In this document: in pieces, positions 1 to 46,990 of the stretch
How positions within the stretch are numbered: the stretch's first letter is position 1
Layout of the letters: each line of letters opens with the position of its first letter
Source: Pseudomonadota bacterium
GTDB taxonomy: Bacteria > Desulfobacterota > Binatia > UBA9968
Assembly: GCA_021324155.1 (NCBI GenBank)
Contig: JAJPJQ010000038.1
Coordinates: forward strand, 147,904-194,893
Direction: 5' to 3'
DNA length: 46,990 nucleotides
Translations under genes and position numbers: made by a program
Notes under the pieces: model-generated
Seen by the model: only the letters and a program-made list of their open reading frames with translations
Databases searched by the model: none
What the model was told of the DNA's origin: nothing

Positions 1-1620
1 GACGAAGAGCAGACTCTTTTTCTCCACCGCGACCACCTCCATTGCTTCTTTGTCAGCCGACGCGAGGCTCGGCGTCTCTTTGCGCAGCCGGATCAGCTCG
101 CGATAGAGCTCGAAGAGCGCCGCGTGCGGCTGCTTTGTGCGCAGATCGAGATCGAGCTTCGCGCTTTGAAACGTCGCCTCCGCCTGCGGGTCGGGCGGCT
201 CTTCGGCCGAGTGGAACTCTTCGCGCCTTCCCTTCCGCACCGCCTCGACGAGCCCCGGGTCGCCGTGGCTGATGAAATAAGGAAACGGCGCGCTATCGCC
301 GTATTCCTCGCCCATGAAAAGCAGCGGCAAATACGGCGCCAGCAGCACGGCGCCGGCGGCGAGCTTGGCCGACTCGAAGCCGGCGAGATGGATCAGGCGC
401 TCGCCGCGCATGCGGTTTCCGACCTGATCGTGATTCTGTGAGAAGACGATGAAGCGTTTTCCCGGAATATCGCGCGAGTCGCTGCCGTGGCGGCGCTTGC
501 GGAACGGCGAGTATTCGCCGGTATAGACGAAGCCTTCGCGAAACGCCTTGGCCAACTGATCGAGCCGGCTGTAGTCTTCGTAGTAGCCGACGCGGTCGCC
601 GGTGAGAAGCACGTGCACGCAGTGATGGAAATCGTCGCTCCACTGAGAATCGAGGCCGAGGCCGCCGAGCTCGCGCGGCTTGAGCAGGCGCGCGTCGTTG
701 TCCGCGCTCTCGGGCATGAGATAAACGCGGCGATTGAGCCGCGCGCTTTCCGCGTGCACGGCCTCGCCGAGCTCGAGCAGGAACGGCTGCGGCGAATGAT
801 CGAGAATCGCGTGCACGGCGTCGATGCGCAGCGCGTCGATATGGCAATCGCAGACCCAGTAGAGCGCGTTCTGGACAAAATAATTTCTCACTTGGTCGCT
901 GTAAGGTCCGTCGAAGTTCACCGCCGGTCCCCACGGCGTTTTGTACCGCTCGGTGAAATAGCCTTTGGCGAAATCCCAGAAGTAGTTTCCTTCGGGGCCG
1001 AGGTGGTTGTAGACGACGTCGAGAACAGTAGCGAGACCCGTCTGGTGGCAGGCGTCGACCAACCGCTTGAGACCCTCGGGGCCGCCGTAGGTATTCTGCG
1101 CGGCGAATGGCTGCACTCCGTCGTAGCCCCAATTGCGTCCACCGGGAAATTGCGCAACGGGCATAAGTTCGACGGCGGTCACGCCGAGATCTCTCAAGTA
1201 TTCGAGCCGCGGTATGATCGCGTCGAAAGTGCCTTCGCGCGTGAAGGTTCCGACGTGCACCTCGTAGATGATGTAGTCTTCGAGCGGCACACCCGGCCAG
1301 CCCTGATCGCGCCAAGCGAAATCGCTGCGGATGACTTCCGACGGACCGTGCACGCCGTCGGGCTGATGGCGCGATGCCGGATCCGGTCTCTCCTTCTCGT
1401 TCAACCGGAAAAGATACCGGCTGCCGGGCTCGACCCCGTCGACGACCGCGGCATGGTAGCCGCGATCCGCTCGCTCGAGAGGCGCCACGCGGTCACGCGG
1501 CGCCACGATGTGAACGTCGACGCGCTCGGCTTCCGGCGCCCAGACTTCAAACCGGCACTTCCCTGCCCCCACATAGGTGGCGCCCAGCGTCACAGGCAAA
1601 TCTTTCCTACTATCCGTCAT
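1..1620 (-). CDS. treZ: Malto-oligosyltrehalose trehalohydrolase (partial, C-terminus outside window)
   Basis: This enzyme releases trehalose from maltooligosyl-trehalose, the second step of the TreY/TreZ route, in the cytoplasm. The frame is open from the ATG at 1620 to the window edge, giving 540 residues; the family is usually near 600, so only the C-terminal end is missing. An N-terminal CBM48-like segment (FEVWAPEAERVDVHI) precedes a GH13 barrel. The barrel shows DVVYNHLG, the nucleophile in ALRIDAVHAI (about Asp267), the acid/base in YLMPESADND (about Glu304) and FSQNHDQVGNR. It is the last visible gene of the glgE operon, 129 bp after glgB. TreY is not seen and may lie further left. 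Confusion with GlgB is unlikely because a true GlgB sits next door. Confidence 0.93.
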   Translation of the reverse strand, partial: MTDSRKDLPVTLGATYVGAGKCRFEVWAPEAERVDVHIVAPRDRVAPLERADRGYHAAVVDGVEPGSRYLFRLNEKERPDPASRHQPDGVHGPSEVIRSDFAWRDQGWPGVPLEDYIIYEVHVGTFTREGTFDAIIPRLEYLRDLGVTAVELMPVAQFPGGRNWGYDGVQPFAAQNTYGGPEGLKRLVDACHQTGLATVLDVVYNHLGPEGNYFWDFAKGYFTERYKTPWGPAVNFDGPYSDQVRNYFVQNALYWVCDCHIDALRIDAVHAILDHSPQPFLLELGEAVHAESARLNRRVYLMPESADNDARLLKPRELGGLGLDSQWSDDFHHCVHVLLTGDRVGYYEDYSRLDQLAKAFREGFVYTGEYSPFRKRRHGSDSRDIPGKRFIVFSQNHDQVGNRMRGERLIHLAGFESAKLAAGAVLLAPYLPLLFMGEEYGDSAPFPYFISHGDPGLVEAVRKGRREEFHSAEEPPDPQAEATFQSAKLDLDLRTKQPHAALFELYRELIRLRKETPSLASADKEAMEVVAVEKKSLLFV

Positions 1621-1749
1621 GACAGTTAAAAAACCTTGCGCCGGGACAACGGCCGGGGAAGGCTCAAACGTAATAGAATAGAATAACCGTAATTTCAGGC
1701 GGGAAAAAGACAGGCTGCGGGGATTTTCCAGGCTGTGTAGCTACCCGGC

Positions 1750-3675
1750 CTAGCCGCTCTTAAAATAAACTACCGCGAGCGGGGGCAGCGTAATCGTGAG
1801 CGAATTCGGGCGGCCGTGAATGGGATCCGAGCTTGCTTCGACGCCGCCGCCGTTCCCGAGGCCGCTGCCGTTATAAAATCCGGAGTCGCTGTTGAGGATT
1901 TCCCGCCACCAACCGCCGCGCGGCGCGCCCACGCGGTAATTCAGGCGCGGCACGGGAGTATAGTTGCATGCGATAAGGATGATGTCGTTCGTGGACTTGC
2001 CTCGCCGCATCAGGCTCAGTGTGCTGCCCTCCGCGTCGTTGCAGTCGATCCATTCGAAGCCGGCCGGATCGCAATCGTACTCGTAAAGCGCCGGCTCGCT
2101 TCGATAGATCCGGTTGAGGTCCCCGACCCAGCGCTTGAGCCCCTCGTGCGGCGCGTATTGAAGCAGATGCCATTCGAGGCTCGCGTCGTGCGTCCATTCG
2201 CTCCACTGGCCGATCTCGCCGCCCATGAAAATCAGCTTCTTCGCCGGCTGCGCGAACATGTAGCCGAAGAGCAGCCGCAAGTTGGCGAATTTCTGCCAGT
2301 CGTCGCCGGGCATTTTGCCGATGAGCGAGCGCTTGCCGTACACCACCTCGTCGTGCGAGAGCGGCAGCACGAAATTCTCGTGAAACGCGTAAAGCATCCG
2401 GAACGTCAGGTTGTTGTGATGGAATTTACGATGGACGGGGTCCTTCGACATATAGTCGAGCGTATCGTGCATCCAGCCCATGTCCCACTTGAGTCCGAAC
2501 CCGAGGCCGCCCACGTAATTCGGGCGCGAGACCATCGGCCAGGAGGTCGATTCCTCGGCGATCGTCTGCGTGTCGGGATGCGTCTTATAGACCTCCTCGT
2601 TGAAGCGGCGGAGAAAATCGATCGCTCCGAGATTTTCCCGCCCGCCGAACTGATTCGGAATCCATTCGCCTTCCTTGCGCGCGTAGTCGAGATATAGCAT
2701 GGACGCGACGGCGTCGACGCGCAGTCCGTCGACGTGGTACTCGCCGAGCCAGAACAGCGCGTTGCTGACGAGGAAGCTGCGCACTTCGTGGCGGCCGTAA
2801 TTGAAAGCGTAGCTGCCCCATTCGCGATGCATACCCTGGCGCGGATCGGCGTGCTCGAAAAGGTGCGTGCCGTCGAAATAACCGAGGCCGTGCTCGTCGG
2901 TGGGGAAATGCGACGGCACCCAGTCGAGGATGACGCCGATGCCGTTCCGGTGCAGCACGTCGATCAGGTACATGAAATCCTGAGGCGTTCCGTAGTTCGC
3001 CGAAGGCGCGAAGTAACCTGTGATCTGATAGCCCCACGAGCCGAAGAAGGGATGGTCCATGATCGGCAGGAACTCGACATGCGTGAAGCCGGTCTCTTTC
3101 ACGTAATCCGCGAGCTCCTGCGCCAGCTCGCGATACGAGAGCGAGCGGTTGCCCTCGTCCGGCACGCGGCGCCACGAGCCCACATGGACTTCGTAAATCG
3201 ACATCGGCTTGTCGAGCGCGTTGTGCTCGCGCCGGCGCGCCATCCATTCGCTGTCGCCCCACGCGTAATCGAGGTCCCAGGCGATCGAGGCCGTGCGCGG
3301 CGGAATCTCATTGAAGAACGAGAACGGGTCGCTTTTATCGACCTGATAACCATACGTCCGCGAGACGATATGGTACTTGTAGAGACTGCCTTTTTTCACA
3401 TCAGGAAAAAAACTTTCCCAAATACCCGAGCTGCCGCGCGGCCGAAGCGCATGCGTGCCTTTTTTCCAGTCGTTGAAGCTGCCGATGACGTAAACTTCGT
3501 ATGCGTCCGGGGCCCAGACCGCGAAGTACGTTCCTTCCACGCCTTCGAAGCTGACGTGATGGGCGCCGAGCTTTTCGTACAGGCGAAAATGACTGCCTTC
3601 GTTGAACAAATAGAGATCGTGGTCGGTCAGCAAGCTGAAGTCGCGAAAAGCGCTCTGTCGCTGCGGCATGCTCAT
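1750..3675 (-). CDS. glgB: 1,4-alpha-glucan branching enzyme
   Basis: GlgB introduces alpha-1,6 branches into linear alpha-1,4-glucan in the cytoplasm. The 641-residue product has a CBM48 domain (about 45-125, with YVIGSFNDW) and a GH13 catalytic domain: DWVPSHFP at 251-258, nucleophile Asp321 in [10 protein letters not shown], acid/base Glu374 in TIAEEST, and [10 protein letters not shown] with His441 and Asp442. It is shorter than the E. coli enzyme (728 residues) because the extra N-terminal domain is missing, as in other short GlgB proteins. It lies 26 bp after the treS-maltokinase fusion. In the GlgE pathway this enzyme branches the chains that GlgE extends. Two in-frame ATGs (3675 and 3669) could serve as the start; an AAGGA lies upstream. 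Confidence 0.95.
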
Positions 3676-3701
3676 TTAGACATCCATCCTTCTTACTTAG
3701 T

Positions 3702-6700
3702 TTAGCCGGTCGGCTGAATTATCTCCAGAACGCCCCGGATCGGCACGCGAACCCATTCGGGGCGGTTATTCAGCTCGTAGGCGATTTCATAGATCGCCTT
3801 CTCGAGAATCAACAAGTCGAGCAGGACCTTCATCTCGTCGCGCGAACGCGGCAAAAAGGCGGACTGGCCCGCCGCAGCCAGATAGGATTTCAAGAATGCC
3901 GTTGAAACCCAGATATTCCAAAACCGCGCCCATGGCTCCAGTGCTGCAGCATCCTCGGCGCGAATCGCGCCGGCTCTCAAAGCCGTGATGGCGGCGTAGT
4001 TGAACGACCGAATCATCCCGGCGACGTCTTTCAGCGGCGAGCGTTTCCCGCGTCGCTCGCTCAGCGCGCGCGCCGGCTCACCTTCGAAGTCCGTGATGAC
4101 GAAATCCTTTCCGGTGTAAAGAATCTGGCCCAGATGATAGTCGCCGTGGTGGCGCGTGCGCTGGCCGGTGATCTTGAGATCGAGTATGGCGCGCAGCCGG
4201 CGGTAAACTTCTTTCTCGTTGTCCAGCAGTCGCCGCGCCTCGGACTGTGCTTCCACCGGCAACTGCTTGAGCCGCTTGGCAACAAAACCGAACGTCTGCT
4301 TGGCTAACGTCCGCATGCCCTCGTACATCGAGCGGCGGTAAAAAGAGCTGAAGCCCTCGGGCGTGAACGCCGGGTCGGCGCCGTCCGACGCGAGCGCGAC
4401 GTGCATTTCTCCTGTGCGCTGCCCGATCAGCTCCGCCGAGGAGAGATAGGAGCCGACCATCTCGTGCACGAGAGGCGGAAACGGCCTGTCCACGATGTCG
4501 AGGAGATGCTCCTTGGGCAGAGGCAGATAGGGGCCGTCGGCGCGGCGCGCGAGACAGGCGTCGAAATACCGGTGCAGGCTGTCGAGCGTATAACTCCACG
4601 CGTCGCCTTGGTTTTGCACATACCCTTGCAGAATACCGACGGCGATCGGCTCGCCCCGCTCGCGGCGGCATTCAATGGCGCCGGCAAACGCCGGAATATG
4701 CGTAAACGCCATTTTTTCCGTCAGGAACCGCCCGACTTCCACATCGGGATTAATTCCCTCGACGAGGCGCCGGAAGATTTTCAGCATGAGGCGGTCGCCG
4801 AAGACGATCGAGCTGTTCGACTGTTCGCGCTTGACCGGCACCGGCTCGAGAGGCGCTTCGAACGAACCCGCTATCTGCGTAAAAAGCGTGGAAATCGATC
4901 CAACGACCTCGCATTTCTCGGCGTGGACCTTTTCCCCCCGGGCGATCAGCTGCAGCAGCGATTTGCAAAACCGGGTGTCGGCGAGCGCGTCGTAGAGAAT
5001 GCCTTCGGTCGCCTCGCCGCCGCGCACATGTATCTGCGCCACGGGCGCGGCGGCATTCGCTTGCGTTATTTCCTGCGCGCGCTCCACGCCGGCGAACGAA
5101 AGGGGAAGGAGATACGTTTCGGGCAGACCGCCGGCATATTGCACTTCCGCGAACAGCAGGTACGCCGTCGCGCCGTCGTAAGGCATGCGCAGCGCTTCGA
5201 GGATCTTTACGGCGCGCAGCTGTTTCGCCTTGCCGCCGAACCAGCGGCATTTTTGCAAGTAGTCGGGCAACAACCGCTCGAGCGCCGCGCGACTCCTCCC
5301 TTGCAGCGCCGCCTCCCACGAGCCGGCGACTTCGAGCCGCGGCAGCTCCACGGTGGAAGCGGGAGCGGCGATCTCCGCCGGATGCGGCGCCTCGAGCTTG
5401 AACCAGTAAAATGCGTGCGGGCCCAGCGTGAGAAAGTAAGGCAGCTCGCCGATCGCCGGAAACGCCGTGCGTCCGAAGAGCTCCACCGGCACCATGCCTT
5501 TGAAAGCCGACAGATCGAGCTCGGTGTACTGCACGAAGCGCGAGAGATTGGCGACAATGAGAATCATTTCGTCGCCGAGGCGCCGGAGAAAAACCAGCAC
5601 CTTGCGGTTGTCGGTGTTCAGAAATTGAATCGCGCCGCGGCCGAATGCGTGAAAGTTTTTTCTCAGCTGCAGCAGCCGTTTCATCCACCAGAGAAGCGAA
5701 TGAAGGTTTTGCTGCTGCGCCTCGACATTGATCGCTTCGTAGTGGTACTCGGGATCGATGATGACGGGCAGGAAAAGACGCTGCGGGTTCGCGCGTGAGA
5801 AGCCCGCGTTGCGGTCCGCGCTCCACTGCATCGGCGTGCGCACACCATTGCGGTCGCCGAGGTAAATGTTATCGCCCATACCGATCTCGTCGCCGTAGTA
5901 GATGATCGGCGTGCCGGGCAGCGACGCGAGCAGGCAGTTCAGCAGCTCGATCTTCCGCCGGTTGTTCCACAAAAGCGGCGCGAGTCGCCGGCGGATGCCG
6001 AGATTGATGCGCGCCTGCGGATCGGTCGCGTAAACCTTGTACATGTAATCACGGTCTTCGTCGGTGACCATCTCCAGCGTCAGCTCGTCGTGGTTGCGAA
6101 GAAAAATCGCCCATTGGCTGTTTTCGGGTATCGCCGGCGTCTGGTCGAGAATGTCGATGATGGGGTAATTGTCCTCCATGTGCACGGCCATGAAGATGCG
6201 CGGCATGACCGGGAAGTGAAACGCCATGTTGCATTCGTCGCCGGTGCTGAAATACGCCGCCGCATCCTCCGGCCACTGGTTCGCCTCGGCCAGCAGCATG
6301 CGGCCCGGATATTTCTGATCGACATAGGCGCGGAGCTTTTTCAAAAACTCGTGCGTCTCGGGAAGGTTCTCGCAGTTCGTCCCCTCGCGCTCGAACAGAT
6401 ACGGCACAGCGTCGAGCCGCAGCCCGTCGATACCCATTGCGAGCCAGAAGTCGAGCACCTGGAAAATGGCTTTGACGACGTCCGGGTTGTCGAAGTTGAG
6501 ATCCGGCTGGTGGGAGTAGAAGCGGTGCCAATAGTACGCTTTGGTGAGCGGATCCCAGGCCCAGTTGGAGACCTCGTAGTCTTTGAAGATGATGCGCGCG
6601 TCCTGGTACTTTTCCGGCGTCTGGCTCCAGACGTAAAAGTCGCGCTCGGAACTGCCCGGCGCCGCCCGGCGCGCGCGCTGGAACCACGCGTGCTGGTCGG

Positions 6701-7055
6701 ACGTGTGGTTGATGACGAGCTCCGTGATGACGCGCAGCCCGCGCTTGTGCGCCTCGGCGAGGAATGTCTTGAAATCGTCCAGCGTGCCGTAGTTCGGATG
6801 CACGGCGGTGTAATCCGCGATATCGTAGCCGTCGTCGCGGAGCGGCGAGACGTAGAACGGCAGGAGCCACAGAGCCGTGACGCCGAGATCCTGCAGGTAG
6901 TCGAGCTTTTCCGTGAGCCCGCGAAAATCGCCGATGCCGTCTTCGTTACTGTCACGAAAGGCGCGGACGTGAAGCTGATAGATGACCGCGTCTTTGTACC
7001 AGAGCGGGTCGTCGCCTATGAGATTGTCTTCGCCGGGTCGCGTCCGTTCTACCAT
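3702..7055 (-). CDS. treS: Trehalose synthase-maltokinase fusion (TreS-Mak/Pep2)
   Basis: This bifunctional cytoplasmic protein interconverts trehalose and maltose (TreS) and phosphorylates maltose to maltose-1-phosphate with ATP (maltokinase), which is the GlgE substrate. The TreS half (about 1-560) is GH13: VINHTSDQH, nucleophile Asp215 in [10 protein letters not shown], Glu257 in LLAEANQW, and the NHDE motif with Asp323. The kinase half (about 580-1117) opens with [12 protein letters not shown] and carries the aminoglycoside-phosphotransferase-like motifs HGDYHLGQ (near 970) and DFEGEP (near 987). At 1117 residues it matches known fused forms, while mycobacteria keep the two as separate proteins. 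It starts 20 bp after glgE, so co-transcription is very likely. Confidence 0.95.
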
Positions 7056-7075
7056 GGTGTCGCCGCGGGTTGTGT

Positions 7076-9058
7076 CTACCGTACAGTGGGAGGCGCCGAA
7101 GCGTCCGGCTCGACGCGCAAAATGTGCGCCGGTATCGCGTCCGGCCGGAGCTCGACATAGTTGCGCGCGCCGCGCCAGGCGTAGCGCGCGCCGGTCAAAA
7201 GATCATGAACGTGGAATGCCGAACCCGGCTTTACGCCGATTTCCTCGAGCGTGAGATCGACCCAGCCCGACTGCACGTATTTCCAATCGAGATTGACGAC
7301 CATCAGGAGCACGTTCGAGCGGTCCGGCGTCCGCTTGCTGTAGCAAATCATCTGCGGATTATCGATCGCATGAAAGCGCAGCCGGCGGTCGCTTTGCAGC
7401 GCGGGGTTTTCCTTGCGAATGCGATTCACCGCCGCGATGAAATCTTTCAAACTGTCGGGTTTTTCGAGATCCCAGCGCTTGATCTCGTATTTTTCCGAGT
7501 TCAGATATTCTTCGCTGCCCGGCTCTTTCGGCCGATTCTCCATCAACTCGAAAGCAGGCCCGTAAATGCCGCAGTTCGCGCCCAGCGTTGCCGCGAGCGC
7601 ATATCGCGCCGTGAATGCGGGCCGTCCGCCCTGCTGGAGATAATCCATCAAAATGTCCGGCGTGTTCGGCCACAGATTAGCGCGGAAGTACTCTTTCATC
7701 TCCGTGTCGGTCAATTCTTCAAAATACTCCACCAGCTCGACTTTCGTCCGCCGCCATGTGAAATAGGTGTACGATTGCGTGAGCCCGCTCTTCGCGAGGC
7801 GCTGCATGATCTTCGGTCGCGTGAAGGCCTCGGAGAGAAACAGCACGTCGGGAAACTCCTTCTTCACCTCGCCGACGAGCCAGTCCCAGAAGCGAAACGG
7901 CTTGGTGTGCGGGTTATCGAGCCGAAAAATCCGCACGCCCTGCTCGGCCCAGTAGACGATCACGCTTTTGAGCTCTTCCCACAATTCGCGCCAAGCGCGC
8001 GTCTCGAAGTCGAGCGGCACGATGTCTTCATATTTCTTCGGCGGATTCTCCGCGTACTGGACCGAACCGTCCGGCCGCTTGCGAAACCACTCCGGGTGCT
8101 CCTTCACGTACGGATGATCCGGCGAGCATTGAAAAGCGATGTCGAGCGCGACTTCCATCCCGTGCTCTTTCGCTCGCGCGACGAGGCGCTTGAAGTCATC
8201 CAGCGTGCCGAGCCGGTGATCGATCGATTTGTGGCCGCCCTCCTCCGAGCCGATCGCCCACGGGCTGCCGGGGTCGGCCCCGGACGCGGCGAGCGCGTTG
8301 TTTTTTCCCTTGCGATGCGAGCGGCCGATCGGGTGGATCGGCGGCAGGTAGAGGACATCGAATCCCATAGATGCGACGTACGGCAGGCTCCGCTCCAGAT
8401 CGCGGAAGGTGCCGTGCGCGTCGGGACGATTGCCGAACGAGCGGGGGAAAAGCTCGTACCAGGTGCTGAAGCCCGCGCGCTCCCGATCGACCGTGACCGC
8501 GAGGTTCTTCTCGTACCGCGTGGCGAAGCGGCGGTCGGGATATTTTTCTACGAGGCGGATGAGCTCTGGATCGACCGGCGCCCCGTTTTTTTTCTCGGCC
8601 TGAGAGCCGAGCAGGTCCGCGCCGGTCTTCATCCTGTCCTTATCCGCGCCTCTCGCCCGGCGGGCCGCCTGCCGCACGAGCGCGGCGCCGGCCAGGAGAT
8701 CCGACGAGACGTCCTGGCCCGCCGCAATTTTCTTTTCCAGCCCCTGGCGCCAGCTGCCAAAGCGGTCGATCCATGCCTCGATCGTGTAGCTATAGCGCCC
8801 TATGCGCTCGAGCGTAAAAGCGCCGCGCCAGCGGTCGTTCCCGAGCGGCTCCATGGCGGTTTCGATCCAGTCGTCTTTTTTACGGCCGCGGTGCTTTAGC
8901 ACGGCGCGCACCAGGTCGTGGCCGTCGACGAAGATATCCGCCTCGACGGTTACCGTCTCGCCGACAACACGCTTGATAGCGAAGCGTCCGCCGTCGATCT
9001 CGGGCTCGACGTGCTCGATGACGGCGCGCTGTCGCCCGTCCGCCGGGAATCGCCCCAT
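7076..9058 (-). CDS. glgE: Maltosyltransferase GlgE (alpha-1,4-glucan:maltose-1-phosphate maltosyltransferase)
   Basis: GlgE adds maltosyl units from maltose-1-phosphate to alpha-1,4-glucan. The 660-residue length is typical. The N-terminal beta and helical domains (about 1-190) are followed by WYELFPRSF (200-208), the family signature [16 protein letters not shown] (239-254), [14 protein letters not shown], the nucleophile Asp381 in [13 protein letters not shown] and the acid Glu410 in [11 protein letters not shown]. These correspond to Asp394 and Glu423 of the Streptomyces enzyme. The start is five bases after the stop of the c-di-AMP cyclase gene and TreS-Mak follows after 20 bp, so a full trehalose-to-branched-glucan route sits in one operon. 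Confidence 0.96.
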
Positions 9059-9063
9059 TTGTC

Positions 9064-10266
9064 CTATCCTCCGGTTAGTCCATCGTCGTGGGCGGTTTTA
9101 TCGTCCGCGGCGACGCGCCGCAACTGAAGTCTCAGCGTCTGAGGCCTGACTTCTTCGACCGTGATCTCGTTCGGATGGCGGATACTCTGCGGCGTGATCA
9201 TAAACGTCCGGCGGCCGGTCTCGGCCGTGGAAGCATCCACCATCACCTTGAGGCGCTTGGGGTGGAAGAAATAAAAAGCCCGGCGCGGTCCGGAAAAAGT
9301 GGCCTCGACCTCGGTCGGTTGAAACGACTCGAGCTCGTAATCGGCCGGGATATTCTGGATCTGAACCGGAATACGATACGTCGCCTCCATCACCTTCGCG
9401 CCGGGGACGAAGACGTACCAGAAGCCCACGGCCATGGCGACCGCGATCGCCTTCGCCTGCCAATTCTCACGCACGTGCTTGACCGGTATCCATTTCCAGA
9501 TGCGCCGCCCCTCAGGCTCTTCTTTCTGTAGAAACCTTTCCAATAGCCCGACCAGCTCTTGAGGATTTTCCAGGCGATGGAGGCGGCCGTCCCGCGCCGC
9601 GGAGATCGTACCGCGCTGCTCGGAGACAACGATCGCCAGCGCGTCCGTGAGCTCGGCGATCCCGAGCGCCGCGCTGTGGCGCGTGCCCAGGGTGGCGAGC
9701 TGCCGGAGATCCTTCGAGAGCGGAAGATGCGCGGCAAAACGCGTCACGCGGTCGCGCTCGACGATGACCGCGCCGTCGTGCCCCGGCGAATGCGGGTCGA
9801 AGATACTCCTAAGCAGCGGCTCGCTGACCTTGCCGTCGAGCGGGATGCCGCCCACGATATGGCGCGCGAGCGGATCGTTGCCTGATACGACGATCAGCGC
9901 GCCGATGCGGTCTTTGGCGAGATCGGCCGCGGTGCGCACGAGCGCGTTCGCCGTCTCTGATTGCAGCTCGAGGCTGCCGCTCGACCGCCAACTCCAGACC
10001 GCGACGCGCTCGAAAATCTGCCTGAGCTCTTCTTGGAAGATGACGACGATCATGATCAGGAAGATCGCGAAGAAGCCCTGAAAGATCCATGCCGTCAGCT
10101 GGAGCTCGAATTGCCGGGCGATAAGATAAACGATGGCGAGTACGAAAATCCCTCGCAGCACGAATGCCGCGCGAGTCGTTCGGAGCCACACCATGGCGGT
10201 GTAGACGAGAATGGCGACAAAGAGGATGTCGATTATGTCGGAGATCGTTGCAAACGTTCCGATCAT
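9064..10266 (-). CDS. cdaA: Diadenylate cyclase CdaA fused to a YbbR (CdaR-like) domain
   Basis: The protein should make c-di-AMP from two ATP molecules at the membrane. Three N-terminal membrane helices (about 12-75) lead into the DAC domain, with HDGAVIVE (DGA at 164-166) and LGTRHSAALG (the RHxAA motif, 196-200). After about residue 250 come a further hydrophobic segment (272-288) and a YbbR repeat (about 297-390, with YRIPVQIQNIPADY). In Firmicutes these are separate genes, cdaA and the regulator cdaR; here one 400-residue chain carries both. GGGAGG precedes the ATG at 10266. It heads the glgE-treS-glgB-treZ operon, which implies that c-di-AMP output and trehalose/glucan metabolism are expressed together. 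Confidence 0.94.
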   Translation of the reverse strand: MIGTFATISDIIDILFVAILVYTAMVWLRTTRAAFVLRGIFVLAIVYLIARQFELQLTAWIFQGFFAIFLIMIVVIFQEELRQIFERVAVWSWRSSGSLELQSETANALVRTAADLAKDRIGALIVVSGNDPLARHIVGGIPLDGKVSEPLLRSIFDPHSPGHDGAVIVERDRVTRFAAHLPLSKDLRQLATLGTRHSAALGIAELTDALAIVVSEQRGTISAARDGRLHRLENPQELVGLLERFLQKEEPEGRRIWKWIPVKHVRENWQAKAIAVAMAVGFWYVFVPGAKVMEATYRIPVQIQNIPADYELESFQPTEVEATFSGPRRAFYFFHPKRLKVMVDASTAETGRRTFMITPQSIRHPNEITVEEVRPQTLRLQLRRVAADDKTAHDDGLTGG

Positions 10267-10287
10267 CGGCCCTCCCGAGCAGCTTTT

Positions 10288-10315
10288 AGGGTAGCAGTTT
10301 GCAGAGACCGTTCAA
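10288..10315 (-). promoter_or_regulatory. Candidate promoter for cdaA
   Basis: On the minus strand TTGAAC (10315-10310) is followed after 16 bp by TACCCT (10293-10288). Transcription would begin near 10281, just upstream of the ribosome-binding site of cdaA and downstream of the intrinsic terminator at 10334-10368. If active, it would let the operon run independently of the leader RNA. The -10 box is weak, so this is a motif match only. Confidence 0.4.
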
Positions 10316-10333
10316 TGCGGGCGTGGCGGCGGT

Positions 10334-10368
10334 AAAAAAACAAACGGGCCCCCTTCCGGGAGCCCGTT
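10334..10368 (-). terminator. Strong intrinsic terminator upstream of cdaA
   Basis: Read on the minus strand, AACGGGCTCCC pairs with GGGGGCCCGTT (11 bp including one G-T pair) around a GGAA loop and is followed by TGTTTTTTT. The 5' arm shares AACG with a second possible hairpin, CGTTAG-CGTC-CTAACG at 10365-10380, so the two structures compete for those bases. It ends either a stand-alone RNA starting near 10616 or an attenuated leader of the cdaA-glgE operon. Confidence 0.85.
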
Positions 10369-10532
10369 AGGACGCTAACGCGCCCATATACACGATTCAA
10401 TTTTTTTGCTTTGGCTGCCCGCGCCCGGCGTCAGGTATTCCGTACCGCGGTCGCTTGAGAGTAAGCCTTCCTTCTATCTTCGATCGGAGCGCCGATCTTG
10501 TGCCTTCTAGGCACGATAGTTGAGGCTACTGT
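10369..10532 (-). ncRNA. Structured RNA region (candidate regulatory RNA or attenuator)
   Basis: Read on the minus strand, this segment can fold into a three-way junction (10529-10461): an outer GTAGCC with GGCTTAC (one bulge), an inner CTATC with GATAG, and two hairpins, GTGCC-TAGAA-GGCAC and GATCGG-CGCT-CCGATC. A further hairpin, GGTA-CGGAA-TACC (10446-10434), sits inside CCGC/GCGG, followed by an A-rich single-stranded stretch and the terminator at 10334-10368. With the upstream promoter and leader ORF the transcript would be about 280 nt. I do not recognise it as 6S RNA, tmRNA, RNase P RNA, SRP RNA or the ydaO-type c-di-AMP riboswitch, but this is by eye only. It could be an independent small RNA or a leader controlling cdaA. 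Confidence 0.5.
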
Positions 10533-10604
10533 TTACCGGCCGCGCCGGGGTACCATGTCGCGAGGCCGCGGGCGTTTTTGGCCCGGCGGAATTCCCTCGT
10601 CCAT
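10533..10604 (-). CDS. Possible 23-residue arginine-rich leader peptide
   Basis: An ATG at 10604 follows AAGAGG by six bases and opens a 23-codon frame ending TAA at 10533. The peptide is strongly basic toward its end (RPRPRD, then VPRRGR). It lies between the strong promoter at 10623-10650 and the three-way-junction RNA, the position expected of a translated leader in an attenuator. Ribosome stalling at the Arg/Pro-rich stretch could then influence folding of the RNA behind it, which is inference. The frame is short enough to be chance; the well-placed ribosome-binding site is the main argument for translation. Confidence 0.35.
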   Translation of the reverse strand: MDEGIPPGQKRPRPRDMVPRRGR

Positions 10605-10622
10605 GATTAACCTCTTGTCTTC

Positions 10623-10668
10623 ACCTTAACGTCCGCGACAAACTTGTCAAGAGAAAAAAAATTTTCTT
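10623..10668 (-). promoter_or_regulatory. Strong promoter with UP-like A/T tract for the leader RNA
   Basis: On the minus strand a perfect TTGACA (10650-10645) is followed after 16 bp by TAAGGT (10628-10623). Directly upstream of the -35 is an A/T-only tract (AAGAAAATTTTTTTT, about 10668-10654) resembling an UP element. The start of transcription would be near 10616, just ahead of AAGAGG and the leader ATG. It is among the best sigma70-type promoters visible in the window. Confidence 0.6.
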
Positions 10669-10671
10669 AAG

Positions 10672-10925
10672 GTTTCTGAAAATTCCCTCATGGTCGAGCT
10701 CGGCTACGAAACGGTTGTCGATGAAGCGCTCCGCGGCCCGCGCGCGCCTCGCACTTCGAGCACCCCTTGGGGTCGACGCGAATATCCATTCGATATCGGC
10801 GCGCATAGACAGAGTAGAGTTTTTCTAGGAGGTCGGAGTCCGAAAGTTTCATATACTTGCTGAACATCCGCATGACGAGCTTTTTATCTGTCCGGGCTCG
10901 TGTAATTGCTTCGACGGCGCCTGTT
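10672..10925 (-). pseudogene. Decayed C-terminal remnant of an NMT1-type substrate-binding protein
   Basis: Two adjacent minus-strand frames together spell the C-terminal part of the binding-protein family that fills this window. One frame gives TDKKLVMRMFSKYMKLSDSD, then LYSVYA and MDIRVDPKG. A frame offset by one then gives ERFIDNRFVAELDHEGIFRN. Intact paralogues here show the same order: TNRDGSLAIIGRYARAMKSD-type helix, a conserved Pro-x-Gly segment, and a final FxDxxxVxELxxxG motif. The frame changes near 10740-10770 and no N-terminal two thirds or signal peptide is present. It follows the nitronate-monooxygenase-like gene on the same strand, so it was probably once the last gene of that operon. 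The stretch from 10926 to 11096 holds nothing else I can recognise. Confidence 0.65.
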
Positions 10926-11096
10926 CGAATGTGATCGGGTGCTGCAGATAGGTCTTGAGCCGTGAAAAAATCCCCACTGCCCGTCCGCATGAAGTCGTCC
11001 AAGATCGTCGCGAATTCGACGACAGCGACCGCGCAGCGTCTTGAGAAGTTGGATAAAAGAAAGGACGCGTTGTCCGCTCGCGCCCTTACGATGGGA

Positions 11097-12080
11097 TCAA
11101 CGACGGGTAATAAGCTTCGCGAGTCTCTCCGCGATGATTCGCTCGGCCTCCGCCACCATACTTTCGATAACCTCGCCCGCCGGCCTGATCGCGTCGATGA
11201 GGCCCGCGTCCTGGCCGAAGAAAAGCGGCGCATTGGCCGCGTCGCCTTGCTTGCGCGCATCCGCCACTGCTTGCGCGATCGCGCGCTGCTCGCGGCGGAC
11301 GGCCCATTCGCGTCCCGCCCAGCGCTCGATGAAGCGATTTCGACCGACACGCGACATGGCGCCGGGCCAAACGCGGCCCGACGCGAGATCGGGGATTTCG
11401 GTCAGCACCGTATCGTGGCCGTCGCTGTCGACGATCGCCTGCTTGAAGTTGGGATGCAGCGGCGACTCGTGCGTCGCCAAAAGACGCGTGCCGACGAGAA
11501 CCCCTTCGGCGCCGAGCGCAAGCGCCGCGGCGAGGCCGCGGCCATCGGCGAAGCCGCCCGCGGCGAGCACCGGCAGCGGTGCGACCGCGTCGACGACCAT
11601 GGGCACGAGCGGCATGGACGCCATCCACGCGACGTGGCCGCCGGCTTCGGTGCCCTGCGCGACGATGATGTCGGCGCCGGCTTCGGCGGCGCGGACGTTC
11701 TCGAAGACTTCGCCGCCCATGTACATGACTTTGCAGCCGGCCGAATGAGCGCGATCGAAATAGGCGCGGAGATCCTGGTCGGGGCGCGCCCATGCAAAAG
11801 ACGCGACGGTAGGCTTCGTATCTAAGGTGACGGAGAAACGTTCTTCGTCGACTTCGAAAAGCAGGTGATTGATGCCGAAAGGCTTATCGGTCGCGCGGCG
11901 GATTGCCTCGACTTCTGCCCTGAGCCTACTGCCGTCCATCCCCGAAGTGCCGAGAATCCCGAGACCTCCGCTATTTGACACCGCCGCAACCAGCGGCGCG
12001 CCGGTCGCGCCGCCGCCCATTCCGCCGAGCACAATGGGATGGCGTATTTCGACAAGCGAGCAAAAGCGCGTCTGGATCAT
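11097..12080 (-). CDS. Nitronate monooxygenase-like (2-nitropropane dioxygenase family) flavoprotein
   Basis: This is an FMN-dependent TIM-barrel enzyme of the NMO/2-nitropropane dioxygenase family, which oxidises alkyl nitronates; some members are enoyl-reductase-like, so the substrate is uncertain. The 327-residue chain begins with IRHPIVLGGMGGGATGAPLV, the family's phosphate-binding N-terminus, and has the hallmark IIVAQGTEAGGHVAW. The FMN-phosphate segments LAAGGFADGRG and GAEGVLVGTRLLA follow. It overlaps the end of the small secreted-protein gene by four bases and is the last intact gene of the operon that starts at the M20 hydrolase (16562). It could remove nitronates or act in degradation of nitro or heterocyclic compounds, which is inference from context. 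Confidence 0.85.
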   Translation of the reverse strand: MIQTRFCSLVEIRHPIVLGGMGGGATGAPLVAAVSNSGGLGILGTSGMDGSRLRAEVEAIRRATDKPFGINHLLFEVDEERFSVTLDTKPTVASFAWARPDQDLRAYFDRAHSAGCKVMYMGGEVFENVRAAEAGADIIVAQGTEAGGHVAWMASMPLVPMVVDAVAPLPVLAAGGFADGRGLAAALALGAEGVLVGTRLLATHESPLHPNFKQAIVDSDGHDTVLTEIPDLASGRVWPGAMSRVGRNRFIERWAGREWAVRREQRAIAQAVADARKQGDAANAPLFFGQDAGLIDAIRPAGEVIESMVAEAERIIAERLAKLITRR

Positions 12081-12463
12081 CGTGTTGTTTGGGGCTTTTT
12101 GCCCTCACCGGCTTTGACCGGTTTTGCCATTTGACGCGCGAGCCTGCCGGCGGCGATGTAAATCGGCGCATCCGGATTGGCCTTGCAGAAGTCGTCGACC
12201 CAGGAGAGCGGAGCCGTGCTGTCGGGCGGGACGATTTGCTTCGATATGTCGCGCCAGTTATAGCCCGAGATGAAACCGAAGAGCCATTGCCGGTACTGAT
12301 AGCGCGCGCTCGGCTCTTTGATCGCCTGCGTCCACTGTTTGCATGTGTCGCCGCCGGCTCCAACCGTCGTAATCTCCGGCCATGTCGCCGCGTCACCGGC
12401 TCCGGCCAGTGCGCCAAGCAGCAGGGTAAACCGGGTTGCGCGGAGAATTCGGCCGATGCGCAT
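12077..12463 (-). CDS. Small secreted protein of unknown function
   Basis: I do not recognise a named family. The 128-residue product starts with a basic, hydrophobic signal peptide (FTLLLGALAGAGDAAT; cleavage probably after GDA, near residue 25). The mature part of about 100 residues has two cysteines (DTCKQW and DDFCKANP) that could form one disulfide, and aromatic motifs (YRQWLFGFISGYNWRD). The pattern Cys, Trp, GFxSGYN, then DxFC and NP loosely recalls small periplasmic proteins of the HdeA or Rap1a/Tai type, but this is resemblance only. The ATG directly follows the FAH gene stop and its end overlaps the NMO gene, so it belongs to the operon. Confidence 0.7.
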   Translation of the reverse strand: MRIGRILRATRFTLLLGALAGAGDAATWPEITTVGAGGDTCKQWTQAIKEPSARYQYRQWLFGFISGYNWRDISKQIVPPDSTAPLSWVDDFCKANPDAPIYIAAGRLARQMAKPVKAGEGKKPQTTR

Positions 12464-13351
12464 CTATCGCTCCGCGGCGACCTTGAGCTCCATCGAGCCG
12501 ATTTTGTCGATCGTGCCTTTCAGGCGATCGCCGTCCGCTAATTTTTTCACGCCCGCCGGCGTGCCGGTGGTAATTAAATCGCCCGGCCGAAGCGTCAGGC
12601 AACTAGTCAGAAAGCGGATGTGCTCGCGAATGCCGCAGATCATGTCGCTCGTGTGCGCCGTCATCGCCGGCTTGCCGTTCTGCTCGACGTTGATCGAGAG
12701 ATCCTGCGGCTCCTCGATCTCGTCCCTGGTGACGATCCACGGCCCGAGCGCCGTGAACGTATCGAAGCCTTTGCGAATGTTGCGCGTGTTGTGCCGGCCG
12801 CGGCCCCAGGGGTCGCGCTGGCTCAAGTCCCAGCAGATCGTGTAGCCGAAAACGTAGTCGAGCGCTCGCTCTTCGCTCACCTTGCGCGCTTTTTTACCGA
12901 TGACGGCGCAGAGCTCGCATTCGAAGTCCACATCTTTCGATATCTTCGGCAGGATTACGGTGTCGCCGGGTCCGATGATCGACGAAGTCGGCTTCAGAAA
13001 AAATTCGGCCATGAGCTCGTCTTTGCTGAGTTCGGCGCGGTCCGCGCTCCCCATCTTGATCTTCATCTCCGCCTGATGCGCGCGGTAATTCGCCGCCGCC
13101 GCCCAGAGCGACGGCGGGTTCGTGATCGGCGCGAGCAGTTTCACGGAGGCGAGCGGCAAAGGCGTGGCGCTTTTCAACGCGCCGCGCGCGGCTTCCAGCG
13201 CGCCGGCGCGATTAGCCAACGCGTCGACGACCTCGACCATGGTATAGCCGTTTCGCACGTGGCCGCCGCGCACCAGCGCGTCGCCGATCGGGTAGACCTT
13301 GTCGCCCTCGACGACGCCGGCCTCGTTCTGGTTATAATGGCAGATTTTCAT
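12464..13351 (-). CDS. Fumarylacetoacetate hydrolase (FAH) family enzyme
   Basis: FAH-family enzymes cleave or hydrate or decarboxylate diketo acids using Mg2+ or Mn2+, often as the last steps of aromatic-ring degradation. The 295-residue protein shows SLWAAAANYRAHQAEMK, the FFLKPTSSIIGPGD substrate-loop motif, metal ligands in DFECELCAVIGKKAR (ExE), and GYTICWDLSQRD, where the third acidic ligand lies. The C-terminal part has LRPGDLITTGTPAGV, typical of the family. GGGAGGAAAG precedes the ATG. It follows the binding-protein gene by 26 bp and abuts the next gene. The exact reaction (fumarylpyruvate, acylpyruvate or 2-hydroxyhepta-2,4-diene-1,7-dioate type) cannot be told from sequence alone. 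Confidence 0.9.
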   Translation of the reverse strand: MKICHYNQNEAGVVEGDKVYPIGDALVRGGHVRNGYTMVEVVDALANRAGALEAARGALKSATPLPLASVKLLAPITNPPSLWAAAANYRAHQAEMKIKMGSADRAELSKDELMAEFFLKPTSSIIGPGDTVILPKISKDVDFECELCAVIGKKARKVSEERALDYVFGYTICWDLSQRDPWGRGRHNTRNIRKGFDTFTALGPWIVTRDEIEEPQDLSINVEQNGKPAMTAHTSDMICGIREHIRFLTSCLTLRPGDLITTGTPAGVKKLADGDRLKGTIDKIGSMELKVAAER

Positions 13352-13377
13352 CTTTCCTCCCGATTCAACGGCCCGCG

Positions 13378-14394
13378 TTAAGGCAGCCGCCCTTCACGGC
13401 GGAGCTCCTGCTGCGCGAGCTTCAATATCCGAGTGTCCACCGCCTTGTCGACGGTCATTGACTTATCCACGACGCCATTGCGGACGTCCTCGTCGAGGAT
13501 CTGTTGCAGGCCCTCGGTGCCGACGGAGAGATCGGACGTGAGAGCCGGGGCGAAAAGGTCGTACGCCTTATTGATGATATCCGGCTCGCTCTTCAAGCCG
13601 GACTCGTACCCCATTTTGATCGCCTCGGCTTTGTTCGTCTTCGCGAAGCGAATGCCCAGAACGAGCGCTTTCAAAAACCGCTTGGCGGTCTCGGGATACT
13701 TGGCCAGCACTTCGCTGCGCGCGACGAGGATCGTCTCGGGAATCGGCAGCGCCTCTCCGAGATTGACGATCATCGGATATCCTTTGGCCATGAGCCGCAC
13801 TGCGTCGTCCGGGGAAAACGGCGCCGCCGAGATCAGCCCGTTCTCGAGCGCGATAGCGCGCATCGTCGTGTTGCCGACCGCGCGCAGCGTCACGTCCCTT
13901 CCCGGCTCCATGCTGTTCCGTTTGAAATAGCTCTGCATGGCGAACTCGGAGAAGGCGCCCGCGCCGGTGACACCCACAACCTTCCCCTTCAGGTCGGCGA
14001 GACCTTTCACCCCCTTGGCGCCGATGACGACGTAATTGACGGCATTCGAGATCGAGCCGATGATCACGGCGTCGAGGCCGCGCGCGCGCGAGCGCATGAT
14101 CGCCTGGGCCCCGCCGATGCTCCCGAAATCCGCGTCGCCAGAGACCAGCGCCGCGATCGCCGCCGGCCCGCCGCGGATGAAGATCGACTCGACGGAGATG
14201 CCCTGTTCCTTATAATACCCCTTCCGCTCCGCCACGCGCCCCGGCAATGCGCTGTTCCACGAAAGGCTCACGGTCACGAGACGGACGGTTTTCTTCTCTT
14301 GCGCGTCGACGCTCGCTTGCAATCCAAGCAGCGCGATGGCGACGGCGGGGATAATTTTGAGTTTTGAATTTTGAGTTTTGAATTTCAAATTCAT
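13378..14394 (-). CDS. NMT1/SsuA-type periplasmic substrate-binding protein with repeat-encoded N-terminus
   Basis: This 338-residue protein belongs to the NMT1/THI5-like class of solute-binding proteins. After a signal sequence (core IIPAVAIALLGLQASVDA) come VSLSWNSALPGRVAERKGYY, GGPAAIAALVSGDADFGSIG and LADLKGKVVGVTGAGAFSEF, the usual ligand-cleft segments. The first 15 or so codons (MNLKFKTQNSKLKI) lie wholly inside the AT-rich palindromic array at 14355-14408, so the basic region of the signal peptide is repeat-derived. No Shine-Dalgarno sequence is visible. It sits 34 bp after the cytoplasmic binding-protein-like gene and 26 bp before the FAH gene, and no permease or ATPase gene is nearby. 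The ligand is unknown; the operon suggests an aromatic or heterocyclic acid. Confidence 0.88.
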   Translation of the reverse strand: MNLKFKTQNSKLKIIPAVAIALLGLQASVDAQEKKTVRLVTVSLSWNSALPGRVAERKGYYKEQGISVESIFIRGGPAAIAALVSGDADFGSIGGAQAIMRSRARGLDAVIIGSISNAVNYVVIGAKGVKGLADLKGKVVGVTGAGAFSEFAMQSYFKRNSMEPGRDVTLRAVGNTTMRAIALENGLISAAPFSPDDAVRLMAKGYPMIVNLGEALPIPETILVARSEVLAKYPETAKRFLKALVLGIRFAKTNKAEAIKMGYESGLKSEPDIINKAYDLFAPALTSDLSVGTEGLQQILDEDVRNGVVDKSMTVDKAVDTRILKLAQQELRREGRLP

Positions 14395-14408
14395 AATTCA
14401 AAATTCAT
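14355..14408. repeat. Palindromic array of 7-bp units (TTTTGAR type) at a gene start
   Basis: On the plus strand four 7-bp units (TTTTGAG, TTTTGAA, TTTTGAG, TTTTGAA) are followed without a real loop by the opposed arm, TTTCAAA then TTCATAA, TTCAAAA and TTCAT. The first two pairs form a perfect 14-bp tandem duplication (14356-14383). The element is far richer in A+T than its surroundings and encodes the N-terminal residues of the binding protein starting at 14394. It shares its architecture, but not its unit sequence, with the elements at 35992 and 45533. Confidence 0.85.
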
Positions 14409-14428
14409 CGGTTCAAGATTATCTAAAT

Positions 14429-15316
14429 CTAATCTGTAACGAATTGCGGCGCAACCGGAATCTCGCGCGGGATCTCGCCCATCTCGGCGAGCATCTTCAT
14501 CTCCGCCTCGGCGATTTTTTTCTCCATATCCGTGAAGGTGAATTCGATCTTGGGATAGCGCGCGGAGGACAGCACGGCCTCGCGCTCGCCGCCGTAACGC
14601 TCGATGAATTTATCGGCGACCTCCGCCAGGTGCTGCTCGCTGTAGGCGATCGAGGCCTTGCACGCTGCGAGCAGTCTGTGCCGGAAATCGGGCTGCTCGC
14701 GCAGGAGCGGCTCGCGCACAGCGACCATGTGCTTGATCATCTCGGGAAAGCCGGTGAGCGCGCCCCATGCCTCGCCGTCGGAATAGAGGCGAACGACGGC
14801 GGGATCGTTCTCGCCGCGAAAAAAGAACTGATCGATCAGCACGACCGCGTCGGCCTTGCCGGTTTTCAAAATATCGAGCAGCTCTTCCTGCGGATGCGAT
14901 TCCCAGCGGAGCGTCGAGAGATCGACGCCATAGCGGTGCTTCAAGAGATAGCGATGCACGACGTGCGGCGTCTTGTGATGCGTCGCGATGAGCCGACCGG
15001 CGAGATCTTTCGGCGTCTTCACCGGACCGTCGGCGCGGACGAACATGCCGTTGCCCTTGACCGTCGACTTCCATTCCGTCGAGATGCCGCGGATCGGCGC
15101 GTCGTCGATGCGGCAGCGGAGAAAATTCGGCAGGTAGAGGTTCGCCGCCTGCACGTCCCCTTTGATCAGCGCTTCCTCCTGCGCGCGGCTCGGCGGATCG
15201 GGCACCTCGATCACCGACATCGTGAAGCCCTCCGGCTTCACGATACCCGCCGCGATGGCGTAATAAGTCCGGAACATGCAGAAGCGGTTGCGATAATGGG
15301 CGAAGGTGATGTGCAT
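14429..15316 (-). CDS. Cytoplasmic binding-protein-fold protein, 4,5-dihydroxyphthalate decarboxylase-like
   Basis: The 295-residue chain has the type-2 periplasmic-binding-protein fold but no signal peptide (it begins MHITFAHYRNRFCMFRTYYA). Motifs include RAQEEALIKGDVQAANLYLP, GPVKTPKDLAGRLIATHH and an acidic, helical C-terminal tail. This arrangement is seen in proteins annotated as 4,5-dihydroxyphthalate decarboxylase (Pht5) and related NMT1-like enzymes. It could therefore be a decarboxylase that adopted the binding-protein fold, or an intracellular sensor. A single base separates it from the M20 hydrolase gene upstream, so co-translation is probable. I favour an enzyme role in aromatic-acid breakdown, with modest certainty. 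Confidence 0.75.
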   Translation of the reverse strand: MHITFAHYRNRFCMFRTYYAIAAGIVKPEGFTMSVIEVPDPPSRAQEEALIKGDVQAANLYLPNFLRCRIDDAPIRGISTEWKSTVKGNGMFVRADGPVKTPKDLAGRLIATHHKTPHVVHRYLLKHRYGVDLSTLRWESHPQEELLDILKTGKADAVVLIDQFFFRGENDPAVVRLYSDGEAWGALTGFPEMIKHMVAVREPLLREQPDFRHRLLAACKASIAYSEQHLAEVADKFIERYGGEREAVLSSARYPKIEFTFTDMEKKIAEAEMKMLAEMGEIPREIPVAPQFVTD

Positions 15317-15317
15317 G

Positions 15318-16562
15318 CTATTTCAACCCCAGCTCGGCGCGCGTCTTGGTGCAGACGTCGTAAGCAGCCATCGCGTAGACTTTGGTGCAGTTGATCATGT
15401 TCGTAATGCCGACGCCGCGCCGCAGACCTTTGGGATTGTCCCATTCGGTGATCTCCGGCTCGGTCGGATCGATGAGGTGCGTGCCGAAGCCCGGCCCGTA
15501 GGTGATCGCCGGCACGCCGTAGGCGTTGATGCGCGACCCGTCGCTCGTGATGCCGTAGCGCTTGGGCGACGGATCGGGCGCCGGCTTGCCGAAAATCTTC
15601 CGGTGCGCCTGGTCCATGACCTGAACGACTTTCTCGTCCTTCGAGATCTCGTAGCCATAGGTGGAGAGATAGAGCTCGACCTTGGTCGTGATGTCCTTTT
15701 CTTTTTCTTCGACGCGCGCGCAGACCTTCTCAAGCGCGCGCTGGATCGCCATCGTCGGCGTCTTCGGCAGCGTCTTGACGATTACATAGAGCTTCACCGA
15801 AGGCTGCGTGCCCGGCTTGAACGGGTTGCCGCCGTCGATCGCGCCGATCTGCACCGTCGGGAGCATGAATGGGTGCTTGTACTCCTGCTGGTATTCCTTC
15901 TCCCAGTCCTGGATCGCCTGCGCAACCTTGCCGGCTTGGAGGACGAAGTTCTCGTATCTGCCGTCGACGGTGACCTCGGCCCAGATGAGGCCGGCGTTGC
16001 CGATCTGGAGCTGCAGACCTGTCGGCTCTCCGATGATGCACATGTCGGCCGTGACTCCGTGATCCATCATGTAGCGCGCGCCGACGCCGGCGCCCCGGTA
16101 GGTCTTGCCGGAAAAGCGGTTCACCTGCGCCTTTTCGATCTCGCCGACGACGCCGGAGATGATGATGTCGCCCTTGAGCGCGACGCCGGCTTTCTGCAGC
16201 ATCTCGACGGCGACGATGTAGCACGGGAACGCCGCCTTCATGTTGACGAGCCCGCGCCCGTAGATTCGGTCGCCCTCGACCTTGGTCTCCTGCGGGTTGT
16301 CGAAATGGTCCATGTGGGCATTGAACATGAGCGTCGGGCCGCCGCCCGAGCCTTTCAGCGTGCCGATCACGTTCGGCCTTCCTTCCTCGACCTCCTGATA
16401 TTTGACCGTCATCCCAAGGCGTTCGAACTCGCTGCCCAGGTAATGCGCGATGTTGTACTCGTCGCCCGTGATGCTCACAGTATCGGCACAGTTCTTGGCA
16501 ATCTCGATGAGGCGGTTCCGGTCGAGCTGCGTGAGAACTTTATCTTTCAGGTTATCATCCAT
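15318..16562 (-). CDS. M20-family metallohydrolase-like protein (ArgE/DapE type) with altered metal-site residues
   Basis: M20 enzymes hydrolyse N-acyl amino acids or small peptides with one or two zinc ions. The 414-residue protein has MFNAHMDHF (His83, Asp85), IYGRGLVNMKAA, GVVGEIEKAQ, CIIGEPTGL and a final THLIDPTEPE. Two positions deviate from the classical pattern: the metal-bridging Asp of the GRGxxDMK motif is Asn107, and the usual Glu-Glu pair reads Glu141-Ile-Glu143. The lid domain (about 190-300) is present. GGAGGAG precedes the ATG. It is the first gene of a six-gene operon running to 11097. The substitutions may define a subgroup with one metal or another activity; loss of activity is also possible. 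Confidence 0.87.
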   Translation of the reverse strand: MDDNLKDKVLTQLDRNRLIEIAKNCADTVSITGDEYNIAHYLGSEFERLGMTVKYQEVEEGRPNVIGTLKGSGGGPTLMFNAHMDHFDNPQETKVEGDRIYGRGLVNMKAAFPCYIVAVEMLQKAGVALKGDIIISGVVGEIEKAQVNRFSGKTYRGAGVGARYMMDHGVTADMCIIGEPTGLQLQIGNAGLIWAEVTVDGRYENFVLQAGKVAQAIQDWEKEYQQEYKHPFMLPTVQIGAIDGGNPFKPGTQPSVKLYVIVKTLPKTPTMAIQRALEKVCARVEEKEKDITTKVELYLSTYGYEISKDEKVVQVMDQAHRKIFGKPAPDPSPKRYGITSDGSRINAYGVPAITYGPGFGTHLIDPTEPEITEWDNPKGLRRGVGITNMINCTKVYAMAAYDVCTKTRAELGLK

Positions 16563-16642
16563 TGCTCTTCTCCTCCTTCAATTCAGACCCATTGTCAAAC
16601 ATAAAGATTGATCTAATCGGACGCATAAAACTGTAGCCGGCG

Positions 16643-18040
16643 TTATCGATGCCGCAGGACTTCCGACTTCGCCGCCGCGATCCTCGGTTGCATGGAAGAC
16701 AGACGCGCGAGAATCGCCTCTTCGTCGATCCGAGTCAGCTTCCTCTCCAGCATCACAGCCTCTCCGTCCACGAAAACGCTTTCCACAGAATTACGGTCAT
16801 CGCAAAGCGCCAGCTCGCTGATCGGATCGTTCGGCGGCTGAAGAAAGATGGAGGGATTCAAGATCGCGAGATCCGCTTTTTTTCCTTCCTCGATCGATCC
16901 CACCGCTCCGTCTAAAAGCGCGGCTTTGGCTCCGCCCATCGTCCCCATCTCCAAAGCTTCCGCGGGAAGAATCCATTCCTCGGCAGCCCAGTGCGTTCTC
17001 GGCAGCAGCACCGCGAGCTTTATTTGCTCGAAGATCGAATAAACGGTCGCGGCGTTGACGCTATCAGCGCCCAGGCCGACCGCCAGGCCTCGCGCGAGCA
17101 TCTTTTTCACGGGCGCCACGCCGCTGCCGAGTTTCATGTTGCTCGACGGATTGTGGACGATTTTGACATCGTGCCGCTTGAGAATGTCGAGCTCGTCATC
17201 TTCGAGCCATATCGAGTGGGCCATGGAAACGTTCGCGCTGAGAAAGCCGATCTCCTCCAGATGATTGACGATCGGCTTACCGTAGAGCTGCCTCCCGATC
17301 TCCGCGTGCCTCCTCGTCTCCGCGAGGTGCGTATGGATGCCGACCCCGAGCTCCGCAGCCATCTCCTTACAGCGCGCCAGCAGCGGATCGCTGCATCGCT
17401 GCGGCGCCGATGGCGCCAGCATCAAGGAGAGCCTGGAATCCGGTCCTGCAGAGCGCCGTGCGACGTCGCGCGCGAGATCGATCCAGGAGTCTCCGGCCGG
17501 GCCGTCGATAGCGATGTCCGGATTGTCCGGAGACTGATCTTTGAACGAGAGCGCCAGAATCCCCCGGATACCGCTGTCCGAAAGCGCCCGCCAGGCCGAG
17601 TCTACGCATGCCTCGCAGTCTCGTGCCGGGATCGTGAACATGTTGAGGACCGTCGTCACGCCGTGACGGATGAGCTCGATGCAGGCCGCGCGATGAATCA
17701 AATCGATGTCCTCGGCCGACGCGCCGAATGCCTTTTCGGTCGCGCTGGATTTCCGCGACCACGACTCGAATGAGGTTTCGTCCCATAGCCCCCGCTGAAA
17801 CATGCCGGTGAGATGCGTATGCGCGCTCACCAGGCCCGGGAGAACGATTTTGCCGGCGCAGTCGAGCACGCGATCGGCCTGTAAATCCCGCGGCGACGCA
17901 CCGCGAAATATCTGCGCGATGCGGTCGTCCTCGATGAGGACATCCGATCCGTGCAAGACCTCTCCGGCCGAGCTCATGCTTACGACCGTTCCCTGTTTCA
18001 ATAATGTCCGCACGGAATTTAAAACCTGCCACTGCGGCAC
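16643..18040 (-). CDS. ATZ/TRZ-type amidohydrolase (cytosine/atrazine deaminase-like)
   Basis: This 465-residue enzyme belongs to the metal-dependent amidohydrolase superfamily (TrzA/AtzB/SAH-deaminase branch), which removes amino or chloro groups from N-heterocycles. Metal ligands are visible in LPGLVSAHTHLTGMFQRGLW, IHTHLAETRRH, SMAHSIWLEDDE and VGLGADSVN. The short N- and C-terminal beta-sandwich parts are intact. The start is taken as GTG 18040; no ribosome-binding site is visible, so a start a few codons inside is possible. A binding-protein remnant lies 22 bp upstream on the same strand, suggesting the gene once followed a complete binding-protein gene. The true substrate cannot be read from sequence. 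Confidence 0.87.
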   Translation of the reverse strand: MPQWQVLNSVRTLLKQGTVVSMSSAGEVLHGSDVLIEDDRIAQIFRGASPRDLQADRVLDCAGKIVLPGLVSAHTHLTGMFQRGLWDETSFESWSRKSSATEKAFGASAEDIDLIHRAACIELIRHGVTTVLNMFTIPARDCEACVDSAWRALSDSGIRGILALSFKDQSPDNPDIAIDGPAGDSWIDLARDVARRSAGPDSRLSLMLAPSAPQRCSDPLLARCKEMAAELGVGIHTHLAETRRHAEIGRQLYGKPIVNHLEEIGFLSANVSMAHSIWLEDDELDILKRHDVKIVHNPSSNMKLGSGVAPVKKMLARGLAVGLGADSVNAATVYSIFEQIKLAVLLPRTHWAAEEWILPAEALEMGTMGGAKAALLDGAVGSIEEGKKADLAILNPSIFLQPPNDPISELALCDDRNSVESVFVDGEAVMLERKLTRIDEEAILARLSSMQPRIAAAKSEVLRHR

Positions 18041-18062
18041 CGCCCGCGCGAGCCCGCTTCGC

Positions 18063-18173
18063 TCATTTCGCCTTTTTCAGCTTCTCGACGAAGCCCTCGT
18101 TGATCAGCTTTTGCACCACCGAATTGTCGTAGAACTCCTCGGGTTTTCGCGTAGCTGTTTTTGCGGCGGCGTT
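18063..18173 (-). pseudogene. C-terminal stub of a deleted substrate-binding-protein gene
   Basis: A minus-strand frame ending in TGA at 18063 encodes RKPEEFYDNSVVQKLINEGF followed by VEKLKKAK, an excellent match to the last residues of the NMT1-type proteins nearby (compare YDNSLLQELEREGFSQK in the gene ending at 18442). Everything before it is gone: upstream of about 18173 the frame has no family similarity. A TTGACA lies at 18232-18227, only about 50 bp upstream. An internal deletion that removed most of the gene but kept promoter and tail, and so left the downstream amidohydrolase expressed, would explain this. Confidence 0.75.
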
Positions 18174-18441
18174 AGTCTCAAAGTTACGATGAAACTTTTG
18201 TTTCAACTATCCCAGCGAAACTTTCTTGTCAACGCCGCTCGTCTGAAATCGTCACCATAGGGTTTCGCGCATCCGAGATGACCATTCGCTGCATACTCGC
18301 GACCGCGGCCAATAACGAGGTCGGTGGAATGCTGCGATTGGGGACGAGTAGTTCTCGGGGAGACGTCTTAAGGCAGGCTTCAGTTATCGGAGCGCGTCGT
18401 CTGCTCTGATCTTTCGCATCCTAAAAATTTACCGATTCGCC
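18174..18441. other. Non-coding spacer
   Basis: This spacer holds a minus-strand TTGACA (18232-18227) with only weak -10 candidates and a small inverted repeat, GAAACTTTTGTTTC, at 18191-18204. From about 18260 to 18441 I see no gene, convincing terminator or recognisable repeat. It may be further decayed binding-protein sequence. Confidence 0.5.
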
Positions 18442-19425
18442 TTATCGGACCTCTTTGGCGATCTTTTGAGAAAATCCTTCGCGCTCGAGCTCTTGCAGCA
18501 AACTGTTGTCGTACAAATCTTTCGCGCTCTTCGCTCCGGGCTTTTCCGTCGCCGCGAGGCCGGCTTCGATCACCGATGGATCGGTGAAAGGCATCGCCGG
18601 AACGTTCTTGGCGAAATAATCATAGGTCTGCGAGAGAATCTGCGGGTCGTTCTGTTTTGTATATTTCGCTGTCACCTGCATCGCGTAATCTTTTTTCTGC
18701 TTGAAGATGTGCAGCCCTTCGATCAATGCCATTAAAAATCTTTTCGCCGTCGCGCGGTCCTGCGCAACGGTCGCGCGGCGTGCGGCGATGACCGACGTGG
18801 GATATTTGATGCCGAGCGCGCCCAAGTCGGCCATGATGTGGAGTCCGCGCGCGGCGGCTGTGAAGAGCGCGGGCGGCGCGACGGCGGCAGCGGACACGCT
18901 GCCCGATTCGACGGCGGCGATCCTCAGCGCGTCGGGACCGGCCTGAATGAAGGTCACGTCTTTCGGGCCGAGCCCGAGCTTCTCGATGGCGGCGCGGATC
19001 GCGACCTCCTCGATGCCGCCGATGCGCGATACCGCGGCGCGCTTGCCTTTCAAATCGGCCGCGGAGCGGATACCGCTGCCCGTGATCAAGCCGTAAGGCA
19101 TCAGTCCGTAAACGGTGGCGAGGATGACGATGTCGGCGCCCTGGACCGCGGCTTGGATCGGCGACGCGGCGCCGAGATAGGAGAAGCGGATCTCGTTCGC
19201 CATCACCGCCTGAATATTCGTGAGGCCGCCGGAGATAAGGACGAGATCGGTGTTCAACCCGTATTTCTTGAACATTCCCGAATCGTAAGTTACCCAGAAT
19301 GGAATGTTCTGCCCCGAGTTCCCCGAATAGCTCAGGTGGACGGTTTGCGCGCGCGCCGGCTGCGCGCATGCGAGCGCCGCCGCCACGGCGAGCGCAACAA
19401 CAAAAGTTGTGGACGAATTCCTCAT
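18442..19425 (-). CDS. NMT1-type periplasmic substrate-binding protein
   Basis: The ATG at 19425 gives a 327-residue precursor with a good signal peptide (FVVALAVAAALACAQPARAQ). The mature part shows LSYSGNSGQNIPFWVTYDSG, GGLTNIQAVMANEIRFSYLG, SAADLKGKRAAVSRIGGIEE and a C-terminal YDNSLLQELEREGFSQK. A GTG at 19443 in the same frame is possible, but it lies between the predicted -10 box and the likely transcription start, so 19425 is preferred. The gene diverges from the nucleotidase gene, and the -35 boxes of the two promoters are 14 bp apart. No partner transport gene is present. Its ligand is unknown. Confidence 0.88.
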   Translation of the reverse strand: MRNSSTTFVVALAVAAALACAQPARAQTVHLSYSGNSGQNIPFWVTYDSGMFKKYGLNTDLVLISGGLTNIQAVMANEIRFSYLGAASPIQAAVQGADIVILATVYGLMPYGLITGSGIRSAADLKGKRAAVSRIGGIEEVAIRAAIEKLGLGPKDVTFIQAGPDALRIAAVESGSVSAAAVAPPALFTAAARGLHIMADLGALGIKYPTSVIAARRATVAQDRATAKRFLMALIEGLHIFKQKKDYAMQVTAKYTKQNDPQILSQTYDYFAKNVPAMPFTDPSVIEAGLAATEKPGAKSAKDLYDNSLLQELEREGFSQKIAKEVR

Positions 19426-19446
19426 ACGCTTTTGAATGAACACTTA

Positions 19447-19475
19447 CCTTTAAACCAGCGCCGCGCCAGGGTCAA
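19447..19475 (-). promoter_or_regulatory. Promoter for the binding protein ending at 18442
   Basis: Minus-strand TTGACC (19475-19470), 17 bp spacer, TAAAGG (19452-19447). Initiation near 19440 would leave an untranslated leader of about 15 bases before ATG 19425. It faces away from the nucleotidase promoter. Confidence 0.5.
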
Positions 19476-19489
19476 CCGCGCGAAGCGAA

Positions 19490-19518
19490 TTGACGCCGAT
19501 GCGCATTTCGCCTAAAAT
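19490..19518 (+). promoter_or_regulatory. Promoter of the nucleotidase gene, predicted to give a leaderless mRNA
   Basis: TTGACG (19490-19495), a 17-bp spacer and TAAAAT (19513-19518) make one of the best promoter matches in the window. The transcription start would fall seven or eight bases later, at 19525-19526, which is the first base of the ATG that begins the nucleotidase. No ribosome-binding site precedes that ATG, which supports leaderless initiation. Confidence 0.6.
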
Positions 19519-19525
19519 TTATCAA

Positions 19526-20098
19526 ATGCTTCTCGGACTCGACGTGGACGGTGTGGTGGCGGATTTTCTCGGCCCGTTTCTCCGCTTCGTCGAGAAAAAA
19601 ACCGGTTGCGGGCCGATCGCACCCGACACCGTCGTCGATTTGAGCTACAAAGGCCATCCCGTAATCACCGACGCCGTCCTGGAACAATGTCTCGCGGCGC
19701 TCGCCGACGAGCCCGATTTCTTCGACCGGCTCGTGCCGCTGCTGGCGCCGGTCGAATGGCGCGCGCTCGACGAGTTGAGCCGCGCCGGCCGCCTGGTTTT
19801 CATCACGCACCGGCAGGCAAGCGAAGGCCGCGACGTTCAGCGGCTCACCGCCGACTGGCTTACGCGTCATGGCGTTTCCGATCCGATCGTCCATTGCACG
19901 GCGGATTACAAGTCGAAGATCGTCGAAAGCCTCGGCGTCGACATCTTCGTCGACGACCGCCACGAGAACTGCCGCGACGTCGCGGAAAACACGCGCGCCG
20001 CGGTCTTCATGCCGGACCGGCAGTACAATAGATTTTTTCATCACCCGAGAGTCACGCGGTTCGGCCGGTTCAGCGAGTTTTTAGACCACGTCCGATAA
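19526..20098 (+). CDS. HAD-family 5'(3')-deoxyribonucleotidase-like phosphatase
   Basis: This 190-residue cytoplasmic phosphatase has the HAD motif I, LLGLDVDGVVADF, at the very N-terminus (nucleophile Asp6, acid Asp8), motif II in LVFITHRQ, a lysine in DYKSKIVESLG and motif IV in DIFVDDRHENC. The arrangement and size fit the NT5C/5' nucleotidase group, which dephosphorylates nucleoside monophosphates. A longer reading from a TTG at 19490 is rejected because that codon is the -35 box of the promoter. The next gene starts 14 bp later. The true substrate may be another small phosphate ester. Confidence 0.8.
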   Translation: MLLGLDVDGVVADFLGPFLRFVEKKTGCGPIAPDTVVDLSYKGHPVITDAVLEQCLAALADEPDFFDRLVPLLAPVEWRALDELSRAGRLVFITHRQASEGRDVQRLTADWLTRHGVSDPIVHCTADYKSKIVESLGVDIFVDDRHENCRDVAENTRAAVFMPDRQYNRFFHHPRVTRFGRFSEFLDHVR

Positions 20099-20112
20099 CA
20101 AGGAGGCTCGAT

Positions 20113-20838
20113 ATGTACGGTTGGCGCGCGCGAGTCGGACACGTCGCCCCATCGCGCGGCGACGTTCTCGTCTATGAATTTTACCGCATGCTGCCGGAAG
20201 GCTTCATGCTGCTCAACACGACGGGAACGATCCGTCAGCTCGTCGACACCGATTTCGACAAGCAGCTCAAGCGCATCGAGGAGGCGGCCGTCGATCTCGC
20301 CGAGAACGGCTGCGACGTCATCATCATCGGCGGCTCGCCGCTTTTCACCAAGCTCGGCTACGGCAGCGACATCGAGGTCGGCCGGAGATTATCGGAAAAG
20401 GCGAAAGTGCCGGTCTTCGCCGGCATCACCGGCGAAGTCGAGGCGCTGAAGCGCCTCGGCATCAAGAAGGTCGTCGTCGCGACGCCGCACGAGGACGAGC
20501 TCAATCAAAGAATGAAAAAATTCCTCGAAGCTTCCGGCTTCGACGTGCTGAAGATCGAGGGCTACGGCATCCGGAAGAATTCCGAGATCGCCGAGCTCTC
20601 CGAGCACGCGGCCTACAAGATCGCCAAGAAATTATACGAGAAAGCGCCCGAGGCGGACGGCGTCTTCGTCCCCTGCCCGCGCTGGCCGACGATCGGCGAT
20701 GTCGCGCTGCTCGAAAGCGAGATCAAAAAACCCGTCGTCACGAGCTGCCAGGCGTACATCTGGTACGCGCTGGAGATCGCGCGCGTGAAGGAGAAGATCG
20801 AGGGATATGGGAAGTTGATGGGGACGTTGGCAGAGTGA
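20113..20838 (+). CDS. Arylmalonate decarboxylase / maleate isomerase family protein
   Basis: This 241-residue enzyme belongs to the Asp/Glu racemase superfamily, in the branch of maleate cis-trans isomerase and arylmalonate decarboxylase. The first catalytic-cysteine position reads IIIGGSPLF (Gly74) and the second is Cys188 in VFVPCPRWPTI, followed by TSCQAYIWYALEIAR. One cysteine at 188 with glycine at 74 is the arrangement described for the Bordetella decarboxylase, whereas racemases and maleate isomerase use two cysteines. A decarboxylase of disubstituted malonates is therefore more likely than an isomerase. AAGGAGG precedes the ATG. It may be co-transcribed with the nucleotidase gene. 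Confidence 0.82.
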   Translation: MYGWRARVGHVAPSRGDVLVYEFYRMLPEGFMLLNTTGTIRQLVDTDFDKQLKRIEEAAVDLAENGCDVIIIGGSPLFTKLGYGSDIEVGRRLSEKAKVPVFAGITGEVEALKRLGIKKVVVATPHEDELNQRMKKFLEASGFDVLKIEGYGIRKNSEIAELSEHAAYKIAKKLYEKAPEADGVFVPCPRWPTIGDVALLESEIKKPVVTSCQAYIWYALEIARVKEKIEGYGKLMGTLAE

Positions 20839-20858
20839 GGACGAGGAGATGTCGGTCA

Positions 20859-21539
20859 ATGCGAGTTGCCACATATGCCATTGCTCTTATTGTACTCGCA
20901 ACTGCGGCCACAGTAGCGGCGCAGTCCGTTACCGTCGAAGGCGGAAATATCTTCTACCGAGGTGGTAACGGCACGCGCCATCAACTCACCTTTTCGGGAC
21001 TGGACTCCGATGTTATCCTATCGCCCGACGGCAAACTCGTCGCATTTGTTCGACGAACCCCAGATAAACTAATTTCGACCTCTATGGGAGACGAAGAAGC
21101 AACTGAGATATGGATCATAAATATTGACGGGAAAGCAGCCCGACGGCTCTTAACCGGTACTTCAGCGAAAGAACCGCAGCGTAGCCTTGCCAACTTTCGT
21201 AACCTACAGTTCTCGCCAGACGGCGCACGCATTTATTTTCTTAGCGCCGGCTGGGTAACGTCGAATGCGATTTACGCCGTAAACAGGTTGACCGCCAAAG
21301 CATCGTTCATAGCTCCTGGAAACAGCTTAGAAGTAATTCAGCGCGGGACATACGCCGGCCATCTTATCGTCGAGCAGCATAGATATTGGCTTGCCGGCGG
21401 TTCCTACGATTGGTTGTGGCTGTTGGATTCAAACGGCCGGGAAGTTGGGCCGATCATGGACGATAATGGCCGCGCCGGCAATTTTGATGAATGGCGCAAG
21501 ATGATTATTGCTCCCGGTGCCGCGAAGAAGCAGCACTAA
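20859..21539 (+). CDS. Secreted TolB-like (PD40 repeat) protein
   Basis: The 226-residue product has a signal peptide (YAIALIVLATAATVAAQ) and at least two PD40/WD40-like beta-propeller blades, seen as SDVILSPDGKLVAFVRR with TEIWIINIDG and FRNLQFSPDGARIYFLS. These repeats occur in TolB and in periplasmic interaction proteins. A full propeller needs about six blades, so it is either a partial propeller or diverged beyond recognition after residue 150. GAGGAG stands nine bases before ATG 20859; the GTG at 20835 overlaps the upstream gene and is less likely. Codon use is visibly less GC-rich than in the neighbours, hinting at later acquisition. The function is unknown. Confidence 0.75.
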   Translation: MRVATYAIALIVLATAATVAAQSVTVEGGNIFYRGGNGTRHQLTFSGLDSDVILSPDGKLVAFVRRTPDKLISTSMGDEEATEIWIINIDGKAARRLLTGTSAKEPQRSLANFRNLQFSPDGARIYFLSAGWVTSNAIYAVNRLTAKASFIAPGNSLEVIQRGTYAGHLIVEQHRYWLAGGSYDWLWLLDSNGREVGPIMDDNGRAGNFDEWRKMIIAPGAAKKQH

Positions 21540-21733
21540 ACAACTACTGCTGTTGTGATGGAGTTTCTTTTTGAGCTCCTCATTCCTCGCGTACGGCAGC
21601 GTCGGCGCGCTCCATTTCATGTACCGCATACCGTACACGGAAAATTGGTATTTTCGTGCGCAAATGCGGTTCCTGGGGCAACCAGCTCATAAACGTAAGC
21701 CGTGGAAGAGGCTTTTTTTCTTTGGGCCTGCAG
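21540..21733. other. Non-coding spacer of lower GC content
   Basis: Between the TolB-like gene and the next small frames the sequence is AT-richer than average. It contains a perfect small inverted repeat, GAAAATTGGTATTTTC (21640-21655), but no strong promoter or terminator. No frame here resembles a protein I know. Confidence 0.4.
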
Positions 21734-21943
21734 ATGAATCCTTACGATTTAAATCAAACGCTGCTCGTGCTGCAGCAGAATGGCGTGCGCGATTTCTACG
21801 CTGAGTTTACCAACCATGGCAGATACCCGGGCCTCGTATTATATTTTAAGAAACGAAGGAACCGGAGAGAAGAACGGCCGGCTTCGGCGGCTGCGGCGCA
21901 TAACAGAATAACTTCGTTCGCCAAGAAGTGGACTTCCCCATGA
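21734..21943 (+). CDS. Possible small hypothetical protein (69 residues)
   Basis: From ATG 21734 the frame encodes NPYDLNQTLLVLQQNGVRDF, then YAEFTNHGRYPGLVLYFKKR and a low-complexity Arg/Ala tail. The first 40 residues look protein-like, with an amphipathic helix followed by a beta-rich stretch, while the tail looks like untranslated or frameshifted sequence. No ribosome-binding site is visible. It may be a genuine small protein or the remnant of a larger gene. It overlaps the next small gene by four bases in another frame. I do not recognise a family. Confidence 0.35.
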   Translation: MNPYDLNQTLLVLQQNGVRDFYAEFTNHGRYPGLVLYFKKRRNRREERPASAAAAHNRITSFAKKWTSP

Positions 21944-22089
21944 TCCGCAAACTCTCATCCGGCAAGTACCGTCTCTATTCCACCAAGAAAAACCCTAAGA
22001 CCGGCAAGCGCCGCAATCTCGGCACGTTCAACACGCGCGCGGCGGCGCAGAAGCACGAAAAAGCCGTGCAGTTCTTCAAGCGGCACTGA
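21940..22089 (+). CDS. 49-residue highly basic protein, possibly nucleic-acid binding
   Basis: ATG 21940 opens a 49-codon frame with about a third Lys or Arg. It reads as a three-stranded sheet followed by a helix: IRKLSSGKYRLYSTKKNP, TGKRRNLGTFNTRAAAQK and HEKAVQFFKRH. This layout, with two strands carrying basic and aromatic residues, an LGTF turn and a helix beginning TRAAA, resembles the small DNA-binding domains at the N-terminus of tyrosine integrases and AP2-type folds. Conserved stand-alone proteins of this kind are common in soil bacteria as far as I recall. It is followed after 11 bp by the metalloenzyme gene. The role is unknown; nucleic-acid binding is inferred from fold and charge. 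Confidence 0.75.
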   Translation: MIRKLSSGKYRLYSTKKNPKTGKRRNLGTFNTRAAAQKHEKAVQFFKRH

Positions 22090-22100
22090 CCGGAGCCCCG

Positions 22101-22874
22101 GTGAAGAAGCGAACCGCTACTCTATCCCGCAGCGTCTTTCTCCAGCAGTTGCTCGCAGTCATGGAGAAAAAGGACCACTGGGCGTGGCCGGCGTTTACGA
22201 CGGGGATAGTCCCGAAGCGGCTGCTCCACGTTCACTTCGAGCAGGAGTACGAGACGTACGTCCGCGACTTTCCCGTCATGGTCGGCTGGGCCTACGTGCA
22301 GTGCCCGATACCGGAAGTCCGCCGGGCGCTCGCCGAGAATCTCTTCGAGGAAGAGACCGGCGGCCTGGTCGCGAAGCGCCCGCATCCGGAGCTTTTTCTC
22401 GAATATCCACGCGGCTTGGGAATGAATCTCCGCCGCTTTGAAAATATCAGGCTGTTGCCGGCTGCAAAGGCTTATCGGCGCTTTCTCGACGAGTCGATTC
22501 AGCACCGCGGGTGGGATGTCGCGGCGGCGATCGTGACACTCTTCATCGAAGGCACTAAAGACGACCGCGCCGCGATCGATGCGCGCACGCGCAAGCGCTC
22601 GCTCGCCTCGCTCCGCGACCATCCGCTGGTCGTCCACTACGATCTCTCGCTCGAACATTTAGCGCTGACCAAGGCGCACCGCGAGGTCGAGGGCGACCAT
22701 CGCCGCGCCGCCTGGACGGCGATCCTCGATCACGTCAGCCCTACGCGCAGAAATCTTGTCGTTGCGAGCCTGCGGCGCGCGCTGACTTCCTGGCTCGCTT
22801 ACCGCGACGAAGTCGCCGCCGCCTGTGGCATCGAGCGCGGCTGGGACGGTCGCCCCCGGCTGCGCGCGGGGTAA
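22101..22874 (+). CDS. Haem-oxygenase-fold (TENA/PqqC-like) iron-containing redox enzyme
   Basis: The 257-residue all-helical protein resembles the PqqC/TENA/CADD group of haem-oxygenase-like proteins, many of which bind a di-iron centre and oxidise small molecules. The diagnostic segment is ALAENLFEEETGGLVAKRPH followed by PELFLEYPRGLG, in which Glu residues and His match the expected first ligand cluster. LFIEGTKDD and HYDLSLEHLALTKAHREVEG provide later Glu and His ligands. GTG 22101 follows CGGAG. The gene lies 11 bp after the 49-residue basic protein, so both are probably one unit. The substrate is unknown, and a non-redox TENA role cannot be excluded. Confidence 0.75.
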   Translation: MKKRTATLSRSVFLQQLLAVMEKKDHWAWPAFTTGIVPKRLLHVHFEQEYETYVRDFPVMVGWAYVQCPIPEVRRALAENLFEEETGGLVAKRPHPELFLEYPRGLGMNLRRFENIRLLPAAKAYRRFLDESIQHRGWDVAAAIVTLFIEGTKDDRAAIDARTRKRSLASLRDHPLVVHYDLSLEHLALTKAHREVEGDHRRAAWTAILDHVSPTRRNLVVASLRRALTSWLAYRDEVAAACGIERGWDGRPRLRAG

Positions 22875-22955
22875 GCGAGGCGTCCTGCTCCTTGTAATCG
22901 TCCGCCGGGGGTGTTTGATTCAAACGCCGCCGCATACAATTCGGGAGGAATAGTC

Positions 22956-24527
22956 ATGAACAGCCCGATTCCTCTGTTCGATCCGATTGTCGCCCGCATC
23001 GCCCGCTGGCGCACGTCCCTGCATAAAAAGCTGCTGACCGGCTTCCTGCTCATCGCGGTGCTGCTCCTGGGCACCGCTGTTCTCGGGGTCGTCCTCCTGC
23101 AGCGCGCCGGCGTGCAGGTCCGGCGCATCGCGAGTCTCGGCGAACGCGTTTCACTCGCGCGCCAGATGGAATACGCGATCACCGCGTCCATGCACTTCCG
23201 CGCCATGCACCTCCTGACCGCCGATACGGCCAACGACCAGAAGCTGGTTGCCGCGCGGCAGGATTTTGCGACGCTTTTCGGGTCGCTCGAAGGCAGCGCC
23301 GAAGGCCCCGAGCGCGACGTCTTCCAAAAAATCCGCGCTTCGAATCTGAAATTCGCCCTGTCGGGCCAACGGGTCGACGGACGCGCCCACGGCGGCGATC
23401 TCACCGGCGCGATGAAGATCCACCTCGACGAGGAGCATCCCGTCTCGCACGAGCTCGAAGCCGAGGCGCGCGAGCTGATCAAAATCGCCCTCGCCCGCCG
23501 TGATCAGAGCGTCGCGGCCGTGCAGCGCGACAACCGCGCGGGCGTCGCGCTGCTCGGCGCCGCCGGCGTCGGCAGTATCGGGCTCGCGTTGTTTTTGGGC
23601 TACGCTTTTTCATGGCCCATCCTCGGCGCCGTGCAGCGGCTCAACGAGCACATGGGGCGCGTCGCGCGCGGCGAATTCGAGGAGGAAATCGCGATTCCCA
23701 ACCGCGACGAATTCGAGGGTCTCGCCGGCAAGGCGAACGAGATGATGCATGCGCTCGCCGGCACGCGCGCGCAGCTCCTGCGGGAGCACGAAGCGGTCAA
23801 GAACCAAGCCAAGCTGGTGGGCGAGATCAATCGCGAGTTGGAGGCGCGCGTGCAGTCCCAGGTCGAGGAGATCCAGCGCACGCAGCGGCTGAGCGGCTAT
23901 CTCGCGCCGCAGGTCGTCCGTGCGATCACATCGGGGCAGAGCTCTTTTGCCATGGCCAACGCGCGCAAACAACTCACAATGGTCTTCGCCGATCTCCGCG
24001 GCTTCACGGCGTTCTCGGACATGGCCGAGCCCGAGGAAGTCATCGCGCTGCTGAACAGCTATCTCTCGCGCATGACGGATCTCGTATTCAAGTATGAAGG
24101 GACGCTGGACAAATTTCTCGGCGACGGCATGCTGGTTTTCTTCAACGATCCGGTGCCGCAGCCCGATCATGCCAAGCGCGCGGTCGAGATGGCGATCGAG
24201 ATGCAGGAGGAGGCGCTGAAGATGGGGCGTGAGGGCTATGTCGGCGACTCGCCGTTGCGGATGGGCATCGGGATTACGACCGGCTACGTAACCGTCGGCA
24301 CGATCGGCTCCGAGCACCGCATGGAGTATACCGTCGTCGGCCAGCAGGTGAACCTCGCCGCGCGTCTCGTGAGCGTCGCGGAGCCCGGCCAGATCATCAT
24401 CAATCAGCGCGCCTACGAGCTGGTGCGCGGCTTTGTCGACGCCGAGGAGGTCGGGCCTTTCACCGTCAAAGGCTTCCAGAAGCCCGTCGCCGCCTACAGC
24501 GTTGTCGGCGCCAAGAAGCCCGCTTGA
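22956..24527 (+). CDS. Membrane-bound class III adenylate/guanylate cyclase with HAMP domain
   Basis: ATG 22956 follows GGGAGGA. The 523-residue receptor has a first membrane helix (about 28-48), an extracytoplasmic helical sensor of roughly 140 residues, a second helix (about 190-212), a HAMP domain (through GEFEEEIAIPNRDEFEGL), a short coiled coil and a class III cyclase domain (about 315-515). Metal-binding Asp residues are in MVFADLRGFTAF and FLGDGMLVFF; the substrate Lys is in LDKFLGDG, and the Asn and Arg for catalysis are in VGQQVNLAARL. All essential residues are present, so it should be active, most likely making cAMP. An upstream in-frame ATG at 22911 lacks a ribosome-binding site. 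The signal sensed is unknown. Confidence 0.92.
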   Translation: MNSPIPLFDPIVARIARWRTSLHKKLLTGFLLIAVLLLGTAVLGVVLLQRAGVQVRRIASLGERVSLARQMEYAITASMHFRAMHLLTADTANDQKLVAARQDFATLFGSLEGSAEGPERDVFQKIRASNLKFALSGQRVDGRAHGGDLTGAMKIHLDEEHPVSHELEAEARELIKIALARRDQSVAAVQRDNRAGVALLGAAGVGSIGLALFLGYAFSWPILGAVQRLNEHMGRVARGEFEEEIAIPNRDEFEGLAGKANEMMHALAGTRAQLLREHEAVKNQAKLVGEINRELEARVQSQVEEIQRTQRLSGYLAPQVVRAITSGQSSFAMANARKQLTMVFADLRGFTAFSDMAEPEEVIALLNSYLSRMTDLVFKYEGTLDKFLGDGMLVFFNDPVPQPDHAKRAVEMAIEMQEEALKMGREGYVGDSPLRMGIGITTGYVTVGTIGSEHRMEYTVVGQQVNLAARLVSVAEPGQIIINQRAYELVRGFVDAEEVGPFTVKGFQKPVAAYSVVGAKKPA

Positions 24528-24572
24528 CGCTCGATGGCGGCTCGAATAATTTGGCAGGCCGGCGGAGGCGTC

Positions 24573-25601
24573 ATGAAAAAAATTTTACTGGCGCTGCTGG
24601 CGACCGGCTTATTCCTGTCCCATGCCGAGGCGCAGGCGCCGTTCTATCAGCGAAAGACGATCACCATCGTCGTCGGTTATCTCGCCGGCGATGGCTACGA
24701 CATCTGGGCGCGATTGCTGGCCGCGCATCTGCCGCGGCACATTCCCGGCGCGCCGAACATCATCGTGCAAAACCAGCCCGGCGCGGGATCGCTGGTCGCG
24801 GCAAACTCCATTTACAACGTCGCCAAGCCCGACGGCTTGACGCTCGGCGCCGTCGGCCCGTCGCTCTATCTCGATCAGATCACCGGCAAGCAGGAAGCGC
24901 AGTTCGACTGGGCGAAATTCAAATGGATCGGCTCATCGGAGAAGACCGCGTGGATTTTTTACATGCGAACCGACACGCCGTACAAAACCATGGACGATCT
25001 GCGCAAGGCGGCCGAGCCGCCGCGCTGCTCGGCGACCGGAACGGGCACGAGCGGCCACTTCGTGCCGAAGCTTCTCGAGGAAGCGTTCGGCGCCAAACTC
25101 AAGCTCATTGTCGGCTACAAGGGCGGTTCCGAGCAGGACCTGGCCCTCGAGCGCGGCGAGGTACAATGCCGGGCGCTCAGCATCCCGACTTTTTTCGCTC
25201 GCGAGCCATTCGGCACGTGGCGAAAAACCAATCTCGTGCGGTTGCTCCTGCAGACCGGACGCGGTCGCGATCCGCGCGCGCCTGAAGTGCCGACGATCTT
25301 CGAGCTCATGAACGAATACAAGACGCCGGAAGCCACGCGCCGCGTCGTGACGGCGATCCTTGCGTCCGGCGACATCGGGCGGCCGATCATCGCCCCGCCG
25401 GCGCTGCCCGCCGACCGCGTGAAGATTCTCCGCGATGCGTTTAAAAACACGATGAAAGACCCGGTGTTTCTCGAAGACGTGAAGAAGAAAAAGCTCGAAG
25501 CCGATCCCATGTTCGGCGAAGAGCTGGAGGCGCTCGCGAAGGATGTGATCGGACAGCCCCGCGACGTGGTCGAGAAAATCAAGAAGGTCCTGGAGCAGTA
25601 G
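24573..25601 (+). CDS. TctC/Bug-type tripartite tricarboxylate-family binding protein
   Basis: GGCGGAGG lies just before ATG 24573. The 342-residue precursor has a signal peptide (KKILLALLATGLFLSHAEAQ) and TctC/Bug hallmarks: FYQRKTITIVVGYLAGDGYD, VQNQPGAGSLVAANSIY, and a C-terminal LPADRVKILRDAFKNTMKDP. Bug proteins bind carboxylated ligands such as citrate, dicarboxylates or nicotinate. The TctA and TctB membrane subunits are absent from the window. It opens a three-gene unit with a hydrolase (gap 2 bp) and an NMT1 protein (overlap), suggesting the ligand is related to that hydrolase's substrate. Confidence 0.9.
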   Translation: MKKILLALLATGLFLSHAEAQAPFYQRKTITIVVGYLAGDGYDIWARLLAAHLPRHIPGAPNIIVQNQPGAGSLVAANSIYNVAKPDGLTLGAVGPSLYLDQITGKQEAQFDWAKFKWIGSSEKTAWIFYMRTDTPYKTMDDLRKAAEPPRCSATGTGTSGHFVPKLLEEAFGAKLKLIVGYKGGSEQDLALERGEVQCRALSIPTFFAREPFGTWRKTNLVRLLLQTGRGRDPRAPEVPTIFELMNEYKTPEATRRVVTAILASGDIGRPIIAPPALPADRVKILRDAFKNTMKDPVFLEDVKKKKLEADPMFGEELEALAKDVIGQPRDVVEKIKKVLEQ

Positions 25602-25603
25602 CC

Positions 25604-26467
25604 ATGGCTGCCGTTTACAAAAATTTTACACTCAGCGAGCTCGAGGTCCATTTCAACCCGCAGAACGCGGTCGGCGATCATGCGAGCTGGTCGGAGAAAC
25701 GCAACGCGGCGAGCGCTGCGAACCGCCAAAAGCTCAAAGGCTTTCTCGACGTGCCCTACGGCGCGTCGCCGCGGGAGAAGGTCGACATCTTTCCGGCCGA
25801 GAAAACCGGCGCGCCGGTTCTGGTCTATTTTCACGGCGGCTACTGGCGCAGCGGCGGCAAGGAGCAGAACGCGCACTTCGCCGATCACTTCACCGCGCGC
25901 GGCGCGACGGTCGTCGTTGCCGGCTACGATCTAGCTCCCAGCGTGACTGTCACCGACATCGTGCGCGAGGCGCGTAGCGCGGTCGCCTGGGTCTATAAAA
26001 ATATTTCCCGCTACGGCGCCGATCCAGCGAAGCTTTATATCGCCGGTATCTCGGCCGGCGGCCATCTTGTCGCGATGGCGCTTGCCAACGATTGGCAGAA
26101 AGACGGTCTGCCGCGCGACATTATCAAAGGGGCCACGGCGATCACCGGCGTCTACGATCTCGACGCGGTGCTGCATATCGGCGTTAACCAGGAGATCCGC
26201 CTGACGCCCGAGAGCGCGAAGGAAAACAGCCCGCTGCTGCATCCGCCTCCTCCCGTCGCGCCGCTCATCGTCGCCGTCGGCGGCGCAGAGCCGGAAGGCT
26301 GGCGCGCGCAATCGCGGGAATATTTCCGCATCTGCCGCGAGCGCGGCGTCAACTGTGAATTCATCGACATCCCCGGCGGCCATCATTATTCGATGGGCCT
26401 CGAACTGATGGACCCGGGGTCGCCGCTGACGCGGGCGATGTTCAAGCAAATGGGACTGCCCGGATGA
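25604..26467 (+). CDS. Alpha/beta hydrolase, kynurenine formamidase (arylformamidase)-like
   Basis: The 287-residue alpha/beta hydrolase has the oxyanion motif HGGYW (77-81), the nucleophile elbow GISAGGH (Ser150), VGGAEPEGWRAQSREY where the acidic member is expected, and GGHHYSM with the catalytic His (260 or 261). HGGYW with GxSAGGH is characteristic of arylformamidases that hydrolyse N-formylkynurenine, although relatives act on other formamides and esters. It has no signal peptide. It lies between two binding-protein genes, 2 bp after the TctC gene and overlapping the NMT1 gene by four bases (ATGA), so the three are translated as a unit. Confidence 0.85.
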   Translation: MAAVYKNFTLSELEVHFNPQNAVGDHASWSEKRNAASAANRQKLKGFLDVPYGASPREKVDIFPAEKTGAPVLVYFHGGYWRSGGKEQNAHFADHFTARGATVVVAGYDLAPSVTVTDIVREARSAVAWVYKNISRYGADPAKLYIAGISAGGHLVAMALANDWQKDGLPRDIIKGATAITGVYDLDAVLHIGVNQEIRLTPESAKENSPLLHPPPPVAPLIVAVGGAEPEGWRAQSREYFRICRERGVNCEFIDIPGGHHYSMGLELMDPGSPLTRAMFKQMGLPG

Positions 26468-27465
26468 ACAAAGTATTCGCCGCGCTCGCGCTCTTTCTCT
26501 CGGCGCTCTTCGTGGATTCATCGAACGCGGCGGAGCTGCCGCTCGTCCGCATCGCGCACGGCGCCTACAACGAAAAGATCGCCGCGATGTGGATCGGCGT
26601 CGAGCAGGGATTCTTCCGCAAGCACGGCGTCAACGTCGAAGTGATCAATATCAGGAGCGGGCCGCAGACGATCGCCGCGCTGTCCTCCGGCGACATTCAG
26701 GTCGCCTATACGATTCCCGGAACGGTACTGAGCGCCGCCGCCGGCGGCATGGACTTGGCCTTTTTCGCCGGCGTGGTCAACCACGCCGACGGCAACTTTT
26801 TGACGGCGCCGGCGATCCGGAGCGCCGAGGCGCTCAAAGGCAAGAGGGTCGGCGTCCAGAGCATCGGCGGCGGCGTCTGGTCGATGACGATGCTGGCACT
26901 GGAATATTTGGGGCTGGAGCCGACGCGCGACAAGATTCCGTTGATGATCCTCGGCGATCAATCGGTGCTGACGCAGGCGCTTGCGACGGGCGGCATCGAC
27001 GCGGCGTATCTCAGCGATACGTACAGCGCGACGCTGAAAGAGAAGGGCTACAACGTGCTCGTCGACATGGGCAGGGCGCCGATCGTCTATCAAGGCCTCG
27101 CACTCGCGGCGCCCCGCGCCTACATCAAGCAGAATCCCCAGATCGTCGACGGGCTGCTCCGCGGCGTCGTCGAATCCGTGGCCTTCATCCAGCGCCCTGG
27201 GGAAAAGCCGACCGTGATCAAATCGCTGATCAAAAATCTGCGGCTGAAGAATTCCCATGACGCCGAAAGCGGCTATGACGCTCTCCAATGGCTTTACAGC
27301 CTCGATATCCGGGCGAATGTGCGCGGCGTGGAGAATATGCACCGGCTCCTGGCGCTCACCAACCCGAAGGTGAAAGGCGTACGATCCGTGGACGTCATCG
27401 ACGACGCCCCGGTCGAGCGGCTGCAAAAAACCGCGTTCTATCGCGATCTCGTCACCAAAAAATAA
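26464..27465 (+). CDS. NMT1-type periplasmic substrate-binding protein
   Basis: This 333-residue protein has a conventional signal peptide (MNKVFAALALFLSALFVDSS, cleavage near NAA). The ligand-domain segments are MWIGVEQGFFRKHGVNVEV, RSGPQTIAALSSGDIQVAY and LKGKRVGVQSIGGGVW. It is clearly a paralogue of the protein at 36013-37017, sharing WIGVEQGFF, KHGVN, VQSIGGG, GYNVLVDMGRAPI and DAESGYDALQ-like stretches, so the two should bind similar ligands. Its start overlaps the hydrolase stop. A purely structural role or a signalling role is possible because no transporter subunits are nearby. Confidence 0.9.
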   Translation: MNKVFAALALFLSALFVDSSNAAELPLVRIAHGAYNEKIAAMWIGVEQGFFRKHGVNVEVINIRSGPQTIAALSSGDIQVAYTIPGTVLSAAAGGMDLAFFAGVVNHADGNFLTAPAIRSAEALKGKRVGVQSIGGGVWSMTMLALEYLGLEPTRDKIPLMILGDQSVLTQALATGGIDAAYLSDTYSATLKEKGYNVLVDMGRAPIVYQGLALAAPRAYIKQNPQIVDGLLRGVVESVAFIQRPGEKPTVIKSLIKNLRLKNSHDAESGYDALQWLYSLDIRANVRGVENMHRLLALTNPKVKGVRSVDVIDDAPVERLQKTAFYRDLVTKK

Positions 27466-27527
27466 TCGCCTTCGCGCGTCTTACCGCGGCGCGGCAAACC
27501 TGTTACTTATAAATCGAGGAGGATGCC

Positions 27528-28031
27528 ATGGACGCCAATGCGAAGAAAACCGCTCTGCGAATGATTCCTTACGGTCTGTTCGTGCTTACAGGTCAGGCGA
27601 AAGACGGCCGCGTCGCCGCCGCGACGATCAACTGGATAACTCAGGCCTCTTTCGAGCCGCCGCTCGTCGCGGTCGGCGTCAAAGCGGATTCGCACGCCCA
27701 CGCGATCATCAAGGAATCGAAAGCGTTCGCCCTGAACGTTCTCGGCAAAGATCAGAAAGACGTGGCCTACACCTTCTTCAAGCCGCTCGACCGCCAAGGC
27801 GACACGATCGGCGGACAGAAATTTCGCGCCGGCAGCCTGGGCGCGCCGATTTTCGAAAAGGTGCCCGCGTTCATCGAATGCGCGCTCGTCGACACCATCG
27901 AGAAAGGCGATCACTCCATCTTCGTCGGCGAGGTCAAAGACGCCGGCGTGTCGGTTGAGGTCGCCGGCCGGCCCGACGAAATCACTCTGTTGCTGAGAGA
28001 TCTCGGCGATAAGATTTTCTACGGCGGTTAA
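27528..28031 (+). CDS. Flavin reductase-like FMN-binding protein
   Basis: This is a 167-residue FMN-binding split-barrel protein of the flavin reductase-like domain family. It starts IPYGLFVLTGQAKDGRVAAA, continues with TINWITQASFEPPLVAVGVK and SKAFALNVLGKDQKDVAYTF, and ends with the barrel strands GDHSIFVGEVKDAGV. Such proteins supply reduced FMN to monooxygenases or act as stand-alone reductases. The LLM monooxygenase at 44516 is a possible but distant partner. GAGGAGG precedes ATG 27528. The gene is separated from the preceding binding protein by 62 bp, so it may share its transcript. Confidence 0.88.
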   Translation: MDANAKKTALRMIPYGLFVLTGQAKDGRVAAATINWITQASFEPPLVAVGVKADSHAHAIIKESKAFALNVLGKDQKDVAYTFFKPLDRQGDTIGGQKFRAGSLGAPIFEKVPAFIECALVDTIEKGDHSIFVGEVKDAGVSVEVAGRPDEITLLLRDLGDKIFYGG

Positions 28032-28107
28032 CGCGCGCGCAGCCACGCCTGTGGATAAGCCGCGCTCGAATCGAACGCGAAATTCTCACCACGTCTTAAT
28101 TATTTTG

Positions 28108-28135
28108 TTGACACTTCCCCGCAAGCGGCTAGAGT
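28108..28135 (+). promoter_or_regulatory. Promoter for the 57-residue membrane protein
   Basis: TTGACA (28108-28113), 16-bp spacer, TAGAGT (28130-28135), with an AT-rich tract (TTAATTATTTTG) directly upstream. Initiation near 28142 would give a 14-base leader containing the GGAGGGGG ribosome-binding region. Confidence 0.55.
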
Positions 28136-28155
28136 AGCCTTGGGAGGGGGTGGAG

Positions 28156-28329
28156 ATGGCAATCATCGTACTCGCGCTGGTTTGCGTCGTCTTCGGCACG
28201 CTTTACTTGCTCGCGACGCCGGTCGGCATCGTCCTCGGCACGATCTGTTTCGTAATCGTAGAATTGTTTCTGATGGTGGGCCGCCTCGGGCACCTCGCGT
28301 CGGAGCGAATGCACCGCGCGGTAAAGTAA
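28156..28329 (+). CDS. Small two-helix membrane protein (57 residues)
   Basis: ATG 28156, well spaced from GGGAGGGGGTGGAG, encodes 57 residues made of two hydrophobic segments: IIVLALVCVVFGTLYLLAT and, after a PVG turn, IVLGTICFVIVELFLMVG. A short basic C-terminal tail follows (LASERMHRAVK). It should form a helical hairpin in the inner membrane. It has its own promoter and sits alone between two oppositely oriented neighbours, so it is an independent gene. I do not recognise the family. Its size, promoter and hairpin topology would fit a stress-related or regulatory small membrane protein, but that is a guess. Confidence 0.7.
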   Translation: MAIIVLALVCVVFGTLYLLATPVGIVLGTICFVIVELFLMVGRLGHLASERMHRAVK

Positions 28330-28351
28330 TCGCCGCTTTATATCCTCGGCT

Positions 28352-29323
28352 TCACTTGAGGCTCTTTAAGTAGCCGGTCTGCTCCAATTCTTTCACGAAT
28401 CTCAGGTCCATTGTGGAGTTGACGTCCACGTCGCGGATCTTCGGATTTCGCTGCGCCAGCTCCTTGCCGATAAAATCCATTCCTTCTATCGTCGGCATCG
28501 GCGTGTCGTTGAACAGGCGCCGCACGCTGTCGTACGCCGCGCTTACCGCGTCCGACTTCATCGCGCGCGCGTAGCGGCCGATGATCGCGAGCGAGCCGTC
28601 GCGGTTCGTCTTGAGATAATGCAGCGCCTGCGCCAGCGCCTTGACGTACCGCAGCACGACATCGCGCTTCTCGCGTGCATAACGCTCGTTGGTCACCGCC
28701 GCGCCCATCTGGAACGGCGTCTTCTTCGCGACGTAATCGACGAGAACCTTGAAGCCCAGCTTCTTCGCCTGCTCGAGCTCGAGGTCCTGCCCGACCATGA
28801 ACTGCGCGGCGCCGGCCGCCATCGCTTGCAGGCGAAATGGCACGTTGCCGATCGTCCGCAGCGACACGTCACGGTCAGGATCGAGGCCCAGCGCTTTCAA
28901 GCCGATGCGCATGACCGTATCGGCCGCCGTTCCCGGCAGATTGTTCGCGCCGATCTTCCCCTTCAAATCGGCGGGTGAATTGATCGCGCTCGTCGTAATG
29001 AGATAGTACGGCATCACGTTGATGAAGCCGGCGATGATGACGACCGGCGAGCCGGCGGCGCGCGCGTTCAGCACGGACGGGCCGGTCGATTCGGCGACCT
29101 CGGACTCGCCGGCGATCAGCGTCTGTATCGTCCGCGGGCTCCCCTCGACGAAAACGATCTTGACGTCGAGTCCCTGGGCGTCGAAAAATCCCGCTTCCTT
29201 CGCCACCCATATCGGCGTCGAGCTGCCGATCGAGAGCGATTGATACGCGGTATGCATCCGCTCGGCCGCAAAGGCCGGCATCGAGGTAAACAGCACGAAA
29301 CAGATTGTGATCGCGTATTTCAT
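28352..29323 (-). CDS. NMT1-type periplasmic substrate-binding protein
   Basis: The 323-residue precursor has a signal peptide (KYAITICFVLFTSMPAFAAE). Ligand-domain markers are SIGSSTPIWVAKEAGFFDAQ, VEGSPRTIQTLIAGESEVAE, SPADLKGKIGANNLPGTAAD and, near the end, MDLRFVKELEQTGYLKSLK, the tail type also seen in the two remnants. Its ATG overlaps the stop of the small membrane-protein gene by four bases, so they are translationally coupled. That pairing with a two-helix membrane protein is unusual, because binding proteins are normally linked to permeases. The ligand is unknown. Confidence 0.9.
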   Translation of the reverse strand: MKYAITICFVLFTSMPAFAAERMHTAYQSLSIGSSTPIWVAKEAGFFDAQGLDVKIVFVEGSPRTIQTLIAGESEVAESTGPSVLNARAAGSPVVIIAGFINVMPYYLITTSAINSPADLKGKIGANNLPGTAADTVMRIGLKALGLDPDRDVSLRTIGNVPFRLQAMAAGAAQFMVGQDLELEQAKKLGFKVLVDYVAKKTPFQMGAAVTNERYAREKRDVVLRYVKALAQALHYLKTNRDGSLAIIGRYARAMKSDAVSAAYDSVRRLFNDTPMPTIEGMDFIGKELAQRNPKIRDVDVNSTMDLRFVKELEQTGYLKSLK

Positions 29324-29580
29324 ACGGCGAAGCGGTTATAAAGCCATGCCCAGCAATACGCGAATAGCCACGCAGTCGCGACCGCTATGATAAACGTCAG
29401 GATGAAATTTCCCGACGCCACCTGCGGCCACATGAGCGAGGCGACGTCGGCGCCCATGAATTGCGCGTTGAATAGATAGCGGAACGACACCGGCGCAAAA
29501 AGGCGGATAACGTGAATGAGCAGATAAAAACCGCCTGTCAAAATGGCGAGCGCATTGGCGAATGCAATCGGTTTGAGCAT
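29320..29580 (-). CDS. Small membrane protein, DUF5676-like
   Basis: The 86-residue protein begins LKPIAFANALAILTGGFYLL, followed by VIRLFAPVSFRYLFNAQFMG and a second hydrophobic segment, GNFILTFIIAVATAWLFAYC. Two membrane helices, a charged loop and this length fit DUF5676-type proteins as I recall them. GAAGGAGG lies just ahead of ATG 29580; an upstream in-frame start at 29604 would pass through that ribosome-binding site and is less likely. It overlaps the binding-protein gene by four bases and is driven by the TTGACA promoter at 29604-29632. Whether it helps anchor or export the binding protein is unknown. Confidence 0.8.
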   Translation of the reverse strand: MLKPIAFANALAILTGGFYLLIHVIRLFAPVSFRYLFNAQFMGADVASLMWPQVASGNFILTFIIAVATAWLFAYCWAWLYNRFAV

Positions 29581-29603
29581 CCGTCCCCTCCTTCGCTGCC
29601 GCA

Positions 29604-29632
29604 AGCTAACTGCAGCGCCTGCTTTTTGTCAA
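29604..29632 (-). promoter_or_regulatory. Promoter of the DUF5676/binding-protein pair
   Basis: On the minus strand TTGACA (29632-29627) is followed after 17 bp by TTAGCT (29609-29604). Initiation near 29597 leaves a leader of about 17 bases carrying GAAGGAGG before ATG 29580. Confidence 0.5.
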
Positions 29633-29764
29633 TGCACGCGGTGGACATACGCCGAAGAGTGCACTATGACACGACTGCATGATCGCCTTCGGCGGCCGAT
29701 CGATCCCAACGGAATTGAGCGAGGTCCATTCACAAGAGCTGATCGGGCTCTCGGAGAGAACCCC

Positions 29765-30712
29765 ATGAAAGACGCACTGCACGTTGCGACGCTGTCGGGC
29801 TGGAGACGCTTCGAACGTTCCGGCGAAGAATGGCGGGCAGCCGGCAGCGCGCTCATGTATTGGTCGCTCACCTGCCTGTCGGTCGATCCGGAAAATCCGC
29901 AGCTCGTATACGCGGGCAGCGAGCACTCCGGCCTCTTCTACACGACCGACGGCGGCAAACGCTGGCTGCGGGCGAAGCCGAATGTCCCCAAGCTAATGCT
30001 GTTCTCCGTCCTCGCGCTTCCCGGCACCGTCATGGCCGGAACCATCCCGGCGGCGCTTTACCGAAAAAACGGCGGCGGCTGGGAAGAGCTCGAGGGCGTG
30101 CGGCTCGCGAGCAGCGGCGCGACATTTCCGCCGAGCCCCGAGCTGCAATCGCGGACGCGTTATCTCGCGTTCGATCCGCGGAATTATAATCGGCTTTACG
30201 CCGGCATCGAAGTCGGCGGCCTGCTGATTTCCGACGATGCAGGAAAAAATTGGCGCGCGGCCGGCAAGACGCTCACGGATCCCGACGTGCACGAAGTGCT
30301 CGCGTCGCGAAGCGAAGGTCTCGTGCTCGCCGCCTGCGGCGATAAGGCGTTTCGTAGCCGCGACCGCGGCGAGTCCTGGGAAGAGATTACACCGGCCCAC
30401 GATTACGGCATGTCGGTGGCCGAAGATGCCGACGGCTTCGTTTATCTCGGCAGCGCGCGCGGTCGGCCCAATACATGGATTCGGGAATCCGGCGCCGATG
30501 CGGCGATCTACCGCAGCGGCAGCGCCGGCGCAGATTGGGAGCCGGCGATTGCCGGTCTCGGCGGCGGCGTGATGAGCATGTGCGCGGCACCCGACGGGCG
30601 CGGCGTCATTGCCGGCACGTCGAACGGCGAGCTGATCGCGGTCGACGGAAAGAGAGCGCGCGTCGTCGCCGCCGGACTGCCGTGCATCACCGCCGTCGCG
30701 GCAGGCGCCTGA
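29765..30712 (+). CDS. Asp-box (BNR/YCF48-like) beta-propeller protein
   Basis: The 315-residue protein carries repeated Asp-box motifs (SxDxGxxW), each closing a propeller blade: YTTDGGKRWLRA, ISDDAGKNWRA, RSRDRGESWEE and a degenerate YRSGSAGADWEP. Between them are LSVDPENPQLVYAG and LAFDPRNYNRLYAG type strands. This is the pattern of exo-sialidase/sortilin/YCF48-like propellers and of many proteins of unknown function; sialidase active-site arginines are not evident. No signal peptide is seen from ATG 29765, which follows GGAGAG. It is convergent with the histidine kinase gene, only 10 bp apart. The function is unknown; a binding scaffold is most plausible. Confidence 0.75.
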   Translation: MKDALHVATLSGWRRFERSGEEWRAAGSALMYWSLTCLSVDPENPQLVYAGSEHSGLFYTTDGGKRWLRAKPNVPKLMLFSVLALPGTVMAGTIPAALYRKNGGGWEELEGVRLASSGATFPPSPELQSRTRYLAFDPRNYNRLYAGIEVGGLLISDDAGKNWRAAGKTLTDPDVHEVLASRSEGLVLAACGDKAFRSRDRGESWEEITPAHDYGMSVAEDADGFVYLGSARGRPNTWIRESGADAAIYRSGSAGADWEPAIAGLGGGVMSMCAAPDGRGVIAGTSNGELIAVDGKRARVVAAGLPCITAVAAGA

Positions 30713-30722
30713 GCGCCGCGGC

Positions 30723-32870
30723 TCAGGCCGCGGCCATGATGTTCTCCAATTTTTCCGCCACCCCATCGAAGGTGTAAGGCTTGTCGACGAATTCGTTGAC
30801 GCCGACGCGGTGCATGTCGGCACGAAGCTCGGGCGCGATATTGCCGCTGGCTACGATGATCTTGACTGCCGGATTGATTTCCTTCATGCGCCGCATCACC
30901 TCCCAGCCCGGGATCTTGGGCAAGCCGATGTCCAGCAGCACGGCGTCGATCTCGCGCCAGCGGCTCTGATAGATTTCGAGCGCAGCCGCGCCGTCCAAAG
31001 CGACGAGCGCGTCGCAGCCGCGCCGCGCGAGCACCGTTTTTAACAGCCGCGCCGTATGCTCCTCGTCTTCGACGATGAGCACGGTGCGACGGACGGCGGT
31101 GCGCCGGACGGCCTGCGCCGGGGCGGCGCGCAGGATCGTCGCCATCGACAATTGCTCTTCGAGCGGTCCGGCGGGCAGATAAATTCTGAACGTCGTTCCC
31201 TTTCCGACGCGGCTCTCGACGTCGATAAATCCCCCGTGGTTCTGGACGACGCCGTACGCGATCGCAAGCCCGAGGCCGGTGCCTTCGCCGGTTTGCTTGG
31301 TGGTAAAAAAGGGCTCGAAGATGCGCCGGCGTACCGACTCGTCCATTCCCTTGCCCGTATCCGCGACCTCGATGACGAAATAAGTCTGCTTCGCGGCGCC
31401 GCCGCTGTCGGGGCGCGCCGCCTCGGCGATTTTGGTCCTGAACGCCAGTCGGCCCCCGCCCGGCATCGCGTCGCGCGCGTTAAGCGAGAGATTGAGCAGC
31501 ACCTGGCGAATCTGATTTGCATCGGCCAGCGTCGGCGATAACCCGTCGCCGAACTCGAGCTCTATATCAATCGTCTTCGGAAATGTCTGGACGACGAGGC
31601 GCGCCAGCTCGGCGACGAGATCGTTCAACGAAGTCGGCACCAGCGCCGCTTCGCTCTTTCGCGACAGAATAAGCAGCTGGCGCACCGTCGATGCGCCGCG
31701 CTCGACCGCCTCGTCGATGATGCGGACGCTTTCGGCCGTGTCCGAGCGATCGGCGAGCAAAGACGCGTAGCCCTTGATGATGTTGAGAACGTTGTTGAAG
31801 TCGTGCGCGACGCCGGCAGCGAGCGTACCGATGCTTTCGAGCTTCTGCGCCTGCCGCAGCTGCTCTTCGAGTCTTTTCTGCTCCTCGATGTCTTCGAGCA
31901 GCGCAGCGCGCGCCTGTTCGAGATCCGCGGTGCGCTCCTCCACGCGGCGCTCGAGCTCCTGGTTGCTCTTGGCGAGTTCGTCGCGCGCGCCGCGCAGCGC
32001 CTCCTCGGCCTCCTTGCGCTCCGAGACGACCGCGGCGAGAACCAGCGTCGTCATGGCGATCGCGCCGATGAACAGCTGTAGCAAGACGAGCGACGTGTTG
32101 GGATTCGACATGGCGAACGGGCCGAACCGCTGCAGCGTGCCGGCCAGCGCCAGCGCCGACATCATGAAGGCGAGCGTGGCGGCCCCGCGCTGGCCGAAAC
32201 GGAACGCGCCCCACAAAAGCGGCGGGATCGCGAGGTATTCCATGCCGGACGGGATTTCGCCGAAAAACAAGCTGCCGCCGACGCCGATCACCGTCGCCAC
32301 CAAAAGGCCGACCTCCAGCACACGTTCGATCCGGAACGACGGCGGCGGCTCGGTCGCCCAAAGTACGATTAGTGGTACTAAGATCCAAGCGCCGACGAGA
32401 TCGCCGAGCGACCATGTGAGCCAGATCGGCGCGAAGCTTTGCCAGCGCGCAAGGCCCGCCAGCATGAGGCTCGTCACGCCGATCGTAGAGCTGACAAGCG
32501 TAGCTCCCGTCGTGATGAGCGAGAATTTGAAAATACTTTGGGCGCTGCGGAATACATAGGGCCCAGCCGCGTACTCGCCGATCAGCCAGGCGCCGAGCAC
32601 CGTCTCTAGCGTGTTGCCCGCCGCAATCGCGAGCGTCGTCGGCAGCGAGCCTGACGCCGAAAAGTTGACGAGAAACGCGCCGATAAAAACCGCCGGCCAG
32701 AGCTCGATGCCCCACAGCAGCAGCGCCGCGAGCGCCAGGCCCGCCGGAGGCCATACGGCCGAGGCGCTTGCGTGGAAAAACGCTACCGATAGCTCGAATT
32801 TGCCAGCAGTGACGTAAGCCAAGACGAGGAGAAGAAAACCAACGTAAAATGGCGGGCGCCGCGTGACCAT
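30723..32870 (-). CDS. MASE1-domain hybrid sensor histidine kinase with C-terminal receiver
   Basis: The 715-residue sensor has a MASE1 membrane domain of about eight helices (residues 1-285, with ASAVWPPAGLALAALLLWG), then a coiled coil (285-345), a HisKA domain with His356 in LAAGVAHDFNNVLNIIKGYA, an HATPase domain (NLSLNARDAMPGGG, VADTGKGM and GTGLGLAIAYGVVQNHGG boxes) and a receiver (about 595-710). The receiver's phospho-acceptor is near 645 in VLLDIGLPKI and its Lys is in FVDKPY. All catalytic residues are present. No response regulator with an output domain is adjacent, so the partner must be elsewhere. The ligand of MASE1 is generally unknown. Confidence 0.93.
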   Translation of the reverse strand: MVTRRPPFYVGFLLLVLAYVTAGKFELSVAFFHASASAVWPPAGLALAALLLWGIELWPAVFIGAFLVNFSASGSLPTTLAIAAGNTLETVLGAWLIGEYAAGPYVFRSAQSIFKFSLITTGATLVSSTIGVTSLMLAGLARWQSFAPIWLTWSLGDLVGAWILVPLIVLWATEPPPSFRIERVLEVGLLVATVIGVGGSLFFGEIPSGMEYLAIPPLLWGAFRFGQRGAATLAFMMSALALAGTLQRFGPFAMSNPNTSLVLLQLFIGAIAMTTLVLAAVVSERKEAEEALRGARDELAKSNQELERRVEERTADLEQARAALLEDIEEQKRLEEQLRQAQKLESIGTLAAGVAHDFNNVLNIIKGYASLLADRSDTAESVRIIDEAVERGASTVRQLLILSRKSEAALVPTSLNDLVAELARLVVQTFPKTIDIELEFGDGLSPTLADANQIRQVLLNLSLNARDAMPGGGRLAFRTKIAEAARPDSGGAAKQTYFVIEVADTGKGMDESVRRRIFEPFFTTKQTGEGTGLGLAIAYGVVQNHGGFIDVESRVGKGTTFRIYLPAGPLEEQLSMATILRAAPAQAVRRTAVRRTVLIVEDEEHTARLLKTVLARRGCDALVALDGAAALEIYQSRWREIDAVLLDIGLPKIPGWEVMRRMKEINPAVKIIVASGNIAPELRADMHRVGVNEFVDKPYTFDGVAEKLENIMAAA

Positions 32871-32917
32871 GACCCCGATGTCGCTGTGCTTAAATCTAAA
32901 CGCCGAATGGAGTTTTC

Positions 32918-32947
32918 ATAATCCGCATCTTTGCGCAGCAAAGTCAA
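32918..32947 (-). promoter_or_regulatory. Candidate promoter of the histidine kinase gene
   Basis: On the minus strand TTGACT (32947-32942), 18-bp spacer, GATTAT (32923-32918). Initiation near 32911 leaves a leader of about 40 bases. Motif match only. Confidence 0.35.
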
Positions 32948-32990
32948 TACGCACTTGACGACCCGCTCGTGCTCCGGCAAGATTCGAGGG

Positions 32991-33950
32991 GTGAAGCTCG
33001 GGAACACCGGCCTGCTGGCGATAGCGCTGCTGCTCGTGGGGGCTTTTTCCGCGCGCGGCGCCGAGACGCCGATCCGCGTTGCGACGCCGGGCGCGCTCAC
33101 CGGCGCGATTCCGGTTTATCTCGGTGCGAAAAAGGGTGTCTTCGCAAAATACGGCCTCGGCGTCGAGGTCATCGCCACGCGCAACGAGCAGATGAACATG
33201 CAGGCGCTCATGTCGAACAGCGTGCAGTTCCTGACCTCGAGCACGACCGGCCTCTTTTATCTCGCCAAGCAGGGGGCCGATGCGGTCGGCCTCTGCTCAT
33301 GGAACAACTCGTCGCCGTACAGCCTCGGCAGCCGGCTGAAAATCAAGGATTTGAAAGAGCTGCGCGGGAAAAAGATCGCGTCGAGCGGCGCCGGCGGTCG
33401 CGCCGAGGCGTTCATCCTGTTCATGCTCAGCAAGGTCGGCCTCGATCCGAAAAAAGACGTCCAGATCATCGGTCTGTCGGGCGGCTCCGCCGTACGGCTC
33501 GCCGCCGTGGCGTCCGGCAACATCGACGCGACGCTGATCTCGACGCTCCAGGGCCGCTACGCGGAAAAAATCGGACTCACCGTCCTCACGCTGCCGCTCG
33601 AATACATGTGGGGCATCAATCTCACGCGGAAATCGTATCTCGACAAGAATCGTTCCATCGTGAAGGCGTACCTCAAGGGACTCGCCGAATCGGTCCGTCT
33701 CATGATGGCGGACAAGGAAGGTACGATCAAATTAATGACGCAGGTCCTGCGCATCGACGACCGCGACAGCGTCGAATACGCTTACCGCATGACGGTCGCG
33801 GATGCGCGTCCCGATCTCTACCCGACCGAAGAAGCGATTACGAATGTGCTGAAGACGATGGGCTACGAGGATCCGGCGTTTTTGTCGATCCCGCCATACA
33901 AACATTTCGATCTCTCGCTGATCGAAGAGCTGAAGGCTGAGGCGCGCTGA
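32991..33950 (+). CDS. NMT1-type periplasmic substrate-binding protein
   Basis: The start is taken as GTG 32991, which follows CGAGGG and gives a normal signal peptide (KLGNTGLLAIALLLVGAFSA, cleavage near RGA). An ATG further upstream (32931) would add 20 residues without a reason. The 319-residue precursor shows ALTGAIPVYLGAKKGVFAKY, NEQMNMQALMSNSVQFLTSS, LKELRGKKIASSGAGGRAEA and LIEELKAEAR at the end. It leads a four-gene unit with D-aminoacylase, a Rieske ferredoxin and a second NMT1 protein. The link with an N-acyl-D-amino-acid deacylase suggests the ligand is an acylated amino acid or amide, which is inference. Confidence 0.88.
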   Translation: MKLGNTGLLAIALLLVGAFSARGAETPIRVATPGALTGAIPVYLGAKKGVFAKYGLGVEVIATRNEQMNMQALMSNSVQFLTSSTTGLFYLAKQGADAVGLCSWNNSSPYSLGSRLKIKDLKELRGKKIASSGAGGRAEAFILFMLSKVGLDPKKDVQIIGLSGGSAVRLAAVASGNIDATLISTLQGRYAEKIGLTVLTLPLEYMWGINLTRKSYLDKNRSIVKAYLKGLAESVRLMMADKEGTIKLMTQVLRIDDRDSVEYAYRMTVADARPDLYPTEEAITNVLKTMGYEDPAFLSIPPYKHFDLSLIEELKAEAR

Positions 33951-33965
33951 CGAAGGAGGCGAAAC

Positions 33966-35666
33966 ATGGCTTATGACTTGCTGATCAAAGGCGGCCGCAT
34001 ATACGACGGCAGCGGCATGCCGTCGTATATGGGCGACGTCGCGGTTAGAAACGGCCGCATCGTAGAGATCGGGCGCATCTCCGGCGGCGCCGCGCGGACG
34101 ATCGATGCGGGCGGCCTCGCGGTCGCGCCGGGATTCATCGACCATCATACTCACATGGACGCGCAGATCTTCTGGGATCCCTACGCGACCTCCGAGCCGC
34201 AGCACGGCGTCACTTCGATCGTCATGGGCAACTGCGGCCTCACGCTCGCGCCCACGGCCGAGAGCGATCACGACGCGCTGGTAAAAAGCTTCGTCCGCGT
34301 CGAGGCGATGCCGCGGAGCGTGCTCGAGATGGGCGTCCCGTGGGGCTGGCACACCTACGGCGAATATCTCGACGCGCTCGAAGGCAAGATCGGCGTCAAC
34401 GTCGGCGGCCTGGTCGGCCACATCGCCGTGCGCCAGCGCGTCATGGGCGAGGAGTCGGTCGAGCGCGCCGCGACGGCGAAGGAGATCGAGCACATGCGCG
34501 GCCACGTGCTGGAAGCGATGGAGAGCGGCGCGCTCGGCTTTTCGACGAATCGCAACGAGCGCCACATGCGCGAAGACGGCAAGCCCGTCGGCAGCCGCTT
34601 GGCCACCGACGAGGAGTTCTTCGCCCTTTGCCAAGTTTTAAGCGAGCTCAATTCCGGCATCATCGAGACGATCCTGGGACTCAACAAAGTTGAGCATTTT
34701 CAATTCTACGATCGCGTCGCGCGCGCGACGGGACGGCCCGTGCTGTGGCAGAGCCTGCAGCACCGCTGGGCCGAGCCCGAGCTCTGGCGCAAGCAGCTCG
34801 ACGCCGTCGCGCCGATCTTTGCGGACGGCTATCAGGCCTACGGCCTCTCGCATACGGTCCCGCTCGTGCGCCGCTTCACACTGAAGAATTGCCAGGTGTT
34901 CGACGAGCTGCCGGTCTGGAAGGCACTTATGTTCCTGCCCATCGAGGCGCGCCGCGAGGCGTTCAAAGACCCGGCGACGCGCGACAAGATGCGCGCGGAC
35001 TTCAGCGCGCCGCGCCACATCAATTTTCACCGCCGCTGGGACGTGCTGCGCGTCGATAAGACGATCAAGGCCGAGAACCAGAAATATGCCGGCAAGAGCA
35101 TCGCGGAAGTGGCTTCCATGCGCGTCCAGGAGCCGCTCGACGCCTTTCTCGATCTCGCGCTCGAAGAAGATCTCGAGACCGTCTTCTGGAACGCCAACAA
35201 CGGCGGCGACGTCGATGCGATGGGAGAAATCCTGCGCAGCCCCTTCGTCCTCATGGGCACTTCCGACGCGGGCGCGCACGTGCAGTTCGGCGCCGATTTC
35301 GGCTACGGCACGACGCTGCTGGGCCTCTGGGTGCGCGAGCGCCAGGTGATGACGCTCGAGCACGCGATCCACAAGCTCACGTTCCATGTCGCTTCCATCG
35401 TCGGGCTCACGGGCCGCGGCCTGCTGCGGCCGGGCTACGCCGCCGACGTCGTCCTGTTCGATCCCGCGACCGTCGATTCGCACGAGCCGGAGTGGGCCTA
35501 CGATTATCCCGGAAACACCAAGCGGCTGATCCAGCGCTCCGACGGCATCAAAACAACGATCGTCAACGGCCGGCCGATCTTCGCCGACGGCAAGTTGACC
35601 GGCGATCTGCCCGGCGAGATTTTGCGCGGCTCAGCGTACCGCGGCCGTCAGGCGGCCGCGGCGTAG
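33966..35666 (+). CDS. N-acyl-D-amino-acid deacylase (amidohydrolase family)
   Basis: The 566-residue enzyme belongs to the D-aminoacylase group, which hydrolyses N-acyl-D-amino acids with zinc. The metal site is visible: FIDHHTHMDAQIFWDP (His61, His63), Cys90 in SIVMGNCGLTLAP (the cysteine ligand peculiar to this group), a His in GGLVGHIAVRQ, and the catalytic Asp in LMGTSDAGAHVQFGADFG. GAAGGAGG precedes ATG 33966, 15 bp after the binding-protein stop. The length is somewhat above the roughly 480-500 residues of characterised enzymes, so the substrate may differ. It is followed directly by a Rieske protein, a neighbour not expected for simple deacylation. Confidence 0.88.
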   Translation: MAYDLLIKGGRIYDGSGMPSYMGDVAVRNGRIVEIGRISGGAARTIDAGGLAVAPGFIDHHTHMDAQIFWDPYATSEPQHGVTSIVMGNCGLTLAPTAESDHDALVKSFVRVEAMPRSVLEMGVPWGWHTYGEYLDALEGKIGVNVGGLVGHIAVRQRVMGEESVERAATAKEIEHMRGHVLEAMESGALGFSTNRNERHMREDGKPVGSRLATDEEFFALCQVLSELNSGIIETILGLNKVEHFQFYDRVARATGRPVLWQSLQHRWAEPELWRKQLDAVAPIFADGYQAYGLSHTVPLVRRFTLKNCQVFDELPVWKALMFLPIEARREAFKDPATRDKMRADFSAPRHINFHRRWDVLRVDKTIKAENQKYAGKSIAEVASMRVQEPLDAFLDLALEEDLETVFWNANNGGDVDAMGEILRSPFVLMGTSDAGAHVQFGADFGYGTTLLGLWVRERQVMTLEHAIHKLTFHVASIVGLTGRGLLRPGYAADVVLFDPATVDSHEPEWAYDYPGNTKRLIQRSDGIKTTIVNGRPIFADGKLTGDLPGEILRGSAYRGRQAAAA

Positions 35667-35667
35667 T

Positions 35668-35985
35668 ATGGGCGTCACCTACGTTCCCGTCGCGCGCGTC
35701 GGCGAAATTAAACCGGGCGAAGTGAAGCCGATCGAGCTCGGCGGACGCGAGGCGCTGCTCGTCGAGAACGGCGGCAACTACTACGTGTGCGATCGCTTGT
35801 GCCCGCACGAGGGCGTCGACCTCCGGACCGGCGTCGTCGAGCAGGCGCAGATTCGCTGCGCCAACCACGGCTACCGCTTCGATCTCGCGACCGGCGCGTG
35901 CACCATGCCGCCGGGCGGCCCGCCGCTGACGGTTCTGCCCGTCGAGATTCGCGGCGAAGAAATCTGCGTCAAATTGGAATGGTGA
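35668..35985 (+). CDS. Rieske [2Fe-2S] ferredoxin
   Basis: The 105-residue soluble protein is a single Rieske domain. The cluster ligands are Cys45 and His47 in RLCPHEGVDL and Cys64 and His67 in IRCANHGYRF, the CxH-17-CxxH pattern of Rieske-type ferredoxins that pass electrons to ring-hydroxylating oxygenases or nitrite-reductase-type enzymes. No signal peptide or membrane helix is present, so it acts in the cytoplasm. One base separates its ATG from the D-aminoacylase stop, and the palindromic array at 35992 follows. No oxygenase large subunit is visible in the window, so the electron acceptor lies elsewhere or is one of the flavoenzymes. Confidence 0.92.
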   Translation: MGVTYVPVARVGEIKPGEVKPIELGGREALLVENGGNYYVCDRLCPHEGVDLRTGVVEQAQIRCANHGYRFDLATGACTMPPGGPPLTVLPVEIRGEEICVKLEW

Positions 35986-35991
35986 AAGTTT

Positions 35992-36056
35992 GAGTGACGG
36001 AGTGCCGGAGTGATGGGTTCCGAAGATTCCAATACTCCGGTGCTCCAATACTCCAC
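35992..36056. repeat. Palindromic array of 8-bp units (AGTGnYGG type) at a gene start
   Basis: The left arm has three 8-bp units, AGTGACGG, AGTGCCGG and AGTGATGG (35993-36016). A spacer of about 12 bases follows, then the opposed units CCAATACT, CCGGTGCT and CCAATACT, with a partial fourth, CCAC. The arms form an imperfect hairpin because each unit carries one to three substitutions. The element lies between the Rieske gene and the next binding protein and covers that protein's translation start and first codons. Each left unit, preceded by G, contains GGAG, so a previous unit can act as Shine-Dalgarno sequence (35999-36002). Confidence 0.85.
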
Positions 36057-37017
36057 TTTGGCGATTGTTATCGCGCTGGCCCTCGCCGTCTCAACCGCCT
36101 CCGCGCAGAATCTCCCGCTTTACCGCATCGCTTACGCCACGTCGGTCGAGAACCCGACGGCGCTGTGGATCGGCGTCGAGCAGGGATTTTTCAAAAAGCA
36201 CGGCGTCAACGCGGAGGTGCTGTTTATGCGCAGCGGACCCCTCGCGATGTCGGCGCTCGCCGCCGGCGACGTGCAGGCGGTCTTCACGAGCGCCAATAAC
36301 GTCCTGAACGGCGCCGCGGCAGGGCTCGACCTAGCGGTGATCGCGACGGTGATTCCGAAGGCGGAGGGGGCTTTCGTCGCACGCCCGGAGATCAAGAAGC
36401 CGGACGACCTCAAGGGAAAATTCGTCGCGATCCAGAGTATCGGCGGCGGCGGATGGGCGAACAACATGCTCGCGCTCGATTATCTAAACCTCGACCCGGA
36501 GCGCGACCGCATTCAGTTCATCGTATTTCCCGACCAGGCCGCGCGCGTCCAGGCGCTGGAACTGGGCCGTGTGCAGGGCGCGTGGCTCGGCTATACGTTC
36601 GCCGATACGCTGAAGAAAAAAGGCTATCGCGTGCTCGTCGACCTCGGACGCGCGCCGATAGCGTATCTCGGAACTTCGCTCGTCACTCGCCGCGCGAACA
36701 TTCGACAGGATGCAAAGGGAATCGAAGCGATCATTAAAGGGACGCTCGATTCCATCCGTTTCGTGCTCAAGCCCGAGAACCGACCTGTCGTCGTCAAGAC
36801 GCTTATGCGCAGGCTTAGGCTCAGCCGTGCCGAGGACGCGGAATCGGGCTACGAGTCACTCATCGCGACCTATTCGGCCGATCTACGGCCGAATCCCGAA
36901 GGCGTTCAAAAGATCCACAAAATTCTCTCCAAGGCGAATCCCAACATGGCCAAGATCAAGCCCGAAGAGATCATCGACGATTCGATCGTTCGGAGAATTC
37001 GCGAGAGCGGCTACTGA
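36013..37017 (+). CDS. NMT1-type periplasmic substrate-binding protein, paralogue of 26464-27465, with repeat-encoded N-terminus
   Basis: From ATG 36013 (a GTG at 36010 is in frame) the 334-residue precursor reads MGSEDSNTPVLQYST, entirely repeat-encoded, then a hydrophobic core LAIVIALALAVSTASAQ. The n-region has two acidic residues and no Lys or Arg, which is abnormal for a signal peptide; the paralogue at 26464 begins simply MNKVFAALAL. The mature parts match well: ALWIGVEQGFFKKHGVN, AIQSIGGGGW, GYRVLVDLGRAPIAYLG and EDAESGY. A TTG at 36058 is the only other initiator near the core. The gene ends the D-aminoacylase unit and is followed by a strong hairpin. Confidence 0.85.
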   Translation: MGSEDSNTPVLQYSTLAIVIALALAVSTASAQNLPLYRIAYATSVENPTALWIGVEQGFFKKHGVNAEVLFMRSGPLAMSALAAGDVQAVFTSANNVLNGAAAGLDLAVIATVIPKAEGAFVARPEIKKPDDLKGKFVAIQSIGGGGWANNMLALDYLNLDPERDRIQFIVFPDQAARVQALELGRVQGAWLGYTFADTLKKKGYRVLVDLGRAPIAYLGTSLVTRRANIRQDAKGIEAIIKGTLDSIRFVLKPENRPVVVKTLMRRLRLSRAEDAESGYESLIATYSADLRPNPEGVQKIHKILSKANPNMAKIKPEEIIDDSIVRRIRESGY

Positions 37018-37024
37018 AAAACGA

Positions 37025-37056
37025 ACGGGGCGGACGGCAAGCGCCGCCCGCCCCGA
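37025..37056. terminator. Strong hairpin between convergent genes, likely bidirectional terminator
   Basis: GGGGCGGACGGC pairs with GCCGCCCGCCCC around an AAGC loop (11 pairs, one A-C mismatch). Read on the minus strand the stem is followed by GTTCGTTTTTC, a U-rich tail suited to ending the MFS gene. On the plus side the tail is GAATGCTTT, which is weaker. It sits eight bases after the binding-protein stop and 21 bases after the MFS stop. Confidence 0.75.
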
Positions 37057-37077
37057 ATGCTTTAAAAAATTATTATT

Positions 37078-38700
37078 CTAAAGCTGCTCTTGGTGGATCC
37101 TCACGTCCTTCGTCTCGTGCACAAATAACGAGCCGATGACGAACGTCATCAGCGCGACCACGATGGGGTACCACAGGCCGTAATAGATATCGCCCGCCGT
37201 AGCCACCATCGCCGTCGCGAGCAGCGGCAGCATCCCGCCGAACCAGCCGTTGCCGATGTGATATGGCAGCGACATGGACGTGTAGCGGATCCGCGCCGGG
37301 AACAGCTCGACCAGAAAAGCGGCGATCGGCCCGTAGACCATGGTCACGTAAATGACCATAATCACGAGGATGAGTTCCGCCATGACCCAGTTGACCTTGT
37401 TCAGATCCGCTTTCGGCGGATAACCGGTCTGTTTGAGCGCGTCCTTAAACTTGGTTTCGTCCCAGCCTTTGATCTCGATGTTACCGATCTTCGTTACCAC
37501 GTCATCGCCCGTGGCCGCCGGCAACGACGTGAAGGTCAGTCCCGACTTTCCGAGAAAGTCCTTCGCCTTGTCGCAGGGTGTCTGCCGAGACCATGGGCCG
37601 ATGAAGATGTGGAAATTGCAATCGGTCGCTGTCACCGTGATCGGTGTGTTTTTCTGATACGCTTCGAGATCGGGATTGATATAGTGGGTGAGGCCGCGGA
37701 ACAGGGGGAAATAGGTCAGCGCGGCGATAAGGCAGCCTGCCAGAATGATCTTCTTCCGTCCGATCCTATCGGACAGCGCGCCGAAGACCAGAAAGAACGG
37801 CGTCGCCAGAATCAGCGACAAGCCGATCAGGATGTAAGTCGGAATGTAGTCGAGCTTCAAGTAAATCTGTATAAAGAACAGCGCGTAGAACTGACCGGTA
37901 TACCAGACCACGCCTTGCCCTGCGGTCGCGCCGAGCAGCGCCAGCGCCACGTATTTGTTGTTGGGGTACTTGAAGAAGCTGTCGATCAGCGGCTGCTTGG
38001 AGCGCTTCCCCTGCGATTTCATGCGCTGGAAGATCGGCGATTCCTGCAGTTTCAACCGGATGTAGATCGAGATGATGAGCAGCGGAACCGAAAACCAGAA
38101 CGGGATGCGCCATCCCCATTCCGTAAACTGCTTCGCTTCCATACCGTAGCGGCACGCCGCGATGACGATGAGAGCCATCAACATGCCGAGCGTAGCCGTG
38201 GTTTGAATCCAACTCGTTGCATAGCCGCGCTTGTGGTCGGCCGCGTGCTCCGCGACGTAGGTGGCAGCGCCGCCGTACTCGCCGCCGAGCGCCAAACCCT
38301 GCGCGAGCCGTAGAAGAACCAGGATCAACGGCGCCGCGAAGCCGACCGTCGCATAGGTCGGCATGAAACCGACCAGAACGGTCGAGATACCCATGACGAC
38401 GATGGTAACGAGGAAGGTGTATTTTCGGCCGACCAAATCGCCGATGCGTCCGAAAATCAGCGCGCCGAACGGGCGGATCAAAAAGCCTGCGGCGTACGCG
38501 CCAAAGGCGCCGAGCAGCGCGGCGGTCGCGTTACCCGGCGGAAAGAAGAGCGCCGCGAAGAACGGCGCCAAAATGGCGTAGAGATAGAAGTCGTACCACT
38601 CGAAAACCGTGCCGACCGACGAGGCGACGATGACCCGCCGCTCTTCGGATCCGGAAACGACCCTCGAGTCAGTAGCATATGTCGCATCGAGCTCTGCCAT
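37078..38700 (-). CDS. MFS transporter, metabolite:H+ symporter (MHS) type
   Basis: ATG 38700, preceded by AAAGGGGGATCC, gives 540 residues with about twelve membrane helices. MHS signatures are VGTVFEWYDFYLYAILAPFF, RPFGALIFGRIGDLVGRKYT and QGLALGGEYGGAATYVAEHA, plus LVELFPARIRYTSMSLPYH near the end. A hydrophilic loop of about 100 residues with two cysteines (TDCNFHIF, RQTPCDKAK) lies between helices in the second half. Long loops of this kind occur in a known subgroup of these carriers and are not novel. Such proteins import organic acids, betaines or dicarboxylates with protons. It is the only complete transporter in the window and may serve one of the nearby catabolic modules. Confidence 0.92.
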   Translation of the reverse strand: MAELDATYATDSRVVSGSEERRVIVASSVGTVFEWYDFYLYAILAPFFAALFFPPGNATAALLGAFGAYAAGFLIRPFGALIFGRIGDLVGRKYTFLVTIVVMGISTVLVGFMPTYATVGFAAPLILVLLRLAQGLALGGEYGGAATYVAEHAADHKRGYATSWIQTTATLGMLMALIVIAACRYGMEAKQFTEWGWRIPFWFSVPLLIISIYIRLKLQESPIFQRMKSQGKRSKQPLIDSFFKYPNNKYVALALLGATAGQGVVWYTGQFYALFFIQIYLKLDYIPTYILIGLSLILATPFFLVFGALSDRIGRKKIILAGCLIAALTYFPLFRGLTHYINPDLEAYQKNTPITVTATDCNFHIFIGPWSRQTPCDKAKDFLGKSGLTFTSLPAATGDDVVTKIGNIEIKGWDETKFKDALKQTGYPPKADLNKVNWVMAELILVIMVIYVTMVYGPIAAFLVELFPARIRYTSMSLPYHIGNGWFGGMLPLLATAMVATAGDIYYGLWYPIVVALMTFVIGSLFVHETKDVRIHQEQL

Positions 38701-38786
38701 AGGATCCCCCTTTCGTCTTCGAATCGGGTTACCGACAGATTTCCCGAAGGTACGAGTCGCGCCTCCGGGGGCCCTACTTCGGGCGG

Positions 38787-38816
38787 ACAATAGTCCTAGG
38801 CCGGACGGGCTGTCAA
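38787..38816 (-). promoter_or_regulatory. Promoter of the MFS transporter gene
   Basis: On the minus strand TTGACA (38816-38811), 18-bp spacer, TATTGT (38792-38787). Initiation near 38780 leaves a leader of about 80 bases before ATG 38700. No riboswitch-like fold is obvious in that leader. Confidence 0.5.
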
Positions 38817-38870
38817 GCGGCTTTTTTCATCACCATCGGCGCCTCCCTGATCGGCCGAAGAAGCATAAAG

Positions 38871-39431
38871 TTATGTCTTCGAATGCGACTTGAGTAGATC
38901 TTTGAACTGCTTGTGCAGCTTACCGAGCTTGGGCGGGATCATGTACTGGCAGTAAGGCTGGTAAGGGTTCTTCGCGTAGTAGTTCCGGTGATAGTCCTCG
39001 GCGTCGTAGAATTCCTTCAGCGGCTCGATCGTGGTCACGACGGCCTTACCGAACGTTTTCGTTTCGTTGAGCTCTTTAACAAAGGCCTCGGCTTCGCGCC
39101 GCTGCTCGTCGTTGGCGTACAGAATGGTCGAGCGGTACTGCGTGCCGACGTCGTTCCCCTGCCGATTGAGCGTCGTCGGATCATGGGTCGCGAAAAACAC
39201 CGTGAGCAGATCCCGATAGGCGATCTCGCCGGGGTCGAATTCGATGCGAATGACCTCGGCGTGGCCTGTCATGCCGCCGCAGACCTCCTCGTAGGTGGGA
39301 TTTTTCGTCCGTCCGCCGGCGTAACCCGGCATGACGGCGATGACGCCTTTCAGCTCGGCGAACACCGCCTCGGTGCACCAGAAGCAGCCGCCGCCGAAAA
39401 CCGCCGTCTCGCGCTTACCCGTATCCGCCAC
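38871..39431 (-). CDS. msrA: Peptide methionine sulfoxide reductase MsrA
   Basis: MsrA reduces the S-epimer of methionine sulfoxide, free or in proteins. The 186-residue protein has the catalytic GGGCFWCTEAVF (Cys16), the substrate-pocket MPGYAGG, YEEVCGGMTGHAEVIRIEFD, and a C-terminal part with YQPYCQYMIPPKL that can provide the resolving cysteine. Translation starts with GTG 39431, with no ribosome-binding site. The promoter at 39438-39466 places the transcription start at or next to this codon, so the mRNA is probably leaderless. MsrB is not adjacent. It diverges from the binding-protein gene at 39518. Confidence 0.95.
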   Translation of the reverse strand: MADTGKRETAVFGGGCFWCTEAVFAELKGVIAVMPGYAGGRTKNPTYEEVCGGMTGHAEVIRIEFDPGEIAYRDLLTVFFATHDPTTLNRQGNDVGTQYRSTILYANDEQRREAEAFVKELNETKTFGKAVVTTIEPLKEFYDAEDYHRNYYAKNPYQPYCQYMIPPKLGKLHKQFKDLLKSHSKT

Positions 39432-39437
39432 GGCTTC

Positions 39438-39466
39438 ACCATAGGCAACGGCCGAGCGTTGGTCAA
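39438..39466 (-). promoter_or_regulatory. Promoter of msrA, predicted leaderless
   Basis: On the minus strand TTGACC (39466-39461), 17-bp spacer, TATGGT (39443-39438). The expected start, seven bases past the -10, is 39431, the first base of the msrA GTG. Together with the plus-strand promoter at 39478-39507 it forms an inverted arrangement (ACCATAGG ... GGTCAA ... TTGACC ... CCTATGGT). Confidence 0.6.
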
Positions 39467-39477
39467 TGGCACCCCGC

Positions 39478-39507
39478 TTGACCCTAATTACGCTTCTGCC
39501 CTATGGT
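39478..39507 (+). promoter_or_regulatory. Promoter of the binding protein at 39518, near-leaderless
   Basis: TTGACC (39478-39483), 18-bp spacer, TATGGT (39502-39507). Initiation near 39514 leaves about four bases before ATG 39518. The ATG at 39503 lies within the -10 box and so cannot be the start on this transcript. Confidence 0.55.
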
Positions 39508-39517
39508 TCCTTTTGAT

Positions 39518-40486
39518 ATGAACCGCGCTCTCATCGCAGCTTTTGTCCTCGCGACTGCTTTGTTGCCGTCGCCGTCGCGCGCGGAGGCGCCGCCGCAGCG
39601 CGCGGTGATCACGTACTCGAGCCGGAGTATCGCTTCGGTCGATCTTTACATCGCGCAGGAGCGCGGCTTTTTTCGCGAGGAAGGAATCGACGCGCAGCTC
39701 GTTCAGGTGCAGGCGACCGCTGCGATCGCCGCCACGGTATCGGGAGAAGTCAACGCGCTCGGGTCGGTCGGCAGCGCGATCCGCGCGATCCAGCGCGGCG
39801 TGCCGATCAAGGTGCTGGCGGTGAGCTTGATCCGGCCGCTCTTCTGGCTCGTCACCCGGCCGGAGCTGAAGACGTTTGCCGATTTGAAGGGCAAGGTCGC
39901 CGGGACAACGACCCGCGGCGGCAGCCAGCACACCGCGGGCATCCGCATGCTGCGGCGCGCGGGCATCGACCCTGATAAAGATATCACGGTCATGACTGCC
40001 GGCGATGTGCCGACGCAGTTGAAGGCGCTGGTGAACGGCTCGATCCAGATCGGCTTCTTCTCGCCGCCGACCGTAATCATCGCGCGCGACAAGTTCAAAA
40101 TGAACGTGCTCGCGAACGCCATGGACGAGTTTTCGAGCTTGCAGAACGGCCTGGGCGTGCTCGACAAAACGTTGAAAGACCAACGCGATCTCGTCAAGCG
40201 CATGCTCCGCGCGCGCGGCAAGGGCAACCGCTATTTCCATCAGAACGAGCGGGGCTCGGCGGAGGTCCTGGCGAAATACTTGAACATCGACATGCCGACG
40301 GCGCTCGAGACCTATCGCATCTCGCTTCCGGCGTTCACGAGCAACGGCATCCCGACGGACGACGAGATTCGAGAATACTTGAAGCTGGACGCGCAGCTCA
40401 TCGGACTGCCGGCGCCGACGCCGGCGGAAAAGATTTTCGATTTCTCGCTGCAGCGGGAAGTGAATAAAGAGCTGGGGATCAAGTAA
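39518..40486 (+). CDS. NMT1-type periplasmic substrate-binding protein
   Basis: ATG 39518 is chosen because the earlier in-frame ATG (39503) overlaps the -10 box. The 322-residue precursor has the signal peptide NRALIAAFVLATALLPSPSR with cleavage near AEA. Markers are SIASVDLYIAQERGFFREEG, FADLKGKVAGTTTRGGSQHT and a C-terminal IFDFSLQREVNKELGIK. The plus-strand gene ends four bases before the convergent FbpA-type gene. No transporter subunits are nearby. The ligand is unknown. Confidence 0.88.
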   Translation: MNRALIAAFVLATALLPSPSRAEAPPQRAVITYSSRSIASVDLYIAQERGFFREEGIDAQLVQVQATAAIAATVSGEVNALGSVGSAIRAIQRGVPIKVLAVSLIRPLFWLVTRPELKTFADLKGKVAGTTTRGGSQHTAGIRMLRRAGIDPDKDITVMTAGDVPTQLKALVNGSIQIGFFSPPTVIIARDKFKMNVLANAMDEFSSLQNGLGVLDKTLKDQRDLVKRMLRARGKGNRYFHQNERGSAEVLAKYLNIDMPTALETYRISLPAFTSNGIPTDDEIREYLKLDAQLIGLPAPTPAEKIFDFSLQREVNKELGIK

Positions 40487-40490
40487 GCGG

Positions 40491-41564
40491 CTAGCGCCGC
40501 TGGAGCCCAAAGATCTGATTGTACTGCTCGATGATTTCGTTGAGTCGCGGGCCGATGGAAGACGGACTCAAGAACGCGAAGTCTTTTTGAAACAGCGCCT
40601 GCACCCACGGCTTTAGCTTGACGCCTTTCCGGACCGGGATGCGGCCGGCATCATCGGAGATTTTCGTCTGCCCTTCTTCGGATAGCATCCAGTCGACGAA
40701 AAGAATCGCCGCGGACGGATGCGCGGAGCGCCGCATCAACGCGGTGAATGCCGGCTCCGCCGCGTACGGCTCCAGGATACGAAAGTCGATCGGCGCGCTC
40801 TTTTCTTTGTACTCCGTCACGCGCCGCCCGCGCGCCGCGATGGCGATCGCGGATTCGCCCGCGAGCAGCAGCTGGACGCGCATCACGCTGCTGGAGCCGG
40901 GCATGTGAAGCTGCTGTCGCGCCAGCGCCCGCATGTACTCCGCCCCTTTCTGCCTTCCGATTTTTTCGAGCGCGACGTTGAACCATGTGTACTCCTCGGT
41001 GCCGAGGCTCATCTTCCCCTTCCATTTGGGATCGAGAAGGTTTTCGTAGCTTTGCGGCGCCGCGGTCGACGCGACCTGGCGCGTGTTGAAGGCGAGGACG
41101 AGCGGCGTCACTTCGAAGCCCTGCCAATAGCCTTCCGCATCGAACGAGCCGGCAGGCATCGCTTTGCGCTCGGGCGAAAGGTACGCGGTCGAGAGCCCGC
41201 GAGTCTTCAACTCCCACATCTCCACGGGCGCGGAGGCGACGACGTCGGCGGCGTAGCGGCCCGCGCGCGCCTCGGTCTCGACGCGCGTGAAGACGCCGGA
41301 GGGCGTCGACCGGTAGGCGTTGACCTTAACGAACGGGTAGCGACTCTCGAACGCAGCGACGATCTTCGGATAATCGGTCAGGCTGATCGACGTGTATAAG
41401 ACGAGCTGCCCGTCCTTGCGCGCGTCCGCCTCGAGGAAGGCTTTGCGCTCGGCGGGCGCGAGGCTCGCGATCTTTTTTATCGTCTCATCCGCCGTGGCGG
41501 CGAAAGTCGAAGCCGCGGCGAGCCATAAGGCAATGATGACGAACAGGCCGACCGGTTTTCTCAC
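40491..41564 (-). CDS. Family-1/FbpA-type extracellular solute-binding protein
   Basis: This 357-residue binding protein differs from the NMT1 set: it follows the iron(III)/thiamine/2-aminoethylphosphonate-type pattern with GQLVLYTSISLTDYPKIVAA, ETEARAGRYAADVVASAPVE, LAFNTRQVASTAAPQSYENL, LDPKWKGKMSLG and DWMLSEEGQTKISDDAGRIP. A signal peptide (FVIIALWLAAASTFAAT) is present. The paired tyrosines that bind iron in FbpA are not evident, so an organic ligand is more likely. It overlaps the VOC gene by four bases and belongs to the amidohydrolase-VOC unit. The membrane subunits are absent. Confidence 0.87.
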   Translation of the reverse strand: MRKPVGLFVIIALWLAAASTFAATADETIKKIASLAPAERKAFLEADARKDGQLVLYTSISLTDYPKIVAAFESRYPFVKVNAYRSTPSGVFTRVETEARAGRYAADVVASAPVEMWELKTRGLSTAYLSPERKAMPAGSFDAEGYWQGFEVTPLVLAFNTRQVASTAAPQSYENLLDPKWKGKMSLGTEEYTWFNVALEKIGRQKGAEYMRALARQQLHMPGSSSVMRVQLLLAGESAIAIAARGRRVTEYKEKSAPIDFRILEPYAAEPAFTALMRRSAHPSAAILFVDWMLSEEGQTKISDDAGRIPVRKGVKLKPWVQALFQKDFAFLSPSSIGPRLNEIIEQYNQIFGLQRR

Positions 41565-41941
41565 TGGTAATTCGTGTTGCGCTTCTCGCCCCAGCCGATC
41601 GACGAAATATCGAAGATATTGCCGTCAGGATCCGTGCCGCGGTACTCGGCGTAGGTCGCCTCGCGCGATTTCGGCGCGCCGTCGGGATAGACCTGCGCGA
41701 TGCGCTTCGCCGTGTCGTCGGGATTGTCGACGTGAAAGCCGAAGTGATAGAGCCCGGGGCGATGTCCCGGCTCCTTAGGATTGCTGGCGTTGAGGATCGC
41801 GAGATTCACCTCGCCGTCGGAGAGATGCACCGAGCCGTTTTTCGTCCGGTGCATCTCCTTCATCTCGAAGACCTTCTTGTAAAAGTCGGCGAGCTTTTCC
41901 GGCTGATGCGTCAATATCGCCAGGTGACGGAGCTTTGCCAT
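41561..41941 (-). CDS. VOC-superfamily (glyoxalase/dioxygenase-like) protein
   Basis: The 126-residue protein has one VOC module: KLRHLAILTHQPEKLADFYK at the start (His5 as possible metal ligand), VHLSDGEVNLAILNAS, LYHFGFHVDNPDD (His) and EYRGTDPDGNIFDIS (Glu/Asp near the end). These positions match the three metal ligands of glyoxalase I, extradiol dioxygenase and fosfomycin-resistance relatives, but the reaction cannot be specified. It lies 31 bp after the amidohydrolase gene and overlaps the binding-protein gene, so it is part of a three-gene catabolic unit. An isomerase or dioxygenase acting on the hydrolase product is a reasonable guess. Confidence 0.85.
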   Translation of the reverse strand: MAKLRHLAILTHQPEKLADFYKKVFEMKEMHRTKNGSVHLSDGEVNLAILNASNPKEPGHRPGLYHFGFHVDNPDDTAKRIAQVYPDGAPKSREATYAEYRGTDPDGNIFDISSIGWGEKRNTNYQ

Positions 41942-41972
41942 GATCGTTCTCCTCCTTTTCGGTCGGGCAATT

Positions 41973-43364
41973 TCATTCGAACGGCCACTTCGGTTCGAGC
42001 TTGTACGGCAGCTTTTTCACCAGCTTCTCGGTCGCGCGCTGCGCGCGTCGCAGAATTGTCTTCACGTTGACGGTCTTGATCTTGCGCTTTTCCATCACCA
42101 CGCGGCCGTCGATGATGGACGTCTCGACGTCGGCGCCTTCTCCCGAATAGACCAGCGTCGGCACCAGCGAGAACTCGTGCAGAGGCACCCAGTTCGAGCG
42201 CTTGGTCTCGACGATGATCACGTCGGCCTTCTTCCCTTTTTCGAGCGAGCCGATCTCATTCTCCCAATGAGCGGCGCGAGCGCCGCCGATCGTCGCCATC
42301 TCCAGCGCCTGCTCGGGCGAAATCAGATCCGGGATGATGCGGGCTTCTTTATGCACTGTCGCGGCCTCGTACATCGCGCGAAACATGTCGAGGCTGTTGT
42401 TCGCCGCGCTGGAATCGCAACCGAGCGCGACGGTGACGCCCATGTCGATCAACTCGGGGAATTTCCCCGCGCTCGCCGAGCCGTAGGCGCCGTGGAGCGT
42501 CGCGCCGGGCACGTGGATGACGCGGCAGTCGTTGTCCTTAAGCATTTTTACTTCCTCGTCCGTAATCGCCGCCATGTGGATGAGATACCAGTGGTCGCCG
42601 AGGACGCCGAGCGACTTCATGTGCTCGATCACGGTGTGGCCCGTGCGCTTCTTCACCCACTCGACCTGGTCTTTGTTCACAGCGGCATGCATCTCGATCA
42701 TGACGCCGTCGCGCTTGGCGAGATTGTTGATGCCGCGGTAGAGCGCGTCGCTCACGTTGGGCTCCACGCGCAGCCCGTAGCAGGCGCGGATCCGCCCGCC
42801 TTCCCTGCCGTTCCAGTCCTTGACGAGCTGCTCCTCGACTTTGAGCGTCTCCTCGGTGTTGAGTTTTCCCGGCAGTCCTTCGCACAGCGGCCGGTCGTCG
42901 CTCCACTGGTCCATGCCCGACCAGGCGATAATGCCGCGCATGCCGGTCTCCGCGAGCGCGCGCCCGACGTTGTCCATTTTGTAGCCGCCAGGGTCGGTGA
43001 CGGTGGTCGAGCCGGTGCGGATCATCTCGACCTGGCAGAGCAGCGCGCTCAAATAGGTCGCCTCGTCGGAGAGCAGCGTCTCGTAGGGGTAGATGCGGTC
43101 GTAGCACCACGCGATGAGATCGACCTCATCGCCAAGGCCGCGCGCGAGCATCTGCACGTTGTGGCAGTGCGCGTCGACGAGGCCGGGCATGACGACGCGA
43201 TCTTTGGCGTCAAAGACCGTCTCGGCCTGAAAATCTTTCAGAGCGTCGGCTTTGCCCACGTCCAGGATGCGATCGTTCTCGATCGCGACGGCGCCGTCGC
43301 GGATGATACGCCGCCGGGGGTCCATCGTGATCACCGTGCCGTTCTTGATGAGTATCCTCCCCAT
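41973..43364 (-). CDS. ATZ/TRZ-type amidohydrolase
   Basis: ATG 43364 follows GGGAGGAAGG; an upstream in-frame start would add twelve unrelated residues. The 463-residue amidohydrolase has metal-site motifs VVMPGLVDAHCHNVQMLARG (His-Cys-His, where the usual order is HxH), VMIEMHAAVNKDQVEW, HWYLIHMAAITDEE and VTVALGCDSSAANNS. It is most similar in layout to S-adenosylhomocysteine deaminase, chlorohydrolase and hydroxydechloroatrazine ethylaminohydrolase families. It is only distantly like the amidohydrolase at 16643. It leads the unit with the VOC protein and the FbpA-type binding protein. The substrate is unknown; an N-heterocycle or amide is likely. Confidence 0.88.
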   Translation of the reverse strand: MGRILIKNGTVITMDPRRRIIRDGAVAIENDRILDVGKADALKDFQAETVFDAKDRVVMPGLVDAHCHNVQMLARGLGDEVDLIAWCYDRIYPYETLLSDEATYLSALLCQVEMIRTGSTTVTDPGGYKMDNVGRALAETGMRGIIAWSGMDQWSDDRPLCEGLPGKLNTEETLKVEEQLVKDWNGREGGRIRACYGLRVEPNVSDALYRGINNLAKRDGVMIEMHAAVNKDQVEWVKKRTGHTVIEHMKSLGVLGDHWYLIHMAAITDEEVKMLKDNDCRVIHVPGATLHGAYGSASAGKFPELIDMGVTVALGCDSSAANNSLDMFRAMYEAATVHKEARIIPDLISPEQALEMATIGGARAAHWENEIGSLEKGKKADVIIVETKRSNWVPLHEFSLVPTLVYSGEGADVETSIIDGRVVMEKRKIKTVNVKTILRRAQRATEKLVKKLPYKLEPKWPFE

Positions 43365-43450
43365 GTACCTTCCTCCCGTTCCGCGACTAGCACGCGGCAA
43401 ACCACAAAGTCAACGATCTCTGCGACAGCTATCGGGTTGGTTGACACGAT

Positions 43451-43480
43451 TTCGCATAAAAGATACCAAGCTGCTATATT
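43451..43480 (+). promoter_or_regulatory. Candidate promoter of the binding protein at 43504
   Basis: A good -10, TATATT (43475-43480), has TTCGCA (43451-43456) 18 bp upstream. A perfect TTGACA stands at 43441-43446 but its correctly spaced -10 (TACCAA) is poor. Initiation near 43487 would give a 17-base leader with GGGGGAAG. Confidence 0.45.
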
Positions 43481-43503
43481 GTGACATCGCGCGGGGGAAG
43501 TTT

Positions 43504-44493
43504 ATGATGAAGAGAATCGCCGCCAACATCGCGGCCTTGCTGGTTTTTTTCTGCCTAGCCCCTTTTAGTCAAGCTAAAGACCGCCTTGCGGTCGGCTACA
43601 CAAGCGCTAGCGGCGTGTTCGCCGGCCTCTGGATCGCGCAGGAGGCGAAGCTCTTCGATAAATACAACATCGACTCCCACATGGTGCTGATCGCGTCGGG
43701 ATCGCTGATGGTCCAATCCATGCTCGGCGGCGATCTACCGATCTCCGCCGCGGCCGGAAGCGCTTCGGTCGACGCGGCGCTCGCCGGCTCGGACATGACG
43801 ATGTTCGGCACGCTCGTTAAAGTGCCGGCGTTTTATATCATGGCTTTGCCGGAGATTAAGTCGATCGAAGATTTGCGCGGCAAGTCGGTCGGGGTGACGC
43901 GCTTTGGCTCGTCGACCGACTTCGCGATGCGCTACATTCTCAAGAAGCAGGGCCTCGAACCGGGCAAGGACGTGGCGCTGCTCCAGACCGGCGATCTTTT
44001 CGGCGCGGCCGCAATGCTGAAGACCCGTGCCATCGTCGCCGCGCCGTTCTCCAGCCCGCTGAACCTCAAAGCCGAGGAGGCGGGCGCGAGGACGCTCATG
44101 AATATGGGCAAGGCCGGCGTCTATTTCCCGCATGACGCCTTCATGGCGCGGCGCGCCTTTCTGTCTGCCAACGAGGATCTCGTTGTCCGCTTCATCAAGG
44201 CGTATTCCGAAGCGGTCTACAAACTCCAGAACGATCCCGACGGCAGCAAGCGCGCGATCAAGAAATATGTCCGCGCCGAGGACCCAAAAACGCTCGACGC
44301 GGTTTATCGATACGCCGTCGACTACGTCGACCGGATTCCCTACAACTCGCGGGAGGGCGTGCAGGAAGTGTTGAATCAGACCGTCGCGCGGAATCCAAAG
44401 GCCAAAGGCATGGCGCCCGAGAGCTTCTACGACGATCACTTCGTCAAAGAGATTGACGCTTCCGGATTTTACAAGCAGCTCTGGGGAAAATAA
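43504..44493 (+). CDS. NMT1-type periplasmic substrate-binding protein
   Basis: GGGGGAAG precedes two adjacent ATGs (43504, 43507). The 329-residue precursor has the signal peptide KRIAANIAALLVFFCLAPFS with cleavage near QAK. Family segments are GVFAGLWIAQEAKLFDKYNI, IASGSLMVQSMLGGDLPISA, IEDLRGKSVGVTRFGSSTDF and a tail with ESFYDDHFVKEIDASGFYKQ. The LLM oxidoreductase gene follows after 22 bp. Since LLM enzymes often open sulfonates, nitriles or heterocycles, the ligand may be a growth substrate of that kind, which is inference. Confidence 0.9.
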   Translation: MMKRIAANIAALLVFFCLAPFSQAKDRLAVGYTSASGVFAGLWIAQEAKLFDKYNIDSHMVLIASGSLMVQSMLGGDLPISAAAGSASVDAALAGSDMTMFGTLVKVPAFYIMALPEIKSIEDLRGKSVGVTRFGSSTDFAMRYILKKQGLEPGKDVALLQTGDLFGAAAMLKTRAIVAAPFSSPLNLKAEEAGARTLMNMGKAGVYFPHDAFMARRAFLSANEDLVVRFIKAYSEAVYKLQNDPDGSKRAIKKYVRAEDPKTLDAVYRYAVDYVDRIPYNSREGVQEVLNQTVARNPKAKGMAPESFYDDHFVKEIDASGFYKQLWGK

Positions 44494-44515
44494 CACGAAA
44501 GGATGAACAACGAGA

Positions 44516-45532
44516 ATGGCGCGAGTCGGCTTCGCTTTAGGCTACGGAAAATTCACCAACGTAAGAGAGATCGCCGAGCTCATGCGGCAGGCGGAGGCGC
44601 GCGGCTACGAGATGGCTTTTTTCTCCGAAACGATCGAGATCATGCGCGACTCGGTCACGGCGCTCGCGGCGATCGGCCTCGCGACGGAGAAGATGATTCT
44701 GGGCTCGACGCAGATCGTGCGCCTGCGCAGCCCGCTCGTCATGGCGCAGTCGCTCGCGAGTCTAGACGAATTGACCGGCGGCCGCATGACGCTCGCGCCC
44801 GGCGCATGCACTAAAAGCCACGCGCGCGTGCATGCGCTCGATCCCGACGTGAGCGCCACGCCCGCGCAGGTGCTGAAGGAGTACATCGAGTCGATGCGCC
44901 TCCTGCTCACGGGCGACAAAGTCTCGTATCACGGCGAGTACGTCAACTTCGACAACGTGGGTCTAGGCTGGAAGCCGATCCGCAAAGCGATTCCCATCTA
45001 CGCGCCGGCGACGAGCACGACCGGCCTCAAGCTCGCCGGGCAGGTCGCCGACGGTGTCGTTCTCAACGCGGTCTGCTCGCCGGAGTACACCGTGAACGCG
45101 CTCAAGATCGTGCGACAGGCGGCGGAAGCCGCCGGCCGCGATTTTTCCAAGTTCGAGGTCGCGCAGATCATCAATTGCTCGGTCGAGGACGACCACAAGA
45201 AGGCCCTGGACCAGGTCCGCTGGGAGGTCGCGACCAAGCTCGACCCGGTGCAGATCTCGTTCATCGCCGGTCCCAAGATGCGCGTCGGCGAGCCGTACAT
45301 AAAAAAAGACGACATCCCGAAATTCGAGAAGGCGCACGCGGCCGGCGGCATGGACGGGCTCATCAAGGCGATTCCCGACTCCTACGTCGAAGGCATGACC
45401 GCGAGCGGCACGCCCGACGAGGTCAAAAAGCGCGTCCAGCAGTACCGCGACGCCGGCGTCAAGGTTCCGCTGCTCCGCCCCGCCGCGAATCATCAGACCC
45501 AGCGCGTGCTGGAATTATTCGCGCAAAAATGA
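44516..45532 (+). CDS. LLM-class (luciferase-like) flavin-dependent oxidoreductase
   Basis: The 338-residue TIM-barrel enzyme belongs to the bacterial luciferase/F420-dependent reductase superfamily. Motifs include RVGFALGYGKFTNVREIAEL, ATEKMILGSTQIVRLRSPLV, the characteristic ASLDELTGGRMTLAPGAC, YAPATSTTGLKLAGQVADG and GTPDEVKKRVQQYRDAGV. FMN or F420 as cofactor cannot be decided; the MER-like GST and GLKLAGQVADG segments favour F420. An AAAGGA lies upstream of the ATG. The stop codon abuts the 7-bp-unit palindrome. It is followed by the hydantoinase/oxoprolinase gene. Confidence 0.9.
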   Translation: MARVGFALGYGKFTNVREIAELMRQAEARGYEMAFFSETIEIMRDSVTALAAIGLATEKMILGSTQIVRLRSPLVMAQSLASLDELTGGRMTLAPGACTKSHARVHALDPDVSATPAQVLKEYIESMRLLLTGDKVSYHGEYVNFDNVGLGWKPIRKAIPIYAPATSTTGLKLAGQVADGVVLNAVCSPEYTVNALKIVRQAAEAAGRDFSKFEVAQIINCSVEDDHKKALDQVRWEVATKLDPVQISFIAGPKMRVGEPYIKKDDIPKFEKAHAAGGMDGLIKAIPDSYVEGMTASGTPDEVKKRVQQYRDAGVKVPLLRPAANHQTQRVLELFAQK

Positions 45533-45614
45533 GTTTCAAGTTTAAGGTTTCAAGTTTCACGGTCGGAGTATCGTCTCAATCTTTACTTGAAACCTGAAAC
45601 CCGAAACCTGAAAC
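45533..45614. repeat. Palindromic array of 7-bp units (GTTTCAR type) between LLM and hyuA genes
   Basis: The left arm has four 7-bp units, GTTTCAA, GTTTAAG, GTTTCAA and GTTTCAC (45533-45560). A spacer of about 25 bases follows, then four opposed units, TTGAAAC, CTGAAAC, CCGAAAC and CTGAAAC (to 45614). The arms are 28 nt each and can pair along most of their length. The element begins right after the LLM stop codon and ends six bases before the hyuA start, so it fills the entire intergenic space. It shares architecture with the elements at 14355 and 35992. Confidence 0.88.
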
Positions 45615-45620
45615 GTTCTT

Positions 45621-46990
45621 ATGTATAGGGTCGGCGTCGATATCGGCGGAACCTTCACCGATCTCCTTCTGATCGGCGCGGACGGCCGCGCCGTGATCGG
45701 CAAGACTCTGACGACTCCCGCGGACCCGAGCCTTGCGGTCGAGACCGCTCTCAGCCGCGCGCTGGGCGAAGGCCCGGCGCAGTCGGGCGAGCGCGGCACG
45801 CTGGTTCACGGCACGACGCTCGTGACCAACGCGATCATCGAGCGCAAGGGCGCCCCGACCGCGCTGCTCACGACGGCGGGCTTTCGTGACGCGCTCGAGA
45901 TCGGGCGCGAGCAGCGCTACGAGCTTTACGATCTCAACCTCGAATTTCCCAAACCGCTTGTGCCGCGCCATTTGCGCTTCGATGTTCCGGAGCGCACCGC
46001 CGCCGACGGCAGTGTTCTCCAGCCGCTCGACGAAACTTTCGTGCGCCGACTCGTTGCTGAGCTGCGCGATAAGGGCATCAAGGCGATCGGCGTCTGCTAC
46101 CTGCACAGCTTCCGCAATCCGGCGCACGAGCGCCGCACTTTCGAGATCATCAAGGAAGTCGCGCCGGAAATTCGGGTTTCGCTCAGCTCGGAAGTCGTCG
46201 CGGAGATCCGCGAGTACCAGCGCACGAGCACGACCGTCGCAAACGTCTACGTGCAGGAGCGCGTCTCGGATTATCTCGCCGAGCTTCAGCGCCGGCTCGA
46301 CGCGATAGCATTTAAAGGCAGTTTCTTCGTGATGCTGTCTAGCGGCGGCATCGCTACCGCCGAGACCGCATCGCGCTTCCCTGTGCGGCTGTTGGAATCA
46401 GGACCGGCGGCGGGCGCGCTCGCGGCGGCGCATCTCGGCGCGCGCGCCGGATTTAAAGACCTGCTTTCGTTCGACATGGGCGGCACGACCGCGAAGCTTT
46501 GCGCCGTCGAAGACCGCCGGCCGCTCAAGGCGCACGACTTCGAGGTCGACCGCGTCTACCGTTTCCGCAAAGGCAGCGGTCTGCCGGTCAAGATTCCAGT
46601 CATCGACATGATCGAGATCGGCGCCGGCGGCGGCAGCATCGCGCGCGTCGACGCGCTCGGTCTGCTTAAAGTCGGACCCGATAGCTCGGGCGCCGAGCCG
46701 GGCCCGGCATGCTACGGCCGCGGCGGGGCGGAGCCGACGGTCACCGACGCCGATTTGATACTCGGGTACCTCGACGCGAAATATTTTCTCGGCGGCCAGA
46801 TGAAATTGGACGTCGACGCCGCGCGCCGCGCGCTTTCGCGAGTCGCGGAGAAGCTCAAGCTCACGATCGAGCAGGTTGCCTGGGGCATCCACCAGATCGT
46901 GAGCGAGAATATGGCGAACGCCGCGCGCACGCATTTGGGCGAGCGCGGCAAAGACCCGCGCCGCATGCCGCTCTACGCGTTCGGCGGCGC
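45621..46990 (+). CDS. hyuA: Hydantoinase/oxoprolinase subunit A (partial, C-terminus outside window)
   Basis: 456 residues are visible of a protein that is usually about 690. It starts MYRVGVDIGGTFTDLLLIGA, the actin-like ATPase N-terminus of hydantoinase/N-methylhydantoinase A, acetone carboxylase and 5-oxoprolinase families. VHGTTLVTNAIIERKGAPTA, RLLESGPAAGALAAAHLG, LLSFDMGGTTAKLC and IEIGAGGGSIA follow. It hydrolyses cyclic amides using ATP together with the HyuB subunit, which is expected just beyond the window. No ribosome-binding site precedes the ATG, because the upstream bases belong to the palindromic repeat. It continues the unit begun by the binding protein at 43504. Confidence 0.92.
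   Translation, partial: MYRVGVDIGGTFTDLLLIGADGRAVIGKTLTTPADPSLAVETALSRALGEGPAQSGERGTLVHGTTLVTNAIIERKGAPTALLTTAGFRDALEIGREQRYELYDLNLEFPKPLVPRHLRFDVPERTAADGSVLQPLDETFVRRLVAELRDKGIKAIGVCYLHSFRNPAHERRTFEIIKEVAPEIRVSLSSEVVAEIREYQRTSTTVANVYVQERVSDYLAELQRRLDAIAFKGSFFVMLSSGGIATAETASRFPVRLLESGPAAGALAAAHLGARAGFKDLLSFDMGGTTAKLCAVEDRRPLKAHDFEVDRVYRFRKGSGLPVKIPVIDMIEIGAGGGSIARVDALGLLKVGPDSSGAEPGPACYGRGGAEPTVTDADLILGYLDAKYFLGGQMKLDVDAARRALSRVAEKLKLTIEQVAWGIHQIVSENMANAARTHLGERGKDPRRMPLYAFGG

Follow-up and report, generated by a model that had tools for sequence, protein, structure and literature searches.

A structured RNA with a conserved Pro-Pro reading frame, located upstream of cdaA in a Binatia genome, apparently belongs to a so far undescribed RNA family

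In the 46,990-nucleotide stretch of Binatia DNA analysed here (the window), an element on the minus strand (10650-10334) adjoins the gene cdaA on its upstream side, which raises the question whether it is a regulatory leader of this gene or an RNA in its own right. The initial annotation had considered both, a riboswitch or attenuator of cdaA, perhaps sensing c-di-AMP, and an independent small RNA. As annotated, cdaA lies close behind the terminator of the element: its ATG at 10266 (minus strand) follows the T tract after 67 nt. The gene encodes a product of 400 amino acids with the Pfam domains DAC and CdaA_N.

On the minus strand, to which all coordinates of the element refer, it begins with a perfect -35 sequence TTGACA (10645..10650). 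The promoter had been described as strong, but this is not clearly so: the best candidate -10 sequence, TAAGGT (10623..10628, spacer of 16 nt), is weak with a 3/6 match, a consensus scan of positions 9500-12000 found no promoter, and 20 nt present in the promoter region of the relatives L003 and L004 are absent from the window copy. If the promoter assignment holds, the RNA would be about 280 nt long at this locus. A Shine-Dalgarno (SD) sequence AAGAGG (10611..10616) is followed by a short ORF of 23 codons, MDEGIPPGQKRPRPRDMVPRRGR (10533..10604, including the stop), with the adjacent proline codons CCG CCG (10584..10589). The ORF and its ribosome-binding site were thus annotated properly, but the arginine richness ascribed to it is missing in most of the 23 ORFs translated, where Pro-Pro is conserved instead. 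Behind the ORF core follow a three-way junction, a hairpin GGGCGC-GTTA-GCGTCC (10385-10370) and a predicted intrinsic terminator (10368-10343, with the T tract reaching 10334), in the order annotated; the structure is larger than described, however, as the three-way junction lies within a long-range helix (P0).

Neither the window, at gathering score, nor 20 relatives searched whole matched any of the 4227 Rfam families. In the window this includes the covariance model of the c-di-AMP riboswitch, known as ydaO-yuaA. At E≤10, only MicX was reported for positions 10200-10900, on the opposite strand and with a score far short of its cut-off. The comparison with Rfam models, set beforehand as a possible refutation of a new RNA, therefore yielded no known class, and among the matches listed in a search of open-licence literature we found no description of this RNA. 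Together with the covariation described below, this is in line with the new structured RNA originally proposed: apparently, the element represents a real RNA family, undescribed so far.

A DNA similarity search in 145 genomes, the element's own included, revealed similar sequences in 3 others. In two of these loci, L003 and L004, promoter, SD sequence, ORF, junction and terminator are arranged as in the window, and the downstream genes differ from that in the window. A first covariance model built from 3 sequences gave matches in 26 of the 145 genomes at E≤0.05 (34 rows), of which L023-L025 (read and found to be non-members), L029-L031 (missed by the pattern scan) and G018:C68 (E 0.038) were left out. 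With 23 members a second model was built, whose search returned 40 rows; 36 were accepted and L088, L090, L092 and L093 rejected. The third model, based on 36 members, gave 48 rows in 39 genomes at E≤0.001 among 148 genomes of the class. After rejection of L088 (G064), which by eye has no SD sequence, promoter or terminator, 47 homologous loci in 38 of the 148 genomes were accepted, the window element being one of them. Candidates were rejected by eye where SD sequence, start codon, Pro-Pro, promoter and terminator did not occur all together; this also applied to L109-L111 from a later search (19 rows). L042 matched the core pattern yet lacks the SD-Pro-Pro pattern, as does L002, a second place in the element's own genome (38 bp, 85%) that we took as a chance match.

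Within the window's family (f1), 21 of 25 genomes have members, as do 8 of 9 genomes of f3, which belongs to the same order, and 9 of at least 16 genomes of f6; each carrier genome has one to three copies. Among 395 genomes across the phylum, searched with strict large-set filters that lose weak matches, there were no accepted members outside the class; L094 (G398) and L113 (G308), two of the four rows obtained, were rejected by eye. Judged from these genomes, the family is lineage-restricted.

In 43 of the 47 loci a TTGACA sequence occurs no more than 170 nt ahead of the start codon, compared to 4.6% of 170-nt stretches drawn at random from the fetched loci. L033, L079 and L080 have no TTGACA; instead, a sigma-54-type promoter (TGGCAC/T..TTGCT) begins 43-44 nt before the start, which suggests regulated expression of these copies. 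A terminator was recognised automatically in 39 of 47 loci, 30 of which have a separate hairpin ahead of it, comparable to that in the window.

The three-way junction with two perfect hairpins that had been annotated is well borne out by the relatives. It consists of the closing stem P1 (5' strand 10523..10530, 3' strand 10460..10468), the outer half of which is paired in just 56.9% of alignment cells, and of the hairpins H1 (GTGCCT-AGA-AGGCAC, 10500..10514) and H2 (GATCGG-CGCT-CCGATC, 10482..10497). All modelled pairs of H1 (5/5) and H2 (6/6) change on both sides, and 95.5% and 85.1% of the cells are paired, respectively; these values and the one for P1 refer to the model-fitted alignment of 36 loci described below. 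H1 occurs as GTGCC/GGCAC, TTGCC/GGCAA, CTGCC/GGCAG and, by eye, as GTGTT/AACAC in f3. In an unfitted MAFFT alignment of 23 loci, 14 of the 25 pairs in the model vary at both positions with 82.5% of cells paired, and the covariation score of 0.211 (0.101 in shuffles) was reached by 0 of 500 shuffles. The corresponding values for 36 loci are 21 of 25 pairs, 84.2% and 0.309 (0.142 shuffled, 0.052-0.092 slid; again 0/500), in an alignment that leans towards the model because it was fitted to it. Eleven later loci (L097-L100, L102-L108) were excluded from these pair counts and from both tests of P0. The folded region of the window copy is more stable than its dinucleotide shuffles (z -3.18, 1/100 shuffles as good), as is the stretch reaching from Pro-Pro into the first part of the terminator (z -4.12, 60 shuffles). 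For the 17 members folded out of 47, z was negative in all and below -2 in 13. The covariation that had been proposed as a check is therefore present, and it supports the three-way junction of P1, H1 and H2. In L081, H2 spans 101 nt, its stem being intact around a loop insertion of about 85 nt; this looks like a small element that landed in a tolerant loop.

P0 is proposed to pair two distant strands. The 5' one starts 16 nt downstream of the first proline base, and the far end of the other is located 157-213 nt further on (293 nt in L081). In the window these strands are GCCCGCGGCC (10564..10573) and GGGCGCGGGC (10417..10426). Besides the folds, the evidence comes from permuting partner strands between loci. 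With a fixed search interval, own partners in 30 loci were superior to permuted ones with z 5.9 (0/20000). Five control segments gave z values of 0.5, -0.2, 0.9, 0.3 and 2.4, the last one for the terminator region (199/20000), and a sixth control, the 16 nt adjoining P0, gave 4.2 (2/20000), consistent with a helix that continues past P0. The 30 loci remained from 36 after six near-identical ones had been dropped, and the search interval was chosen after the single-locus shuffle results. With hand-picked 3' strands the own partner ranked first in just 8 of 28 loci and fell below the mean foreign partner in four (L013, L015, L083, L086); here, L027 and L089 had no picked strand and the six near-identical loci were again dropped from 36. 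P0 rests on the group test because single loci often fail to exceed their shuffles (as good were 33/100 in L011, 65/100 in L021, 75 in L033 and 81 in L083). Furthermore, many f1 members can form a local hairpin GCCCGC/GCGGGC using the same 5' strand. This hairpin is lost in the window copy and in L003, both of which keep P0. L101 and L104 (f3) retain it in their folds, by eye, beside a different long-range helix.

The ORF is conserved in its first codons. All 47 loci have a start codon, and the number of codons from the start to CCN CCN, the start counted, is 3 in seven loci, 4 in one, 5 in 34 and 6 in five, so that Pro-Pro falls within codons 4-8. CCN CCN is present in 47 of 47 loci, which is partly a matter of selection, since it was part of the search models and a ground for acceptance; it was found in the 36-member set (36/36) and in all 33 rows of the second model at E≤2.8e-7. 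The wobble bases vary (first proline codon CCG 22, CCA 22, CCC 2, CCT 1). Pro-Pro is preceded by T in 20, S in 14, N in 5, I in 3, A and V in 2 each and E in 1 locus (T or S in 34/47), and followed by G in 18, D in 17, E in 7, C in 3 and K in 2 (G, D or E in 42/47), the preferred residues on both sides being encoded by differing codons. The conserved core thus reads M-x(2-5)-Pro-Pro-[Gly/Asp/Glu] and shows a coding signature. Beyond it, the 23 translated ORFs are not conserved, and total length ranges from 8 to 51 amino acids; 3 ORFs of 8, 1 of 9, 4 of 12 and 3 of 13 amino acids end just past Pro-Pro. Judging from the groups, the length changes that keep the frame before Pro-Pro amount to no more than about three events, making the evidence for translation of the ORF good but not overwhelming.

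The SD sequence is GGAGG in 43 loci, GAGG only in three, among them the window copy, and AGGA in one. Its distance to the start (4-10 nt) and the distance from the start to Pro-Pro (9-18 nt) are both variable. Despite this, the sequence GCCC starts exactly 16 nt after the first proline base in 43 of 47 loci and GCCG in one, whereas it is missing at this position in group IV (L033, L079, L080). With the second proline codon in the P site, the GC-rich strand would begin at +14 from the first P-site base, roughly the position expected for a ribosome's front edge. Judged from the sequences, ORF and fixed geometry are well supported.

We slightly favour the explanation that the element is an autonomous structured RNA gated by its own translation, in which a ribosome slowed at Pro-Pro stands in front of P0, and which acts in trans. 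A ribosome would load at the SD sequence and slow down at Pro-Pro, its front edge abutting P0 or the local GCCCGC/GCGGGC hairpin with which P0 competes for its 5' strand in many f1 members. During the pause the 3' domain would stay folded and the 5' end would be protected; a ribosome moving on would open P0 and set free its 3' strand. Pause and release would in this way control P0, so that translation gates fold and lifetime of the RNA, which might then act on a target in trans. Here we infer expression and a target as well as the pausing itself. The host genome encodes a protein of the EF-P family. According to an excerpt of PMC5811046, PPG and PPD are strong stall motifs, and G or D follows Pro-Pro in 35 of 47 loci; PPE is not among the strong stalls listed in that excerpt. 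On the other hand, S or T upstream of Pro-Pro weakens stalling according to the same excerpt, and TPPP is described as a weak pauser in the available part of a reporter study (PMC8129111). The residue T or S in front of Pro-Pro in 34 of 47 loci and the exceptions to P0 are among the strongest doubts about this mechanism. If it is true, a ribosome-slowing codon pair is conserved within a stand-alone RNA of uncultured bacteria, with constant spacing to a helix strand. This would offer a direct test, outside the usual setting of leader peptides, of whether an RNA can govern its own fold or lifetime in trans by means of a paused ribosome.

More tentatively, the minimal Pro-Pro ORF may serve to park a ribosome at a set distance before the RNA's own folded domain. 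The complex of RNA and ribosome would then be the working unit, either reporting on elongation (EF-P, proline supply) or using the ribosome as a scaffold.

It is rather doubtful, though worth considering, that the element acts in trans as a structured RNA whose CCNCC and SD sequence matter as RNA, e.g. for masking of the SD sequence or for binding of a protein, while the ORF is open incidentally. GGAGG can pair imperfectly with CCNCC, and a CCTCC upstream that might mask the SD sequence was seen by eye in L011, L012, L014 and L035, which have group I leaders, as well as in L020 and L021. The differing tails of the ORFs and the weak stall context provided by T or S (PMC5811046, PMC8129111, each as excerpted) would also agree with this. 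Against it, the frame is kept through the length changes of 3-6 codons before Pro-Pro, the wobble positions are free, and the preferences for T/S and G/D/E hold across different codons.

The element is unlikely to be the mRNA of a small functional peptide, whose RNA structure would serve stability or control of translation only. A strong SD sequence and the conserved start and Pro-Pro core could be expected of such an mRNA, but not an ORF that varies between 8 and 51 amino acids and in several loci stops just behind Pro-Pro, nor the strong covariation in the part behind the ORF core. A type I toxin was considered and rejected, the 23 translated peptides not being hydrophobic as judged by eye.

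Very little speaks for the proposal with which we started, that a ligand such as c-di-AMP or the position of a ribosome on the leader ORF selects either the terminator or a hairpin competing with it and thereby controls cdaA in cis. It was suggested by the position of cdaA on the same strand directly behind the T tract, and by a hairpin CGTTAG-CGTC-CTAACG (10380-10365) that indeed overlaps the 5' arm of the terminator in the window copy. This hairpin, however, occurs in 1 of the 39 terminator-bearing loci, namely in the window only. Furthermore, the 46 relatives are located beside other genes: a tblastn search of the 1.5-3.2 kb fetched for each did not find cdaA (best E 1.5). According to crude ORF calls the nearest downstream ORF is on the opposite strand in 23, on the same strand in 18 and uncalled in 6 of the 47 loci, i.e. 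opposite in 23 of 41 called. Ten of the 41 downstream proteins, taken from different loci, fall into ten kinds of Pfam family, e.g. aconitase, MFS and aldo/keto reductase. The differing neighbours, their mixed orientation and the absence of cdaA from the other fetched stretches argue for a stand-alone RNA instead of a cdaA riboswitch. The independent small RNA, annotated as the second option, thus gains support from promoter, terminator and unrelated neighbours, as far as anatomy can tell. The link to c-di-AMP is most likely accidental, although co-option in this one genome is possible.

That the element is a diverged housekeeping RNA such as 6S RNA or tmRNA, to which the long rod-like fold with its own promoter and terminator bears some resemblance (6S-like in outline), is highly improbable, considering the absence of an Rfam match, the up to three copies per genome, the location of the genome's only RF00013 (6S) match (89.4 bits) on another contig with none in the window, and the result of an ARAGORN scan of the window, which detected no tmRNA.

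The autonomous, translation-gated RNA that we favour shares features with several known systems. Diproline leader peptides such as mgtL and other known diproline arrest peptides regulate a downstream gene. Like the RAPP-type peptides ApcA, ApdA and ApdP, the family combines a short Pro-Pro ORF expected to slow the ribosome with an RNA structure beside it. The RAPP types have a C-terminal R-A/G-P-P or RAPG motif, the third and fourth codons of which are in the P and A site at the stall, and are refractory to EF-P, according to an excerpt of PMC12992588. In contrast, the motif of the family is mostly [T/S]-PP-[G/D/E] and near the N-terminus, Pro-Pro is mainly preceded by T or S, in disagreement with R-A/G-P-P, and there is no consistent downstream gene.

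Dual-function small RNAs such as SgrS, RNAIII and SR1 have the layout predicted for the family, being stand-alone RNAs with promoter, terminator, structured body and short ORF. Their peptide itself is functional and the targets of the RNA are known, whereas conservation of the ORF in the present family is limited to the first codons, which keep a constant spacing to a helix strand. In leader attenuators of the trp/his type the position of the ribosome on the leader ORF chooses between alternative helices. The family could likewise couple ribosome position to alternative helices, but the cis-controlled gene that defines an attenuator is missing: it adjoins unrelated genes, many of them on the opposite strand, and the nearest called downstream ORF shares the strand of the RNA in only 18 loci. 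Orphan structured RNAs described as Rfam motifs are similarly defined by covariation in uncultured bacteria; unlike these, the family has a short ORF that bears a coding signature. At minimum, it constitutes an RNA family unmatched by Rfam release 15.

Its weaker SD sequence, poor -10 sequence and lost local hairpin indicate that the window copy could be a decaying member of the family.

Some leaders contain additional elements, all noted by eye. In L011-L014 the leader contains a hairpin whose loop reads AGCGCGC. That the 5' GCGCGC loop might pair with the hairpin preceding the terminator was considered, and rejected as inconsistent. The group II leaders (L015, L016, L017, L022, L032) have a pseudoknot-like element in common, in which a GATCCA/TGGATC-like stem (GACTCA/TGAGTC in L017) is crossed by GGGGC/GCCCC.

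Upstream of the RNA, the window contains a nitronate monooxygenase gene (11097-12080), and a gene resembling it by eye is likewise located upstream of the RNA in L003 (391-1365). In the window, an open frame of 220 amino acids (10688-11350, minus strand) fills the space from the RNA to the monooxygenase gene, which it overlaps; this frame has no match in Pfam and may not be real. Downstream of cdaA, positions 3702-9058 (minus strand) encode a GlgE-type maltosyltransferase and a protein with alpha-amylase and maltokinase-cap domains, which we take to be trehalose synthase-like.
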